From assembly GCF_016653465.1 (NCBI RefSeq), contig NZ_NHSQ01000116.1, forward strand, positions 1 through 41,131: a stretch of DNA of 41,131 bases, in the 5' to 3' direction. The notes under the pieces are model-generated. The model was not told where the DNA came from. It did not search any database and worked only from the letters and a program-made list of their open reading frames with translations. Below are positions 1-41,131 of this stretch, one piece after another. The position numbers and the translations under genes are program-made. Origin of the DNA: Thiocystis minor. Lineage in GTDB: Bacteria > Pseudomonadota > Gammaproteobacteria > Chromatiales > Chromatiaceae. Each line of letters begins with the position of its first letter. Within the stretch, counting starts at the first letter, position 1.

Positions 1-118
1 GTGACAGCCCGGCTTGGAATTGGATACGGTTCATGGGCATGACGGGATTCCTCAGCGAGACGGGGTAACCCACTGTGCGCCTATTTCCAGCGAAAAACTG
101 GCCTGCTGGAAAATCTTT

Positions 119-256
119 CTAATCAGGTTCGAGCTTGAAGACCGCGCAGATCGAGAGGAAAACGTGGTTGCTCTGCGTGCGCAGCGTCCGTGTCGGTGAT
201 TTGGCCAAGGCCGCATTGGACTTGAGCGACTTGTGATACTCCTCGATACACCATTA
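119..256 (-). pseudogene. C-terminal remnant of an IS4/IS701-like transposase
   Basis: Read on the minus strand from about 253, the sequence gives WCIEEYHKSLKSNAALAK, then SPTRTLRTQSNH and a KLE tail. This matches the conserved C-terminal block of DDE transposases that carry an E-x-YHKSLK-x-N catalytic helix. An in-frame TAG lies at 119-121, and the homologous reading seems to continue in another frame (LIRKIFQQ), so the end is also frameshifted. No upstream coding part is present: in-frame stops precede the Trp. The piece is a dead fragment abutting the truncated IS630-type element. Family assignment is from motif memory only. Confidence 0.6.
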
Positions 257-330
257 CTGAAACCGCTATAGAAGAATTTTTGACAGCGCCCCAAACGCTG
301 CCAATACTTGATTGCAAAGCGTTATTGGGG

Positions 331-1100
331 CTAAGATTGCACGAGGTGGCGCATGCAGTGGGCGAAGTCAATCTTGGTCCGCCGCGCCATGATCAGCACC
401 TCCCGCCACCCGCGCTTGGGTTCGCAGATCATCATCAGATCGCGCACGCCCTTGCGCTCATATTCCGTATCCTGGCGCTGGGGTGTTCCCGGCTGCGGCG
501 GCAGGGGTGCCCGCACCTCGCCAATCAGCTGCTTCGGGCTTTCGTCGAAGCACACCACGGGGCGGGCAGGATCGGCAGGTTCAGCAGACAGGTCGAGCAC
601 ATCCTCCATAGGTGCCACAAATTCTGCACCGACCTTGGGAATGCACCACTCTTGGACTTGCCAAGGTTTCAAGGTGTTTTTTTTAGCAGGCGACGAATCG
701 ATTCATGACGAAAGGTGTCGGCATACTCCAGTTGCACCACCTGATCGGCCAACAGACGCCGTGTCCAGTGGTCATGCCCCGTCGGGGCTGGCGTGCAGGC
801 TGTCGCGATCACCTGAGCGCAGTGTTTGTCGGTCAATTTCGGTGCCTTGCCCGGACGGGGTCGATCATGCAAGGCCGCGGCGACGCCTTCCTCAACGCAG
901 CGTTGCCGGAGATGGCCGACCATCGTGGCCGAGACCCCCAGGGCCTCAATGATCGCCGCATCCTGGCAACCCGCTGCCGCCTTCAACAGAATCCGGGCCC
1001 GCGTCTGCTGGCGGGCCGCGCTCTTCCCCTTGCGCAACAAGGCTTCCAGCGTGTCCACTTCCTCGTCCGTCAGCGCCACACGATATTTGATGGCGGGCAT
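331..1100 (-). pseudogene. IS630-family transposase, two-frame and 3'-truncated
   Basis: The first frame (ATG at 1100 to stop at 669) encodes 143 residues with an N-terminal helix-turn-helix region (ILLKAAAGCQDAAIIEALGV) typical of IS630/Tc1-like transposases. The catalytic part lies in the -1 frame (672 down to 331) and begins the DDE domain with VVCFDESPKQLIGE, the first catalytic Asp. The frames overlap at a run of eight A (minus strand, 675-682 region) that places A-AAA-AAA in the phase of a -1 slippery heptamer, as used by many IS630 elements. The protein stops just after ARRTKIDFAHCMRHLV, before the second Asp and the Glu, so it cannot be active. The break abuts the older transposase remnant. 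Confidence 0.75.
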
Positions 1101-1141
1101 GGTGGTCTCATCCGGGTTGCGAATCTTGCTTCCTTAGACCA

Positions 1142-1150
1142 TTCTCACGC
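1142..1150. repeat. 9-bp target-site duplication (left copy)
   Basis: TTCTCACGC at 1142-1150 is repeated exactly at 2241-2249, immediately outside the two ends of the insertion sequence at 1151-2240. A 9-bp duplication is the length known for the IS903 group of IS5-family elements. It shows that the element arrived by a simple, fairly recent transposition next to the upstream end of the IS630-type gene. Confidence 0.9.
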
Positions 1151-2240
1151 GGCGTTGGTGCATAAAGAAGCAGTAGGGCAGGATTCCCCTTCCCCCCTTT
1201 TCTCAGGACACAGCGACCCCAACCCGCACCGAGATCGGCATCCCCAGATCGGTCATCTGATTCATCGTGGCGATCCGTGCATGAACCTCGTTCACCTGGG
1301 ATTCGAAAATGCGTGAGGCGACCGCCTCCCCGAAGATCTGTTTGAGACGGTACATGGCATTTTCGGCCAAGCTGCGTCGATGATCACCGGCGTCCTGTTT
1401 CCACTGCACCACGCCTTTCTCCTGGATCGCGGCCAGCGCCTGTGCGCGCGGATGATCGGCTTCCCAGGCCACCGCGTTTTCTCTGGGCGGCACCACCAGC
1501 GTGGCCTGGTGTTGCGCCGCCACGTCATCCGCTTCGCGGGTATCGTCGGCCCCATCGGCATCGATCTGTGCAATGACCCCGTCGACCTGATCCACCAGAT
1601 CCCCAACGACCTCGCCATCCGTCCAGGCCGCCGTCGTGACCTCCACGCCAATGACATCCTTGACGTCCGCGTCGACCGCCAGATGAACCTTGATCCAGGT
1701 GCGCCGCTTCCCGGCACCGTGTTGGCGGACCTTCCATTCCCCCTCGCCAAACACCTTCAACCCGGTGGAGTCCACCACGACAGGGATCGGCCCCGTGCGT
1801 TCCTGGCGCGGGATTTGAACCACCAACGTCCGCACCCGACGCGACAGGTGCGTGTGATCCGGGATCGGCAAGTCCAACCCCATCAGGCGTATGAGGGACC
1901 GTCCAAATCCTTCCAGCGAGCGAGACGGCAGGCGGAACACTTGCTTCAACATCAGCAACGTCTGGATAGACCAGTCAGAAGAGCGCCACGGCGCACCCCG
2001 TTTGCCCGTCGGCTCTGGTCTCCAGCGCTGGGTGATCGCTTCCTGGTCGAACCAGACGGTGATGTCCCCACGCGCCACCAGCGCCCGGTCGGACGCCGGC
2101 CAGTTGGTGACCCGGTATTTCGCCTTCTTGGGGGAGGCGCCTTCGCCATTGTTGGGAGCTGTCGATGACATGTCTGGGAACTTTCTCCGCTGAAACCACC
2201 GCTAGATTAGCCGCTGGCGGCAGGTTTATGCACCAAGGCC
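1151..2240 (-). mobile_element. Intact IS5-family (IS903-group-like) insertion sequence
   Basis: The element is 1,090 bp. Its left end reads GGCGTTGGTGCATAAA (1151-1166) and its right end is the inverted TTTATGCACCAAGGCC (2225-2240), a 16-bp terminal inverted repeat with one mismatch. The ends start with GG and carry a TTGnTGnATAAA-like core resembling IS903 termini. Perfect 9-bp direct repeats flank it. A single full-length transposase ORF fills it on the minus strand. All parts needed for transposition appear present. Confidence 0.9.
1203..2171 (-). CDS. IS5-family DDE transposase
   Basis: A 322-residue transposase encoded inside the IS903-like element. The first catalytic Asp is in VVVDSTGLKVFGEGEWKVRQ (about D134), the second in the DADGADDTR block (about residues 204-210, usually DGAYDTR), and the Glu in AENAMYRLKQIFG (about E270). 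The N-terminal half shows the IS5-type segment WSIQTLLMLKQVFRLPSRSL. Length and motif spacing fit IS903-like transposases, and no frameshift is seen. The ATG lies 69 bp inside the right terminal repeat. The substitution of Asp for Tyr in the second motif is mild and leaves the likely catalytic residues in place. Confidence 0.9.
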   Translation of the reverse strand: MSSTAPNNGEGASPKKAKYRVTNWPASDRALVARGDITVWFDQEAITQRWRPEPTGKRGAPWRSSDWSIQTLLMLKQVFRLPSRSLEGFGRSLIRLMGLDLPIPDHTHLSRRVRTLVVQIPRQERTGPIPVVVDSTGLKVFGEGEWKVRQHGAGKRRTWIKVHLAVDADVKDVIGVEVTTAAWTDGEVVGDLVDQVDGVIAQIDADGADDTREADDVAAQHQATLVVPPRENAVAWEADHPRAQALAAIQEKGVVQWKQDAGDHRRSLAENAMYRLKQIFGEAVASRIFESQVNEVHARIATMNQMTDLGMPISVRVGVAVS

Positions 2241-2249
2241 TTCTCACGC

Positions 2250-2516
2250 CTAAAATATCTCTCCAATTCAACGTGACTGACTACTTCTACTTTGTTAACT
2301 TTGACTGTCGCATAAATTAATGAATTTTAAGTTATTTTTTATTAGGCGCAATAAATCTTCATTTACTATGCCCCTATTGAAGATAGATGTTGGCGGTTTA
2401 TGGGTGATTATAGGCGCTCAACGCGCCACTAGAACCCTATTGTTTATGTGTATTTTTGTTTATTATCATAAAATTTAAACACTTAAAGATTTTTTGAAGG
2501 TAACAAAGTAGAACTA
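2250..2516. other. AT-rich gap without a recognisable gene
   Basis: This stretch is much richer in A and T than the rest of the window and no open frame in it resembles a known protein. It separates the right target duplication of the insertion sequence from the gene remnant at 2517-2644. It looks like foreign or decayed DNA, but no repeat or origin-like structure is evident. Confidence 0.5.
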
Positions 2517-2644
2517 CTAGCGTCGGATGAATCCAAAGCCTGATTCGACCAGCAAATCCGAACGAGGAGCGTCCCGTCGAGATCGACGACGAGTAGCGGG
2601 GTATTCTCGGTCTGAGAGTGTGAAGATGGTTTGCCAAGTGTCAT
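2517..2644 (-). pseudogene. Frameshifted N-terminal remnant of a HAD-domain protein (possibly HAD-UbiA fusion)
   Basis: From ATG at 2644 (minus) the frame gives MTLGKPSSHSQTENTPLLVV followed by DLDGTLL, the Asp-x-Asp-Gly-Thr nucleophile motif of HAD hydrolases. After Leu-Leu the homologous reading moves to another frame, RSDLLVESGFGFIRR, and meets TAG at 2517-2519. DLDGTLL-R-SDLL-ES is the usual start of proteins that fuse a HAD domain to a UbiA-type prenyltransferase, so this is probably the first 40 or so codons of such a gene. Nothing downstream continues it, because the sequence becomes AT-rich. The gene was apparently destroyed by an insertion or deletion and a frameshift. Confidence 0.45.
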
Positions 2645-2782
2645 GGCGACACCGTCGGCCTATTCGCCTTGTCCATAGCACCAACCCGTTGTGAAATTCA
2701 AGCTGCGGCGGCGAGGAATTCTACGCCCGATTCGCACACTGCCAACGCGGAAAAACCACGTTGACAGGTGATGTCGTGATCG

Positions 2783-2808
2783 ACAGATGACGTGGGAACG
2801 TCATCTGT
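2783..2808 (-). terminator. Hairpin just downstream of the phosphofructokinase gene
   Basis: ACAGATGACG (2783-2792) and CGTCATCTGT (2799-2808) form a perfect 10-bp stem with a 6-nt loop, ending 7 nt beyond the stop codon of the minus-strand gene. No clear U-run follows on that strand, so it may be a weak or factor-assisted terminator or a 3'-end stabilising hairpin. Confidence 0.5.
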
Positions 2809-2814
2809 TGTCGG

Positions 2815-4068
2815 TCAGACTTCAAACGCCGCAAGCTTGCGCGCCACCGGGGCATTCTTCAGGGTCACATACTTCGGCAGGCCATGCTCGAACGGCGGGT
2901 AGTCCTCGCCCTGGATCAGCGGGATCAGATACTCCTTGCAGACCGGCGTGATGCCGAAACCGTTCTCGGTGATGAAGTCGCGCGGCATGAATTTCTCGAC
3001 ATTGGCGACCTCCGACAGCGGCGCCTCGCCGACCTCCCAGGCATAGGGATCGCTGCTCAGACGCCGGACGGTCGGCATGACGGCATTGTGTCCGGCCAGC
3101 GCGAACTCGACCCCGGCCCGGCCCATGGCGTAGGCCTGCTCGACATCGGTCTTGGAGGCCAGGTGACGGGCCGCGCGCTGGAGATAATCGGCCACCGCCC
3201 AATGGAATTTGTAGCCGGTCGCGTCCTTGATCATGTTCGCGACCACGGGCGCCGCGCCGCCGAGCTGCGCGTGACCGAAGGCGTCGCGCGTGCCCTGCTC
3301 GGCCAGGAAGCGGCCATCGGGATACTTGGCGCCCTCGGAAACGACGATGGTGCAGAAGTCGAAACGCTCGACCTTGTCCTTGACGGCGGCGATGAAGCGC
3401 GCCTGATCGAATTCGATCTCGGGGAAGAGGATCATGACCGGGAGATTATGATCCTCGATTAGACCGCCGGCGGCGGCGATCCAGCCGGCATGGCGGCCCA
3501 TGACCTCAAGGACAAAAACCTTGGTCGAGGTCTTGCACATGGAGCGCACGTCGAACGAGGCTTCCAGCGCGGAGGTGGCGATGTACTTGGCGACCGAGCC
3601 GAAACCGGGGCAGTTGTCGGTGATGGGCAGATCGTTGTCGACCGTCTTGGGGACATGGATCGCCTGCACCGGATAGCCCAGCGCCTCGGAGAGTTGCGAG
3701 ACCTTGTAGCAGGTATCGGCCGAATCGCCGCCGCCGTTGTAGAAGAAATACCCGATATCGTGGGCCTTGAAGACCTCGATCAGACGCTCGTACTCGCGCC
3801 GGTTGGCCTCCAGGCTCTTGAGCTTGTAGCGGCAGGAACCGAAGGCGCCGGAAGGGGTGTAGCGCAGGGCGGCAATGGCCTCGTCCGATTCCTGACTGGT
3901 ATCGATCAGATCCTCGGTCAGCGCGCCGATGATGCCGTTGCGACCGGCATAAACATTGGCGATCTGGTCAGTGTGACGGCGGGCGGTCTCGATCACCCCG
4001 CAGGCGGAGGCGTTGATGACGGCGGTGACGCCGCCGGATTGAGCGTAAAAGGCATTTTTCGCGGACAT
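2815..4068 (-). CDS. pfp: Pyrophosphate-dependent 6-phosphofructokinase
   Basis: A 417-residue PfkA-superfamily enzyme that reversibly phosphorylates fructose 6-phosphate with PPi. Residues 9-25 hold the AQSGGVTAVINASACGV phosphate-binding segment, GGGDS is at 112-116, and PKTVDND at 140-146 carries the substrate-binding Asp. The Lys in PKTVDND (Gly in ATP enzymes) points to PPi as phosphoryl donor. MGRHAGWIAAA follows. In autotrophs with a Calvin cycle such enzymes are known also to act on sedoheptulose bisphosphate, so a role in CBB sugar-phosphate turnover is a reasonable inference given the RuBisCO operons here. The gene stands alone on the minus strand, with heptad repeats directly upstream and a hairpin directly downstream. 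Confidence 0.9.
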   Translation of the reverse strand: MSAKNAFYAQSGGVTAVINASACGVIETARRHTDQIANVYAGRNGIIGALTEDLIDTSQESDEAIAALRYTPSGAFGSCRYKLKSLEANRREYERLIEVFKAHDIGYFFYNGGGDSADTCYKVSQLSEALGYPVQAIHVPKTVDNDLPITDNCPGFGSVAKYIATSALEASFDVRSMCKTSTKVFVLEVMGRHAGWIAAAGGLIEDHNLPVMILFPEIEFDQARFIAAVKDKVERFDFCTIVVSEGAKYPDGRFLAEQGTRDAFGHAQLGGAAPVVANMIKDATGYKFHWAVADYLQRAARHLASKTDVEQAYAMGRAGVEFALAGHNAVMPTVRRLSSDPYAWEVGEAPLSEVANVEKFMPRDFITENGFGITPVCKEYLIPLIQGEDYPPFEHGLPKYVTLKNAPVARKLAAFEV

Positions 4069-4082
4069 ATTGCTTCCTCGTT

Positions 4083-4137
4083 GGCAGTTTTTAGTTGGCA
4101 GTTTTCAGTTAGTCGCCTGGATGACTGACTGACAACT
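4083..4137. repeat. Degenerate heptad repeats in inverted arms (NNCAGTT type)
   Basis: Four consecutive 7-mers, GGCAGTT, TTTAGTT, GGCAGTT and TTCAGTT (4083-4110), face the opposite-strand units ACTGACT and GACAACT (4124-4137) across a short spacer. The layout mirrors the GCTGGNN arrays in the form I cbb operon. The right arm overlaps the stop codon of the small minus-strand gene ending at 4136. Confidence 0.65.
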
Positions 4138-4492
4138 ATCGCTGGGGCAGGTCGCCGCGCTGTTCGGCGACAAAGTCGGCCTGGGCCTGGAGCAGCGCGA
4201 CGGCGCACTCGGCCAGGTCGTCGTATTGCTCGACACCCACGCCCATCTGTTTGTAAGGCTTATAAAAAAACTGGCAGCGATAGGCGCGCTCGCCGGCTTT
4301 GAAGATGACGAAGTTGCAACCGTCATCGGACTGCCAGTAGATCACCGGACAGGTCGTCAGCTCGCGATCGGAGGCGGCGAGACGGATCTCCGCGTCAGCG
4401 AGCTGGATCTCCAGGTCACGCCCGTAGCGTTCGCGGAGCGTGGTTCGCATCAGCCACTGCTCGGTTTCCGTGATGTCGGGGATAGTGGCCAT
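4136..4492 (-). CDS. Conserved hypothetical protein, 118 residues
   Basis: The ATG at 4492 gives MATIPDITETEQWLMRTTLR and a compact acidic protein without signal peptide or membrane segment. A longer reading to 4609 exists, but its extra N-terminus looks non-coding. The protein mixes predicted helices (ERYGRDLEIQLADAEIRLA) with a strand-rich middle (CPVIYWQSDDGCNFVIFKAG) that contains two Cys. I do not recognise the family. It lies upstream of pfp on the same strand, about 70 bp away with heptad repeats between, so cotranscription is possible but not shown. Confidence 0.65.
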   Translation of the reverse strand: MATIPDITETEQWLMRTTLRERYGRDLEIQLADAEIRLAASDRELTTCPVIYWQSDDGCNFVIFKAGERAYRCQFFYKPYKQMGVGVEQYDDLAECAVALLQAQADFVAEQRGDLPQR

Positions 4493-4682
4493 ATTGGGTT
4501 GTCGCTGGTCGGACGTTGTTCGATTGAGTATGGCGAGCGATGAACCGCGCCATCGCAAGCACTCCGTGAAAAATGCAGCAAGACTAACCAAAACGGACGC
4601 CAGTTCCAAATGTTAAACCACGAGGGCGCCAGCCGCCGATAATGCCCGCCGTCCCCAGGTTCTCGTTGGGTACCCCACCGCC

Positions 4683-4775
4683 GTAGGAGCCCGCTTGCGG
4701 GCGATAGGCCGCGAGCAAAGGCTTCCGGCGACTCCGCCGCGATGTCGACCGCGTCGCCCGCAAGCGGGCTCCTAC
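4683..4775. repeat. REP-type palindrome pair
   Basis: A 22-bp unit at 4683-4704, containing the palindrome GCCCGCTTGCGGGC after GTAGGA, recurs as an exact inverted copy at 4754-4775 about 50 bp away. Each unit can fold by itself and the pair can fold together, as in the REP doublets of gammaproteobacteria. The right unit covers the stop codon of ubiI, so it forms the 3' end of that operon's transcript. Confidence 0.8.
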
Positions 4776-6001
4776 GATGCGGTGTACGGCCGCACCAGCG
4801 GCGGCAGATCCGCGCCCAGACCCAGGGCGCGGTCCATGAACAAGCGTTTGAGCGGCGCAAGACGATCAACGGTCGTCAGGCCCAGACCGCGAATGGCGGC
4901 CAGCGGTTGCCGACTGTCGCCGAAGATCCGTTTGAAGACATCCATGGCGCCAAGCATCAGCAAATTGTCGCCGCGCCGCGCCCGCTCATAATGACGCAGC
5001 GTCCAGAGACCGGCGAGATCGCGACGGCGTTCGATCGCCAGATCCAGGGTCGCCGCCAATTCGGCGGCATCCAGAAAACCCAGATTGACGCCCTGCCCCG
5101 CCAGCGGATGGATAGCATGGGCGGCATCGCCGATCAATGCCAGTCCCGGTAGGACATACTGCTTGGCATGCTGTAACCGCAGCGGGACGGACGCGCGCGG
5201 TCCGTCCAGGATCAAGCGACCGAGGCAAGATTCGGAGGCGTCGGTGACCATCTCCGAAAACAGCCCGTCGTTCAGATTCATGAGTTCGAGCGCGCGCTCG
5301 TCGTCGGCGCTCCAGACGATCGAACAACGCCCGTCGGACAGCGGCAGCAGCGCCAGCGGCCCCGTCGGCAGGAAACGCTGCCAGGCGGTCTCCTGGTGCC
5401 AATCGGCGGGTCTGACGTTGGCGACGATCGCGCGTTGGTCATAGTTCCAGCCCTCGGTCGCGATGCCGGCCAAATCGCGCACCAGCGAATCGCGGCCGTC
5501 GGCCCCGACCAGCAGACGTGCGTCGATCGACCGACCGTCGGCGAACCGGATCCGCGCCGGCGGCTCGCGGCGATCCAGATCCGCGATGACGGCGGGGCAG
5601 ATCAGGGCGACATCCGGGGTTTGTTCCAATCGCTCCCAGAGCGCGAGTTGGATGACCCGATTCTCGACGATATGGCCCAGATCCGCCTCGCCCAGATCCG
5701 CGCTATCGAAACGAATCCGTCCGCTGCTGGCGGCGTCCCACACCCGCATCTGGCGGTAGGGACTGGCGCCGAGTTCCAGGATCCGCTCCCAGACGCCCAG
5801 GCGCTGAAGCATCCGTTGGCTGGCCCGACTCAGGGCCGAGACCCGCAGATCCACTTCGCCCGCCGGCCAGTCGCGAAGCGGCGCGCGCGACTCGATCAGG
5901 GCGATGGAGAGCCCCTTGCCGGACATGGCGCGGGAGAAGGCCGCGCCAACCATGCCGCCGCCGACGACAGCGATATCGAAGGACTGCTCTGACTCAGTCA
6001 T
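4772..6001 (-). CDS. ubiI: Ubiquinone biosynthesis FAD monooxygenase, UbiI-like
   Basis: A 409-residue flavoprotein of the UbiH/UbiF/COQ6 family, expected to hydroxylate the ubiquinone precursor ring (C5 for UbiI). The N-terminal FAD dinucleotide fold is FDIAVVGGGMVGAAFSRAM, the middle DG motif is LLVGADGRDSLVRDLAG, and the second FAD motif is LIGDAAHAIHPLAGQGVNLG followed by LDAAEL, which is closest to E. coli UbiI/VisC. An upstream in-frame ATG at 6022 exists, but GGAG stands 7 nt before the ATG at 6001, so that start is preferred. It is the last gene of ygfB-pepP-ubiH-ubiI, the same order as in E. coli. The stop codon lies inside a REP unit. Confidence 0.85.
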   Translation of the reverse strand: MTESEQSFDIAVVGGGMVGAAFSRAMSGKGLSIALIESRAPLRDWPAGEVDLRVSALSRASQRMLQRLGVWERILELGASPYRQMRVWDAASSGRIRFDSADLGEADLGHIVENRVIQLALWERLEQTPDVALICPAVIADLDRREPPARIRFADGRSIDARLLVGADGRDSLVRDLAGIATEGWNYDQRAIVANVRPADWHQETAWQRFLPTGPLALLPLSDGRCSIVWSADDERALELMNLNDGLFSEMVTDASESCLGRLILDGPRASVPLRLQHAKQYVLPGLALIGDAAHAIHPLAGQGVNLGFLDAAELAATLDLAIERRRDLAGLWTLRHYERARRGDNLLMLGAMDVFKRIFGDSRQPLAAIRGLGLTTVDRLAPLKRLFMDRALGLGADLPPLVRPYTAS

Positions 6002-6106
6002 GCGCATGCTCCAATGTTTCAATCCGCGCCTAATTTAAGCCAGGCGACACCGCGCGGAAGAGGTTACCCCTTTCCCGCGCGCATTATCCCCCTGAAGAGG
6101 GAGGTT

Positions 6107-7339
6107 TCAAACGGAGGATGGCGATGTAAGTCCGCGCGCCAGATGCGGCAGGGGACCGCCCAGGCCCATGAAACGTCTGGCGAGCCGATGGCGCGCGCAG
6201 GGCAGCAGATCCAGACCTAGCAGACCCGCCCCGCGGGCGAACCGAACTGGCGCCCAGGGGATGACGAAGAGTCGCGCCAGCGTATCGGTCAGACTGGCGG
6301 TTCCGGCCTGATCGCGACCTCGCCAGCGCGCATACTCGGACAGGGTCGCCGCCGCGCCGGGATCGCCGCCCGTCACCGCACTGCGCGCCAGCACCTCGGC
6401 CAATGCCGCCACATCCCGCAGTCCCAGATTGAAGCCCTGACCGGCGACCGGATGCAGGCTGTGAGCAGCGTTGCCGATCAGGACCAGACGTTCCTGGACC
6501 GGATTGCGGATCAGCCGGAATTTGAGCGGGTAGGCGCGACGCGAGGAGACCCGAGTCAAGCGACCCAGCCGATACCCGAGGCGATCCTGGAGACGGCCCA
6601 AAAATTCCTCATCAGAGAGCGCCAGCAGGTCGGCGGTCTCGTTCTCGCGACAGGTCCAGACCACCGAATAGCGCCCGCCGGTCATGGGCAGCAGCGCCAG
6701 GGGACCGGATTCGGTAAACCGCTCGAAGGCCACGCCAGTCCGAGGACGATCCGGCGTGACCGTGGCGATGATGGCGTCCTGACCATAGGCATGCTCCCGC
6801 GCCTTCAGACCGAGTCGTTCGCGGATGGACGAATCGCCGCCGTCGGCGGCGACCAGCAGACGGGTGCGCAGATGACGAATCTCCCCGTCCATCTGGACAT
6901 CCAGATCCACCCCGTCGCCATGCACGCGATGCTCGATCAGCCGCGCGGGGCAGCGGAGTTCGAGATTGTCGGCATGATCGAGCGCCAAACGGATCGCCAC
7001 GCCCATGGCGCGCGCCGGCACGACAGCGCCCAGCGCCGCAACGCCCTCCTCGGCGTGATCGAGCCGGGCGATGCCGTATTGCCCCCGTTCGGAGACATGC
7101 ACCTTCAGGATCGGCTCCGCCTCGGGCGCCATGTCCGGCCACAGACCCATGGCGTCGAAAATCCGCTGACTGCCCAGCGAGAGCGCGATGACGCGCTCGT
7201 CGTAACTGGGGTGTTGCGCGGAAACCGTCGGCACCGCCTCGATCAGCGCGACCCGCAGTCGGGTGCTGACCAAGGCACAGGCCAGACTGCCGCCGACCAG
7301 ACCGCCGCCGATGATCGCTACGTCGTAATCGTGCAGCAT
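6107..7339 (-). CDS. ubiH: 2-octaprenyl-6-methoxyphenol hydroxylase UbiH
   Basis: A 410-residue paralogue of the neighbouring UbiI, expected to hydroxylate C1 of the ubiquinone ring. The FAD fold is YDVAIIGGGLVGGSLACAL, the middle motif VAADGGDSSIRERLGL, and the late motif LIGNAAHSLHPVAGQGFNLG. Asn in GNAAH in place of the usual Asp is characteristic of UbiH. The ATG at 7339 is preceded by GGAGG about 11 nt upstream; in-frame ATG 7357 and GTG 7366 are alternatives. The first 32 or so codons and the leader are tandemly duplicated upstream (7387-7528). The duplicate start is out of frame with the gene, because 142 is not a multiple of three. About 105 bp separate its stop from ubiI. Confidence 0.85.
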   Translation of the reverse strand: MLHDYDVAIIGGGLVGGSLACALVSTRLRVALIEAVPTVSAQHPSYDERVIALSLGSQRIFDAMGLWPDMAPEAEPILKVHVSERGQYGIARLDHAEEGVAALGAVVPARAMGVAIRLALDHADNLELRCPARLIEHRVHGDGVDLDVQMDGEIRHLRTRLLVAADGGDSSIRERLGLKAREHAYGQDAIIATVTPDRPRTGVAFERFTESGPLALLPMTGGRYSVVWTCRENETADLLALSDEEFLGRLQDRLGYRLGRLTRVSSRRAYPLKFRLIRNPVQERLVLIGNAAHSLHPVAGQGFNLGLRDVAALAEVLARSAVTGGDPGAAATLSEYARWRGRDQAGTASLTDTLARLFVIPWAPVRFARGAGLLGLDLLPCARHRLARRFMGLGGPLPHLARGLTSPSSV

Positions 7340-7528
7340 TGCCAAGCTCACCTCCATCGTTCGCACACCCGTTCTTCAACGTGCTTAGCGCGACCCGCAG
7401 TCGGGTGCTGACCAAGGCACAGGCCAGACTGCCGCCGACCAGACCGCCGCCGATGATCGCTACGTCGTAATCGTGCAGCATTGCCAAGCTCACCTCCATC
7501 GTTCGCACACCCGTTCTTCAACGTGCTT
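7245..7528. repeat. Exact 142-bp tandem duplication over the pepP-ubiH junction
   Basis: Bases 7245-7386 are repeated without visible change at 7387-7528. Each unit holds the last codons of pepP, the leader with GGAGG, and the first codons of ubiH. The upstream copy keeps the pepP stop and an orphan ubiH start whose reading runs out of frame through the second copy. The absence of divergence suggests a very recent event, or an assembly artefact. Confidence 0.9.
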
Positions 7529-8837
7529 GACGAGATCCCGCCATCAACGCCTCGATCTCGTCCGGCTGCGTGGGAGCCGCTGCGGAGAGGATTTCGTTAC
7601 CCTCTTCGGTGATCAGCACATCGTCCTCGATACGGATGCCGATCTTGCGATAGGCTTCCGGCACCGCCTCCGTGTCCGGCATGTACAGCCCCGGCTCCAC
7701 GGTCAACACCATGCCGGGCTCGAAGACGCGCCACGCACCATCGTGCTTGTAGGCGCCGACATCGTGCACGTCCATGCCGAGCCAGTGGCCAGTGCGGTGC
7801 ATGTAATAGGGTTTGTAGGCTTCCTCCTGGATGAGCGAATCGATCTCGCCCGTCAGGATGCCGAGCCGGACCAGACCCTCGGTCAGCACCCGCACCGCCG
7901 TGTCGTGCGGTTCGTTCCAGCGAGCGCCCGGCCGGGCCTTGTCGATCGCCGCCTGCTGGGCCTTGAGCACCAGCTCGTAGAGTTCGCGCTGGGGCGGACT
8001 GAAACGACCATTGACCGGGAAGGTCCGGGTGATATCGGACGCATAGCCGTCGAGTTCGCAGCCGGCGTCGATCAGGACCAGATCCCCGTCGCGCAGCACG
8101 GCGTCATTGGCGATGTAATGCAGCACGCAGGCGTTCGCGCCGCCGCCCACGATCATCGGATAGGCGTTGAAACGGGCGCCGGCGGTGGCGCAGGCATGCT
8201 GGAATTCGGCCTCCAGATCCAGTTCCTTCACGCCGGGGGCGCAATGGCGCATCAGGCGGCGATGGGCCTGGGCGGAGATGCGCGCGGCCCGGCGCATCAG
8301 GGCCGTTTCGGTTTTGCTTTTGCGCAACCGTTGTTCGTGCAGCAGGGATTCGATGGCGATGAAGGTGTCGGGGGCGACCGCGCCGGTGCGAATCTTGGCG
8401 CGGACCCGATTCACCCAACCCATCACCCGCTGATCGAGACCCGCGTCGGCGCCGATCGGGTAGTACAGGCGGGTCCGCCCGTCGATCAGGGTTGGCATCA
8501 CCTCATCCAACGCGTCGAGGGGATGGGCCTGATCGGCGCCAAAGCGCTCGGTCGCGCCTTCGAGACCGAGACGTGCCCCATCCCACTGTTCGCGCTCCGC
8601 GTCACGGGGTCGGCAGAAAAGAATGAATTCGCCTTCCTTGCGCCGGGGCACAAAGACCGCGAAGGCGTCAGGCTCCGGAAAACCGCAGACATAGCTGAAA
8701 TCGCTGTTCTGACGAAAGGGATAATGGACATCGCGATTGCGGATCGCCTCGCGCGCCGCCGGCAGGATCGCAAGACCTTCGGGACCGATGGACTTCAAGA
8801 GGGCACGCCGACGGCGTTTGTATTCGGCTGCGTTCAT
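7518..8837 (-). CDS. pepP: Xaa-Pro aminopeptidase PepP
   Basis: A 439-residue M24B metallopeptidase that removes N-terminal residues preceding proline, in the cytoplasm. The N-terminal creatinase-like domain (about 1-170) is followed by the pita-bread catalytic domain. The two-metal ligands are visible in LIDAGCELDGYASDITRTFP (two Asp), HRTGHWLGMDVHD (His), TVEPGLY (Glu) and IRIEDDVLIT (Glu). Its ATG overlaps the stop of ygfB by 4 nt (ATGA), indicating translational coupling. Its last codons lie inside the 142-bp duplication, yet the frame is intact to the stop at 7518. The order ygfB-pepP-ubiH-ubiI supports the assignment. Confidence 0.92.
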   Translation of the reverse strand: MNAAEYKRRRRALLKSIGPEGLAILPAAREAIRNRDVHYPFRQNSDFSYVCGFPEPDAFAVFVPRRKEGEFILFCRPRDAEREQWDGARLGLEGATERFGADQAHPLDALDEVMPTLIDGRTRLYYPIGADAGLDQRVMGWVNRVRAKIRTGAVAPDTFIAIESLLHEQRLRKSKTETALMRRAARISAQAHRRLMRHCAPGVKELDLEAEFQHACATAGARFNAYPMIVGGGANACVLHYIANDAVLRDGDLVLIDAGCELDGYASDITRTFPVNGRFSPPQRELYELVLKAQQAAIDKARPGARWNEPHDTAVRVLTEGLVRLGILTGEIDSLIQEEAYKPYYMHRTGHWLGMDVHDVGAYKHDGAWRVFEPGMVLTVEPGLYMPDTEAVPEAYRKIGIRIEDDVLITEEGNEILSAAAPTQPDEIEALMAGSRQAR

Positions 8838-9403
8838 GGCTGCCCGGACACGTCGACTGGATTCGCCCGCTCGTCATGAATCAGCATTGCCGCCACCCGG
8901 ATAAATTCGATCACTTCGGCCAGCGCCTCCTCGTTTTCTTCGGCATCGTCAAGATTATCGAGATCCATCCGCGTCAGATCGGTAAAATCGCGCAGAATCT
9001 CGCGGGTCTGCTCGGAGAGATCGGACTCCGCCACGCCCAGCACGCCGAAGGCGAAGAGGAATCCCCGCACCCAGTCATAGAGCGCGGTCGCGCGCTCCGC
9101 CAGCGGACGGTCGTCATCCGGCAAGAGCGGATGGAAGCCTAGATCCGGATCGCGTATCCCGTTTTGAGTCGCGGTCGCCAGATCGCTCAGACCTTCGCGG
9201 ACCCCGGCGAGCAGCGGATCGGCTGGCTCCGCAGATTCCGCGGCGGGCAGGAGTTGCAGGAACCAGGCGTTCAGCGGATCCGAGGCGCCGCCGCAAAGGA
9301 GACCGCATAGGATGCCATGTGCTTCGCCGGGCGACGGATTTAAAGGGCTGATCTCCAGCAAGCGGCCAATCAGATCGTAGTCAGTGTCCGTGGCTACCTC
9401 CAT
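8834..9403 (-). CDS. ygfB: UPF0149 family protein YgfB
   Basis: A 189-residue acidic protein of the UPF0149/YgfB family, soluble and of uncertain function. The motif SPGEAHGILCGLLCGGA near the N-terminus and FLFAFGVLGV plus EVIEFIRVAAMLIHDE later are family hallmarks. The ATG at 9403 gives the usual N-terminus (MEVATDTDYDLIGRLL); a longer reading from 9439 adds residues unlike the family. It is the first gene of the minus-strand operon and couples to pepP through a 4-nt overlap. It is divergent from the TIGR02449-zapA unit, with about 110 bp between start codons. Confidence 0.85.
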   Translation of the reverse strand: MEVATDTDYDLIGRLLEISPLNPSPGEAHGILCGLLCGGASDPLNAWFLQLLPAAESAEPADPLLAGVREGLSDLATATQNGIRDPDLGFHPLLPDDDRPLAERATALYDWVRGFLFAFGVLGVAESDLSEQTREILRDFTDLTRMDLDNLDDAEENEEALAEVIEFIRVAAMLIHDERANPVDVSGQP

Positions 9404-9458
9404 CGCATTGAACAGACGCCAAAATCTGTGTCGAATCATAGCATGCGCCGATGCCCGA

Positions 9459-9487
9459 TTGACCGCTTACGACGCCCCTTCTATAGT
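9459..9487 (+). promoter_or_regulatory. Sigma70-type promoter for the TIGR02449-zapA-6S unit
   Basis: TTGACC (9459-9464), a 17-bp spacer and TATAGT (9482-9487) form a near-consensus promoter. Transcription would start near 9494 and reach GGAG at 9503 and the TTG start at 9516. Confidence 0.75.
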
Positions 9488-9515
9488 GCAGGGAATTTCA
9501 ACGGAGCCGCGGACT

Positions 9516-9725
9516 TTGGCTAATTTCGACCTCGACGAACTGGAGCAGCAGATCAACGCACTGATTCGCCTGAATCAACGGCTCCGGGACGAAAATACCA
9601 CGCTGCGCGCGCGCCAGGAGACCCTGGTGACCGAGCGTGGCGAATTGATCGAAAAAACCGAGCAGGCCCGTAGCCGCGTGGAAGCCATGCTGTCCCGGCT
9701 ACGCGCGATGGAGGAAAATTTGTGA
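9516..9725 (+). CDS. TIGR02449-type small coiled-coil protein
   Basis: A 69-residue protein that is almost wholly coiled coil (ANFDLDELEQQINALIRLNQ, then a Glu/Arg/Leu-rich heptad pattern to the end). It matches the TIGR02449 family found directly before zapA in many gammaproteobacteria. The start is a TTG with GGAG 9-10 nt upstream; the frame is open further back to 9384, but the consensus promoter at 9459-9487 would exclude those starts. The stop overlaps the GTG of zapA by 4 nt (GTGA), so the two are translationally coupled. A cell-division-related role is inferred only from the partner gene. Confidence 0.75.
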   Translation: MANFDLDELEQQINALIRLNQRLRDENTTLRARQETLVTERGELIEKTEQARSRVEAMLSRLRAMEENL

Positions 9726-10075
9726 GCGACGAGCCGCTGCAAGTCAGTATCAAGATCCTGGAAAAAGAGTATCGAATCGCTTGCGCGCAACATGAGCAGG
9801 AGGATTTGAGGGCATCGGCCCGTCTGCTCGACCATCGCATGCGCGAGATTCGTCAAAACGGACGGGTGATCGGCACCGACCGCATCGCGGTCATCGCGGC
9901 ACTGAACATCGCGCATGACCTCATCCAGCTTCAACGGGCACAGCCTAGCCTCGATCAGGATTCCGGACGGCGTTTGCGCGAACTCCAGGAGCGGGTATCC
10001 ATGGCTCTAGCCGATGAGCCGCCAGTTGCCCCGCCCGTCGAAGCACCGCTGGACGCCTCGAATGAAAGGGTATAG
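9722..10075 (+). CDS. zapA: Cell division protein ZapA
   Basis: A 117-residue cytoplasmic protein of the ZapA family, which binds and bundles FtsZ at the division ring. The N-terminal globular part contains VSIKILEKEYRIACAQHEQE and LRASARLLDHRMREIRQ, followed by the IAALNIAHDLIQLQ helix and a C-terminal coiled coil. Translation starts at GTG, overlapping the preceding stop. 6S RNA and a formyl-THF cyclo-ligase gene follow directly, the same order as zapA-ssrS-ygfA in E. coli. Confidence 0.88.
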   Translation: MSDEPLQVSIKILEKEYRIACAQHEQEDLRASARLLDHRMREIRQNGRVIGTDRIAVIAALNIAHDLIQLQRAQPSLDQDSGRRLRELQERVSMALADEPPVAPPVEAPLDASNERV

Positions 10076-10082
10076 CCTTATT

Positions 10083-10280
10083 CCCAAGACACCCCCTGTA
10101 GCGTTCGATCATGGTCTGGGTATTTTCTTGAGCCTAATTGCTACCCAGGGGATATGACAGCAAGGCTGTTGAGCATGTCCGTCTTCGAGCGGAAAGCCTG
10201 AAGTCAAGCCAAGTGTCCCCACTTGAACCGCTTGGTTCAAGAACGAAGACCGATAACGGCGTCAATGGGGGGTGTCCCTT
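10083..10280 (+). ncRNA. ssrS: 6S RNA
   Basis: 6S RNA binds the sigma70-RNA polymerase holoenzyme and mimics an open promoter. Recognisable conserved parts are TGAGCATGTCCG followed by GCGGAAAGCCTGAAG, and the 3'-half hairpin CTTGAACCGCTTGGTTCAAG. The ends pair: GACACCCCC (10088-10096) with GGGGGTGTC (10268-10276) forms the closing stem. The location between zapA and the ygfA-type gene is the classical one. The exact termini are uncertain by several bases. Confidence 0.88.
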
Positions 10281-10286
10281 CACTCC

Positions 10287-10898
10287 ATGCAGCCCCAGCG
10301 ATCACATCAGACGCAACGCCGTGAACTCAGAGCCGCGCGTCGACAGCTGACGCCTCGCCAACACCGCCAGCACGCCGCGCGCGTGACGCGACGGCTTTCG
10401 CATCATCGCCTGTATCTTCGCGCCCGACGGATTGCCCTGTATTGGCCGACCGACGGCGAACTCGATCCACGCCCCCTCCTGACCCACGCACACGCATGCG
10501 GCAAAACTTGCTATCTCCCCATCCTGAAACCCCGGAACACCCGGTGGGGCCGAGGAAAACTCTGGTTTGCGCGTTTCCGTCCAGGCGACCGCATGCGTCC
10601 CAACTGCTTCGGCATCCCGGAACCCATCGCCTGCGGACGTCAGCTCAAACTGCCGTGGCACCTCGACCTCCTGCTCATGCCCCTGGTCGGATTCGATGCC
10701 GACTGTCATCGCCTTGGCATGGGGGGGGGCTTCTATGATCGCACCCTGGCCTATCTCAGACTGCACCAATCCTGGCAACGCCCCCGCCTGATCGGTCTCG
10801 CTCACAATTGCCAGCGCATTGATCGCATCGAGCCCCGTCCCTGGGACATTCCGCTGGAGTCCGTGATCACGGAATGCCGCATTTACGCTCAACCGTGA
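10287..10898 (+). CDS. ygfA: 5-formyltetrahydrofolate cyclo-ligase
   Basis: A 203-residue enzyme that converts 5-formyl-THF to 5,10-methenyl-THF with ATP. The diagnostic motif is RLGMGGGFYDRTLAYL in the C-terminal third, preceded by LDLLLMPLVGFDADCHRLG. The N-terminus is rich in Arg and Gln (QRRELRAARRQLTPRQHRQH), as in the family. The ATG at 10287 is just outside the closing stem of 6S RNA; an upstream GTG at 10272 lies within that stem and is less likely. Cotranscription with 6S RNA is expected from the E. coli parallel. Confidence 0.88.
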   Translation: MQPQRSHQTQRRELRAARRQLTPRQHRQHAARVTRRLSHHRLYLRARRIALYWPTDGELDPRPLLTHAHACGKTCYLPILKPRNTRWGRGKLWFARFRPGDRMRPNCFGIPEPIACGRQLKLPWHLDLLLMPLVGFDADCHRLGMGGGFYDRTLAYLRLHQSWQRPRLIGLAHNCQRIDRIEPRPWDIPLESVITECRIYAQP

Positions 10899-11026
10899 TC
10901 GACTGGCGGGTCGACACCAGCATTCAGGTAAACGCGCGGCCGTTTTCAGGAGTGCACGAAGTGGTGTTGCGAGAGCCTCTGCTATGATGATCAGCTTCCC
11001 ATCAACTCAACCACGGAGAACATTGA

Positions 11027-11698
11027 ATGAATCAGGACGCCATGAAGAAACAGGCCGCCGAGGCCGCGCTGGCGTATGTCGAGGGCGGCGTGATCGGTGT
11101 CGGGACCGGCTCTACCGTCAATCACTTTATCGATGCGCTGGCCACCATCAAGGGTCGCATCGAAGGGGCCGTTTCAAGCTCGGAAGCGTCCACCGAACGG
11201 CTCAAGGCGCACGGCATCCCGGTCCTCGACCTGAACGGCGCGGGCGAATTATCGCTTTACGTCGACGGCGCGGACGAGTCCAACCATCGCCTGCAACTCA
11301 TCAAGGGCGGCGGCGGCGCGCTGACACGGGAGAAGATCGTCGCCGCGGCGAGCCGGCAATTTGTTTGCATTGCCGATGAAAGCAAACTCGTCCAGGTGCT
11401 CGGGCAATTCCCGCTGCCGGTGGAGGTGATCCCGATGGCCCGCAGTTATGTCGCGCGCGAACTGGTTCGGCTGGGCGGAACACCGATCTGGCGCGAGGGT
11501 TTCGTGACCGATAACGGCAATCTGATCCTGGACGTGCAGCATCTGAAAATCACCGATCCGCTGCAATTCGAACAGCAGATCAACAATCTCGCCGGCGTGG
11601 TCACTGTCGGCATTTTTGCGCTGAGGCCAGCCGATGTGCTGATCCTGGGGACGCCCAACGGCGCCAAAACGATCGAGGCCGCTGATTTCAGCGGTTAA
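11027..11698 (+). CDS. rpiA: Ribose-5-phosphate isomerase A
   Basis: A 223-residue isomerase that interconverts ribose 5-phosphate and ribulose 5-phosphate, in the pentose phosphate pathway and in RuBP regeneration of the Calvin cycle. Phosphate and active-site motifs are [43 protein letters not shown] and [13 protein letters not shown] (catalytic Glu). Length is normal for RpiA. GGAG precedes the ATG. About 130 bp separate it from the cyclo-ligase gene, with a TATGAT box near 10982 but no convincing -35. A strong terminator follows the stop. Confidence 0.93.
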
Positions 11699-11710
11699 CG
11701 CAGACAAAAA

Positions 11711-11732
11711 AATGGGGCCCGAAGGCCCCATT
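11711..11732. terminator. Bidirectional intrinsic terminator between rpiA and porin
   Basis: AATGGGGCC (11711-11719) and GGCCCCATT (11724-11732) form a 9-bp stem with a CGAA tetraloop, flanked by an A-run on the left and a T-run on the right. It can terminate both the plus-strand rpiA and the minus-strand porin transcripts. Confidence 0.9.
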
Positions 11733-11774
11733 TTTATCGCATCCGAGCGATTCCTTAAAGCGTGGCTTACAGCA

Positions 11775-13148
11775 TTAGAAGCTGTGCATCACGCCCAAGG
11801 AGAAGCCGCTCCACTTGGAACCAGCGACGATGTCTTCCAGGTCGCTGTCCTTGTCGGTGTAGAGCGCATACGCCTTGGTGCGCTTGCTGAAGTTGTAGTC
11901 GTAACCAACGGACCAAGTCGTTACATCGTAGTCCAGCGCTTGAGTTCTGTTCACTAGGAAGGCTTCGCCGCCGTTGACGGACACCCAATCAGCACCCGCA
12001 ACGATATCGTCGCCCGAGTAATCGGCCTGCCCATACATGGCCTTGACCATGCTGTTGCCAAAGGCGTAGCCGGCCTGGATCTGCCAAAGATCAGCATCGT
12101 CGGCGGCGGCGGGAATGCTCCAGGTAACGGCCGGGTTGGCTGGATCGGTGTAGCCAGCAAACCTGTCGTTATTGAACTGATCCTGATTCTCGTAGATCGC
12201 GGTCAGGCTGAAGCCGTTCCAGTCGAGGAGGCCCAGGCCAAGACGCCAGGCTTGTGCGTCGCCATCCTGGAAATTGCAGGTCGTCGTGAAGGGACTAGTT
12301 GGGTTCGCGGGATCGACCGGGGTGTTCACCGGGCAGTTATTGCCGCCAAGCGCTACAGTCTCATTGTTGAAGTGCTCGCTGTTCAGATTCTCGAAGGCGG
12401 CGGAGGCGTAGAAAGGTCCGTTGCTGTAGATGGCCGCGAGCGAGTAGGTGTCGGCAATGCTGTCTTCTTCGAGGTTCAGACCATTGTTGCCGCCGGTGGC
12501 GCCACCGGACGGAACGAAGGCAGCCGCCAACTGGAAGCCGCTCCAGCTTGGGCTGATGTAGGCAACCGCGTTGTCGGCGCGCAGATCGCGGAAGCCAACG
12601 GTGCCGTTGTAGTCAGCCATGGTATCGGCGAAGAGATCCAGCTTGCCGGTGGAGATCTTCATCGGGGTGTCATGACGACCCATGAGGAAGGTACCCCAGT
12701 CGCCGGCCAAGCCCACAAAGCTGTTCCGATAGGTGATCGAGTCGCTGTTGCTGAGGACGTTATCGTTGGTGTCGTTCAGATTGACACCGAACTCCAACTG
12801 GTAGATGGCCTTGAGGCCGTTGCCCAGATCCTCGGAGCCCTTAAAGCCCAAACGACTGGCGCGGCTTTCGCCAGGAATATAGCCGTTGCTGGACATGCCC
12901 CAGCCTTTGAAGTCTTCGCCATCGGCGGTTTTCACGAGCGTGGGGTTGCCGTTGACGTCGAGGATCACCGCGCCGGCGGAATCACGCGCAAAGCCGTAGG
13001 TTGGCCGCACGACATTTGAGACATCTGCATAATCGAGAGAAACGTGGAACTTGCCATAGACAATGGCTTCCGCCGAGGCGGTGGAAGGAGCGATGACGGG
13101 CGCTGCCAGGGCGGCGGCGACTGCCAGGGTAAGAAGTTTCTTGTTCAT
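11775..13148 (-). CDS. Gram-negative outer-membrane porin
   Basis: A 457-residue precursor. Residues 1-26 are a clear signal peptide (MNKKLLTLAVAAALAAPVIA then PSTASA). The mature part begins EAIVYGKFHVSLDYADVSN and has the alternating beta-strand pattern, the conserved SRLGFKGSEDLGNGLKAIYQ segment, and a C-terminal Phe (SGFSLGVMHSF) needed for barrel assembly. It fits the trimeric general-diffusion porin family of proteobacteria (Porin_4 type). It stands alone, with its own consensus promoter and shared terminator, as expected for a highly expressed major porin. The third quarter contains a Cys pair (NNCPVNTPVD and TTCNFQDGDAQ) that could form a disulfide in a loop. Confidence 0.92.
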   Translation of the reverse strand: MNKKLLTLAVAAALAAPVIAPSTASAEAIVYGKFHVSLDYADVSNVVRPTYGFARDSAGAVILDVNGNPTLVKTADGEDFKGWGMSSNGYIPGESRASRLGFKGSEDLGNGLKAIYQLEFGVNLNDTNDNVLSNSDSITYRNSFVGLAGDWGTFLMGRHDTPMKISTGKLDLFADTMADYNGTVGFRDLRADNAVAYISPSWSGFQLAAAFVPSGGATGGNNGLNLEEDSIADTYSLAAIYSNGPFYASAAFENLNSEHFNNETVALGGNNCPVNTPVDPANPTSPFTTTCNFQDGDAQAWRLGLGLLDWNGFSLTAIYENQDQFNNDRFAGYTDPANPAVTWSIPAAADDADLWQIQAGYAFGNSMVKAMYGQADYSGDDIVAGADWVSVNGGEAFLVNRTQALDYDVTTWSVGYDYNFSKRTKAYALYTDKDSDLEDIVAGSKWSGFSLGVMHSF

Positions 13149-13220
13149 GCTGTTCTCCGCTGTTGTGAATTTGTCAGACTAGACTGCTGAAACTGTAGGC
13201 AATCATGCTTTGCGGGTTGA

Positions 13221-13249
13221 ACTATAGTGGAGCGCATCGCGTTTTGCAA
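13221..13249 (-). promoter_or_regulatory. Sigma70-type promoter for the porin gene
   Basis: On the minus strand TTGCAA (13244-13249), a 17-bp spacer and TATAGT (13221-13226) form a near-consensus promoter about 70 bp upstream of the porin ATG. Confidence 0.75.
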
Positions 13250-13752
13250 CAGATTGGGCGAAAAAAAAGACACACCTTCACGTCCTGTCGCATTTTTACA
13301 CCAACAAGGGTATCGAAAGCAAGTTCGCGCGCTCTGGACACACGGCAACGCCTCCCGAACCATCAACCGCAGCGACTCGATACTCGTTCCACCCAGCGGC
13401 CTTGGCAACAAGCAGACAAGTCTGCCGAAACATCCAAAAGCCCAGGATGCCGCGGACGTTACCTTAATATAGCCACGGTTTTTTACTTCCATTCAAAACA
13501 ATCGGATCAGCACTTGGCCATGATTGACGCCATGTCGCAAATGGCATACACAACAAGGATAGCGGACAATCACGTCCATATCGAAAAGCTTATTGGAAGA
13601 ATAAGAAATTCATAATATTTTTATGCCCAATTTACCTGTAATCTACCAGGAAATTCATCGCGGGGAATCATCCTGCCGACTGGACCCGGTCCACCTCGGC
13701 GCCCGCCTTCGCCACGGGCTTCGACGCCCATCACCCCCAGAAGAGACGTTAC
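13250..13752. promoter_or_regulatory. Porin-cbbM intergenic region with possible LysR/CbbR-type sites
   Basis: I see no supported gene in these 500 bp; the open frames present have no family resemblance. At 13590-13604 there is a perfect dyad, TTATT-GGAAG-AATAA. At 13610-13634 the sequence offers TCA-N8-TTA-N8-TTA, which fits the loose CbbR consensus TNA-N7/8-TNA. The region around 13590-13640 is AT-rich against a GC-rich background and lies 110-160 bp before cbbM, so it is the likely control region. Chance matches are easy in AT-rich DNA. Confidence 0.35.
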
Positions 13753-15147
13753 ATGGCACTTGACCAGTCCGCGCGTTACTCCGACCTGAGCCTCACCGAA
13801 GCCGACCTGATCGCGGGCGGCAAGCACATCCTCGTGGCCTATAAGATGAAGCCCAAGGGCGGCATCGGTTATCTGGAGGCCGCCGCGCATTTCGCGGCCG
13901 AATCCTCCACCGGCACTAACGTCGAGGTCTCCACCACCGACGACTTCACCAAGGGCGTCGACGCGCTGGTCTATTACATTGACGAGGCGACCGAGGATAT
14001 GCGGATCGCCTATCCGCTCGACCTCTTCGACCGCAACATGACCGACGGGCGCATGATGATCGTGTCCTTCCTGACGCTGGTCATCGGCAACAACCAGGGC
14101 ATGGGCGACATCGAATACGGTCAGATGATCGATTTCTATATGCCGGATCGCGCCATCCAGTTGTTTGACGGCCCGTCCAAGGATATCTCCGACCTGTGGC
14201 GCATCCTCGGTCGCCCGATCAAGGACGGCGGCTACATCGCCGGCACCATCATTAAGCCCAAACTGGGTCTGCGTCCAGAGCCCTTTGCCCACGCGGCCTA
14301 CCAGTTCTGGCTCGGCGGCGACTTCATCAAGAACGACGAACCCCAGGGCAATCAGACCTTCTGTCCCTCCAAGAAGGTCATCCCGCTGGTCTATGACTCC
14401 CTGAAGCGCGCCCAGGACGAAACCGGTCAGGCCAAGCTGTTCTCCGCGAACATCACCGCCGACGATCACTACGAGATGTGCGCCCGCGCGGACTTCATCC
14501 TGGAGACCTTCGGACCCGACGCGGATAAGGTCGCCTTCCTGGTCGATGGCTTCGTCGGCGGTCCTGGCATGATCACCACCGCCCGTCGTCAGTACCCCAA
14601 CCAGTACCTGCACTACCACCGCGCCGGTCACGGCATGATCACCTCGCCGTCCGCCAATCGTGGCTATACCGCCTTCGTGCTGGCCAAGATCTCCCGTCTT
14701 CAGGGTGCCTCCGGTATCCACGTCGGCACCATGGGCTACGGCAAGATGGAAGGCGGGGCGGACGACAAGATCATCGCCTACATGATCGAGCGCGACGAGT
14801 GTCAGGGTCCGGTCTACTTCCAGAAGTGGCACGGCATGAAGCCCACCACCCCGATCATCTCCGGCGGCATGAACGCGCTGCGTCTGCCTGGCTTTTTCGA
14901 GAACCTGGGCCATGGCAACGTCATCAACACCGCCGGCGGCGGCGCTTACGGCCACATCGACTCCCCGGCGGCCGGCGCGATTTCGCTACATCAGTCCTAC
15001 GAGTGCTGGAAGACCGGCGCCGACCCGATCGAGTTCGCCAAGGAGCACAAGGAATTCGCGCGGGCCTTCGCGTCCTTCCCGCTCGACGCCGACAAGCTCT
15101 ACCCAGGCTGGCGCGACAAGCTCGGCGCGGCGGCCGAGCACAAGTAA
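13753..15147 (+). CDS. cbbM: Form II ribulose-1,5-bisphosphate carboxylase/oxygenase
   Basis: A 464-residue form II large subunit, active as dimers without a small subunit. The catalytic Lys is in [14 protein letters not shown], and the carbamylated Lys with metal ligands is in [18 protein letters not shown], a form II signature distinct from the form [14 protein letters not shown]. Loop 6 is [10 protein letters not shown], and the C-terminal phosphate-binding segment is [14 protein letters not shown]. Form II enzymes have low CO2/O2 specificity and suit high-CO2, low-O2 conditions. The gene leads cbbM-cbbQ-cbbO(-tetR). A strong terminator after the stop suggests that much transcription ends after cbbM, giving more enzyme than activase. 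Confidence 0.97.
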
Positions 15148-15181
15148 GCCGTCTGGTTCTCCGAGCCTGATCCGGTGAACA

Positions 15182-15208
15182 AAAGCCCCCGCCCCGCGGG
15201 GGCTTTTT
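15182..15208 (+). terminator. Intrinsic terminator after cbbM
   Basis: AAAGCCCCCG (15182-15191) pairs with CGGGGGCTTT (15197-15206), followed by further T. It lies 35 nt past the cbbM stop and before cbbQ, so cbbQ-cbbO depend on read-through or a second promoter. Confidence 0.85.
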
Positions 15209-15221
15209 GCGCTAGGATTCA

Positions 15222-15283
15222 GGTCCGCACAGCGGACCCTACGCAACCCCAACACCTCGTCCGTAGGGTCCGCTGCGCGGACC
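15222..15283. repeat. Inverted REP-like repeat pair between cbbM and cbbQ
   Basis: Two 22-bp arms at 15222-15243 and 15262-15283 are inverted copies with one mismatch. The core is CGTAGGGTCCGCTG-GCGGACC, and each arm is also internally palindromic (GGTCCGC/GCGGACC). It is a dispersed intergenic repeat type distinct from the pair at 4683 and the one at 16289. Confidence 0.8.
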
Positions 15284-15359
15284 GAACCCCAGTATGATCC
15301 GCGCATGCGCGCTGTGAAACGCCAGACAACCCATTCCCCCGCATCCCCCGCGAGCGACT

Positions 15360-16166
15360 ATGAGCATCGACACCGAGCAGTACCAAGTCAAACAGGAGCC
15401 CTTTTACCAGCCTCAGGGCAATGAGATCGCACTCTACGAGGCCGCCTACCAGCGTCGCCTGCCGGTGATGGTCAAGGGTCCGACCGGTTGTGGAAAATCC
15501 CGTTTCATCGAATACATGGCCTGGCGCCTGGGTAAACCGCTGATCACCGTCGCCTGCAACGAGGACATGACCGCCTCGGATCTGGTCGGGCGCTATCTGC
15601 TGGACGCCACCGGCACGCGCTGGCTGGACGGCCCGCTCACCGTGGCCGCCCGCATCGGCGCCATCTGCTATCTGGATGAGGTCGTCGAGGCCCGCCAGGA
15701 CACCACCGTGGTCATCCACCCGCTGACCGACCACCGGCGCAGCCTGCCGCTGGACAAAAAGGGCGAGGTCGTCACCGCCCATCCGGACTTCCAGCTCGTG
15801 ATCTCCTACAATCCGGGCTATCAATCCCTGATGAAGGATCTGAAGCAGTCCACCAAGCAGCGCTTCTCCGCCCTGGTTTTCGACTATCCGCCGGCCGACC
15901 TGGAAACCCAGATCGTCGCCACCGAAACCGGCGCGAGCACGGAACTGGCCGCCGCCCTGGTCAAGATCGCCGCCGCCGCCCGCAACCTCAAGGGGCACGG
16001 GCTCGACGAGGGAATCTCCACCCGGCTACTGGTCTACGCCGCCAACCTGATGGACGAAGGCATCGCGCCGCGCGAGGCCAGCCGCATGGCGCTGGTCGAC
16101 CCGCTCACCGACGACGAGGATATTCGCTCCACGCTGCACCATGCGATCGATGCGGTGTTTCCCTAA
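15360..16166 (+). CDS. cbbQ: RuBisCO activation AAA+ ATPase CbbQ (form II set)
   Basis: A 268-residue MoxR-type AAA+ ATPase. Walker A is GPTGCGKSRF at about 40-49, Walker B is ICYLDEVVEA near residue 100, and sensor/arginine-finger segments follow (VISYNPGYQSLMKDLKQSTK). CbbQ hexamers work with CbbO to strip inhibitory sugar phosphates from RuBisCO. It follows cbbM and precedes a cbbO, so it most likely serves the form II enzyme. A close paralogue lies in the form I operon at 32707. The gap to cbbM carries a terminator and an inverted repeat. Confidence 0.94.
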   Translation: MSIDTEQYQVKQEPFYQPQGNEIALYEAAYQRRLPVMVKGPTGCGKSRFIEYMAWRLGKPLITVACNEDMTASDLVGRYLLDATGTRWLDGPLTVAARIGAICYLDEVVEARQDTTVVIHPLTDHRRSLPLDKKGEVVTAHPDFQLVISYNPGYQSLMKDLKQSTKQRFSALVFDYPPADLETQIVATETGASTELAAALVKIAAAARNLKGHGLDEGISTRLLVYAANLMDEGIAPREASRMALVDPLTDDEDIRSTLHHAIDAVFP

Positions 16167-16288
16167 GGCGATTTCCAGGGAAGTTTTTACCCGGAATCAA
16201 CGCTTCAAATGGACAGGATTAACAGGATTTTTCAACATGGTTCCAGGGCTCGGATCGATGCTGCTCGACGCGAATGTTGCGGGGCATC

Positions 16289-16366
16289 CCTGTAGGGGCG
16301 AATTCATTCGCCCCGACATCCCGATATCGGCGCAATCCACGCGGCGAATAAATTCGCCCCTACAGG
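16289..16366. repeat. Inverted repeat pair between cbbQ and cbbO
   Basis: Arms of 24 bp at 16289-16312 and 16343-16366 are inverted copies with one mismatch; the core is TGTAGGGGCGAATT-ATTCGCC. The element fills much of the 340-bp gap between cbbQ and cbbO, in which no gene is visible. A transcript would fold into a long hairpin with a 30-nt loop. Confidence 0.8.
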
Positions 16367-16509
16367 ATTGCATCCTGCTCAAGGGATGGATTTTCAGGAA
16401 ATAACCTAACCATTGATCTGGCGTGCGGTTCGGTTACCCATCGGCCCCCGGCCGGGGTACCCTGAAGCCTTGCCCCAGACCGATCCGTGACAACCCCGCC
16501 GGAGCCACC

Positions 16510-18771
16510 ATGACCGTCCTCGCACCGCTTCCGCCCGAGACCCTGGCCCCGCTGCGCCAGCAACTGCGCTGCAACTTCCCCCAGCTCGACCAGGTCTTCC
16601 CCGATTGCATGACCGAGGCCCAGATCCTGTTGAGCGAGACGGGGATCCGGGACTATCTGGAGGGCGCCTCGCTGATCTGCCGCATCGGGCGCGGTTTCGA
16701 GCCGGTGCTGGTCTATCTGGAGGAGATGCCGAGGGTCGCCGCCGAGTTGGGCGAGGAGACCCTGACGCTGGTCTCCCAGACCGTCTGGAAGATCTCGCGC
16801 AGTCCCAACGGCAAGACGATCCTGCCCTTTCTGCAGAGCATCGCCGAGGCGTCGCGTCGCCTGGCCAGCGCCGAGCTGCTGACCCGCTATACCGAGATGA
16901 TTCTAGACTTCATGGAGCGCACCACCGGCTCCATCCACGGCTTCCACACCACCATCCCCAGTCCGAGCCTTCCGGACCTGCTGGAGCGGATTCCGTACCT
17001 GCTCAATCAGCTCACCTGCCATGGCCTGCGCAACTGGCTCGACTATGGTCTGCGCCACTATGCCGACCATCCCGACCGCCAGCGCGACTATTTCAGTCTG
17101 CAATCGGCGGATAGCCGGGCGGTTCTCCAGCGCGAACGTCACGGCGTCCTGTTCGTCGACCATGAGCGACAGCTCGATCTGTATCTGCGCGCCCTGTGGC
17201 AGGAGCGCCAGACCTTCGTCCCCTACTCGGAAGCCTTCGACGAACTGCGCAAGCCCGTGCCCTACTTCGATACGCTGGGGGTGCGCATCCCGGACGTTTA
17301 CGACGACCGCGACGAGGTCGCCGGGATTGACCGCTACCGCGCGCTGCTGGCCCATGTCGCCGCCCATCTGCGCTGGAGCGGCTCGCTCGTCGCGGACAAT
17401 CTCAGCCCCTTCCAGCGCATTGCGGTCGAGACCTTCGAGGATTGTCGGGTCGAATCGCTGGCGCTGCGCGAGTACCCCGGACTGCGCCGGATCCTCCTGG
17501 CCCTGCACCCCACGCCGGCGGAGAACGCCTGCAACCCGGAGCGCGAATCCTGCATCCGTCATCGTCTGGCGATGTTCTCCCGCGCCGTTCTTGACCCGGA
17601 CCATCGCTACCGCAACCCGGATCTGCTCGACTTCGTCGCCCGCTTTCACGCCGAACTGGCCGAGGGTCCGTCCAGCACCCAGGCCATCGCGGATCTTGCC
17701 ATCACCTACATCGCCCGCACCCGCCGTCAGCAGGATCTCGCGCCCAACGTCCATTTCACCGACACCGAGGTCGACTACCGCGACGACAACCGTCACCTCT
17801 GGCGCTACATCGAGCAGGGCGACGAGGAGGAAGCCTTCGAGGAACGCAAGCCGCGTCAGGCCGACGAGGCCGAAACCCTGCCGCCCCGCCACTACCCGGA
17901 GTGGGACTATCAGAGCAAGACCTATCGCCCGGACTGGGTCAGTCTTTACGAGGGCCTGCATCCCAGCGGCGATCCCGCCCACATCGACGCCCTGCTCGAC
18001 AAGCACCGGATGCTGGCCAAGCGCCTGAAGCAGATCCTCGACCTGCTCAAGCCGCAGCAGTACGTGCGTCTGCGCTATCAGGAAGAAGGCAGCGAGCTGG
18101 ATCTGGATGTCGCCATCCGCTCGTTGATCGACTTTCGCGGCGGGGCCACGCCGGACCCGCGCATCAACATGAGTCACCGCCACGACGGGCGCGATATCGC
18201 CGTCATGCTCCTGCTCGATCTCTCGCAGTCGCTCAATCAGATCCCGGACGGATGCAGCCAAACCATCCTGGAACTCAGTCAGGAGGCCGTCGCCCTGCTC
18301 GGCTGGGCCATCGATCATCTGGGCGACGAGTTCGCCATCGCCGGCTTCTCGTCAAACACCCGTCACGAAGTTCGCTATCAGCATATCAAGGGGTATGGCG
18401 AGGGCTGGGACGATCAGGTCAAGGGTCGTCTCGCCGCGATGGAGGCCGGTTATTCCACCCGCATGGGCGCCGCCCTGCGTCACGCCGCCCATTATCTGGA
18501 GGCCCGCCAAGCGGACAAAAAACTGCTGCTGATTCTCACCGACGGCCAGCCTCACGACATCGATGTGGACGACGAGCGGCTGCTGATCGAGGACACCCAC
18601 AAGGCGGTCCAGGAACTCGACCAGCAGGGCATCTACACCTACTGCATCAACCTCGACAGCCACGCCGACGAATACGTCCGCGATTGTTTCGGCAACCGCT
18701 TCACCGTGATCGACCGCGTCGAGCGGCTCCCGGAAAAGCTCCCCCAGCTTTTCATGGCCCTGACTAAATAA
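16510..18771 (+). CDS. cbbO: RuBisCO activation protein CbbO with VWA domain (form II set)
   Basis: A 753-residue cytoplasmic adaptor of the CbbQO RuBisCO-remodelling motor. The long N-terminal helical part binds CbbQ. The C-terminal von Willebrand A domain (about 560-753) has the metal-binding DLSQS (in AVMLLLDLSQSLNQ) and LTDGQPHDID, and is thought to contact RuBisCO. The frame is open back to 16423, but GGAG five bases before the ATG at 16510 and the alignable start MTVLAPLPPETLAPL favour this start. The paralogue at 33983 is longer, at 791 residues. It follows cbbQ after a repeat-filled gap and precedes a tetR gene by 30 bp. Confidence 0.92.
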   Translation: MTVLAPLPPETLAPLRQQLRCNFPQLDQVFPDCMTEAQILLSETGIRDYLEGASLICRIGRGFEPVLVYLEEMPRVAAELGEETLTLVSQTVWKISRSPNGKTILPFLQSIAEASRRLASAELLTRYTEMILDFMERTTGSIHGFHTTIPSPSLPDLLERIPYLLNQLTCHGLRNWLDYGLRHYADHPDRQRDYFSLQSADSRAVLQRERHGVLFVDHERQLDLYLRALWQERQTFVPYSEAFDELRKPVPYFDTLGVRIPDVYDDRDEVAGIDRYRALLAHVAAHLRWSGSLVADNLSPFQRIAVETFEDCRVESLALREYPGLRRILLALHPTPAENACNPERESCIRHRLAMFSRAVLDPDHRYRNPDLLDFVARFHAELAEGPSSTQAIADLAITYIARTRRQQDLAPNVHFTDTEVDYRDDNRHLWRYIEQGDEEEAFEERKPRQADEAETLPPRHYPEWDYQSKTYRPDWVSLYEGLHPSGDPAHIDALLDKHRMLAKRLKQILDLLKPQQYVRLRYQEEGSELDLDVAIRSLIDFRGGATPDPRINMSHRHDGRDIAVMLLLDLSQSLNQIPDGCSQTILELSQEAVALLGWAIDHLGDEFAIAGFSSNTRHEVRYQHIKGYGEGWDDQVKGRLAAMEAGYSTRMGAALRHAAHYLEARQADKKLLLILTDGQPHDIDVDDERLLIEDTHKAVQELDQQGIYTYCINLDSHADEYVRDCFGNRFTVIDRVERLPEKLPQLFMALTK

Positions 18772-18801
18772 TGACGCGGCAACAGCGCCTGGCGGAATGA
18801 C

Positions 18802-19404
18802 ATGGGCCGACGCGGCGAACACAGCAAGGAAGAACTCGCGGCCCTGGCCCTGGAGGCGGCCGTAGCCATGCTGGAGGAAGAAGGGCCAACGATCCTGACG
18901 ACCCGCGCCGTCGCGGGTCGGATCGGTTACACGGCCGGCAGCCTGTATTTTCTCTTCCGCAACCGCGACGATCTGATCCTGCAGGTCAACGAACGCACGC
19001 TCGATGAATTGCGCGCCGGGATCGAGGTGGCCGTGGCGGACTGTCGCGAACCGCGCGAGGCCATTCTTGGCATGGGACGCGCTTATCTGACCTTCGCGAC
19101 CGCGCATCCGGTCCGCTGGCGGCTGATCTTCGAACATGTCCTGCCCGCGAACGCGGAGGTTCCGGCTGGCCTGCTCGCGAAGATCGAGGATTTTTTCACG
19201 CGGGTGGCCGGCTATCTTTCCACCCTGGCACCCGAACGCGATCCGCTTGCCGTGCGCCGGTCCGCTCAAGCGCTTTGGAGCGGCGTGCATGGCATTACCG
19301 TGCTGACGATCACCGACAAGCTCGCCCTCGGCGGCGATGCCACCGCCGAGGCGCTGACCGAGGATCTGATCGGACGCTATCTGGACGGGCTGGGCGCCCG
19401 TTGA
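18802..19404 (+). CDS. TetR-family regulator with WHG-type C-terminal domain
   Basis: A 200-residue DNA-binding protein. The N-terminal TetR helix-turn-helix is in ILTTRAVAGRIGYTAGSLYF followed by LFRNRDDLI. The C-terminal ligand domain contains LWSGVHGITVLTITDKL, the motif of the WHG subgroup. It begins 30 bp after cbbO on the same strand and may be cotranscribed with cbbMQO. Whether it regulates carbon fixation or something else is not shown by the sequence. A MITE-like repeat follows 15 bp after the stop. Confidence 0.88.
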   Translation: MGRRGEHSKEELAALALEAAVAMLEEEGPTILTTRAVAGRIGYTAGSLYFLFRNRDDLILQVNERTLDELRAGIEVAVADCREPREAILGMGRAYLTFATAHPVRWRLIFEHVLPANAEVPAGLLAKIEDFFTRVAGYLSTLAPERDPLAVRRSAQALWSGVHGITVLTITDKLALGGDATAEALTEDLIGRYLDGLGAR

Positions 19405-19418
19405 AGCCAGGGAGATGC

Positions 19419-19611
19419 TAAACCGCGTCCAGTGCGGTATGCGATGTTTTTGGATTGGATTAACCTTGGCCGCATCGACGATAGTCGGAGCAGACGCGGT
19501 TTAAGAGATTAAAAAATATAAAATTTTAAACCGCGTCTCTCGTGAGGCTGGTGAAATCCCCAGAGCCAAACACAAACTGAAAATGACGCATATCGTGCTG
19601 GACGCGGTTTA
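19419..19611. repeat. 193-bp MITE-like double palindrome, copy A
   Basis: The ends read TAAACCGCGTCCAG and, inverted, CTGGACGCGGTTTA. In the middle GACGCGGTTTAA and TTAAACCGCGTC flank an A/T-only stretch, so the unit is two tandem stem-loops sharing the arm AAACCGCGTC. A second copy of equal length lies at 24970-25164, with about ten differences counted by eye. No ORF is inside. It sits between tetR and the photoreceptor gene. Confidence 0.85.
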
Positions 19612-19705
19612 ACAGGAAGCTTTTTTCGGCTTTCTGCAAAAAATACGCGATCCTTGAGGGATAATAACCGGTTTTCTGCGGCGTGCTGGAGCCGAAGCCC
19701 AACCC

Positions 19706-22700
19706 ATGATGTTCAATGACGCCATCGACATCCACGACCCCCGGCAACTGGACAACCTGTCCGAGGAGCAACTGGACCGTCTGCCCTGCGGGGCGATCCG
19801 CGTCAATGCCGAGGGCGTCATCCTGTTTTACAGCCGCTCCCAGGCGGCGATCACGAATCGCGAACCCGAGGCGGTGATCGGACGCAACTTCTTCTCCGAG
19901 GTGGCGCCCTGCACGGTCGTGCCCGAGTTCTACGGACGTTTCCGCCGGGGCGTCCTGACCGGACACCTGAACGCCGCCTTCGAGTTTGTCTTCGATTTCC
20001 AGATGCACCCGATTCAGGTCCGTATTTCAATGCGCGCCTCGCATCGCCCCGGCGAATTCTGGATCCTCATCGAACCCCTGCGCCAACTGCCGCCGCGCAA
20101 CGAACAGGTCGCCCATGACCTGATCTCCGGCAAATTCTGCGAAACGCTGGCGGCGCTGTCGGCGGCCTCCTTCGACTTTTCCCAATGCGACGCGGAACCC
20201 ATCGCCACCTGCGGCGCCATCCAACCCTTCGGCTGTCTGCTGACGATCGATCCCGCAACGCTGCGCATCGATGCCTGTAGCGCCAATACGGCCATGTATC
20301 TGGGGCTGGAGCCCGAGACCCTGCTTGGCGAGCCGCTAACCCTGGCCTTGCCGGACAGCGATGCCGAGCGACTCGCCTGCCTGGGCGCGGGCGAGGATGC
20401 CGCCCTCTTTTGTCCCTCCTTTTTTCGCGCGATGGCGCCGGTCGGCGAGCTGCCGCTCGATGTCCGTGTGCACCGCTGGCGCGGGCGTCTGCTGCTGGAG
20501 ATCGAACCCCATGGCGAGATGGCGATGGATGCGCGTCTGCGCGGCTTCGATCTCGCCGCCTTCCAGCAACGGCTGCGCGGCTGCGACAGCGCCACCAGGA
20601 TCTGCCAGGAGGCCGTCGAGATCTTCCGCTATCTGACCGGATTCGAGCGCGTGGTCGCCTACCGCTTCGAACCCGAGGACGACGGGATCGTGATCGCCGA
20701 GAGCCTGCTGCCGGGCGCCTGGCCCTCGATCATGGATCTGCGCTATCCGGCGACCGATATTCCGCGTCAGGCGCGCGCGCTCTATCGGGAGACGCCGCTG
20801 CGCTACGCGCCCAGCCGCGATCACTCCGACGTGCCGCTCTTGAGCAAAACCCTGGCCCCCGACGCCATCGATATCGGCGTCGCCCATCTGCGCGCGCAAT
20901 CGCCGATTCACCGCAACTATTTGAAACGCTTCGACGTGAACGGCTCCATGTCGCTGTCGATCCTGCATGAGGAGCGGCTCTGGGGACTGATCATCTTTCA
21001 TCATCGCGCCCCCCATCCGGTGACGGCCACCCTGCGGCGCGGACTGATCGAACTGAGCGGCTGTCTGTCCGCGCGACTGGGTCTGGTCGAGGAGCGCGAG
21101 CGCAATCGCGCCAGCGAACTGGGAATGGCGGAGGTCAACGGCATCGTCGGCGAGATCGACATCGAGCAGCCCTTTCCGGAGAGTTTCATCGGCAAGGAAC
21201 AACTGTTGTGCGAGTTGGTCGGCGCGGACATGGTCCAGATCTACCATCACGGTCAACCGCTCTTTCTGGGTCAGGATTGCAACATCCCGAACGGCCACAT
21301 CCAGACCCTGCTCGATTTTTTGCGGACACGCCCCGGACCGCTCTGGAGTACCGACTGTCTCTCCGGCGAATTCGAGCCGGCGGCGACCTATCCGGATCGA
21401 CTCGCCGGCGTCATGGCGATCTTCGTCGACGACCGGCACGACGACATCCTGCTGTTCGGACGCCGACGGGTCAAATACACCGTCAATTGGGGTGCCGATC
21501 CGGCCTCGCTGCCATTCGCCGCCAGCGATGGCGAGCGTCCCTTCGGCTGGTCGAACCGGACCTTTCAGGTCTGGAAGGAAGAACGCACCCATCATGCGCG
21601 GCCCTGGTCGCGGGTCGCGCTGGCCACCGGACTGGCGCTGAAGAATCTGATCCAGCAGGTGATCGTCGCCAATGCCGCGCATTTCGAGCGCCTCGCCCAG
21701 TCGCTGGCGCGTCAGCGCGATCAATTGCGCCAGTCGCGCGAGGAGATGCGTCATCGCGCCCTGCATGACTCGCTGACCGGACTGCCGAATCGGGCGCGCT
21801 TCCGCGAGGCGTTGGCCGAGTCGATCGAGACCAGCCAGCGCGATGGTCACTGTTTTTCGGTCGCGCTCCTGGATATCGATCATTTCAAGACCATCAACGA
21901 CACCCTCGGTCACGACAAGGGCGATCTCCTGCTGCGTGCCCTGGCCGAGCGCATCCGCGAATCCCTGCCCGGCGGTGGCCTGGCCGCGCGACTCGGCGGC
22001 GACGAATTCGTGCTGCTGCTGCCGCAACCGGCGGGCGAGGATCCGCTCGCGCGCGTGGAGCGGATGATCGAAACGCTGCGCCAGACCATTCTGATCGAGG
22101 GGGACAGCTTCTCCATCACCTGCTCGCTGGGGCTCGCCATCGGCGGCGCCGACTCCGAGCCTGGCGAGTTGCTCAAGCAGGCCGATCTGGCGCTCTATCG
22201 CGCCAAAGCGGATGGCCGCAACTGTGCCCGCCCCTTCGATCGCAATCTGGAAACGCAGGCGCTCAAACGCCTGGAAATCGACCGCGCGGTGCTGGGCCGC
22301 TCGCCCATGGACGCCATCGAAATCCTGCTTCAGCCGCAGATCGCCATCGCCGCCACCGAGCGGCAGCGGCGCTTCGAGGTTCTGGCACGCTGGCGCGACG
22401 AGGATGGCGCGATCGTCATGCCGAGCGATTTCATCCCGGCGGCCGAACGCAACGGCTTGATTGGCGCCGTCACCGCCGCCGTGCTGCGCCAGTCCATCCG
22501 GCTCCTGCGCGAACAGCTCGAACACGACGGCGAGGGCGTGCGGCTTGGCATCAATGTCTCCGCCGCCGACCTGGAGGCGCGCGGCTTCGCGCGCCGGTTG
22601 CTCGAAGACCTGCACGCCGCCGACGTGCCGCCGGATCTGATCGAGATCGAGATTACCGAATCCCTGCTGCTGCGCATGACGCCGAGCGTGAAAACCTCCC

Positions 22701-23044
22701 TGAACATCCTGGACCGTGGCGGCGTCACGCTGTCGCTCGACGATTTCGGCACCGGCTTCAGCTCCATGGTCTATCTGCGCGAGCTACCGATCTCGAATCT
22801 CAAGATCGACCGCGGATTCATTCGCGGTATCGAGGCCCCCCGCGACCGCAGTCTGGTCGCCGGCATGATCGCCATGGCCCATTCCATCGGCAAGGAGGTC
22901 ATCGCCGAGGGCATCGAAACCCCGCGGCAACTCGAACTGCTCAAGGAACTCGGGTGCGATTGGGGGCAGGGTTATCTCTGGTCGCGTCCGGTCCCCCCGG
23001 AGGAAGCTTTACGCCTGAAAAGCAGGCAGGCAACGGACCACTGA
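19706..23044 (+). CDS. ppd: PYP-bacteriophytochrome-GGDEF-EAL hybrid photoreceptor (Ppd-like)
   Basis: A 1,112-residue receptor. Residues 1-125 are a photoactive yellow protein domain aligning with PYP without gaps: Tyr42, Thr50, Arg52, chromophore Cys69 (EVAPCTVVPEFYG) and Met100 are kept, but Glu46 is Gln. Residues 155-660 are the PAS-GAF-PHY phytochrome core: biliverdin Cys161 in SQCDAEPI, PATDIP at 348-353, chromophore His402 in SPIHRNYL. Then come a short coiled coil, an intact GGDEF at 764-768, and an EAL domain (EVL at 891, DDFGTG, AEGIE, GQGY) with apparently all metal and base residues. This is the architecture described as Ppd in Thermochromatium tepidum. The likely role is light-controlled c-di-GMP turnover. 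It is convergent with a coumarate-CoA-ligase-like gene. No RxxD inhibitory site is seen before GGDEF. Confidence 0.93.
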   Translation: MMFNDAIDIHDPRQLDNLSEEQLDRLPCGAIRVNAEGVILFYSRSQAAITNREPEAVIGRNFFSEVAPCTVVPEFYGRFRRGVLTGHLNAAFEFVFDFQMHPIQVRISMRASHRPGEFWILIEPLRQLPPRNEQVAHDLISGKFCETLAALSAASFDFSQCDAEPIATCGAIQPFGCLLTIDPATLRIDACSANTAMYLGLEPETLLGEPLTLALPDSDAERLACLGAGEDAALFCPSFFRAMAPVGELPLDVRVHRWRGRLLLEIEPHGEMAMDARLRGFDLAAFQQRLRGCDSATRICQEAVEIFRYLTGFERVVAYRFEPEDDGIVIAESLLPGAWPSIMDLRYPATDIPRQARALYRETPLRYAPSRDHSDVPLLSKTLAPDAIDIGVAHLRAQSPIHRNYLKRFDVNGSMSLSILHEERLWGLIIFHHRAPHPVTATLRRGLIELSGCLSARLGLVEERERNRASELGMAEVNGIVGEIDIEQPFPESFIGKEQLLCELVGADMVQIYHHGQPLFLGQDCNIPNGHIQTLLDFLRTRPGPLWSTDCLSGEFEPAATYPDRLAGVMAIFVDDRHDDILLFGRRRVKYTVNWGADPASLPFAASDGERPFGWSNRTFQVWKEERTHHARPWSRVALATGLALKNLIQQVIVANAAHFERLAQSLARQRDQLRQSREEMRHRALHDSLTGLPNRARFREALAESIETSQRDGHCFSVALLDIDHFKTINDTLGHDKGDLLLRALAERIRESLPGGGLAARLGGDEFVLLLPQPAGEDPLARVERMIETLRQTILIEGDSFSITCSLGLAIGGADSEPGELLKQADLALYRAKADGRNCARPFDRNLETQALKRLEIDRAVLGRSPMDAIEILLQPQIAIAATERQRRFEVLARWRDEDGAIVMPSDFIPAAERNGLIGAVTAAVLRQSIRLLREQLEHDGEGVRLGINVSAADLEARGFARRLLEDLHAADVPPDLIEIEITESLLLRMTPSVKTSLNILDRGGVTLSLDDFGTGFSSMVYLRELPISNLKIDRGFIRGIEAPRDRSLVAGMIAMAHSIGKEVIAEGIETPRQLELLKELGCDWGQGYLWSRPVPPEEALRLKSRQATDH

Positions 23045-23090
23045 CCACTGACCACTGACCACTGACCACTGACCACTGACCACTGACCAC
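23036..23090. repeat. Direct tandem heptads (GACCACT), about 7.9 copies
   Basis: A perfect 7-bp direct repeat starts in the last two codons of the photoreceptor gene and fills the gap before the convergent ligase gene. The stop codon TGA is itself part of the second unit. Unit length equals that of the degenerate arrays in the cbb operon, but here all units point the same way and are identical, suggesting replication slippage. Confidence 0.9.
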
Positions 23091-23099
23091 CGAAAAAGC

Positions 23100-24338
23100 C
23101 TAATCCCAATCCATCGCCTTCCCCAGAACCGACCTTGGCAGTTGCGACCCGATGGTGATGGAACGGGGCTGTTCGGCGGGCGTCAGGCGTTGGGCAAGCC
23201 AGAGTTGCAGGCGCTCGGGCAGACGCTCGGCCTCAAGACAGGCGGGACCAGGGACGACGAACGCCTTCAATCGCCCGCCTTGCCCGACACTCGCCAAACG
23301 CACCAGCGCGTCCGCGACCTCTGGATGCTCGCACAGACAATGCCGCACCCGTTGCGGAAAGACATTCACCCCGCCGACCTGCACCGCTCCGTCACGACGT
23401 CCAGTGACGTGGAAAGCATGGTCGTCGAGCCATCGGACATGGTCCGGAAGCTCACTCTCCACCGCTTCGTCAGCCGTCCGCCACCGTCGGATCCGATCAT
23501 GAGAACCGGCAACGCGCGACCAATGCGGCAGAAGTCGGAAAGGGGCGTCCAACGCCTCGCGGATACCGATCCCCGCGATCTCCGAGGCGCCATAGATCTC
23601 GATCACCCTGGCAAAACTCGCCGCGCCGAGTCGACGCCAGACCGCTTCTGGACAAGGCGCGGTCGAGGTCAGAGCCATCACGTCGTCCGCCACCGCGACC
23701 GGAGTGCGGGTGGACAGATCGAAAAAGCTCGGATGCCCCAGGATCAGATCGCCCGCGCAAGCGCGCCTGAGTACGCTGCCGGGCAGCGTATCGCGCACGT
23801 TTCGTACCGGAATGCCCAAGAGGGCTGGTAGCATGACCGAAAACAGGAAACCGTAGATATGATGGGCAGGCACCGCGCTGAGCACACGCTGTCGGTCACG
23901 CAGCAGGTCGGCAAAGTACGCGATCTCCTGCTCCAGGAAAGGCATCGAATGGGTGCAGAGTTTCGGGCGACCGGTAGAGCCGGAGGTCTGAAAGCTGATC
24001 GCTTCATCCCAGCGGGCGCGGCTGCGCAAGATAAGATCGGCCCATTCTCCCAGGTGGCGACTGGCCATGAGGTCATCGTCGAGCCCCGTTTCGTGAAGAT
24101 GGAACTGCACCACCACCACCGTGGCCAGATCCAGAAACTCCAACGAGTCGAGTTCAAGCGTCCCGAGATCCCGGCCCATCCCCGGGCCGATCCGCTCGGC
24201 CGCGGCTGCGGCGATCGGCTCCAGGGCGTTGCGCAACCCGAGCAGTCCAGGCCGCAGGCGCGCGACTTCGGCGGCGACCAGATCCGTCAACAGACGAGGA
24301 ACATGCTCGCGAGTCCACCAGGGTGACAATGAGGTCAT
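23100..24338 (-). CDS. pcl: AMP-forming ligase, probable p-coumaroyl-CoA ligase for PYP
   Basis: A 412-residue ANL-superfamily acyl-CoA/AMP ligase. The P-loop is SFQTSGSTGRPKLCTHSM, then IEIYGASEIAGIG (motif A5), FHVTGRRDGAVQVGGVNVFP (A7-A8 with the conserved Asp/Arg), and the C-terminal Lys in PRSVLGKAMDWD. It is shorter than plant-type 4-coumarate-CoA ligases (about 540), mainly at the N-terminus. PYP genes are commonly neighboured by tyrosine ammonia-lyase and a coumarate-CoA ligase that make the chromophore thioester. Facing a PYP-containing gene, this is the most likely substrate, although sequence alone cannot prove it. ATG 24338 avoids overlap with the upstream DUF2939 gene. No ammonia-lyase is in the window. 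Confidence 0.72.
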   Translation of the reverse strand: MTSLSPWWTREHVPRLLTDLVAAEVARLRPGLLGLRNALEPIAAAAAERIGPGMGRDLGTLELDSLEFLDLATVVVVQFHLHETGLDDDLMASRHLGEWADLILRSRARWDEAISFQTSGSTGRPKLCTHSMPFLEQEIAYFADLLRDRQRVLSAVPAHHIYGFLFSVMLPALLGIPVRNVRDTLPGSVLRRACAGDLILGHPSFFDLSTRTPVAVADDVMALTSTAPCPEAVWRRLGAASFARVIEIYGASEIAGIGIREALDAPFRLLPHWSRVAGSHDRIRRWRTADEAVESELPDHVRWLDDHAFHVTGRRDGAVQVGGVNVFPQRVRHCLCEHPEVADALVRLASVGQGGRLKAFVVPGPACLEAERLPERLQLWLAQRLTPAEQPRSITIGSQLPRSVLGKAMDWD

Positions 24339-24366
24339 CGCGGACGTGCAATCAGTGCCAATATTG

Positions 24367-24849
24367 CTAAGGCACGATATCCGTGATCTTCCAATGGCCG
24401 TCCACCAGCGAGAGCCGCAGATGGGTTGGCCCCTGGCCAAGATCTCCGATGCGGATCAAAAAGCGATGATAGGACTCAAAGAAGGCAAAGCCGATACTAG
24501 CCAGAAGATAGGGCGGACTCTGGCCCGTCGCCTGACTGACCGCATCGCGCAGCGTTTCGTGAACCCAGGGTAGCGTGACCGCCTGATCCAGGGCGGAATC
24601 GCCCAGACGCTCAAGATTTTGGCGGATCCAGTGCATGACGCTATCGGGATCGCCGGAGGGAAAGATCGCATCGGCGCCCGAGGCCACTCGCTTTTTGTAG
24701 TTGGCGCGAATGGCCGGCAAATCCACCAGCTCGGCAAGCTGACTGGCATCCTGCTGGTTAATGGCGGCGTCGAGTCGATATACCGTGTAATAGGGCCAGA
24801 GAGCATAGCCAATCAGCGCGAAGAGCAGCAAGTAGCCGAAAAAACGCAT
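24367..24849 (-). CDS. DUF2939 family membrane-anchored protein
   Basis: A 160-residue protein. The N-terminal hydrophobic segment (FFGYLLLFALIGYALWPYYT) is a membrane anchor or uncleaved signal. The rest resembles DUF2939 proteins: YRLDAAINQQDASQLAELVD then LPAIRANYKKRV, and a C-terminal strand region ending LSLVDGHWKITDIVP. The bulk should be periplasmic. Function is unknown. It is 28 bp upstream of the ligase gene on the same strand, so the two probably share a transcript, but a functional link to PYP is not evident. Confidence 0.75.
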   Translation of the reverse strand: MRFFGYLLLFALIGYALWPYYTVYRLDAAINQQDASQLAELVDLPAIRANYKKRVASGADAIFPSGDPDSVMHWIRQNLERLGDSALDQAVTLPWVHETLRDAVSQATGQSPPYLLASIGFAFFESYHRFLIRIGDLGQGPTHLRLSLVDGHWKITDIVP

Positions 24850-24898
24850 CTGTTTTATCCCTTGATGAATGAGTCACGCAAGCCGCCAGCCAAGAACC

Positions 24899-24931
24899 CC
24901 GGGACCGCCGAGTTGCACTCGGCGGTCCCGG
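24899..24931. repeat. Strong GC-rich hairpin upstream of DUF2939
   Basis: CCGGGACCGCCGAGT and ACTCGGCGGTCCCGG enclose a TGC loop, a 15-bp perfect stem without a T-run. It lies about 50 bp before the start of the DUF2939 gene, in its leader or promoter. A degenerate relative (GTTGCCGAGTTGCATGC and GGGCGGTCCCGAG) appears in the cca-gloB gap at 26592-26665, so this is probably a dispersed intergenic palindrome. Confidence 0.7.
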
Positions 24932-24969
24932 AAAGCACGCGGACCTTGATCGCTGTTCGAGTACGGATC

Positions 24970-25164
24970 TTAAACCGCGTCCAGTGCGGTATGCGATGTT
25001 TTTGGATTGGATAAACCTTGGCCGCATCTAGGATAGTCGGAGCGGACGCGGTTTAAGATATTAAAAAATATAAAATTTTAAACCGCGTCTCTTGTGAGTC
25101 TGGTGAAATCCCCAGAGCCAAACACAAACTGAAAATTACGCATATCGCGCTGGACGCAGTTTAA
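24970..25164. repeat. 193-bp MITE-like double palindrome, copy B
   Basis: Second copy of the element at 19419-19611, same orientation and same core length (24971-25163), bounded by TTAA on both sides. By eye about ten of 193 positions differ, including one in the right terminal arm (CGCAGTTTA against CGCGGTTTA). It lies 67 bp before the small leader ORF and cca. Confidence 0.85.
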
Positions 25165-25231
25165 TGCGTTCATTCTAACCGCAACCCTGCATTGGATATA
25201 ATCCCAAAACGATCGGAATACGGAGACACGC

Positions 25232-25333
25232 GTGGACGAGTCGATTGAAATCACTGCCAGCCCGGCGCCCGACCTGACGGTTGACGGCACTGTCGGCCCG
25301 TCGCCCCGGTTGGTGGCTGGAAGCGTCTCATGA
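25232..25333 (+). CDS. Possible 33-residue leader ORF coupled to cca
   Basis: A GTG start with GGAGA five bases upstream opens a frame MDESIEITASPAPDLTVDGT that ends after 33 codons with TGA overlapping the ATG of cca (ATGA). The good ribosome site and exact 4-nt overlap suggest that translation of this ORF delivers ribosomes to cca, which has no clear site of its own. The peptide matches nothing I know. It might equally be the remnant of a longer protein. Confidence 0.4.
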   Translation: MDESIEITASPAPDLTVDGTVGPSPRLVAGSVS

Positions 25334-26574
25334 GCGCCACGCAAGACTTGGACGCTTATCTGGTCGGCGGCGCCGTGCGCGACCGCCTGCTGGGACGCGC
25401 CGTGACGGAACGCGATTTCGTCGTGATCGGCGCGACCGTGGACAATCTGCTCGAACGGGGATTTCAGCAGGTCGGCAAGGATTTTCCGGTCTTTCTGCAT
25501 CCCGAAACCAAGGACGAATACGCCTTGGCGCGTACCGAGCGCAAGACGGCGCCCGGCTATCATGGGTTCGCCGTGCATGCCGATCCGGAGGTGACGCTGG
25601 AACAGGATCTGCTGCGTCGCGACCTGACGATCAATGCACTGGCGCAGCGCGAGTCGGGCGAGATCGTCGATCCCTATGGCGGACTGGCCGATCTGGACGC
25701 GCGGCTGCTGCGGCATGTCTCGCCGGCTTTCGTCGAGGATCCGGTGCGGATTCTGCGGGTCGCGCGCTTTGCCGCCCGCTTTGCCGATCTCGGTTTCCGG
25801 GTCGCGGACGAGACCCGCGCGCTGATGCGGTCCATGGTCGAGGCCGGCGAGGTGGATGCGCTGGTGCCCGAGCGGGTGTGGCAGGAACTCTCGCGCGCGC
25901 TGGGAGAAGACCGCCCCTCGCGCTTCTTCGAGGTGCTGCGCGACTGCGGGGCGCTGGCGCGGCTGCTGCCGGAGCTGGATCGTTTGTGGGGCGTGCCCCA
26001 GCCCATCCAATGGCATCCCGAGATCGACACCGGTGTTCATGTCATGCTGGTGCTCGACATGGCCGCGCGTCTGTCGACGGACCTGGAGATCCGCTTCGCC
26101 GCGCTTTGTCATGACCTCGGCAAGGGCACCACACCACCAGACATTCTGCCCAGTCATCGGGGCCATGAGGCGCGCGGCGCGGCGCTGGTGGATGCCCTGT
26201 GCGACCGTTTTAAAATCCCCAACCGCTGTCGCGAACTGGCGCGCATCACCGCCCGCGATCATGGCCTCGTCCACAAGGTCGACGAGCTGCGGGCGGGGAC
26301 CATTCTGGATCTGCTCGAAGGGGCCGACGCCATCCGCCGACCGGCGCGCTTCCATCAGATGCTGATCGCCTGCGAGGCCGATTATCGGGGTCGAACCGGT
26401 TACGAGGAACGCCCCTATCCGCAAGGTGATCAATTGCGTCGACTGCTCGACGTCGTCGCCGGGGTGGATGTCGGCGCCATCGCGCTGGCGACACGCGAGT
26501 CGCGGTTGATTCCGGAGCGGATTCGAGCAGCGCGGATCGGTGCGATCAAGGCGGCAAGGCAGGAGCCGGAGTGA
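25330..26574 (+). CDS. cca: Multifunctional CCA-adding tRNA nucleotidyltransferase
   Basis: A 414-residue enzyme that adds or repairs the 3'-CCA of tRNAs. The nucleotidyltransferase head has AYLVGGAVRDRLLGRAVTER followed by DFVVIG (metal-binding DFV, D-x-D type), then the LRRDLTINALAQ and EDPVRILRVARFAARF motifs of class II enzymes. The C-terminal HD phosphohydrolase domain is visible as IRFAALCHDLGKGTTP, giving the multifunctional gammaproteobacterial form with phosphatase and phosphodiesterase activity. ATG 25330 overlaps the leader ORF stop. It is convergent with gloB. Confidence 0.93.
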   Translation: MSATQDLDAYLVGGAVRDRLLGRAVTERDFVVIGATVDNLLERGFQQVGKDFPVFLHPETKDEYALARTERKTAPGYHGFAVHADPEVTLEQDLLRRDLTINALAQRESGEIVDPYGGLADLDARLLRHVSPAFVEDPVRILRVARFAARFADLGFRVADETRALMRSMVEAGEVDALVPERVWQELSRALGEDRPSRFFEVLRDCGALARLLPELDRLWGVPQPIQWHPEIDTGVHVMLVLDMAARLSTDLEIRFAALCHDLGKGTTPPDILPSHRGHEARGAALVDALCDRFKIPNRCRELARITARDHGLVHKVDELRAGTILDLLEGADAIRRPARFHQMLIACEADYRGRTGYEERPYPQGDQLRRLLDVVAGVDVGAIALATRESRLIPERIRAARIGAIKAARQEPE

Positions 26575-26717
26575 GGGCCGACGAATCCCGCGGTTGCCGA
26601 GTTGCATGCTGCGTCCTCGCTTCGGTCTGACGGCCGGGAAACCGAATGCAACCGGGCGGTCCCGAGAGCGCGCCTGTTTAACCTGACGCCACCCGTCACA
26701 GCAAGCGCGGTCGATGC

Positions 26718-27494
26718 TCAATCGTAGCGTTCGTCCTTCCAGCGTCTCAAAGCCGCGAACACCTCGGCGCGAGAATCAAGCGCGTGCCCGGCAAAAGCCT
26801 CGGCGGCGGCAATGACTCCCTGCTCGCCCGTGCGCAGAAAGGGATTGGTCGCCCGTTCCAGATCAAGCCGGGAGGGCACCGTGGGCTGTCCGGTCTCCCG
26901 CCGCTGTCGGTCGGCCCGCAGGCGGTCCGCCAACGTGGCGCTGTCCGGTTCCACCCATTGAGCAAAGCCCAGGTTGGCCAGGGTGTATTCGTGGGCGCAG
27001 TAGCAGAGCGTGTCGCCCGGCAGAGCGGCGATCCGCTCCAGCGAATGGGCAAGTTGCTCGAAGGTTCCGTCGAACACTCGCCCACAGCCGGCGGCGAACA
27101 AAGTGTCGCCACAAAAGAGACGACCGGCGCCCAGATAGGTGATGTGCGTGGCGGTGTGACCGGGAACCTCCAGCACGCGGACGTCGGTCTTGAGTCCAGC
27201 GGGCTGGAAGGAATCGCCCTCGCCCACCCGGTCGGTCAGGTCGCGGATACGCCGGTCACGCGGCCCGTACAGACGCGCCTCGGGGAAGGCCGCGAGCAGG
27301 TCGTCGAGTCCGCCGATATGGTCCTGATGATGATGGGTCACCAGGACCGAGGTCAGCGTCAGACGCTCGGCCGCGAGCGTCTCCAGCACCGGATCCGCGT
27401 CCCCCGGATCCACGACGACGGCGCTGCCCGAGCCTTCCGTCAGCAGCCAGATGTAGTTATCGGAGAAGGCCTGGATCGGGCGGATTTGAAGCAT
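26718..27494 (-). CDS. gloB: Hydroxyacylglutathione hydrolase (glyoxalase II)
   Basis: A 258-residue metallo-beta-lactamase-fold enzyme that hydrolyses S-D-lactoylglutathione in methylglyoxal detoxification. The binuclear metal motif is VLVTHHHQDHIGG at about 51-63; VPGHTATHITYLG and FCGDTLFAAGCGRVFDG carry the later His and Asp ligands, and CYCAHEYTLANLGFA the third His. Length is typical of GloB. It lies 30 bp downstream of dxs on the same strand and may be cotranscribed. Confidence 0.93.
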   Translation of the reverse strand: MLQIRPIQAFSDNYIWLLTEGSGSAVVVDPGDADPVLETLAAERLTLTSVLVTHHHQDHIGGLDDLLAAFPEARLYGPRDRRIRDLTDRVGEGDSFQPAGLKTDVRVLEVPGHTATHITYLGAGRLFCGDTLFAAGCGRVFDGTFEQLAHSLERIAALPGDTLCYCAHEYTLANLGFAQWVEPDSATLADRLRADRQRRETGQPTVPSRLDLERATNPFLRTGEQGVIAAAEAFAGHALDSRAEVFAALRRWKDERYD

Positions 27495-27524
27495 CGTCGG
27501 TGACCGCGTGAGAGTGTGACCTAA

Positions 27525-29477
27525 TTAAGCGCCCCGCCCCTGCTGACGGAATGGCTCAAAGGCAGCCGCATCGGCGTTGTCCGGCGCCAAACGGTCGAGT
27601 TCGGCGCGCACGCTGGCGAGGATCCCGTCCGCGTCCAGCCCGCAGCTGGCCAGTTGCTCGGCGTGTTCGGCATGTTCGATGTAGCGGTCCGGGAGTCCGA
27701 GATGCAGACAGCGCGCGACCAGGCCCCGTGCGGACAGCGACTCGGAGACCGCGCTGCCGGCGCCGCCCGCGATGGCGTTCTCTTCGATCGTCACCAGCAG
27801 ATCGTGGCCCCGCGCAAGCTCCAGAATGAGCGACTCATCGAGCGGCTTGACGAAGCGCATGTTCGCCACCGTGGCATCCAGACTGGCCGCGGCCTCCAGC
27901 GCGGGCGTTACCATGCTGCCGAAGGCGAGCAGGGCAATCCGTCGGCCCTGGCGGACGATCTCGCCACGTCCGATGGGCAAGGCGGGCGCGTTCGGGTCGA
28001 TCGCGACCCCCGATCCGCCGCCGCGCGGGTAGCGCACCAGCGCCGGCCCCTGATGCTCGTAGGCGGTCCTGAGCATCTGGCGACACTCGTTTTCGTTCGA
28101 CGGGGCCAGGATAATGAGCTTGGGGATCGGACGACCGAAACTGAGATCGAAACTCCCGGCATGCGTGGCGCCGTCCGGCCCGACCAGACCGCCCCGGTCG
28201 ACGGCGAAGGTCACATCCAGGTTTTGCAGACAAACATCGTGGATGAGCTGGTCGTAAGCCCGTTGCAGAAAACTGGAATAGATCGCCACCACCGGCTTGA
28301 GTCCCTCGCAGGCCATGCCGGCGGCGAGCGTTACGGCATGCTGCTCGGCGATGCCGACATCGAAGAAACGCTCAGGAAACCGCTTGGAGAAGGCCGTCAG
28401 GCCGGAGCCCTCGCACATGGCTGGAGTGATGCCGACCAGACGCGGATCCTGCTCGGCGGTGTCGCACAGCCAGTGACCGAAAATCTGCGTGTAGCTCGGG
28501 CCATTGCTCTTGCCCTTGCGCAGCTCGCCGGTGCGGCAATCGAAAGGCGTCACGCCATGATAGGTCGTCGGCTGACCCTCGGCGGGCTCGAAGCCGTGCC
28601 CCTTCTGCGTCACGACATGCAAGAGACGCTGACCCGGCATGCCCTTGACGTTACGCAGCGTCTTGACCAGCGAATCGAGATCGTGACCGTCGATGGGACC
28701 GATGTAATTGAATCCCAACTCTTCGAACAGGGTGCTCGGCATCACCATGCCCTTCATGTGCTCTTCCCAGCGACCGACCAGATGGCGCAATTGGGGCAGT
28801 CCGGCCAGCGCGGTCTTGCTGCCCTCGCGCACGCTGGTATAGAGCTTGCCGGACAAGAGGCGCGCCAGATGCTCGCTGATCGCGCCGACCGGCGGAGAGA
28901 TCGACATCTCGTTGTCGTTGAGGATGACGATCAGGTCGATATCCATCGAGCCGGCGTGATTCAACGCCTCGAAGGCCATGCCGGCGCCCAGCGCGCCATC
29001 GCCGATCACGGCGATCACCGTCCGGCGCTCGCCGCGTTGCTTGGCGGCCAGGGCCATGCCGAGCGCGGCGCTGATCGAGGTGCTGGAGTGACCGACGCCA
29101 AAGGTGTCGTAGGCACTCTCTTTGCGTTTCGGGAAACCCGAGGGACCGCCCTTCTGGCGCAGACAGCTCATCTGCTCGCGCCGCCCGGTCAGGATCTTGT
29201 GCGGATACGCCTGATGGCCCACGTCCCACACCAGCCGATCATGCGGGGTATCGAAGACATAATGCAGACCGATGGTCAACTCCACCACGCCCAGTCCGGC
29301 CGCCAGATGGCCGCCCGTCTTGGACACGCAGTCGATCAAAAAGGCGCGCAGTTCGCTCGCCACCTCGGGAAGCTGACTCTGGGACAATGCACGCAGGTCG
29401 ACGGGGCTATCGATCGCGTCAAGGAGTTGGCGTCGGTGCGAGACGACACCGGGATCGCTCAAGGTGCGGTGCGGCAT
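27525..29477 (-). CDS. dxs: 1-deoxy-D-xylulose-5-phosphate synthase
   Basis: A 650-residue thiamine-diphosphate transketolase-family enzyme, the first step of the MEP isoprenoid pathway. It condenses pyruvate and glyceraldehyde 3-phosphate, and feeds carotenoid, phytol and quinone synthesis in a phototroph. Visible motifs are [18 protein letters not shown], the TPP/Mg site [20 protein letters not shown] with NDNEMSIS, and the C-terminal-half [17 protein letters not shown] (catalytic Glu) and [20 protein letters not shown]. The two-domain length is normal. An 80-bp gap containing a short inverted repeat separates it from cbbR. Confidence 0.95.
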
Positions 29478-29519
29478 GATGAAGAGGTCTTTTTTTTGAC
29501 GGATTGGCTAGTTTAGACG

Positions 29520-29557
29520 AATCGCGTCCGGGCTGCCCACTTGTAATCGACGCGGTT
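29520..29557. repeat. Short inverted repeat between cbbR and dxs
   Basis: AATCGCGTC (29520-29528) and GACGCGGTT (29549-29557) form a 9-bp stem (one G-T pair) just downstream of cbbR. The arm is close to the AAACCGCGTC arm of the 193-bp elements, so it may be a decayed half of that repeat or simply a terminator-like hairpin for cbbR. Confidence 0.45.
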
Positions 29558-29561
29558 TTCT

Positions 29562-30488
29562 CTAGGGGTTTTCAAGCCGAAACAGGGCCGGCGCGGCAAT
29601 GGTCGCCGCCTCCGCGAGGACGAAATCCCGAAAGGCGCGCGCGACCGGCGACAGACGTTTGCCGCGGCGATAGACCAGATGCCACTGCCGCAGATCCGGG
29701 AAGCCCTCGACATCAAGGGTCACGAGCCGGCGGGTCTCCAGTTCCAGCTCGATGGTGTGCAGCGACACCACGCTCAGCCCCAGACCCGAGCGCACCGCCT
29801 GCTTGACCGCCTCGTTGCGGGTCATCTGCATCCCGTGGCGAATCGTCAGACCGCGCTCGCTGAAAAAGCGCTCCATCGCCTGCCGGGTGCCGGAGCCGGG
29901 CTCGCGCATCACGAAGACCTCATCGGCCAGCCGGGACATCGGAATCCGTCGCGCGCCCGCGAGCGGATGATCCGGCGGGGCGATCACCACCAGCGGATTT
30001 TCCATGAAGACCTCGGACTCGACATCGATGCCCTTGGGCGGAATTCCCATCAGCACCAGATCGACCGCATTGCTCTCCAGCAAGTGCACCAGCGTCTCCC
30101 GATTGGTGACATCCAGGCGCAGACCGATCCCTGGATAGCGTTGCTGGAAGACCGCCAGCAGGCGCGGCGCGAAATAGTTGACCGTGCTCGCCACCGCAAT
30201 CTGCAGGCGCCCCCGGCCGACGCCCTTCAGCGACTCCAGAATCTCCTCCATTTCGAGCAGCGAGCGGTTGACCGCCAGGCTGTAATGCTGGACCTCCTGT
30301 CCCGCCTCGGTCAGCAGGATACGCTTGCCCAGTCGCTCGAACAGCGGCAGTCCGACTTCGTCCTCAAGCTGACGGACCTGCATCGAAACCGCTGGCTGGC
30401 TCAGGTGCAGTTCCTCGGCCGCGCGGGTGTAGCTCAACCGGCGCGCGACCGCCTCGAAAACCCGGAGTTGTCTTAATGAAAGATGCAC
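29562..30488 (-). CDS. cbbR: LysR-type regulator CbbR
   Basis: A 308-residue transcription factor. The winged-helix domain begins HLSLRQLRVFEAVARRLSYT followed by RAAEELHLSQPAVSMQVRQLEDEVGLPLFE, the CbbR pattern. The effector domain contains VASTVNYFAPRLLAVFQQRY and MREPGSGTRQAMERFF. CbbR activates Calvin-cycle operons in response to metabolites such as RuBP or NADPH. The GTG at 30488 gives the normal CbbR N-terminus; a TTG 33 bases upstream is unlikely. It is divergent from cbbL with about 200 bp between, the classical arrangement. It may also control cbbM, which has no regulator of this type next to it. Confidence 0.93.
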   Translation of the reverse strand: MHLSLRQLRVFEAVARRLSYTRAAEELHLSQPAVSMQVRQLEDEVGLPLFERLGKRILLTEAGQEVQHYSLAVNRSLLEMEEILESLKGVGRGRLQIAVASTVNYFAPRLLAVFQQRYPGIGLRLDVTNRETLVHLLESNAVDLVLMGIPPKGIDVESEVFMENPLVVIAPPDHPLAGARRIPMSRLADEVFVMREPGSGTRQAMERFFSERGLTIRHGMQMTRNEAVKQAVRSGLGLSVVSLHTIELELETRRLVTLDVEGFPDLRQWHLVYRRGKRLSPVARAFRDFVLAEAATIAAPALFRLENP

Positions 30489-30525
30489 GATGCGAAACCG
30501 GCCGAATCCAGAAAGAACCAAATCA

Positions 30526-30592
30526 TAAGTAAATTGTTAGGCTATTCATAAAAAACCTTGAGTATTCATTATAACCTTTGTCCCGCTATGAT
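30526..30592 (+). promoter_or_regulatory. cbbR-cbbL control region with CbbR-type sites and cbbL -10 box
   Basis: Two matches to the CbbR consensus TNA-N7/8-TNA lie in an AT-rich island: TAA-N8-TTA (30526-30539) and TGA-N7-TTA (30559-30571), about three helical turns apart. TATTCAT also occurs twice in this stretch. TATGAT at 30587-30592 is a good -10 for cbbL, but no -35 stands at 16-18 bp, as expected for an activator-dependent promoter. It would give a leader of about 100 nt. Confidence 0.5.
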
Positions 30593-30696
30593 TTCTCCAG
30601 GTTCAGCCACTCACTGGATTCACCGCGACGCAAAGGCGGCACCAAGGCAGAGCCGGCGAGACATCACCACACCTTAAACACTGAGGACTTTCCAGC

Positions 30697-32115
30697 ATGG
30701 CAAAGACATATAGCGCGGGCGTCAAGGAATACCGCGAAACTTACTGGATGCCCGATTACAAGCCTAAGGAAACCGACCTGCTTGCCTGCTTCAAGATCAC
30801 CCCGCAGGCCGGTGTGCCGCGTGAAGAAGCCGCCGCCGCTGTCGCCGCCGAATCCTCGACCGGCACCTGGACCACGGTCTGGACCGATCTGCTGACCGAC
30901 CTCGATCATTATAAGGGCCGCGCCTACGCCATCGAGGATGTGCCCGGCGACGATTCCTGTTATTACGCCTTCATCGCCTACCCCATCGATCTGTTCGAGG
31001 AAGGCTCGGTCGTCAACGTCTTCACCTCGCTGGTCGGCAACGTCTTCGGTTTCAAGGCCGTGCGCGCGCTGCGTCTGGAAGACGTGCGCTTCCCGATCGC
31101 CTATGTCATGACCTGCAACGGCCCGCCGCACGGCATCCAGGTCGAGCGCGACATGATGAACAAGTACGGTCGTCCGCTGCTCGGCTGCACCATCAAGCCC
31201 AAGCTGGGTCTGTCGGCCAAGAACTATGGCCGCGCCGTCTACGAGTGTCTGCGCGGCGGTCTGGACTTCACCAAGGACGACGAAAACGTCAACTCGCAGC
31301 CCTTCATGCGCTGGCGTCAACGCTTCGACTTCGTGATGGAGGCCATCGACAAGGCCGAGCGCGAGACCGGCGAGCGCAAGGGTCACTATCTGAACGTGAC
31401 CGCGCCGACCCCGGAAGAGATGTACAAGCGCGCCGAGTATGCCAAGGAGATCGGTGCACCCATCATCATGCACGACTACATCACCGGCGGCTTCTGCGCC
31501 AACACCGGGTTGGCCCAGTGGTGCCGCGATAACGGCCTGCTGCTGCACATTCACCGCGCCATGCACGCCGTGCTCGACCGCAATCCGCATCACGGTATCC
31601 ATTTCCGTGTGCTGACCAAGATCCTGCGTCTGTCGGGCGGCGACCACCTGCACACCGGCACCGTCGTCGGCAAGCTGGAAGGCGACCGCGCCTCCACGCT
31701 CGGCTGGATCGACCTGCTGCGCGACTCCTATATCAAGGAAGACCGCTCGCGCGGCATCTTCTTCGATCAGGATTGGGGTGCGATGCCGGGTGCCTTCGCG
31801 GTCGCCTCGGGCGGCATCCACGTCTGGCACATGCCGGCCCTAGTCACCATCTTCGGCGACGACTCCGTCCTCCAATTCGGTGGCGGCACCCTGGGTCATC
31901 CCTGGGGCAACGCAGCCGGCGCCGCGGCCAACCGCGTCGCGCTGGAAGCCTGCGTCGAGGCCCGCAACCAGGGCATCGCGATCGAGAAGGAAGGCAAGGA
32001 CGTGCTCACCAAGGCCGCCGCCTCCAGCCCCGAGCTGAAGATCGCGATGGAGACCTGGAAGGAGATCAAGTTCGAGTTCGACACCGTCGACAAGCTCGAC
32101 GTGGCGCACAAGTAA
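30697..32115 (+). CDS. cbbL: Form I RuBisCO large subunit
   Basis: A 472-residue form I large subunit that fixes CO2 onto RuBP, working as L8S8 with CbbS. The first catalytic Lys is in [15 protein letters not shown]. The carbamylated Lys and Mg ligands are in [20 protein letters not shown]. Loop 6 is [12 protein letters not shown], and [20 protein letters not shown] closes the active site. The order cbbLS-cbbQ-cbbO without carboxysome genes marks the IAq (cytosolic) type. GAGG lies 10 nt before the ATG. Cysteine and N-terminal sequence are typical of proteobacterial green-like form IA. Confidence 0.97.
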
Positions 32116-32118
32116 GCT

Positions 32119-32202
32119 GCCAGCGACCAGCGATCAGCCACCAGCTAAACCACGGCCGCCTGCTTCCACTCGCTGGAAGCTGGCCGCTGGAGGCTGGAGG
32201 CT
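32119..32202. repeat. Inverted GCTGGNN heptad arrays, cbbL-cbbS gap
   Basis: Left arm (32119-32145): GCCAGC, GACCAGC, GATCAGC, CACCAGC. Right arm (32172-32202): GCTGGAA, GCTGGCC, GCTGGAG, GCTGGAG, GCT. The arms are opposite in strand and separated by 26 nt. The 4-5 constant bases of each unit can pair while the two variable bases bulge, giving a segmented hairpin in the mRNA between cbbL and cbbS. Confidence 0.85.
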
Positions 32203-32232
32203 CAAATCAAGAACAATCGGAGCATCACACCA

Positions 32233-32589
32233 ATGAGCGAAATGCAGGATTACAAGTCCAGTCTCGAAGACGTCAACAGCCGTAAGTTCGAGACCTTTTC
32301 CTATCTGCCGGCGATGGATGCCGACCGCATCCGCAAGCAGGTCGAGTACATCGTCAACAAGGGCTGGAACCCGGCCATCGAGCACACCGAGCCGGAAAAC
32401 GCCTTTGACCACTTCTGGTACATGTGGAAGCTGCCGATGTTCGGCGAGACCAACGTCGACGCCATCCTAGCCGAGGCCGAGGCCTGTCACAAGGCGCATC
32501 CCAACAACCATGTGCGCCTGATCGGTTTCGACAACTACGCCCAGTCCAAGGGCGCCGAGATGGTGGTGTTCCGCGGCAAGCCGGTCTGA
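32233..32589 (+). CDS. cbbS: Form I RuBisCO small subunit
   Basis: A 118-residue small subunit. Recognisable segments are [20 protein letters not shown], then [16 protein letters not shown], the [11 protein letters not shown] strand, and [20 protein letters not shown]. It completes the L8S8 enzyme with CbbL. The 117-bp gap to cbbL is unusually long for this pair and is filled by heptad repeat arms, as is the gap to the next gene. The short spacing after the right arm leaves CGGAGC upstream of the ATG as ribosome site. Confidence 0.96.
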
Positions 32590-32591
32590 TT

Positions 32592-32670
32592 GACAGCCGC
32601 CAGCTTTCAGCCTCCAGCAGCCAGCCGAATCAACCTTTTGCTGGCCGCTGATCGCTGGCCGCTGGCCGCT
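32592..32670. repeat. Inverted GCTGGNN heptad arrays, cbbS-cbbQ gap
   Basis: Left arm (32592-32625): GACAGC, CGCCAGC, TTTCAGC, CTCCAGC, AGCCAGC. Right arm (32640-32670): GCTGGCC, GCTGATC, GCTGGCC, GCTGGCC, GCT. The loop is 14 nt. The left arm begins 3 nt after the cbbS stop. Its segment CGCCAGC-TTTCAGC is identical to the left arm at 33516, showing common origin. Confidence 0.87.
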
Positions 32671-32706
32671 TAACCTCCATCGCATCCAACCCTGGAAATC
32701 GTCGCC

Positions 32707-33513
32707 ATGACCGACATCGACCGTGACCAATACCAGATCAAGAGCGAGCCTTACTACCGCCCCGTGCACAACGAGGTGGAGATGTACACGGCTGCTTACG
32801 AGGCCCGCATGCCGGTCATGCTCAAGGGGCCGACCGGCTGCGGCAAGACCCGTTTCGTCGAGTACATGGCCTGGAAGCTCGGCAAGCCGCTGATCACCGT
32901 CGCCTGCAACGAGGACATGACCGCCTCGGATCTGGTCGGGCGCTTCCTGCTCGACATCAACGGCACCAAATGGCAGGACGGCCCGCTGACCGTCGCCGCG
33001 CGCATCGGCGCCATCTGCTATCTCGATGAAGTCGTCGAGGCGCGTCAGGACACCACGGTCGTCATCCACCCGCTCACCGACCATCGCCGCAATCTGCCGC
33101 TGGAGAAAAAGGGGGAGCTGGTCCAGGCGCACCCGGATTTCCAGATCGTCATCTCCTACAACCCCGGCTATCAGAGCCTGATGAAGGATCTGAAACAATC
33201 CACCAAGCAACGCTTCGGCGCGCTCGATTTCGACTACCCCACCGCCGAGATCGAGACCGAGATCGTCGTCCACGAGGGCGGAGTCGACCAGTCGACCGCC
33301 GAGAAACTGGTTCAGGTTGCCCATCGCAGCCGCAATCTCAAGGGACACGGACTGGACGAAGGCATGTCGACCCGACTCCTGGTCTATGCCGCCCAACTCA
33401 TCGGCAAGGGCATCGACCCGCAATCCGCCGCCCGCATGGCCCTGGTCTGCCCGCTGACCGACGATCCGGATATGCGCGATACCCTGGACGCGGCGGTGAA
33501 TACGTATTTTTGA
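32707..33513 (+). CDS. cbbQ: RuBisCO activation AAA+ ATPase CbbQ (form I set)
   Basis: A 268-residue AAA+ ATPase, clearly paralogous over its whole length to the CbbQ at 15360. Walker A is LKGPTGCGKTRFVEYMAWKL, Walker B is ICYLDEVVEA, and the segment VISYNPGYQSLMKDLKQSTK is identical in both. It follows cbbLS and should power CbbO-dependent removal of inhibitors from the form I enzyme. Known CbbQO pairs in Acidithiobacillus show preference for their own RuBisCO form. Divergence between the two copies is concentrated in the N-terminal 25 residues and the C-terminal third. Confidence 0.94.
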   Translation: MTDIDRDQYQIKSEPYYRPVHNEVEMYTAAYEARMPVMLKGPTGCGKTRFVEYMAWKLGKPLITVACNEDMTASDLVGRFLLDINGTKWQDGPLTVAARIGAICYLDEVVEARQDTTVVIHPLTDHRRNLPLEKKGELVQAHPDFQIVISYNPGYQSLMKDLKQSTKQRFGALDFDYPTAEIETEIVVHEGGVDQSTAEKLVQVAHRSRNLKGHGLDEGMSTRLLVYAAQLIGKGIDPQSAARMALVCPLTDDPDMRDTLDAAVNTYF

Positions 33514-33515
33514 GC

Positions 33516-33976
33516 CTCCAGCCGCCAGCTTTCAGCCACCAGCGCAGGGGCGCGGATGAGGGATTATCGCAAACTGAGTGTTTGGACTAGCGCGCATCTC
33601 CTGGCGCTCTCTGTGTATGACGCGACGAAGGGATTTCCTGCGGACGAGCGGTTTGGGCTATCCGCCCAGATGAGGCGCGCCGCCGTCTCCATTCCTTCCA
33701 ATATCGCCGAAGGTTGTGGCCGGGGAACCGATGCGGATTTTGCCCGATTCGTCAGAATCGCGGTGGGTTCAGCCAACGAGCTCGAATACCAATGTTTGCT
33801 ATCCAGAGACCTACACTATCTATCCCAGGATCAAGCCCAAGTGTTGATGGTGCGTTGCTCCGAGGTGCGTCGCATGCTCGCGGGCCTGCTCTCCAAACTC
33901 GTTCAATCCGCCGTATAGACGCTCGCTACCCGCTGAAACCCTCTGGCTGGAAGCTGGCGACTGAAAGCTGGAGGCT
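33516..33976. repeat. Heptad-repeat arms bracketing a four-helix-bundle gene
   Basis: Left arm 33516-33543 (CTCCAGC, CGCCAGC, TTTCAGC, CACCAGC) starts 2 nt after the cbbQ stop. Right arm 33946-33976 (GCTGGAA, GCTGGCG, ACTGAAA, GCTGGAG, GCT), with a lone GCTGAAA at 33932, ends 6 nt before the cbbO start. The arms are inverted like those at 32119 and 32592, but here the loop is about 400 bp and contains one complete gene. This has the form of a mobile unit. Confidence 0.85.
33556..33918 (+). CDS. Four-helix-bundle protein, S23/IVP family
   Basis: A 120-residue helical protein of the family first seen as products of 23S rRNA intervening sequences (TIGR02436/PF05635), related in fold to the Avd accessory protein of diversity-generating retroelements. 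The signature is FPADERFGLSAQMRRAAVSI then PSNIAEGCGRGTDADF, followed by GSANELEYQCLLSRDLHYL. The fold is known to assemble as pentamers and bind nucleic acid; the cellular role is unclear. It interrupts the otherwise standard cbbQ-cbbO pair and lies between inverted heptad arms. The parallel cbbMQO set lacks it. It probably arrived as an insertion and has no direct role in RuBisCO activation. Confidence 0.88.
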   Translation: MRDYRKLSVWTSAHLLALSVYDATKGFPADERFGLSAQMRRAAVSIPSNIAEGCGRGTDADFARFVRIAVGSANELEYQCLLSRDLHYLSQDQAQVLMVRCSEVRRMLAGLLSKLVQSAV

Positions 33977-33982
33977 CCTAAA

Positions 33983-36358
33983 ATGACCATCGACTTCAGC
34001 GAATACCTCTCCTGCCTCAAGGCCGATCCCGAGCACCCGCACGCCCAGGCGCTGGAGGCGAGCTATCACGAGGCGGCGCGGGTGATGTCTGCGCAGGGAC
34101 TGGGGCATTATCTGACCGGCATCCGCGCCATGTGCGGGCTGAACAGGGGAACGGATCTGGTACTAACCTACGTCCAGGAAATGCCGGGGGTCGCCAAAGA
34201 GGTCGGCGAGGACATCATCCCCGAGGTCGTCAGCGCCCTGATGAAGCTCGCCTCGCACACCTCGGGAACCGTGGTCACCCTGATGATGGCCAACATGCCG
34301 CTAGCCGCCAGCCGGCTCGGCGATGCGGAGGTACTGCGCGGCTATCTCAATCTGCTCCATCAGCTCGCCGGCAAGGCCCCGCGCGGTCTGCGCCCGATGA
34401 TGGAGAACATGGACGAACTGCTCTCCAAGCTGACCCTCGGCGGGCTACGCCGCTGGGCGCTCTGGGGTGCGCAGGCGCATGCGCGGGATCTGGACGGTCA
34501 GATGGCCTATTTCGGGCTCCAGACCGAATCCTCCCGATCGGTGCTCCAGAAAGAGCGTCGCGGTACCCTCTTCGTCGACAACCAGCGCCGGCTCAATTTC
34601 TATCTGCGCGCGCTCTGGGCGCGCGCCTTCTTCATGCGCCCGACTTCCGGCGACTATGAGTCGCGCCAGGGTCTGAAGCCCTTCGTCGAGGATTTCCAGA
34701 TCCATCTGCCCGACGCCTTCGACCCCTGGCGTGGCATCGCCGGGATCGAACTCTATCGCGCCGCCGCCGCCCATTGCGCCGCGCACATGGTCTATACCAC
34801 CCAGCCGCTCAGCGCCGAACAACTGAGCCAGGCACAGATGGCCTTCATCGGGATCTTCGAGGATGCGCGCGTCGAGAATCTGGCCATCCGCGAATTTCCC
34901 GGCCTGAAAAAGCTCTGGCTGCAATTCTTCACCACACCGCCGGGCGGCGACGATGACGGCGAGCGTCATCCGATGATGGATCTGATGATGCGTCTGGCCC
35001 AGGCGCTGCTCGACGCGGACTATCGCGACGCCCATCCGCTGATCAACGAGAGCGCCGAGGATTTTCGGCGCGTCTTCGCCGAGCGGGCGGAGGACAACCG
35101 CATCAGTTGGGACGCCGGCGTGACCTTCTACAACCGGGTTCTCCAGGTCATCCCGCTGCCGAGCGTACGCATCCTGGAGTCCTGGCCCCTGCCCTACCGG
35201 GACGACAACCGTTATGTCTGGGCGTTCGACGAGAACCTCTTCCTCACGCGCGGGACCGATTATCTCCCGGTCTCCCAGCAGCAGGTCCGGCGCAACGTCA
35301 GCGTCATGGAGATGGTCAACGAACTGGACTGCGAACTGGCCGGCGACGACGCCCAGGAGATCTGGACTCTCTCGACCGAGTTCTGGCTCGACCAGGAAGG
35401 CTGCACCATCAACGAACTGGAGGGCAAGGAACCGGTCTCCGACCCCTATCATTATCAGGAGTGGGACTACCACGTTCAGCTCTATCGTCCGGATTGGGCG
35501 ACCGTCATCGAGCGCCGCCAGGGCCGTGGCGACCCGGAGCGGATGGACGAGATCCTGACCAAACACAAACCGGTCGCGAGCCGCATCCGGCATCTGATCG
35601 ACGCCATGCAACCCCAGGGCATCGTCCGTCGGCGCGGCTACGAGGAAGGCGAGGAACTGGACCTGAACGCCGCCGTGCGCGCCATGATCGACATCCGGCG
35701 CGGCATCATGCCCGACCCGCGCATCAACATCCGGATCGACCGCCACATCCGCGACCTCTCGCTGGTGGTCCTCATGGATCTGTCGCAGTCCACCAACGAG
35801 AAGGTCGGAATCGCCGAGGGCGAACCGGGGTACGCGGACGCCCCGAGCATCCTCGACCTGACGCGCGAGGCCACCGGCCTGCTGGCCTGGGCAATCGACT
35901 CCATCGGCGACAACTTCGCCGTCCACGGCTTCGCCTCGGACGGTCGCCACGATGTCCAATACTACCGCTTCAAGGACTTCAATCAGCCCTACGACGATCA
36001 CGCTAAGTCACGCATGGCCGGGATGAAGGGCGGACTCTCGACCCGCATGGGCGCCGCGTTGCGTCACGCCGGCTGGCATCTCACCCAGCAATCGGCCAAA
36101 AAGCGCCTGGTGCTGGTCATCACCGACGGCGAGCCCGCCGACATCGACGAACGCGACCCGCAGTATCTGCGCCACGACGCCAAGAAAGCGGTCGACGATC
36201 TGCGGATGCTCGGCATCCATACCTACTGCCTGACGCTCGACCCCCAGGCGGACCGCTATGTCGCCCGCATCTTCGGCGAGAACAGCTATTCCATCGTCGA
36301 CCATGTCCAGCGGCTGCCCGAACGGCTGCCGGCGGTGTTCGCGGCGCTGACGGGGTGA
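33983..36358 (+). CDS. cbbO: RuBisCO activation protein CbbO with VWA domain (form I set)
   Basis: A 791-residue paralogue of the CbbO at 16510. The C-terminal VWA domain (about 590-791) has the metal-binding DLSQS in LVVLMDLSQSTNEK and ITDGEPADIDERD. Shared segments include YHYQEWDYHVQLYRPDWATV and PDPRINIRIDRH. It should couple CbbQ ATPase activity to the form I RuBisCO. The ATG follows 6 nt after the right heptad arm; GGAGGCT inside the arm serves as its ribosome-binding site, so the repeat supplies part of the cbbO translation signal. It is 38 residues longer than the form II partner, with differences in the N-terminal and middle regions. Confidence 0.92.
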   Translation: MTIDFSEYLSCLKADPEHPHAQALEASYHEAARVMSAQGLGHYLTGIRAMCGLNRGTDLVLTYVQEMPGVAKEVGEDIIPEVVSALMKLASHTSGTVVTLMMANMPLAASRLGDAEVLRGYLNLLHQLAGKAPRGLRPMMENMDELLSKLTLGGLRRWALWGAQAHARDLDGQMAYFGLQTESSRSVLQKERRGTLFVDNQRRLNFYLRALWARAFFMRPTSGDYESRQGLKPFVEDFQIHLPDAFDPWRGIAGIELYRAAAAHCAAHMVYTTQPLSAEQLSQAQMAFIGIFEDARVENLAIREFPGLKKLWLQFFTTPPGGDDDGERHPMMDLMMRLAQALLDADYRDAHPLINESAEDFRRVFAERAEDNRISWDAGVTFYNRVLQVIPLPSVRILESWPLPYRDDNRYVWAFDENLFLTRGTDYLPVSQQQVRRNVSVMEMVNELDCELAGDDAQEIWTLSTEFWLDQEGCTINELEGKEPVSDPYHYQEWDYHVQLYRPDWATVIERRQGRGDPERMDEILTKHKPVASRIRHLIDAMQPQGIVRRRGYEEGEELDLNAAVRAMIDIRRGIMPDPRINIRIDRHIRDLSLVVLMDLSQSTNEKVGIAEGEPGYADAPSILDLTREATGLLAWAIDSIGDNFAVHGFASDGRHDVQYYRFKDFNQPYDDHAKSRMAGMKGGLSTRMGAALRHAGWHLTQQSAKKRLVLVITDGEPADIDERDPQYLRHDAKKAVDDLRMLGIHTYCLTLDPQADRYVARIFGENSYSIVDHVQRLPERLPAVFAALTG

Positions 36359-36387
36359 TTGAATCGGCTGAATGAAAACCGGAAAAG

Positions 36388-36444
36388 CGCAAAGGACACA
36401 AAGAACAGCAAGATGCATTCTTTGCGCCCTTCGCGTCCTTTGCG
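36388..36444. repeat. Inverted repeat between cbbO and ruvB
   Basis: CGCAAAGGAC (36388-36397) and GTCCTTTGCG (36435-36444) are perfect inverted arms in the 88-bp convergent gap. Additional partial units (CAAAGAA, TTCTTTGCGC) lie inside. It could end transcription from both sides, but no long T-run is present, and it resembles a dispersed intergenic repeat. Confidence 0.65.
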
Positions 36445-36446
36445 GT

Positions 36447-37502
36447 TCAATTGTCCGAGGACTCGAACAAATCGGGAACGCTCCCCGGCTGCAGCGAGCG
36501 CGGCGACGTCAGCCCGAAATGCAAATAGGCCGACTGGGTCGCCATGCGCCCGCGCGGGGTCCGCATCAGATACCCTTGTTGGATCAGGAACGGCTCCAGC
36601 ACGTCCTCGATCGTCCCGCGCTCCTCGCCGATCGCGGCGGCCAGACTCTCCACCCCCACGGGTCCGCCGTCGAACTTCTCGATCACGGCCTCCAGCAGAC
36701 GCCGGTCCATGTGATCGAAGCCCAGTGCGTCGACCTTGAGCATCCCCAGCGCACGATCGGCCACCTCGCGCGTGATCCGCCCATCGGCCTTGACCTGCGC
36801 GTAATCCCTAACCCTGCGCAGCAGACGATTGGCGATGCGTGGCGTGCCGCGCGAACGCCGCGCGATCTCGGCGGCGCCATCGGGATCGGTCTCGATGGCG
36901 AGAATCTGGGCCGAGCGTTTCACGATGGTGGTCAGATCCTCCGCCGAGTAATACTCCAGCCGCTGCACGATGCCGAAGCGGTCGCGCAGCGGCGAGGTTA
37001 GCAGCCCCGCGCGCGTGGTCGCGCCGACCAGGGTAAAGGGCGGCAGATCGAGCTTGATCGAGCGCGCCGCCGGTCCGTCGCCGATCATGATATCGAGCTG
37101 ATAATCCTCCAGCGCCGGATAGAGCATCTCCTCGACCACCGGGCTGAGACGGTGGATTTCGTCGATGAAGAGCACGTCGCCCGCGTCCAGATTGGTCAGC
37201 AGCGCAGCCAGATCGCCCGGTTTCTCCAGCACCGGCCCCGAGGTCTGGCGCAGCGTCACCTGCATCTCGTGGGCGATGATGTGCGACAGCGTGGTCTTTC
37301 CGAGTCCGGGCGGACCGAAGATCAGCACATGATCCAGCGCCTCCTTGCGTGCGCGCGCCGCGCCGATGAATATCTCCATCTGCTCGCGCACCGCCGGCTG
37401 GCCGACATAATCGACCAGCTTGCGCGGACGGATGGCGCGGTCGATCGACTTGTCATCGGTCGCAGCCTCGGGGTCGATGAGACGGTCGGCGTTATTCATC
37501 AA
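36447..37502 (-). CDS. ruvB: Holliday junction branch-migration helicase RuvB
   Basis: A 351-residue AAA+ motor that drives branch migration with RuvA. It begins with the usual [20 protein letters not shown]. Walker A is [14 protein letters not shown] (about 62-75), Walker B is [19 protein letters not shown], sensor I is [20 protein letters not shown], and the C-terminal winged helix ends [21 protein letters not shown] codons at 37502 and 37499 are tandem alternatives. ruvA and ruvC are not adjacent. It is followed by cbbO in convergent orientation. Confidence 0.96.
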
Positions 37503-37540
37503 TCAGCCTGAATGAAAGCGGTATTGAACCGGATGGACGA

Positions 37541-39028
37541 TCAGTGGGGATGGGCATGCTGGCGATCCGGCAACTGCCGATATTCCGAGCAGCGACGCGG
37601 GGTCGGGATGCCCTTGCCCGGATTCAGCAGCCCCTTGGGATCGAAGGCCGCCTTGACGGCATGAAACTGCCGTAACTCCTCCGGCGAGAACTGCACGCAC
37701 ATCTGATTGATCTTCTCGATGCCCACGCCATGCTCGCCCGTGATGGTGCCGCCCACCTCCACGCAAAGTTCCAGCAGGCGCCCGCCCAGTTCCTCGGTGC
37801 GCTCCAGTTCGCCCGGCCGATTCGCATCGAACAGAATCAAGGGGTGAAGATTGCCGTCGCCGGCATGGAAGACATTGGCCACCCGCAGACCATATTCCTC
37901 GGACAACTCGGCGGTGCGCCGTAACACCTCGGGCAGCGCGCGGCGCGGAATGGTGCCGTCCATGCAGTAATAATCCGGCGAGAGACGCCCGACCGCCGGA
38001 AACGCCGCCTTGCGACCCTTCCAGAAACGCAGCCGCTCGGCATCGTCCGTCGAGGTCCGCACCTCGGTCGCGCCGCTGGCCAGCAACAGCTCACGCACCC
38101 GCATCACCTGCTCCGAGACTTCTTGATTGGTGCCATCGAGTTCGCAGAGCAGGATCGCCGCCGCGTCGGTCGGATAACCGGCATGCACGAATGCCTCCGC
38201 CGCCTGGATCGCCGGCCCATCCATCATCTCCAGCCCGGCCGGGATGACGCCGGCGGCAATGATGTCGCCGACCGCCTGACCGGCCTTCTCCACATCGTCA
38301 TAGGCCGCGAGCAGCGCCTGGGCGCGCTCCGGCACCGGCAGCAGCTTGACCGTCACCTCCACCGTTACCCCGAGCATGCCCTCGGAACCGATATAGAGCG
38401 CCAGCAGGTCATAGCCCGCCGAGTCGAACGCCGCAGAGCCGAGTTCGACGAGTTCGCCCTCCATGGTCACGACGGTCACCGCCAGCACGTTATGGACCGT
38501 CAAACCGTACTTGAGACAATGCACGCCGCCCGAATTCTCGGCCACATTGCCGCCGATGGTACAGGCGATCTGGCTCGACGGATCTGGCGCGTAATACAGC
38601 CCGTGGACCGTCGCCGCCTCGGTGATCGCCAGATTGCGCACCCCCGGCTGAACGCGCGCGGTGCGGGCCTCCGGATTCAGCTCCAGAATCCGGTTGAAGC
38701 GCGCCAGGCTCAGCACGATCCCATCGCACAACGGCAGGGCGCCGCCCGACAACCCCGTCCCCGCGCCCCGCGCGACGACCGGCACCTCGCGCTCATGGCA
38801 CAAGCGCAGAATCCGCTGGACCTCCTCCACCGTGCGCGGCAGCACCACCAGCAGGGGCAACTGCCGATACGCGGACAGACCATCGCATTCGTAAGGACTG
38901 ACTTCCTCCTGCCGCGCCAGGATCGCATCCTCGGGCAGAAAGGCGCGCAGCGCGGGCAGCAACCCGGCCCGCGCCGTCGCCAGCCGTGCGTCGTCGAAAG
39001 GGATTTGTGTCGGTTGAATCAGGCTCAT
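37541..39028 (-). CDS. glcD: Glycolate oxidase subunit GlcD
   Basis: A 495-residue FAD-linked oxidase of the GlcD/D-lactate dehydrogenase family. The PCMH-type FAD-binding segment is PVVARGAGTGLSGGALPLCD, then IACTIGGNVAENSGGVHCLK and YIGSEGMLGVTVEVTVKLLP. The C-terminal domain contains VFHAGDGNLHPLILFD and ITGEHGVGIEKINQM (metal/substrate His). It oxidises glycolate to glyoxylate with GlcE and GlcF, which are not in the window. In an autotroph this salvages 2-phosphoglycolate from RuBisCO oxygenation. The ATG at 39028 gives MSLIQPTQIPFDDARLATAR; the frame stays open upstream through the tRNA gene, but that reading is antisense tRNA. It lies 38 bp upstream of ruvB. Confidence 0.9.
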   Translation of the reverse strand: MSLIQPTQIPFDDARLATARAGLLPALRAFLPEDAILARQEEVSPYECDGLSAYRQLPLLVVLPRTVEEVQRILRLCHEREVPVVARGAGTGLSGGALPLCDGIVLSLARFNRILELNPEARTARVQPGVRNLAITEAATVHGLYYAPDPSSQIACTIGGNVAENSGGVHCLKYGLTVHNVLAVTVVTMEGELVELGSAAFDSAGYDLLALYIGSEGMLGVTVEVTVKLLPVPERAQALLAAYDDVEKAGQAVGDIIAAGVIPAGLEMMDGPAIQAAEAFVHAGYPTDAAAILLCELDGTNQEVSEQVMRVRELLLASGATEVRTSTDDAERLRFWKGRKAAFPAVGRLSPDYYCMDGTIPRRALPEVLRRTAELSEEYGLRVANVFHAGDGNLHPLILFDANRPGELERTEELGGRLLELCVEVGGTITGEHGVGIEKINQMCVQFSPEELRQFHAVKAAFDPKGLLNPGKGIPTPRRCSEYRQLPDRQHAHPH

Positions 39029-39199
39029 GGCGTCCGGAACCTCGATAGGGAATGCGGATCGAAGTCGTGAGCCTAGAGCCTCGCCTGGCTTCAGTAAACA
39101 GAGAATCATCAGGGCCAGACTTTGCCCGTTGAGAAACCCCCGGTCTTCACTGTAGAATCCGGCTGTCGCTGACGCAGAGTAACGTGTCGCGCCTCCCAA

Positions 39200-39275
39200 G
39201 CTGGCGTAGCTCAGTTGGCAGAGCAGCTGATTTGTAATCAGCAGGTCGTCGGTTCGAATCCGACCGTCAGCTCCA
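39200..39275 (+). tRNA. tRNA-Thr (anticodon UGU)
   Basis: A 76-nt cloverleaf: acceptor GCTGGCG/CGTCAGC with one G-T pair, D-arm GCTC-AGTTGGCA-GAGC, anticodon stem GCTGA/TCAGC with loop TTTGTAA (anticodon TGT), T-arm GTCGG-TTCGAAT-CCGAC, and an encoded CCA end. It is followed at once by an intrinsic terminator. Confidence 0.97.
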
Positions 39276-39282
39276 TACAATC

Positions 39283-39316
39283 AACGGCTTAGATGCAAAG
39301 CGTCTAGGCCGTTTTT
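39283..39316 (+). terminator. Intrinsic terminator of tRNA-Thr
   Basis: AACGGCTTAGATGC (39283-39296) pairs with GCGTCTAGGCCGTT (39300-39313) over 14 bp with two wobble pairs and an AAA loop, followed by TTTTT. Confidence 0.88.
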
Positions 39317-39794
39317 CTTTGGTGCTATGTCGGTGCTATGTTGTGGAGCAAGGATTGCGATCCCTTCGGCATCCTCAAGGTCGCTGCCATGTCTCATCCC
39401 CTTACTCGATTGTCAGCGGGCTCGACCGAACCGCTCCAGTTATAGAGTGTCCAGTGACCCTTCTTGCCCCGCTAATGCCCCAGCAAAACAACCCCACCGA
39501 TAAAATTCACGGAATTGCTGAAAATGCTTCGACGGTTGCGACTCCCTAACTGACACAAGCGATCACGCCTGTTTTTCCCACCGGTTGGATCACCTCCCGG
39601 TCCCATCCCAAGTCCCCGCAGTTGTCCAACCATCGCCCAAGCAGCAGACGATAAAATCGTCATCCCCAAAGTCGGCTCTTCCTGCCCTAGCGGCTTCCGC
39701 AGTGACGGCGGTTACTGTATTCAGTATGCGAAGTATGAAATCACCCATGATCCGAACGAACGCAATGAAGTCATCCATTGCTCGCGGAAAAAAT
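39317..39794. other. Gap downstream of tRNA-Thr without a supported gene
   Basis: Open frames here are short and have no family resemblance or ribosome sites. A near-duplicate GGTGCTATGT pair occurs at 39321-39343. The position just past a tRNA 3' end is a common integration point, but no integrase, attachment repeat or phage gene can be identified. Confidence 0.4.
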
Positions 39795-39815
39795 ATGGGG
39801 CGCAAAGCGCCCCAT
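39795..39815 (-). terminator. Intrinsic terminator for the minus-strand gene at 39850-40197
   Basis: ATGGGGCGC (39795-39803) and GCGCCCCAT (39807-39815) form a 9-bp stem with an AAA/TTT loop; on the minus strand it is followed by ATTTTTTCC. It lies 35 bp beyond the stop of the gene. Confidence 0.85.
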
Positions 39816-39849
39816 TCAATGATTAAAAGAGAATGCCCACCAGCTTAAC

Positions 39850-40197
39850 TTAAGGCGTACCGTGCTCCTCCTCGACCGGTGCTGGATCAGACGGCATTGG
39901 CGATGCCATAAACCCCTCTACAGCGGACTCCATCGCCTTATTCACCGGGCGACGCTTAGGAGGGATCGCTAAAGCAAGCCGTTCCCGAAGGGTTTCTGCT
40001 TGATCAACCTTGCCATCCTTTTCGAGCAGGTCGATTTTGCGCTGCGTCTTCTTACGAAGATCGCTGGCAATCTTCGTAACGTCTTTAGCAGTAACCGTCA
40101 CTTGAAGTTCACTACTGAGGTGGATAGCGATTTTTTCAGGTCCATGAGTACCATAGTGCTCAAAAATCAAATTGTAATGAGAGTGATCTAAATTCAT
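39850..40197 (-). CDS. Hypothetical protein, 115 residues
   Basis: A well-supported gene: AAGGAG lies 8 nt before the ATG and a strong terminator follows the stop. The first 60 residues (NLDHSHYNLIFEHYGTHGPE then KIAIHLSSELQVTVTAKDVT) look like a small helix-turn-helix or homeodomain-like fold, in which a Gly-x-x-x-Ile-Ala-x-x-Leu step is followed by a recognition-type helix. A Lys/Glu-rich coiled-coil segment (KKTQRKIDLLEKDGKVDQAE) follows, and a disordered Pro/Glu tail ends it. I do not recognise a family. It is the only convincing gene between tRNA-Thr and the end of the window, in AT-richer DNA. Confidence 0.7.
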   Translation of the reverse strand: MNLDHSHYNLIFEHYGTHGPEKIAIHLSSELQVTVTAKDVTKIASDLRKKTQRKIDLLEKDGKVDQAETLRERLALAIPPKRRPVNKAMESAVEGFMASPMPSDPAPVEEEHGTP

Positions 40198-40936
40198 TAT
40201 AAAAACTCCTTGAATAAGGGCATCGATTTAAGAAAATGTAATTTCGCACCTTGGCGCGAGCAGTCAGAGAATAGAGCAGGGTCGAATAATTTAAGTCGCC
40301 ACTAATCTCTGACTGCGAAAGCATCGTATTCTTCTGGCGGCGGTCATGTCAATACCAAGCCAAAAAATTTTATGCGCAATCGACCTTGAAACTCATTGTG
40401 GACGCAATTTTACAATGACCAGTGATTTGATTGTTTAATAGTTGTTACATTGATCTGCCTGTCACGACGATCTGTTGGTTTAATTTGGCGGTTTAACGGC
40501 GGAAATCATTCACTACGTATTATTTATTGATTAAGTCCTGTGACACGATTCCTTAACATCAGATTCTGACTGAAACCTGATTCTGGTTTGGTGTCCCTCT
40601 CATCTTGGTGGAAGCGAGCAGCCTACCTAATCTGAGAACCCCATCGTCGATTGATGATGAGTGGTCTTGAATTGCTATCATATGGGGCTTGATTTTCTTC
40701 TCTCTTCTCAGTAAGGTTTCAAGCGTCTGGAACACCAGACGCCAGGATCGGGTCCGCTCGCAATCGAGAGAGCCCGAATTGTTCGTATCTAAGCGCGTCA
40801 CGTCAGACCTCATCGTTAAAGATTATGTTAGTTTATTGATACGTTAGCTCTTTAATTCTACTTTGTTATCTTGACATAAGCTTATGATTTGCAAATATTA
40901 TTTCTAGGGAAAAATAATGTTGGAAAATGGTGAATC
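40198..40936. other. AT-rich gap, no supported gene
   Basis: An 84-residue frame on the minus strand (40813 to 40559) lacks a ribosome site and a recognisable family, so it is not called. A perfect hairpin, GCGTCTGG-AACA-CCAGACGC, lies at 40723-40742. The last 100 bp before 40937 are strongly AT-rich and may hold the promoter or end of the transposase-like gene that follows. Confidence 0.4.
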
Positions 40937-41131
40937 ATGGCTAACAGTATTGATAATGAAAAAGATGTGGTGTTGAAAACCATGGTTGATAATCTCTCAG
41001 TTCATATTGAGGATTATCATGAGTATTTTCAAAACGAAACGTCTGATGGTCACGAGTTGAGTCGAGCTTACATCATGGGCCTGATCAAAACTGAAGCGGG
41101 AAAACGAAATATTGAACGCATCAACGAAGAA
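40937..41131 (+). CDS. Probable transposase, N-terminal part (runs off the window)
   Basis: The ATG at 40937, preceded by a GGTGA ribosome site, opens a frame of 65 codons that is still open at the window end. It begins MANSIDNEKDVVLKTMVDNL and continues HIEDYHEYFQNETSDGHELS, then RAYIMGLIKTEAGKRNIERI NEE in two pieces. The combination Y-x-x-x-F, GL-x-x-EAGKRNIERINEE is what I remember from N-termini of IS4/IS701-type transposases, which continue with a D-x-x-SPW block. That continuation is outside the window, so the call is tentative. AT-rich base use and nearby decayed DNA fit a mobile element. Confidence 0.5.
   Translation, partial: MANSIDNEKDVVLKTMVDNLSVHIEDYHEYFQNETSDGHELSRAYIMGLIKTEAGKRNIERINEE

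Follow-up and report, generated by a model that had tools for sequence, protein, structure and literature searches.

The window, that is the whole stretch of 41,131 nucleotides of Thiocystis minor DNA that was analysed (contig NZ_NHSQ01000116.1), carries a form I Rubisco operon, cbbLSQO. All three gaps between its genes hold inverted seven-base repeat arms, with five repeats per arm. Genes and arms are listed below, with arm coordinates counted in AG phase.

30697..32115, plus strand: cbbL, form I Rubisco large subunit, host gene (ORF list, profile matches)
32115..32145, plus strand: left arm of the arms-only element in the cbbL-cbbS gap (5 AGC, spacing 7)
32172..32202, plus strand: right arm of the arms-only element in the cbbL-cbbS gap (5 GCT, spacing 7)
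32233..32589, plus strand: cbbS, Rubisco small subunit, host gene (ORF list, profile match)
32595..32625, plus strand: left arm of the arms-only element in the cbbS-cbbQ gap (5 AGC)
32640..32670, plus strand: right arm of the arms-only element in the cbbS-cbbQ gap (5 GCT)
32707..33513, plus strand: cbbQ, AAA ATPase with CbbQ_C domain, host gene (profile match)
33513..33543, plus strand: left arm of the full element in the cbbQ-cbbO gap (AGCCTCC AGCCGCC AGCTTTC AGCCACC AGC)
33556..33918, plus strand: S23/IVP four-helix-bundle protein, 120 aa, intact ORF (PF05635, TIGR02436)
33946..33976, plus strand: right arm of the full element in the cbbQ-cbbO gap (reverse complement AGCCTCC AGCTTTC AGTCGCC AGCTTCC AGC)
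33983..36358, plus strand: cbbO, VWA-domain protein, host gene (named from its position and VWA domain)

The product of cbbQ presumably acts as a Rubisco activase. Every cbb arm consists of five AG at a spacing of seven (right arms read GCT, and once ACT). The first-pass annotation had described paired inverted heptad arms in all three gaps, and direct reading, a pattern search and a heptad scanner all agreed with it. A search for three GCTGG heptads with up to two mismatches gave 17 matches, compared with 0.22 expected (100 shuffles, largest 2). The scanner recovered five of the six cbb arms, and the sixth, which contains the ACT unit, was visible in the pattern search at two mismatches. The loops measure 26 nt in the cbbL-cbbS element and 14 nt in the cbbS-cbbQ element, matching the 14-26 nt first given, and the heptad string CGCCAGCTTTCAGCC is common to two cbb gaps, as originally reported. 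The left arm of the cbbL-cbbS gap also pairs with the right arm of the cbbS-cbbQ gap (37 nt, 86%), which is the top-listed inverted repeat. A start of the arms 2-3 nt after the stop codons did not prove uniform: the first AG of the arm shares letters with the stop codons of cbbL (TA/AG) and cbbQ (TG/AG, the stop being TGA), and lies 5 nt past that of cbbS.

RNA folding gave z-scores of -3.3 and -5.3 for the two arms-only gaps, and -2.4 for the whole cbbQ-cbbO gap, where 2 of 100 shuffles folded equally well. The outermost right-arm heptad of the full element, GGAGGCT, occupies the expected Shine-Dalgarno place of cbbO. The stable folds of the arms-only gaps and the GGAGG supplied before cbbO would fit domesticated regulatory hairpins that tune the translation or mRNA stability of cbbL, cbbS, cbbQ and cbbO, a reading that we consider improbable and that the placement and turnover of the elements, described below, bear upon.

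The loop of the third gap had been annotated as a complete S23/IVP gene, and profile searches bore this out, with matches to PF05635 (E 8e-39, 132.5 bits with a curated cut-off of 33.8) and TIGR02436 (E 1e-36, 125.2 bits with a cut-off of 24). The AlphaFold model of the protein (pLDDT 97.2) is a predicted four-helix bundle as in 2gsc, its top match (TM 0.93); 2rld ranked next, followed by the accessory protein Avd of diversity-generating retroelements (DGR; 4dwl, TM 0.77). The 2gsc and 2rld structures have five chains each, and the available text of PMC4990558 describes the X. campestris IVP protein as a toroidal homopentamer. The S23/IVP family is termed functionally uncharacterised in the available text of papers from 2016 and 2024 (PMC4990558, PMC11270868). 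No catalytic domain was matched in the profile searches of the window IVP, and no transposase or reverse transcriptase lies within the element, whose immediate neighbours are cbbQ and cbbO. The IVP protein is under purifying selection, with dN/dS of 0.05-0.19 in the eight pairs, out of nine, that yielded a ratio (three of the eight with dS >1.8).

Arms were sought around 139 IVP loci, 63 from the host's family and 76 from a scan of species genomes (the wide set). The family loci comprise the 56 best of 80 rows over the cut-off and 7 weaker ones, with L095 (L010 again) dropped; four of the eight PF05635 rows of the window's own genome were analysed. The wide loci are the 76 with flanks of at least 120 bp among the best 80 of at least 585 relatives, so that this set leans towards the window's own IVP; short flanks removed four loci, the sole archaeal one (L163) included. 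The two sets overlap at least once (the L164 protein is the L019 protein), and a reduction to 86 representatives removes the overlap.

The first-pass annotation had raised the possibility that IVP genes elsewhere stand without such arms. The opposite was observed: a period-7 array is present on at least one side of 113 of the 139 genes and on both sides of 68, the wide part coming from the best 80 of at least 585 relatives, and 26 of the 139 have one on neither side by the test applied. At period 7, 64% of the flanks of the 63 family loci exceeded the 99% shuffle limit, as did 66% of those of the 76 wide loci (from the best 80 of at least 585). At other periods the figures were 1-12% for family flanks (periods 4-6 and 8-12) and 0-9% for wide flanks (periods 5-6 and 8-11; best 80 of at least 585). 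Controls at period 7 were also low, with 6% of 34 flanks of GxxExxY genes over the limit (17 of 22 rows used) and 6 of 120 outer segments scoring at least 0.77.

The letters of the heptads vary from locus to locus, and the two arms within a locus are complementary. The match between arms was 0.695 within a locus and 0.476 when arms were swapped for 32 family loci, 0.658 vs 0.452 for 36 wide loci (best 80 of at least 585), and 0.564 vs 0.298 for heptad positions 3-7 alone (41 loci), each with 0 of 20,000 permutations. NNCCAGC, initially offered as the general heptad, had to be given up in favour of locus-specific letters around a constant AG. What the arms share is an AG that recurs at seven-base intervals, five being the commonest number of repeats. 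Among dinucleotides forming spacing-7 runs, AG leads (116 of 278 flanks) and GT comes second with 90. Of the 94 AG runs that reached five, 52 ended there; of the 132 that reached four, 38 went no further, and of the 42 that reached six, 15 (Fisher 8e-5, and 9e-4 for the 86 representatives). Five versus six alone gave p 0.04, or 0.12 on representatives, and long arrays also occur; the data give moderate support to a preference for five AG. The element is thus made up of an arm of about five AGNNNNN heptads, an IVP gene and an inverted arm.

Could the heptads simply be slippage repeats of a generic intergenic kind, unconnected with the IVP gene? Pure tandem (GCTGGCG)n arrays do occur elsewhere in this genome, units within the same arm are more alike (0.80) than units across arms (0.67), and a reversed control pattern, absent in this genome, finds matches in four others (G004, 11; G005, 10; G021, 3; G027, 1). 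We nevertheless find this reading hardly credible, given the inverted orientation, the complementarity of arms within loci, the specificity for the period, the gene-level GxxExxY control and the occurrence of such arrays, spelled with other letters, in Bacteroidota and further phyla; the test of matched and swapped arms already contradicts it. Generic, unpaired low-complexity DNA, the other doubt voiced at the outset, was rejected by the period, swap and GxxExxY controls. Position-by-position pairing of arm units gave no signal (same index 0.665, other index 0.673), which argues that repeats spread within arms and that stem pairing alone is an insufficient explanation. Protein and heptad similarity were uncorrelated below 50% protein identity (Mantel test, L164 left out). 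Old protein lineages therefore do not read the variable letters, and old co-evolution of IVP protein and heptad letters was rejected on this basis. In a tree of 130 IVP rows (left out: 13 rows of the family set and a wide protein of excessive length), nine of the ten cbbQ-linked IVPs fell in one clade, which marks the insertion there as old rather than hopping. An apparent inversion of the ORF between the arms in L030/L031 merely reflected the strand of the fetched locus.

The elements mostly occupy the space between a stop codon and the next start codon in the same orientation. For arms with at least four AG and mechanically called ORFs, where some stops may fall inside the array, 33 of 60 left arms started -3 to +6 nt from the upstream stop and 49 of 60 no more than 30 nt from it, and a co-directional ORF started within 120 nt downstream of the right arm in 51 of 57 (median 10 nt). 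An SD-like 4-mer lies within 22 nt of only 14 of these 51 starts, which speaks against regulatory hairpins. The idea that IVP elements are mainly rRNA insertions was rejected, as no rRNA match was found in the window or in the 40 wide loci searched among the 80 (best 80 of at least 585).

The larger arms-only family comprises 12 aligned copies with a related loop of ~95 nt in three genomes, and such copies resemble MITEs in having inverted ends, a loop too short for the IVP gene and several related copies. In ten arms-only elements, five AG were counted in 10 of the 20 arms and 3 to 7 in the others. Three of five sites tested had an empty counterpart, with direct repeats of 4-6 bases: the target duplication is AATC at the L108 site and AAACC at L107, and at L109 its left copy has diverged. 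No empty site was found for L111 and L114. The arms-only relatives are therefore mobile and insert with short target duplications, as observed at sites outside the cbb gaps. All three empty sites belong to arms-only copies, and none was found for an IVP-bearing element.

The model first put forward, of an arm-ORF-arm element that spreads and leaves arm-only derivatives, holds as regards an intergenic element, its arms-only relatives and the mobility of the latter. Descent of the arm-only copies from the element fared less well. In the 4 of 12 loops searched, the ~95-nt loop showed no detectable IVP homology (best E 1.5), so it is not simply the element minus its ORF, and a status as IVP remnant was rejected for these loops. 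One gap, G058, does read by eye as a decayed copy of the element that lost its ORF.

The same gaps in sister genomes hold other elements. The content of a gap varies among close relatives: some carry heptad arms there, others nonamer arms or a Fic-type gene, and some have nothing. A parallel GxxExxY element, whose arms differ, occupies these gaps too, and a different nonamer-arm element sits in the very same target site at L109. Right-arm remnants alone persist in G032 and G099, which would suit regulatory hairpins, but the free change of gap contents between close relatives speaks against a regulatory function that has to be conserved.

A doubtful but more serious alternative is that the hairpin is selfish, is tolerated in mRNA and owes its movement to a transposase of the host or of unrelated origin, the IVP being employed otherwise (for example in RNA protection or an immunity-like role) than in reading the arms. 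It would account for how common arms-only copies are, for their target duplications at copies without an IVP gene, and for an IVP in which no catalytic domain was matched; the nonamer-arm element at L109 likewise suggests shared machinery or shared hot spots. It leaves aside, however, the arrays beside 113 of 139 IVP genes over many phyla (wide part from the best 80 of at least 585) and the agreement of the preferred repeat number, five, with the subunit number of a solved family member.

Comparison with known systems places the element closest to the intervening sequences (IVS) of 23S rRNA, in which a terminal inverted repeat likewise encloses an S23/IVP gene within its loop. According to the available text of PMC4990558 and PMC3936711, rRNA IVS with an S23 ORF (Ralph and McClelland 1993) are known from Leptospira and Coxiella and have been proposed to be mobile or selfish. 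The available text of PMC4990558 gives the C. burnetii IVS an S23 ORF, a 28-bp terminal inverted repeat, excision by RNase III and, ahead of the ORF, tandem heptamers GACAGAT, that is AG at spacing 7; both systems thus have heptameric repeats before the ORF, and the 428 nt given for that IVS compare with 472 bp for the cbbQ-cbbO gap. Unlike rRNA IVS, the cbbQ-cbbO element lies between two genes of a protein-coding operon. Two further points set it apart: arms of locus-specific AG heptads, found over many loci, and arms-only relatives with target duplications. The four-helix bundle is also shared with Avd (4dwl; DGR RNP chains 8ub7-8ube), and S23/IVP-Avd homology is remarked in the available text of PMC10053308. 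Scores of the window IVP against Avd profiles stay under the cut-offs (bAvd 26.7 vs 40 bits; Avd 22.7 vs 80), and unlike a DGR the element has no RT or template/variable repeat.

REPIN/RAYT systems and MITEs are short inverted-arm intergenic elements whose non-coding copies are presumably moved in trans. The present elements resemble them in their inverted-arm intergenic copies and short target duplications, but their arms are locus-specific heptad arrays rather than one fixed terminal sequence, and the ORF encodes a four-helix bundle and not the TnpA-REP tyrosine transposase of REPIN/RAYT. The GxxExxY (TIGR04256) genes show the same arm-ORF-arm layout, gaps and locus-specific arms, but belong to another protein family, and their arms have some three repeats, each of roughly nine bases; the available text of literature naming GxxExxY yielded no description of an arm element. 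Intergenic heptamer repeats are described, in the available text of each paper, as TAACTGA in Beggiatoaceae, with inverted pairs for one set only (PMC4679880), as mostly paired tandem heptanucleotides in Geobacter, with inverted pairs in figure legends (PMC2700814), and in Xanthomonas and Nostoc (PMC4692102). The complement of tandem TAACTGA, AGTTATC, fits the generic AGNNNNN heptad, and the available text on these three groups states no link to an S23 protein. The Xanthomonas and Nostoc unit is reportedly GGGGAAT, and cyanobacterial STRR are seven-base tandem repeats in intergenic DNA. Our literature search found no paper presenting AG-heptad arms as general for IVP genes.

We consider it fairly probable that a complete mobile element of the S23/IVP IVS type occupies the cbbQ-cbbO gap, with non-coding relatives in the other two gaps. 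Pairing of the arms in the transcript would bring the stop and the next start close together, so that the insertion may be tolerated, and RNase III would probably cut the stem, by analogy with rRNA IVS. By analogy with TRAP, a ring that reads spaced GAG/UAG triplets, a pentameric IVP probably recognises the AG arrays: its ring of five four-helix bundles would read five spaced AGs, one per subunit. Such predicted recognition may mark the ends of the element for movement, including that of arms-only copies in trans.

More tentatively, and rather unlikely as a whole, IVP elements may form a cross-phylum mobile class in which a pentameric ring protein reads five AG steps amid freely drifting heptads. 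Each copy would evolve a private terminal sequence and keep one structural rule, an inverted array with AG at seven-base intervals and about five repeats; insertion would take place at stop codons, oriented with transcription and possibly via an RNA intermediate, with IVP acting Avd-like beside an RT in trans, and GxxExxY elements would be a second solution with other arms. With a rule that ties the gene to inverted AG-heptad arrays across many phyla, the function of IVP becomes a question for simple assays of binding, processing and movement. The same rule would bring rRNA intervening sequences, intergenic heptamer repeats and orphan 'four helix bundle' genes together within one class of element, and it shows that elements insert between the genes of core operons such as cbb, with turnover of these gaps from one close relative to another.

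Inverted heptad arms, described in the first-pass annotation for every gap of the cbbLSQO operon, were recovered in all three gaps by sequence reading, pattern search and heptad scan. The three-unit heptad pattern matched 17 times in the window, against 0.22 matches expected by chance. The loop of the third pair had been read as an S23/IVP four-helix-bundle gene, and a profile search bore this out.

Arms and gene in the gaps of the cbb operon (positions on the forward strand)
32115-32145 and 32172-32202: arm pair, cbbL-cbbS gap; five AG per arm at spacing 7
32595-32625 and 32640-32670: arm pair, cbbS-cbbQ gap; five AG per arm at spacing 7
33513-33543 and 33946-33976: arm pair, cbbQ-cbbO gap; five AG per arm at spacing 7
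33556-33918: ORF inside the third arm pair; S23/IVP protein by profile search

The structure model of this IVP is confidently four-helical (TM 0.93 to 2gsc, 0.77 to Avd). The SD-like motif for cbbO is supplied by the outermost right-arm heptad, GGAGGCT. In the two arms-only gaps, the outermost arms (32113-32149 and 32636-32672) show 86% complementarity across 37 nt, which places cbbS inside an inverted pair. Elsewhere, the window holds strong inverted repeats of different sequence (4682-4776, 23 nt perfect; 15222-15283, 22 nt at 95%; 16284-16371, 32 nt at 88%), a second CbbQ-like gene (15363-16160, 74% identity to the gene at 32707) and a 6S RNA (10090-10275; RF00013, 76.4 bits).

The proposed tie between IVP genes and heptad arms held for most loci of the family. 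A PF05635 search of 116 genomes of the host's family gave a match in 47, above the cut-off in 40. Arrays adjoined most of the first loci scanned at period 7; their heptads differed (AGTTGTC, AGTGGTT, AGGGGTG, AGCTATC and others), and NNCCAGC is thus not the general heptad. In the 63 loci from the host's family, 64% of flanks exceeded the 99% shuffle limit at period 7, compared with 1-12% at periods 4-6 and 8-12; 6 of 120 outer control segments reached 0.77. Species genomes were scanned as well; the best 80 of 585 relatives were kept, a set hence biased towards proteins close to the window's IVP. These 80 loci came from Bacteroidota, Acidobacteria, Chloroflexi, Planctomycetota, Verrucomicrobia, Clostridia, candidate phyla and one archaeal MAG, whose locus was left out because its flank was too short. 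Among the 76 tested, 66% of flanks passed at period 7; for periods 5-6 and 8-11 the share was 0-9%. Altogether, 113 of 139 loci carried a period-7 array on at least one side (left 96, right 85, both 68), as did 68 of 86 representatives sharing less than 60% protein identity (both sides, 45). The arms therefore go with the IVP gene family and not with the heptad of this locus.

The closest known kind is the rRNA intervening sequence (IVS); the element type itself is already known from rRNA. Passages of PMC4990558 describe an S23 ORF enclosed by a terminal inverted repeat, excision by RNase III, tandem heptamers upstream of the ORF in the C. burnetii IVS, and old proposals of mobility. Excerpts of other reports place IVP genes between cas genes (PMC3936711) and in rRNA insertions of CPR bacteria (PMC11270868), or record intergenic heptamer repeats (PMC4679880, PMC2700814, PMC4692102). 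In the sampled passages of the open-access literature, no general link of IVP genes to inverted heptad arms was found, weak evidence that the link may be new as a general rule. The STRR repeats of cyanobacteria are a further case of intergenic heptamer repeats.

Ten of the genomes examined carry an IVP element after cbbQ (seven of 30 cbbQ loci, plus three from another search), followed by cbbO in nine; in the tenth, G118, the contig ends before the next gene. Nine of these ten IVPs form one supported clade, which the tenth adjoins, and the insertion is therefore old there. The IVP is under purifying selection, with dN/dS of 0.05-0.19 in eight of nine pairs (dS above 1.8 in three of the eight; the ninth saturated). 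By eye, the cbbQ gap of G058 holds a decayed copy that retains the two arms but, of the ORF, just its C-terminal end (no tblastn hit), the 39-40 bp gaps of G032 and G099 keep right-arm remnants, and those of further relatives have other contents. The suggested comparison of orthologous cbb gaps was made within the window's genus: G001 has a cbbQ-cbbO gap of 32 bp and a cbbL-cbbS gap of 46 bp without arms. The cbbQ-cbbO gap contains a GxxExxY element in G004, whose cbbQ shares 96% DNA identity with the window's, and a Fic-type gene, named from its translation, in G005. Between flanks 98.5% identical, G054 has an IVP element and G101 a GxxExxY-like one. The cbbL-cbbS gap is arms-only in the window's genome (G000) and G005, and holds a nonamer-arm element in G004.

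These GxxExxY (TIGR04256) genes form a second arm-ORF-arm class, whose inverted arms consist of about three repeats, each near nine bases long and specific to its locus (CACGGAG.., CACGGAT.., CGCAGAG..).

Nonamer/GxxExxY elements
Window 36377-36447: after cbbO
Locus L110
G004: cbbL-cbbS gap
G004, G047, G059, G065, G071, G096, G101: cbbQ-cbbO gaps

The TIGR04256 profile matched in G004 and G047; the cbbQ neighbour of G047 and the ORFs of G059, G065, G071, G096 and G101 were named by eye. This class also occurs as arms-only copies; one member sits within a heptad element (L110). Period 9 is weakly shown, passing in 21% of 34 GxxExxY flanks (other periods, 6-15%).

A mobile element leaving arms-only derivatives had been proposed. 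Mobility found support for arms-only copies elsewhere in the window's genome: of five such sites compared with G004 and G005, three had an empty counterpart. AATC flanks the filled L108 site on both sides and is single in the empty G005; AAACC does likewise at L107, empty in G004. The L109 site (G000:C74, G004:C20, G005:C1 1856800) is empty in G005; the heptad copy in G000 is bordered by TTCATC on its right, whereas the repeat on its left has diverged. At L111, G005 is filled and G004 shows a replacement, and L114 has a full-length match in both. All three empty sites belong to arms-only copies; none was found for an IVP-bearing element. Derivation from the IVP element fared less well: twelve copies with a related loop of ~95 nt align across three genomes, but the four loops searched showed no IVP homology. 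In G004 the L109 site is occupied by a nonamer-arm element between perfect TTCATC repeats. Heptad and nonamer elements, though unrelated, have this six-base target in common between sister genomes, a hint that they may share target choice or machinery.

The search for this heptad in the genome and its relatives gave 56 exact three-unit matches in the window's genome (36 forward, 20 reverse; reversed control pattern, 0) and matches in 9 of 54 genomes, its own included, but some are pure tandem arrays, distinct from inverted arms. The control pattern matched in four other genomes (G004, 11; G005, 10; G021, 3; G027, 1).

Positions were counted for arms of four or more AG, relative to mechanically called ORFs. 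In 33 of 60 loci, the left arm's outer end fell between -3 and +6 nt relative to the stop of the upstream ORF on the same strand; a limit of 30 nt takes in 49 of the 60. Only 11 of 57 right arms had the stop of a convergent ORF at 30 nt or less; in 51 of 57, a co-directional start codon followed within 120 nt (median 10 nt), with an SD-like 4-mer within 22 nt in only 14 of the 51. Judged by these distances to stops and starts, the element mostly occupies the gap from one stop to the next start. Paired arms would bring the two together, making insertion tolerable.

Every locus has a private heptad, common to both its arms in inverted form. Similarity of matched versus swapped arms was 0.695 versus 0.476 in the family set (32 loci), 0.658 versus 0.452 in the wide set (36 loci) and 0.564 versus 0.298 for heptad positions 3-7 alone (41 loci), values reached by 0 of 20,000 permutations in each case; inverted similarity exceeded direct in 27/32 and 30/36 loci of the two sets. 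Since units are alike inside an arm (0.80) and less so between arms of a locus, regardless of index (0.67), homogenisation takes place array-wise within arms and not by copying single units through a stem. What loci have in common is AG every seven bases: runs of at least four AG occurred at spacing 7 in 116 of 278 flanks and at spacings 4-6 and 8-12 in 0-10, and GT was the next dinucleotide (90). Run lengths peaked at five (52 runs, against 38 of four and 15 of six), a moderate preference; of the 20 arms in ten arms-only elements, 10 had five AG and the remainder 3 to 7. Passages of PMC4990558 describe a solved member of the IVP family as a homopentamer. Five chains are likewise present in each of 2gsc and 2rld. 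The five-repeat peak and the homopentamer lead us to propose a model, reminiscent of TRAP, in which one pentameric IVP ring would read one arm.
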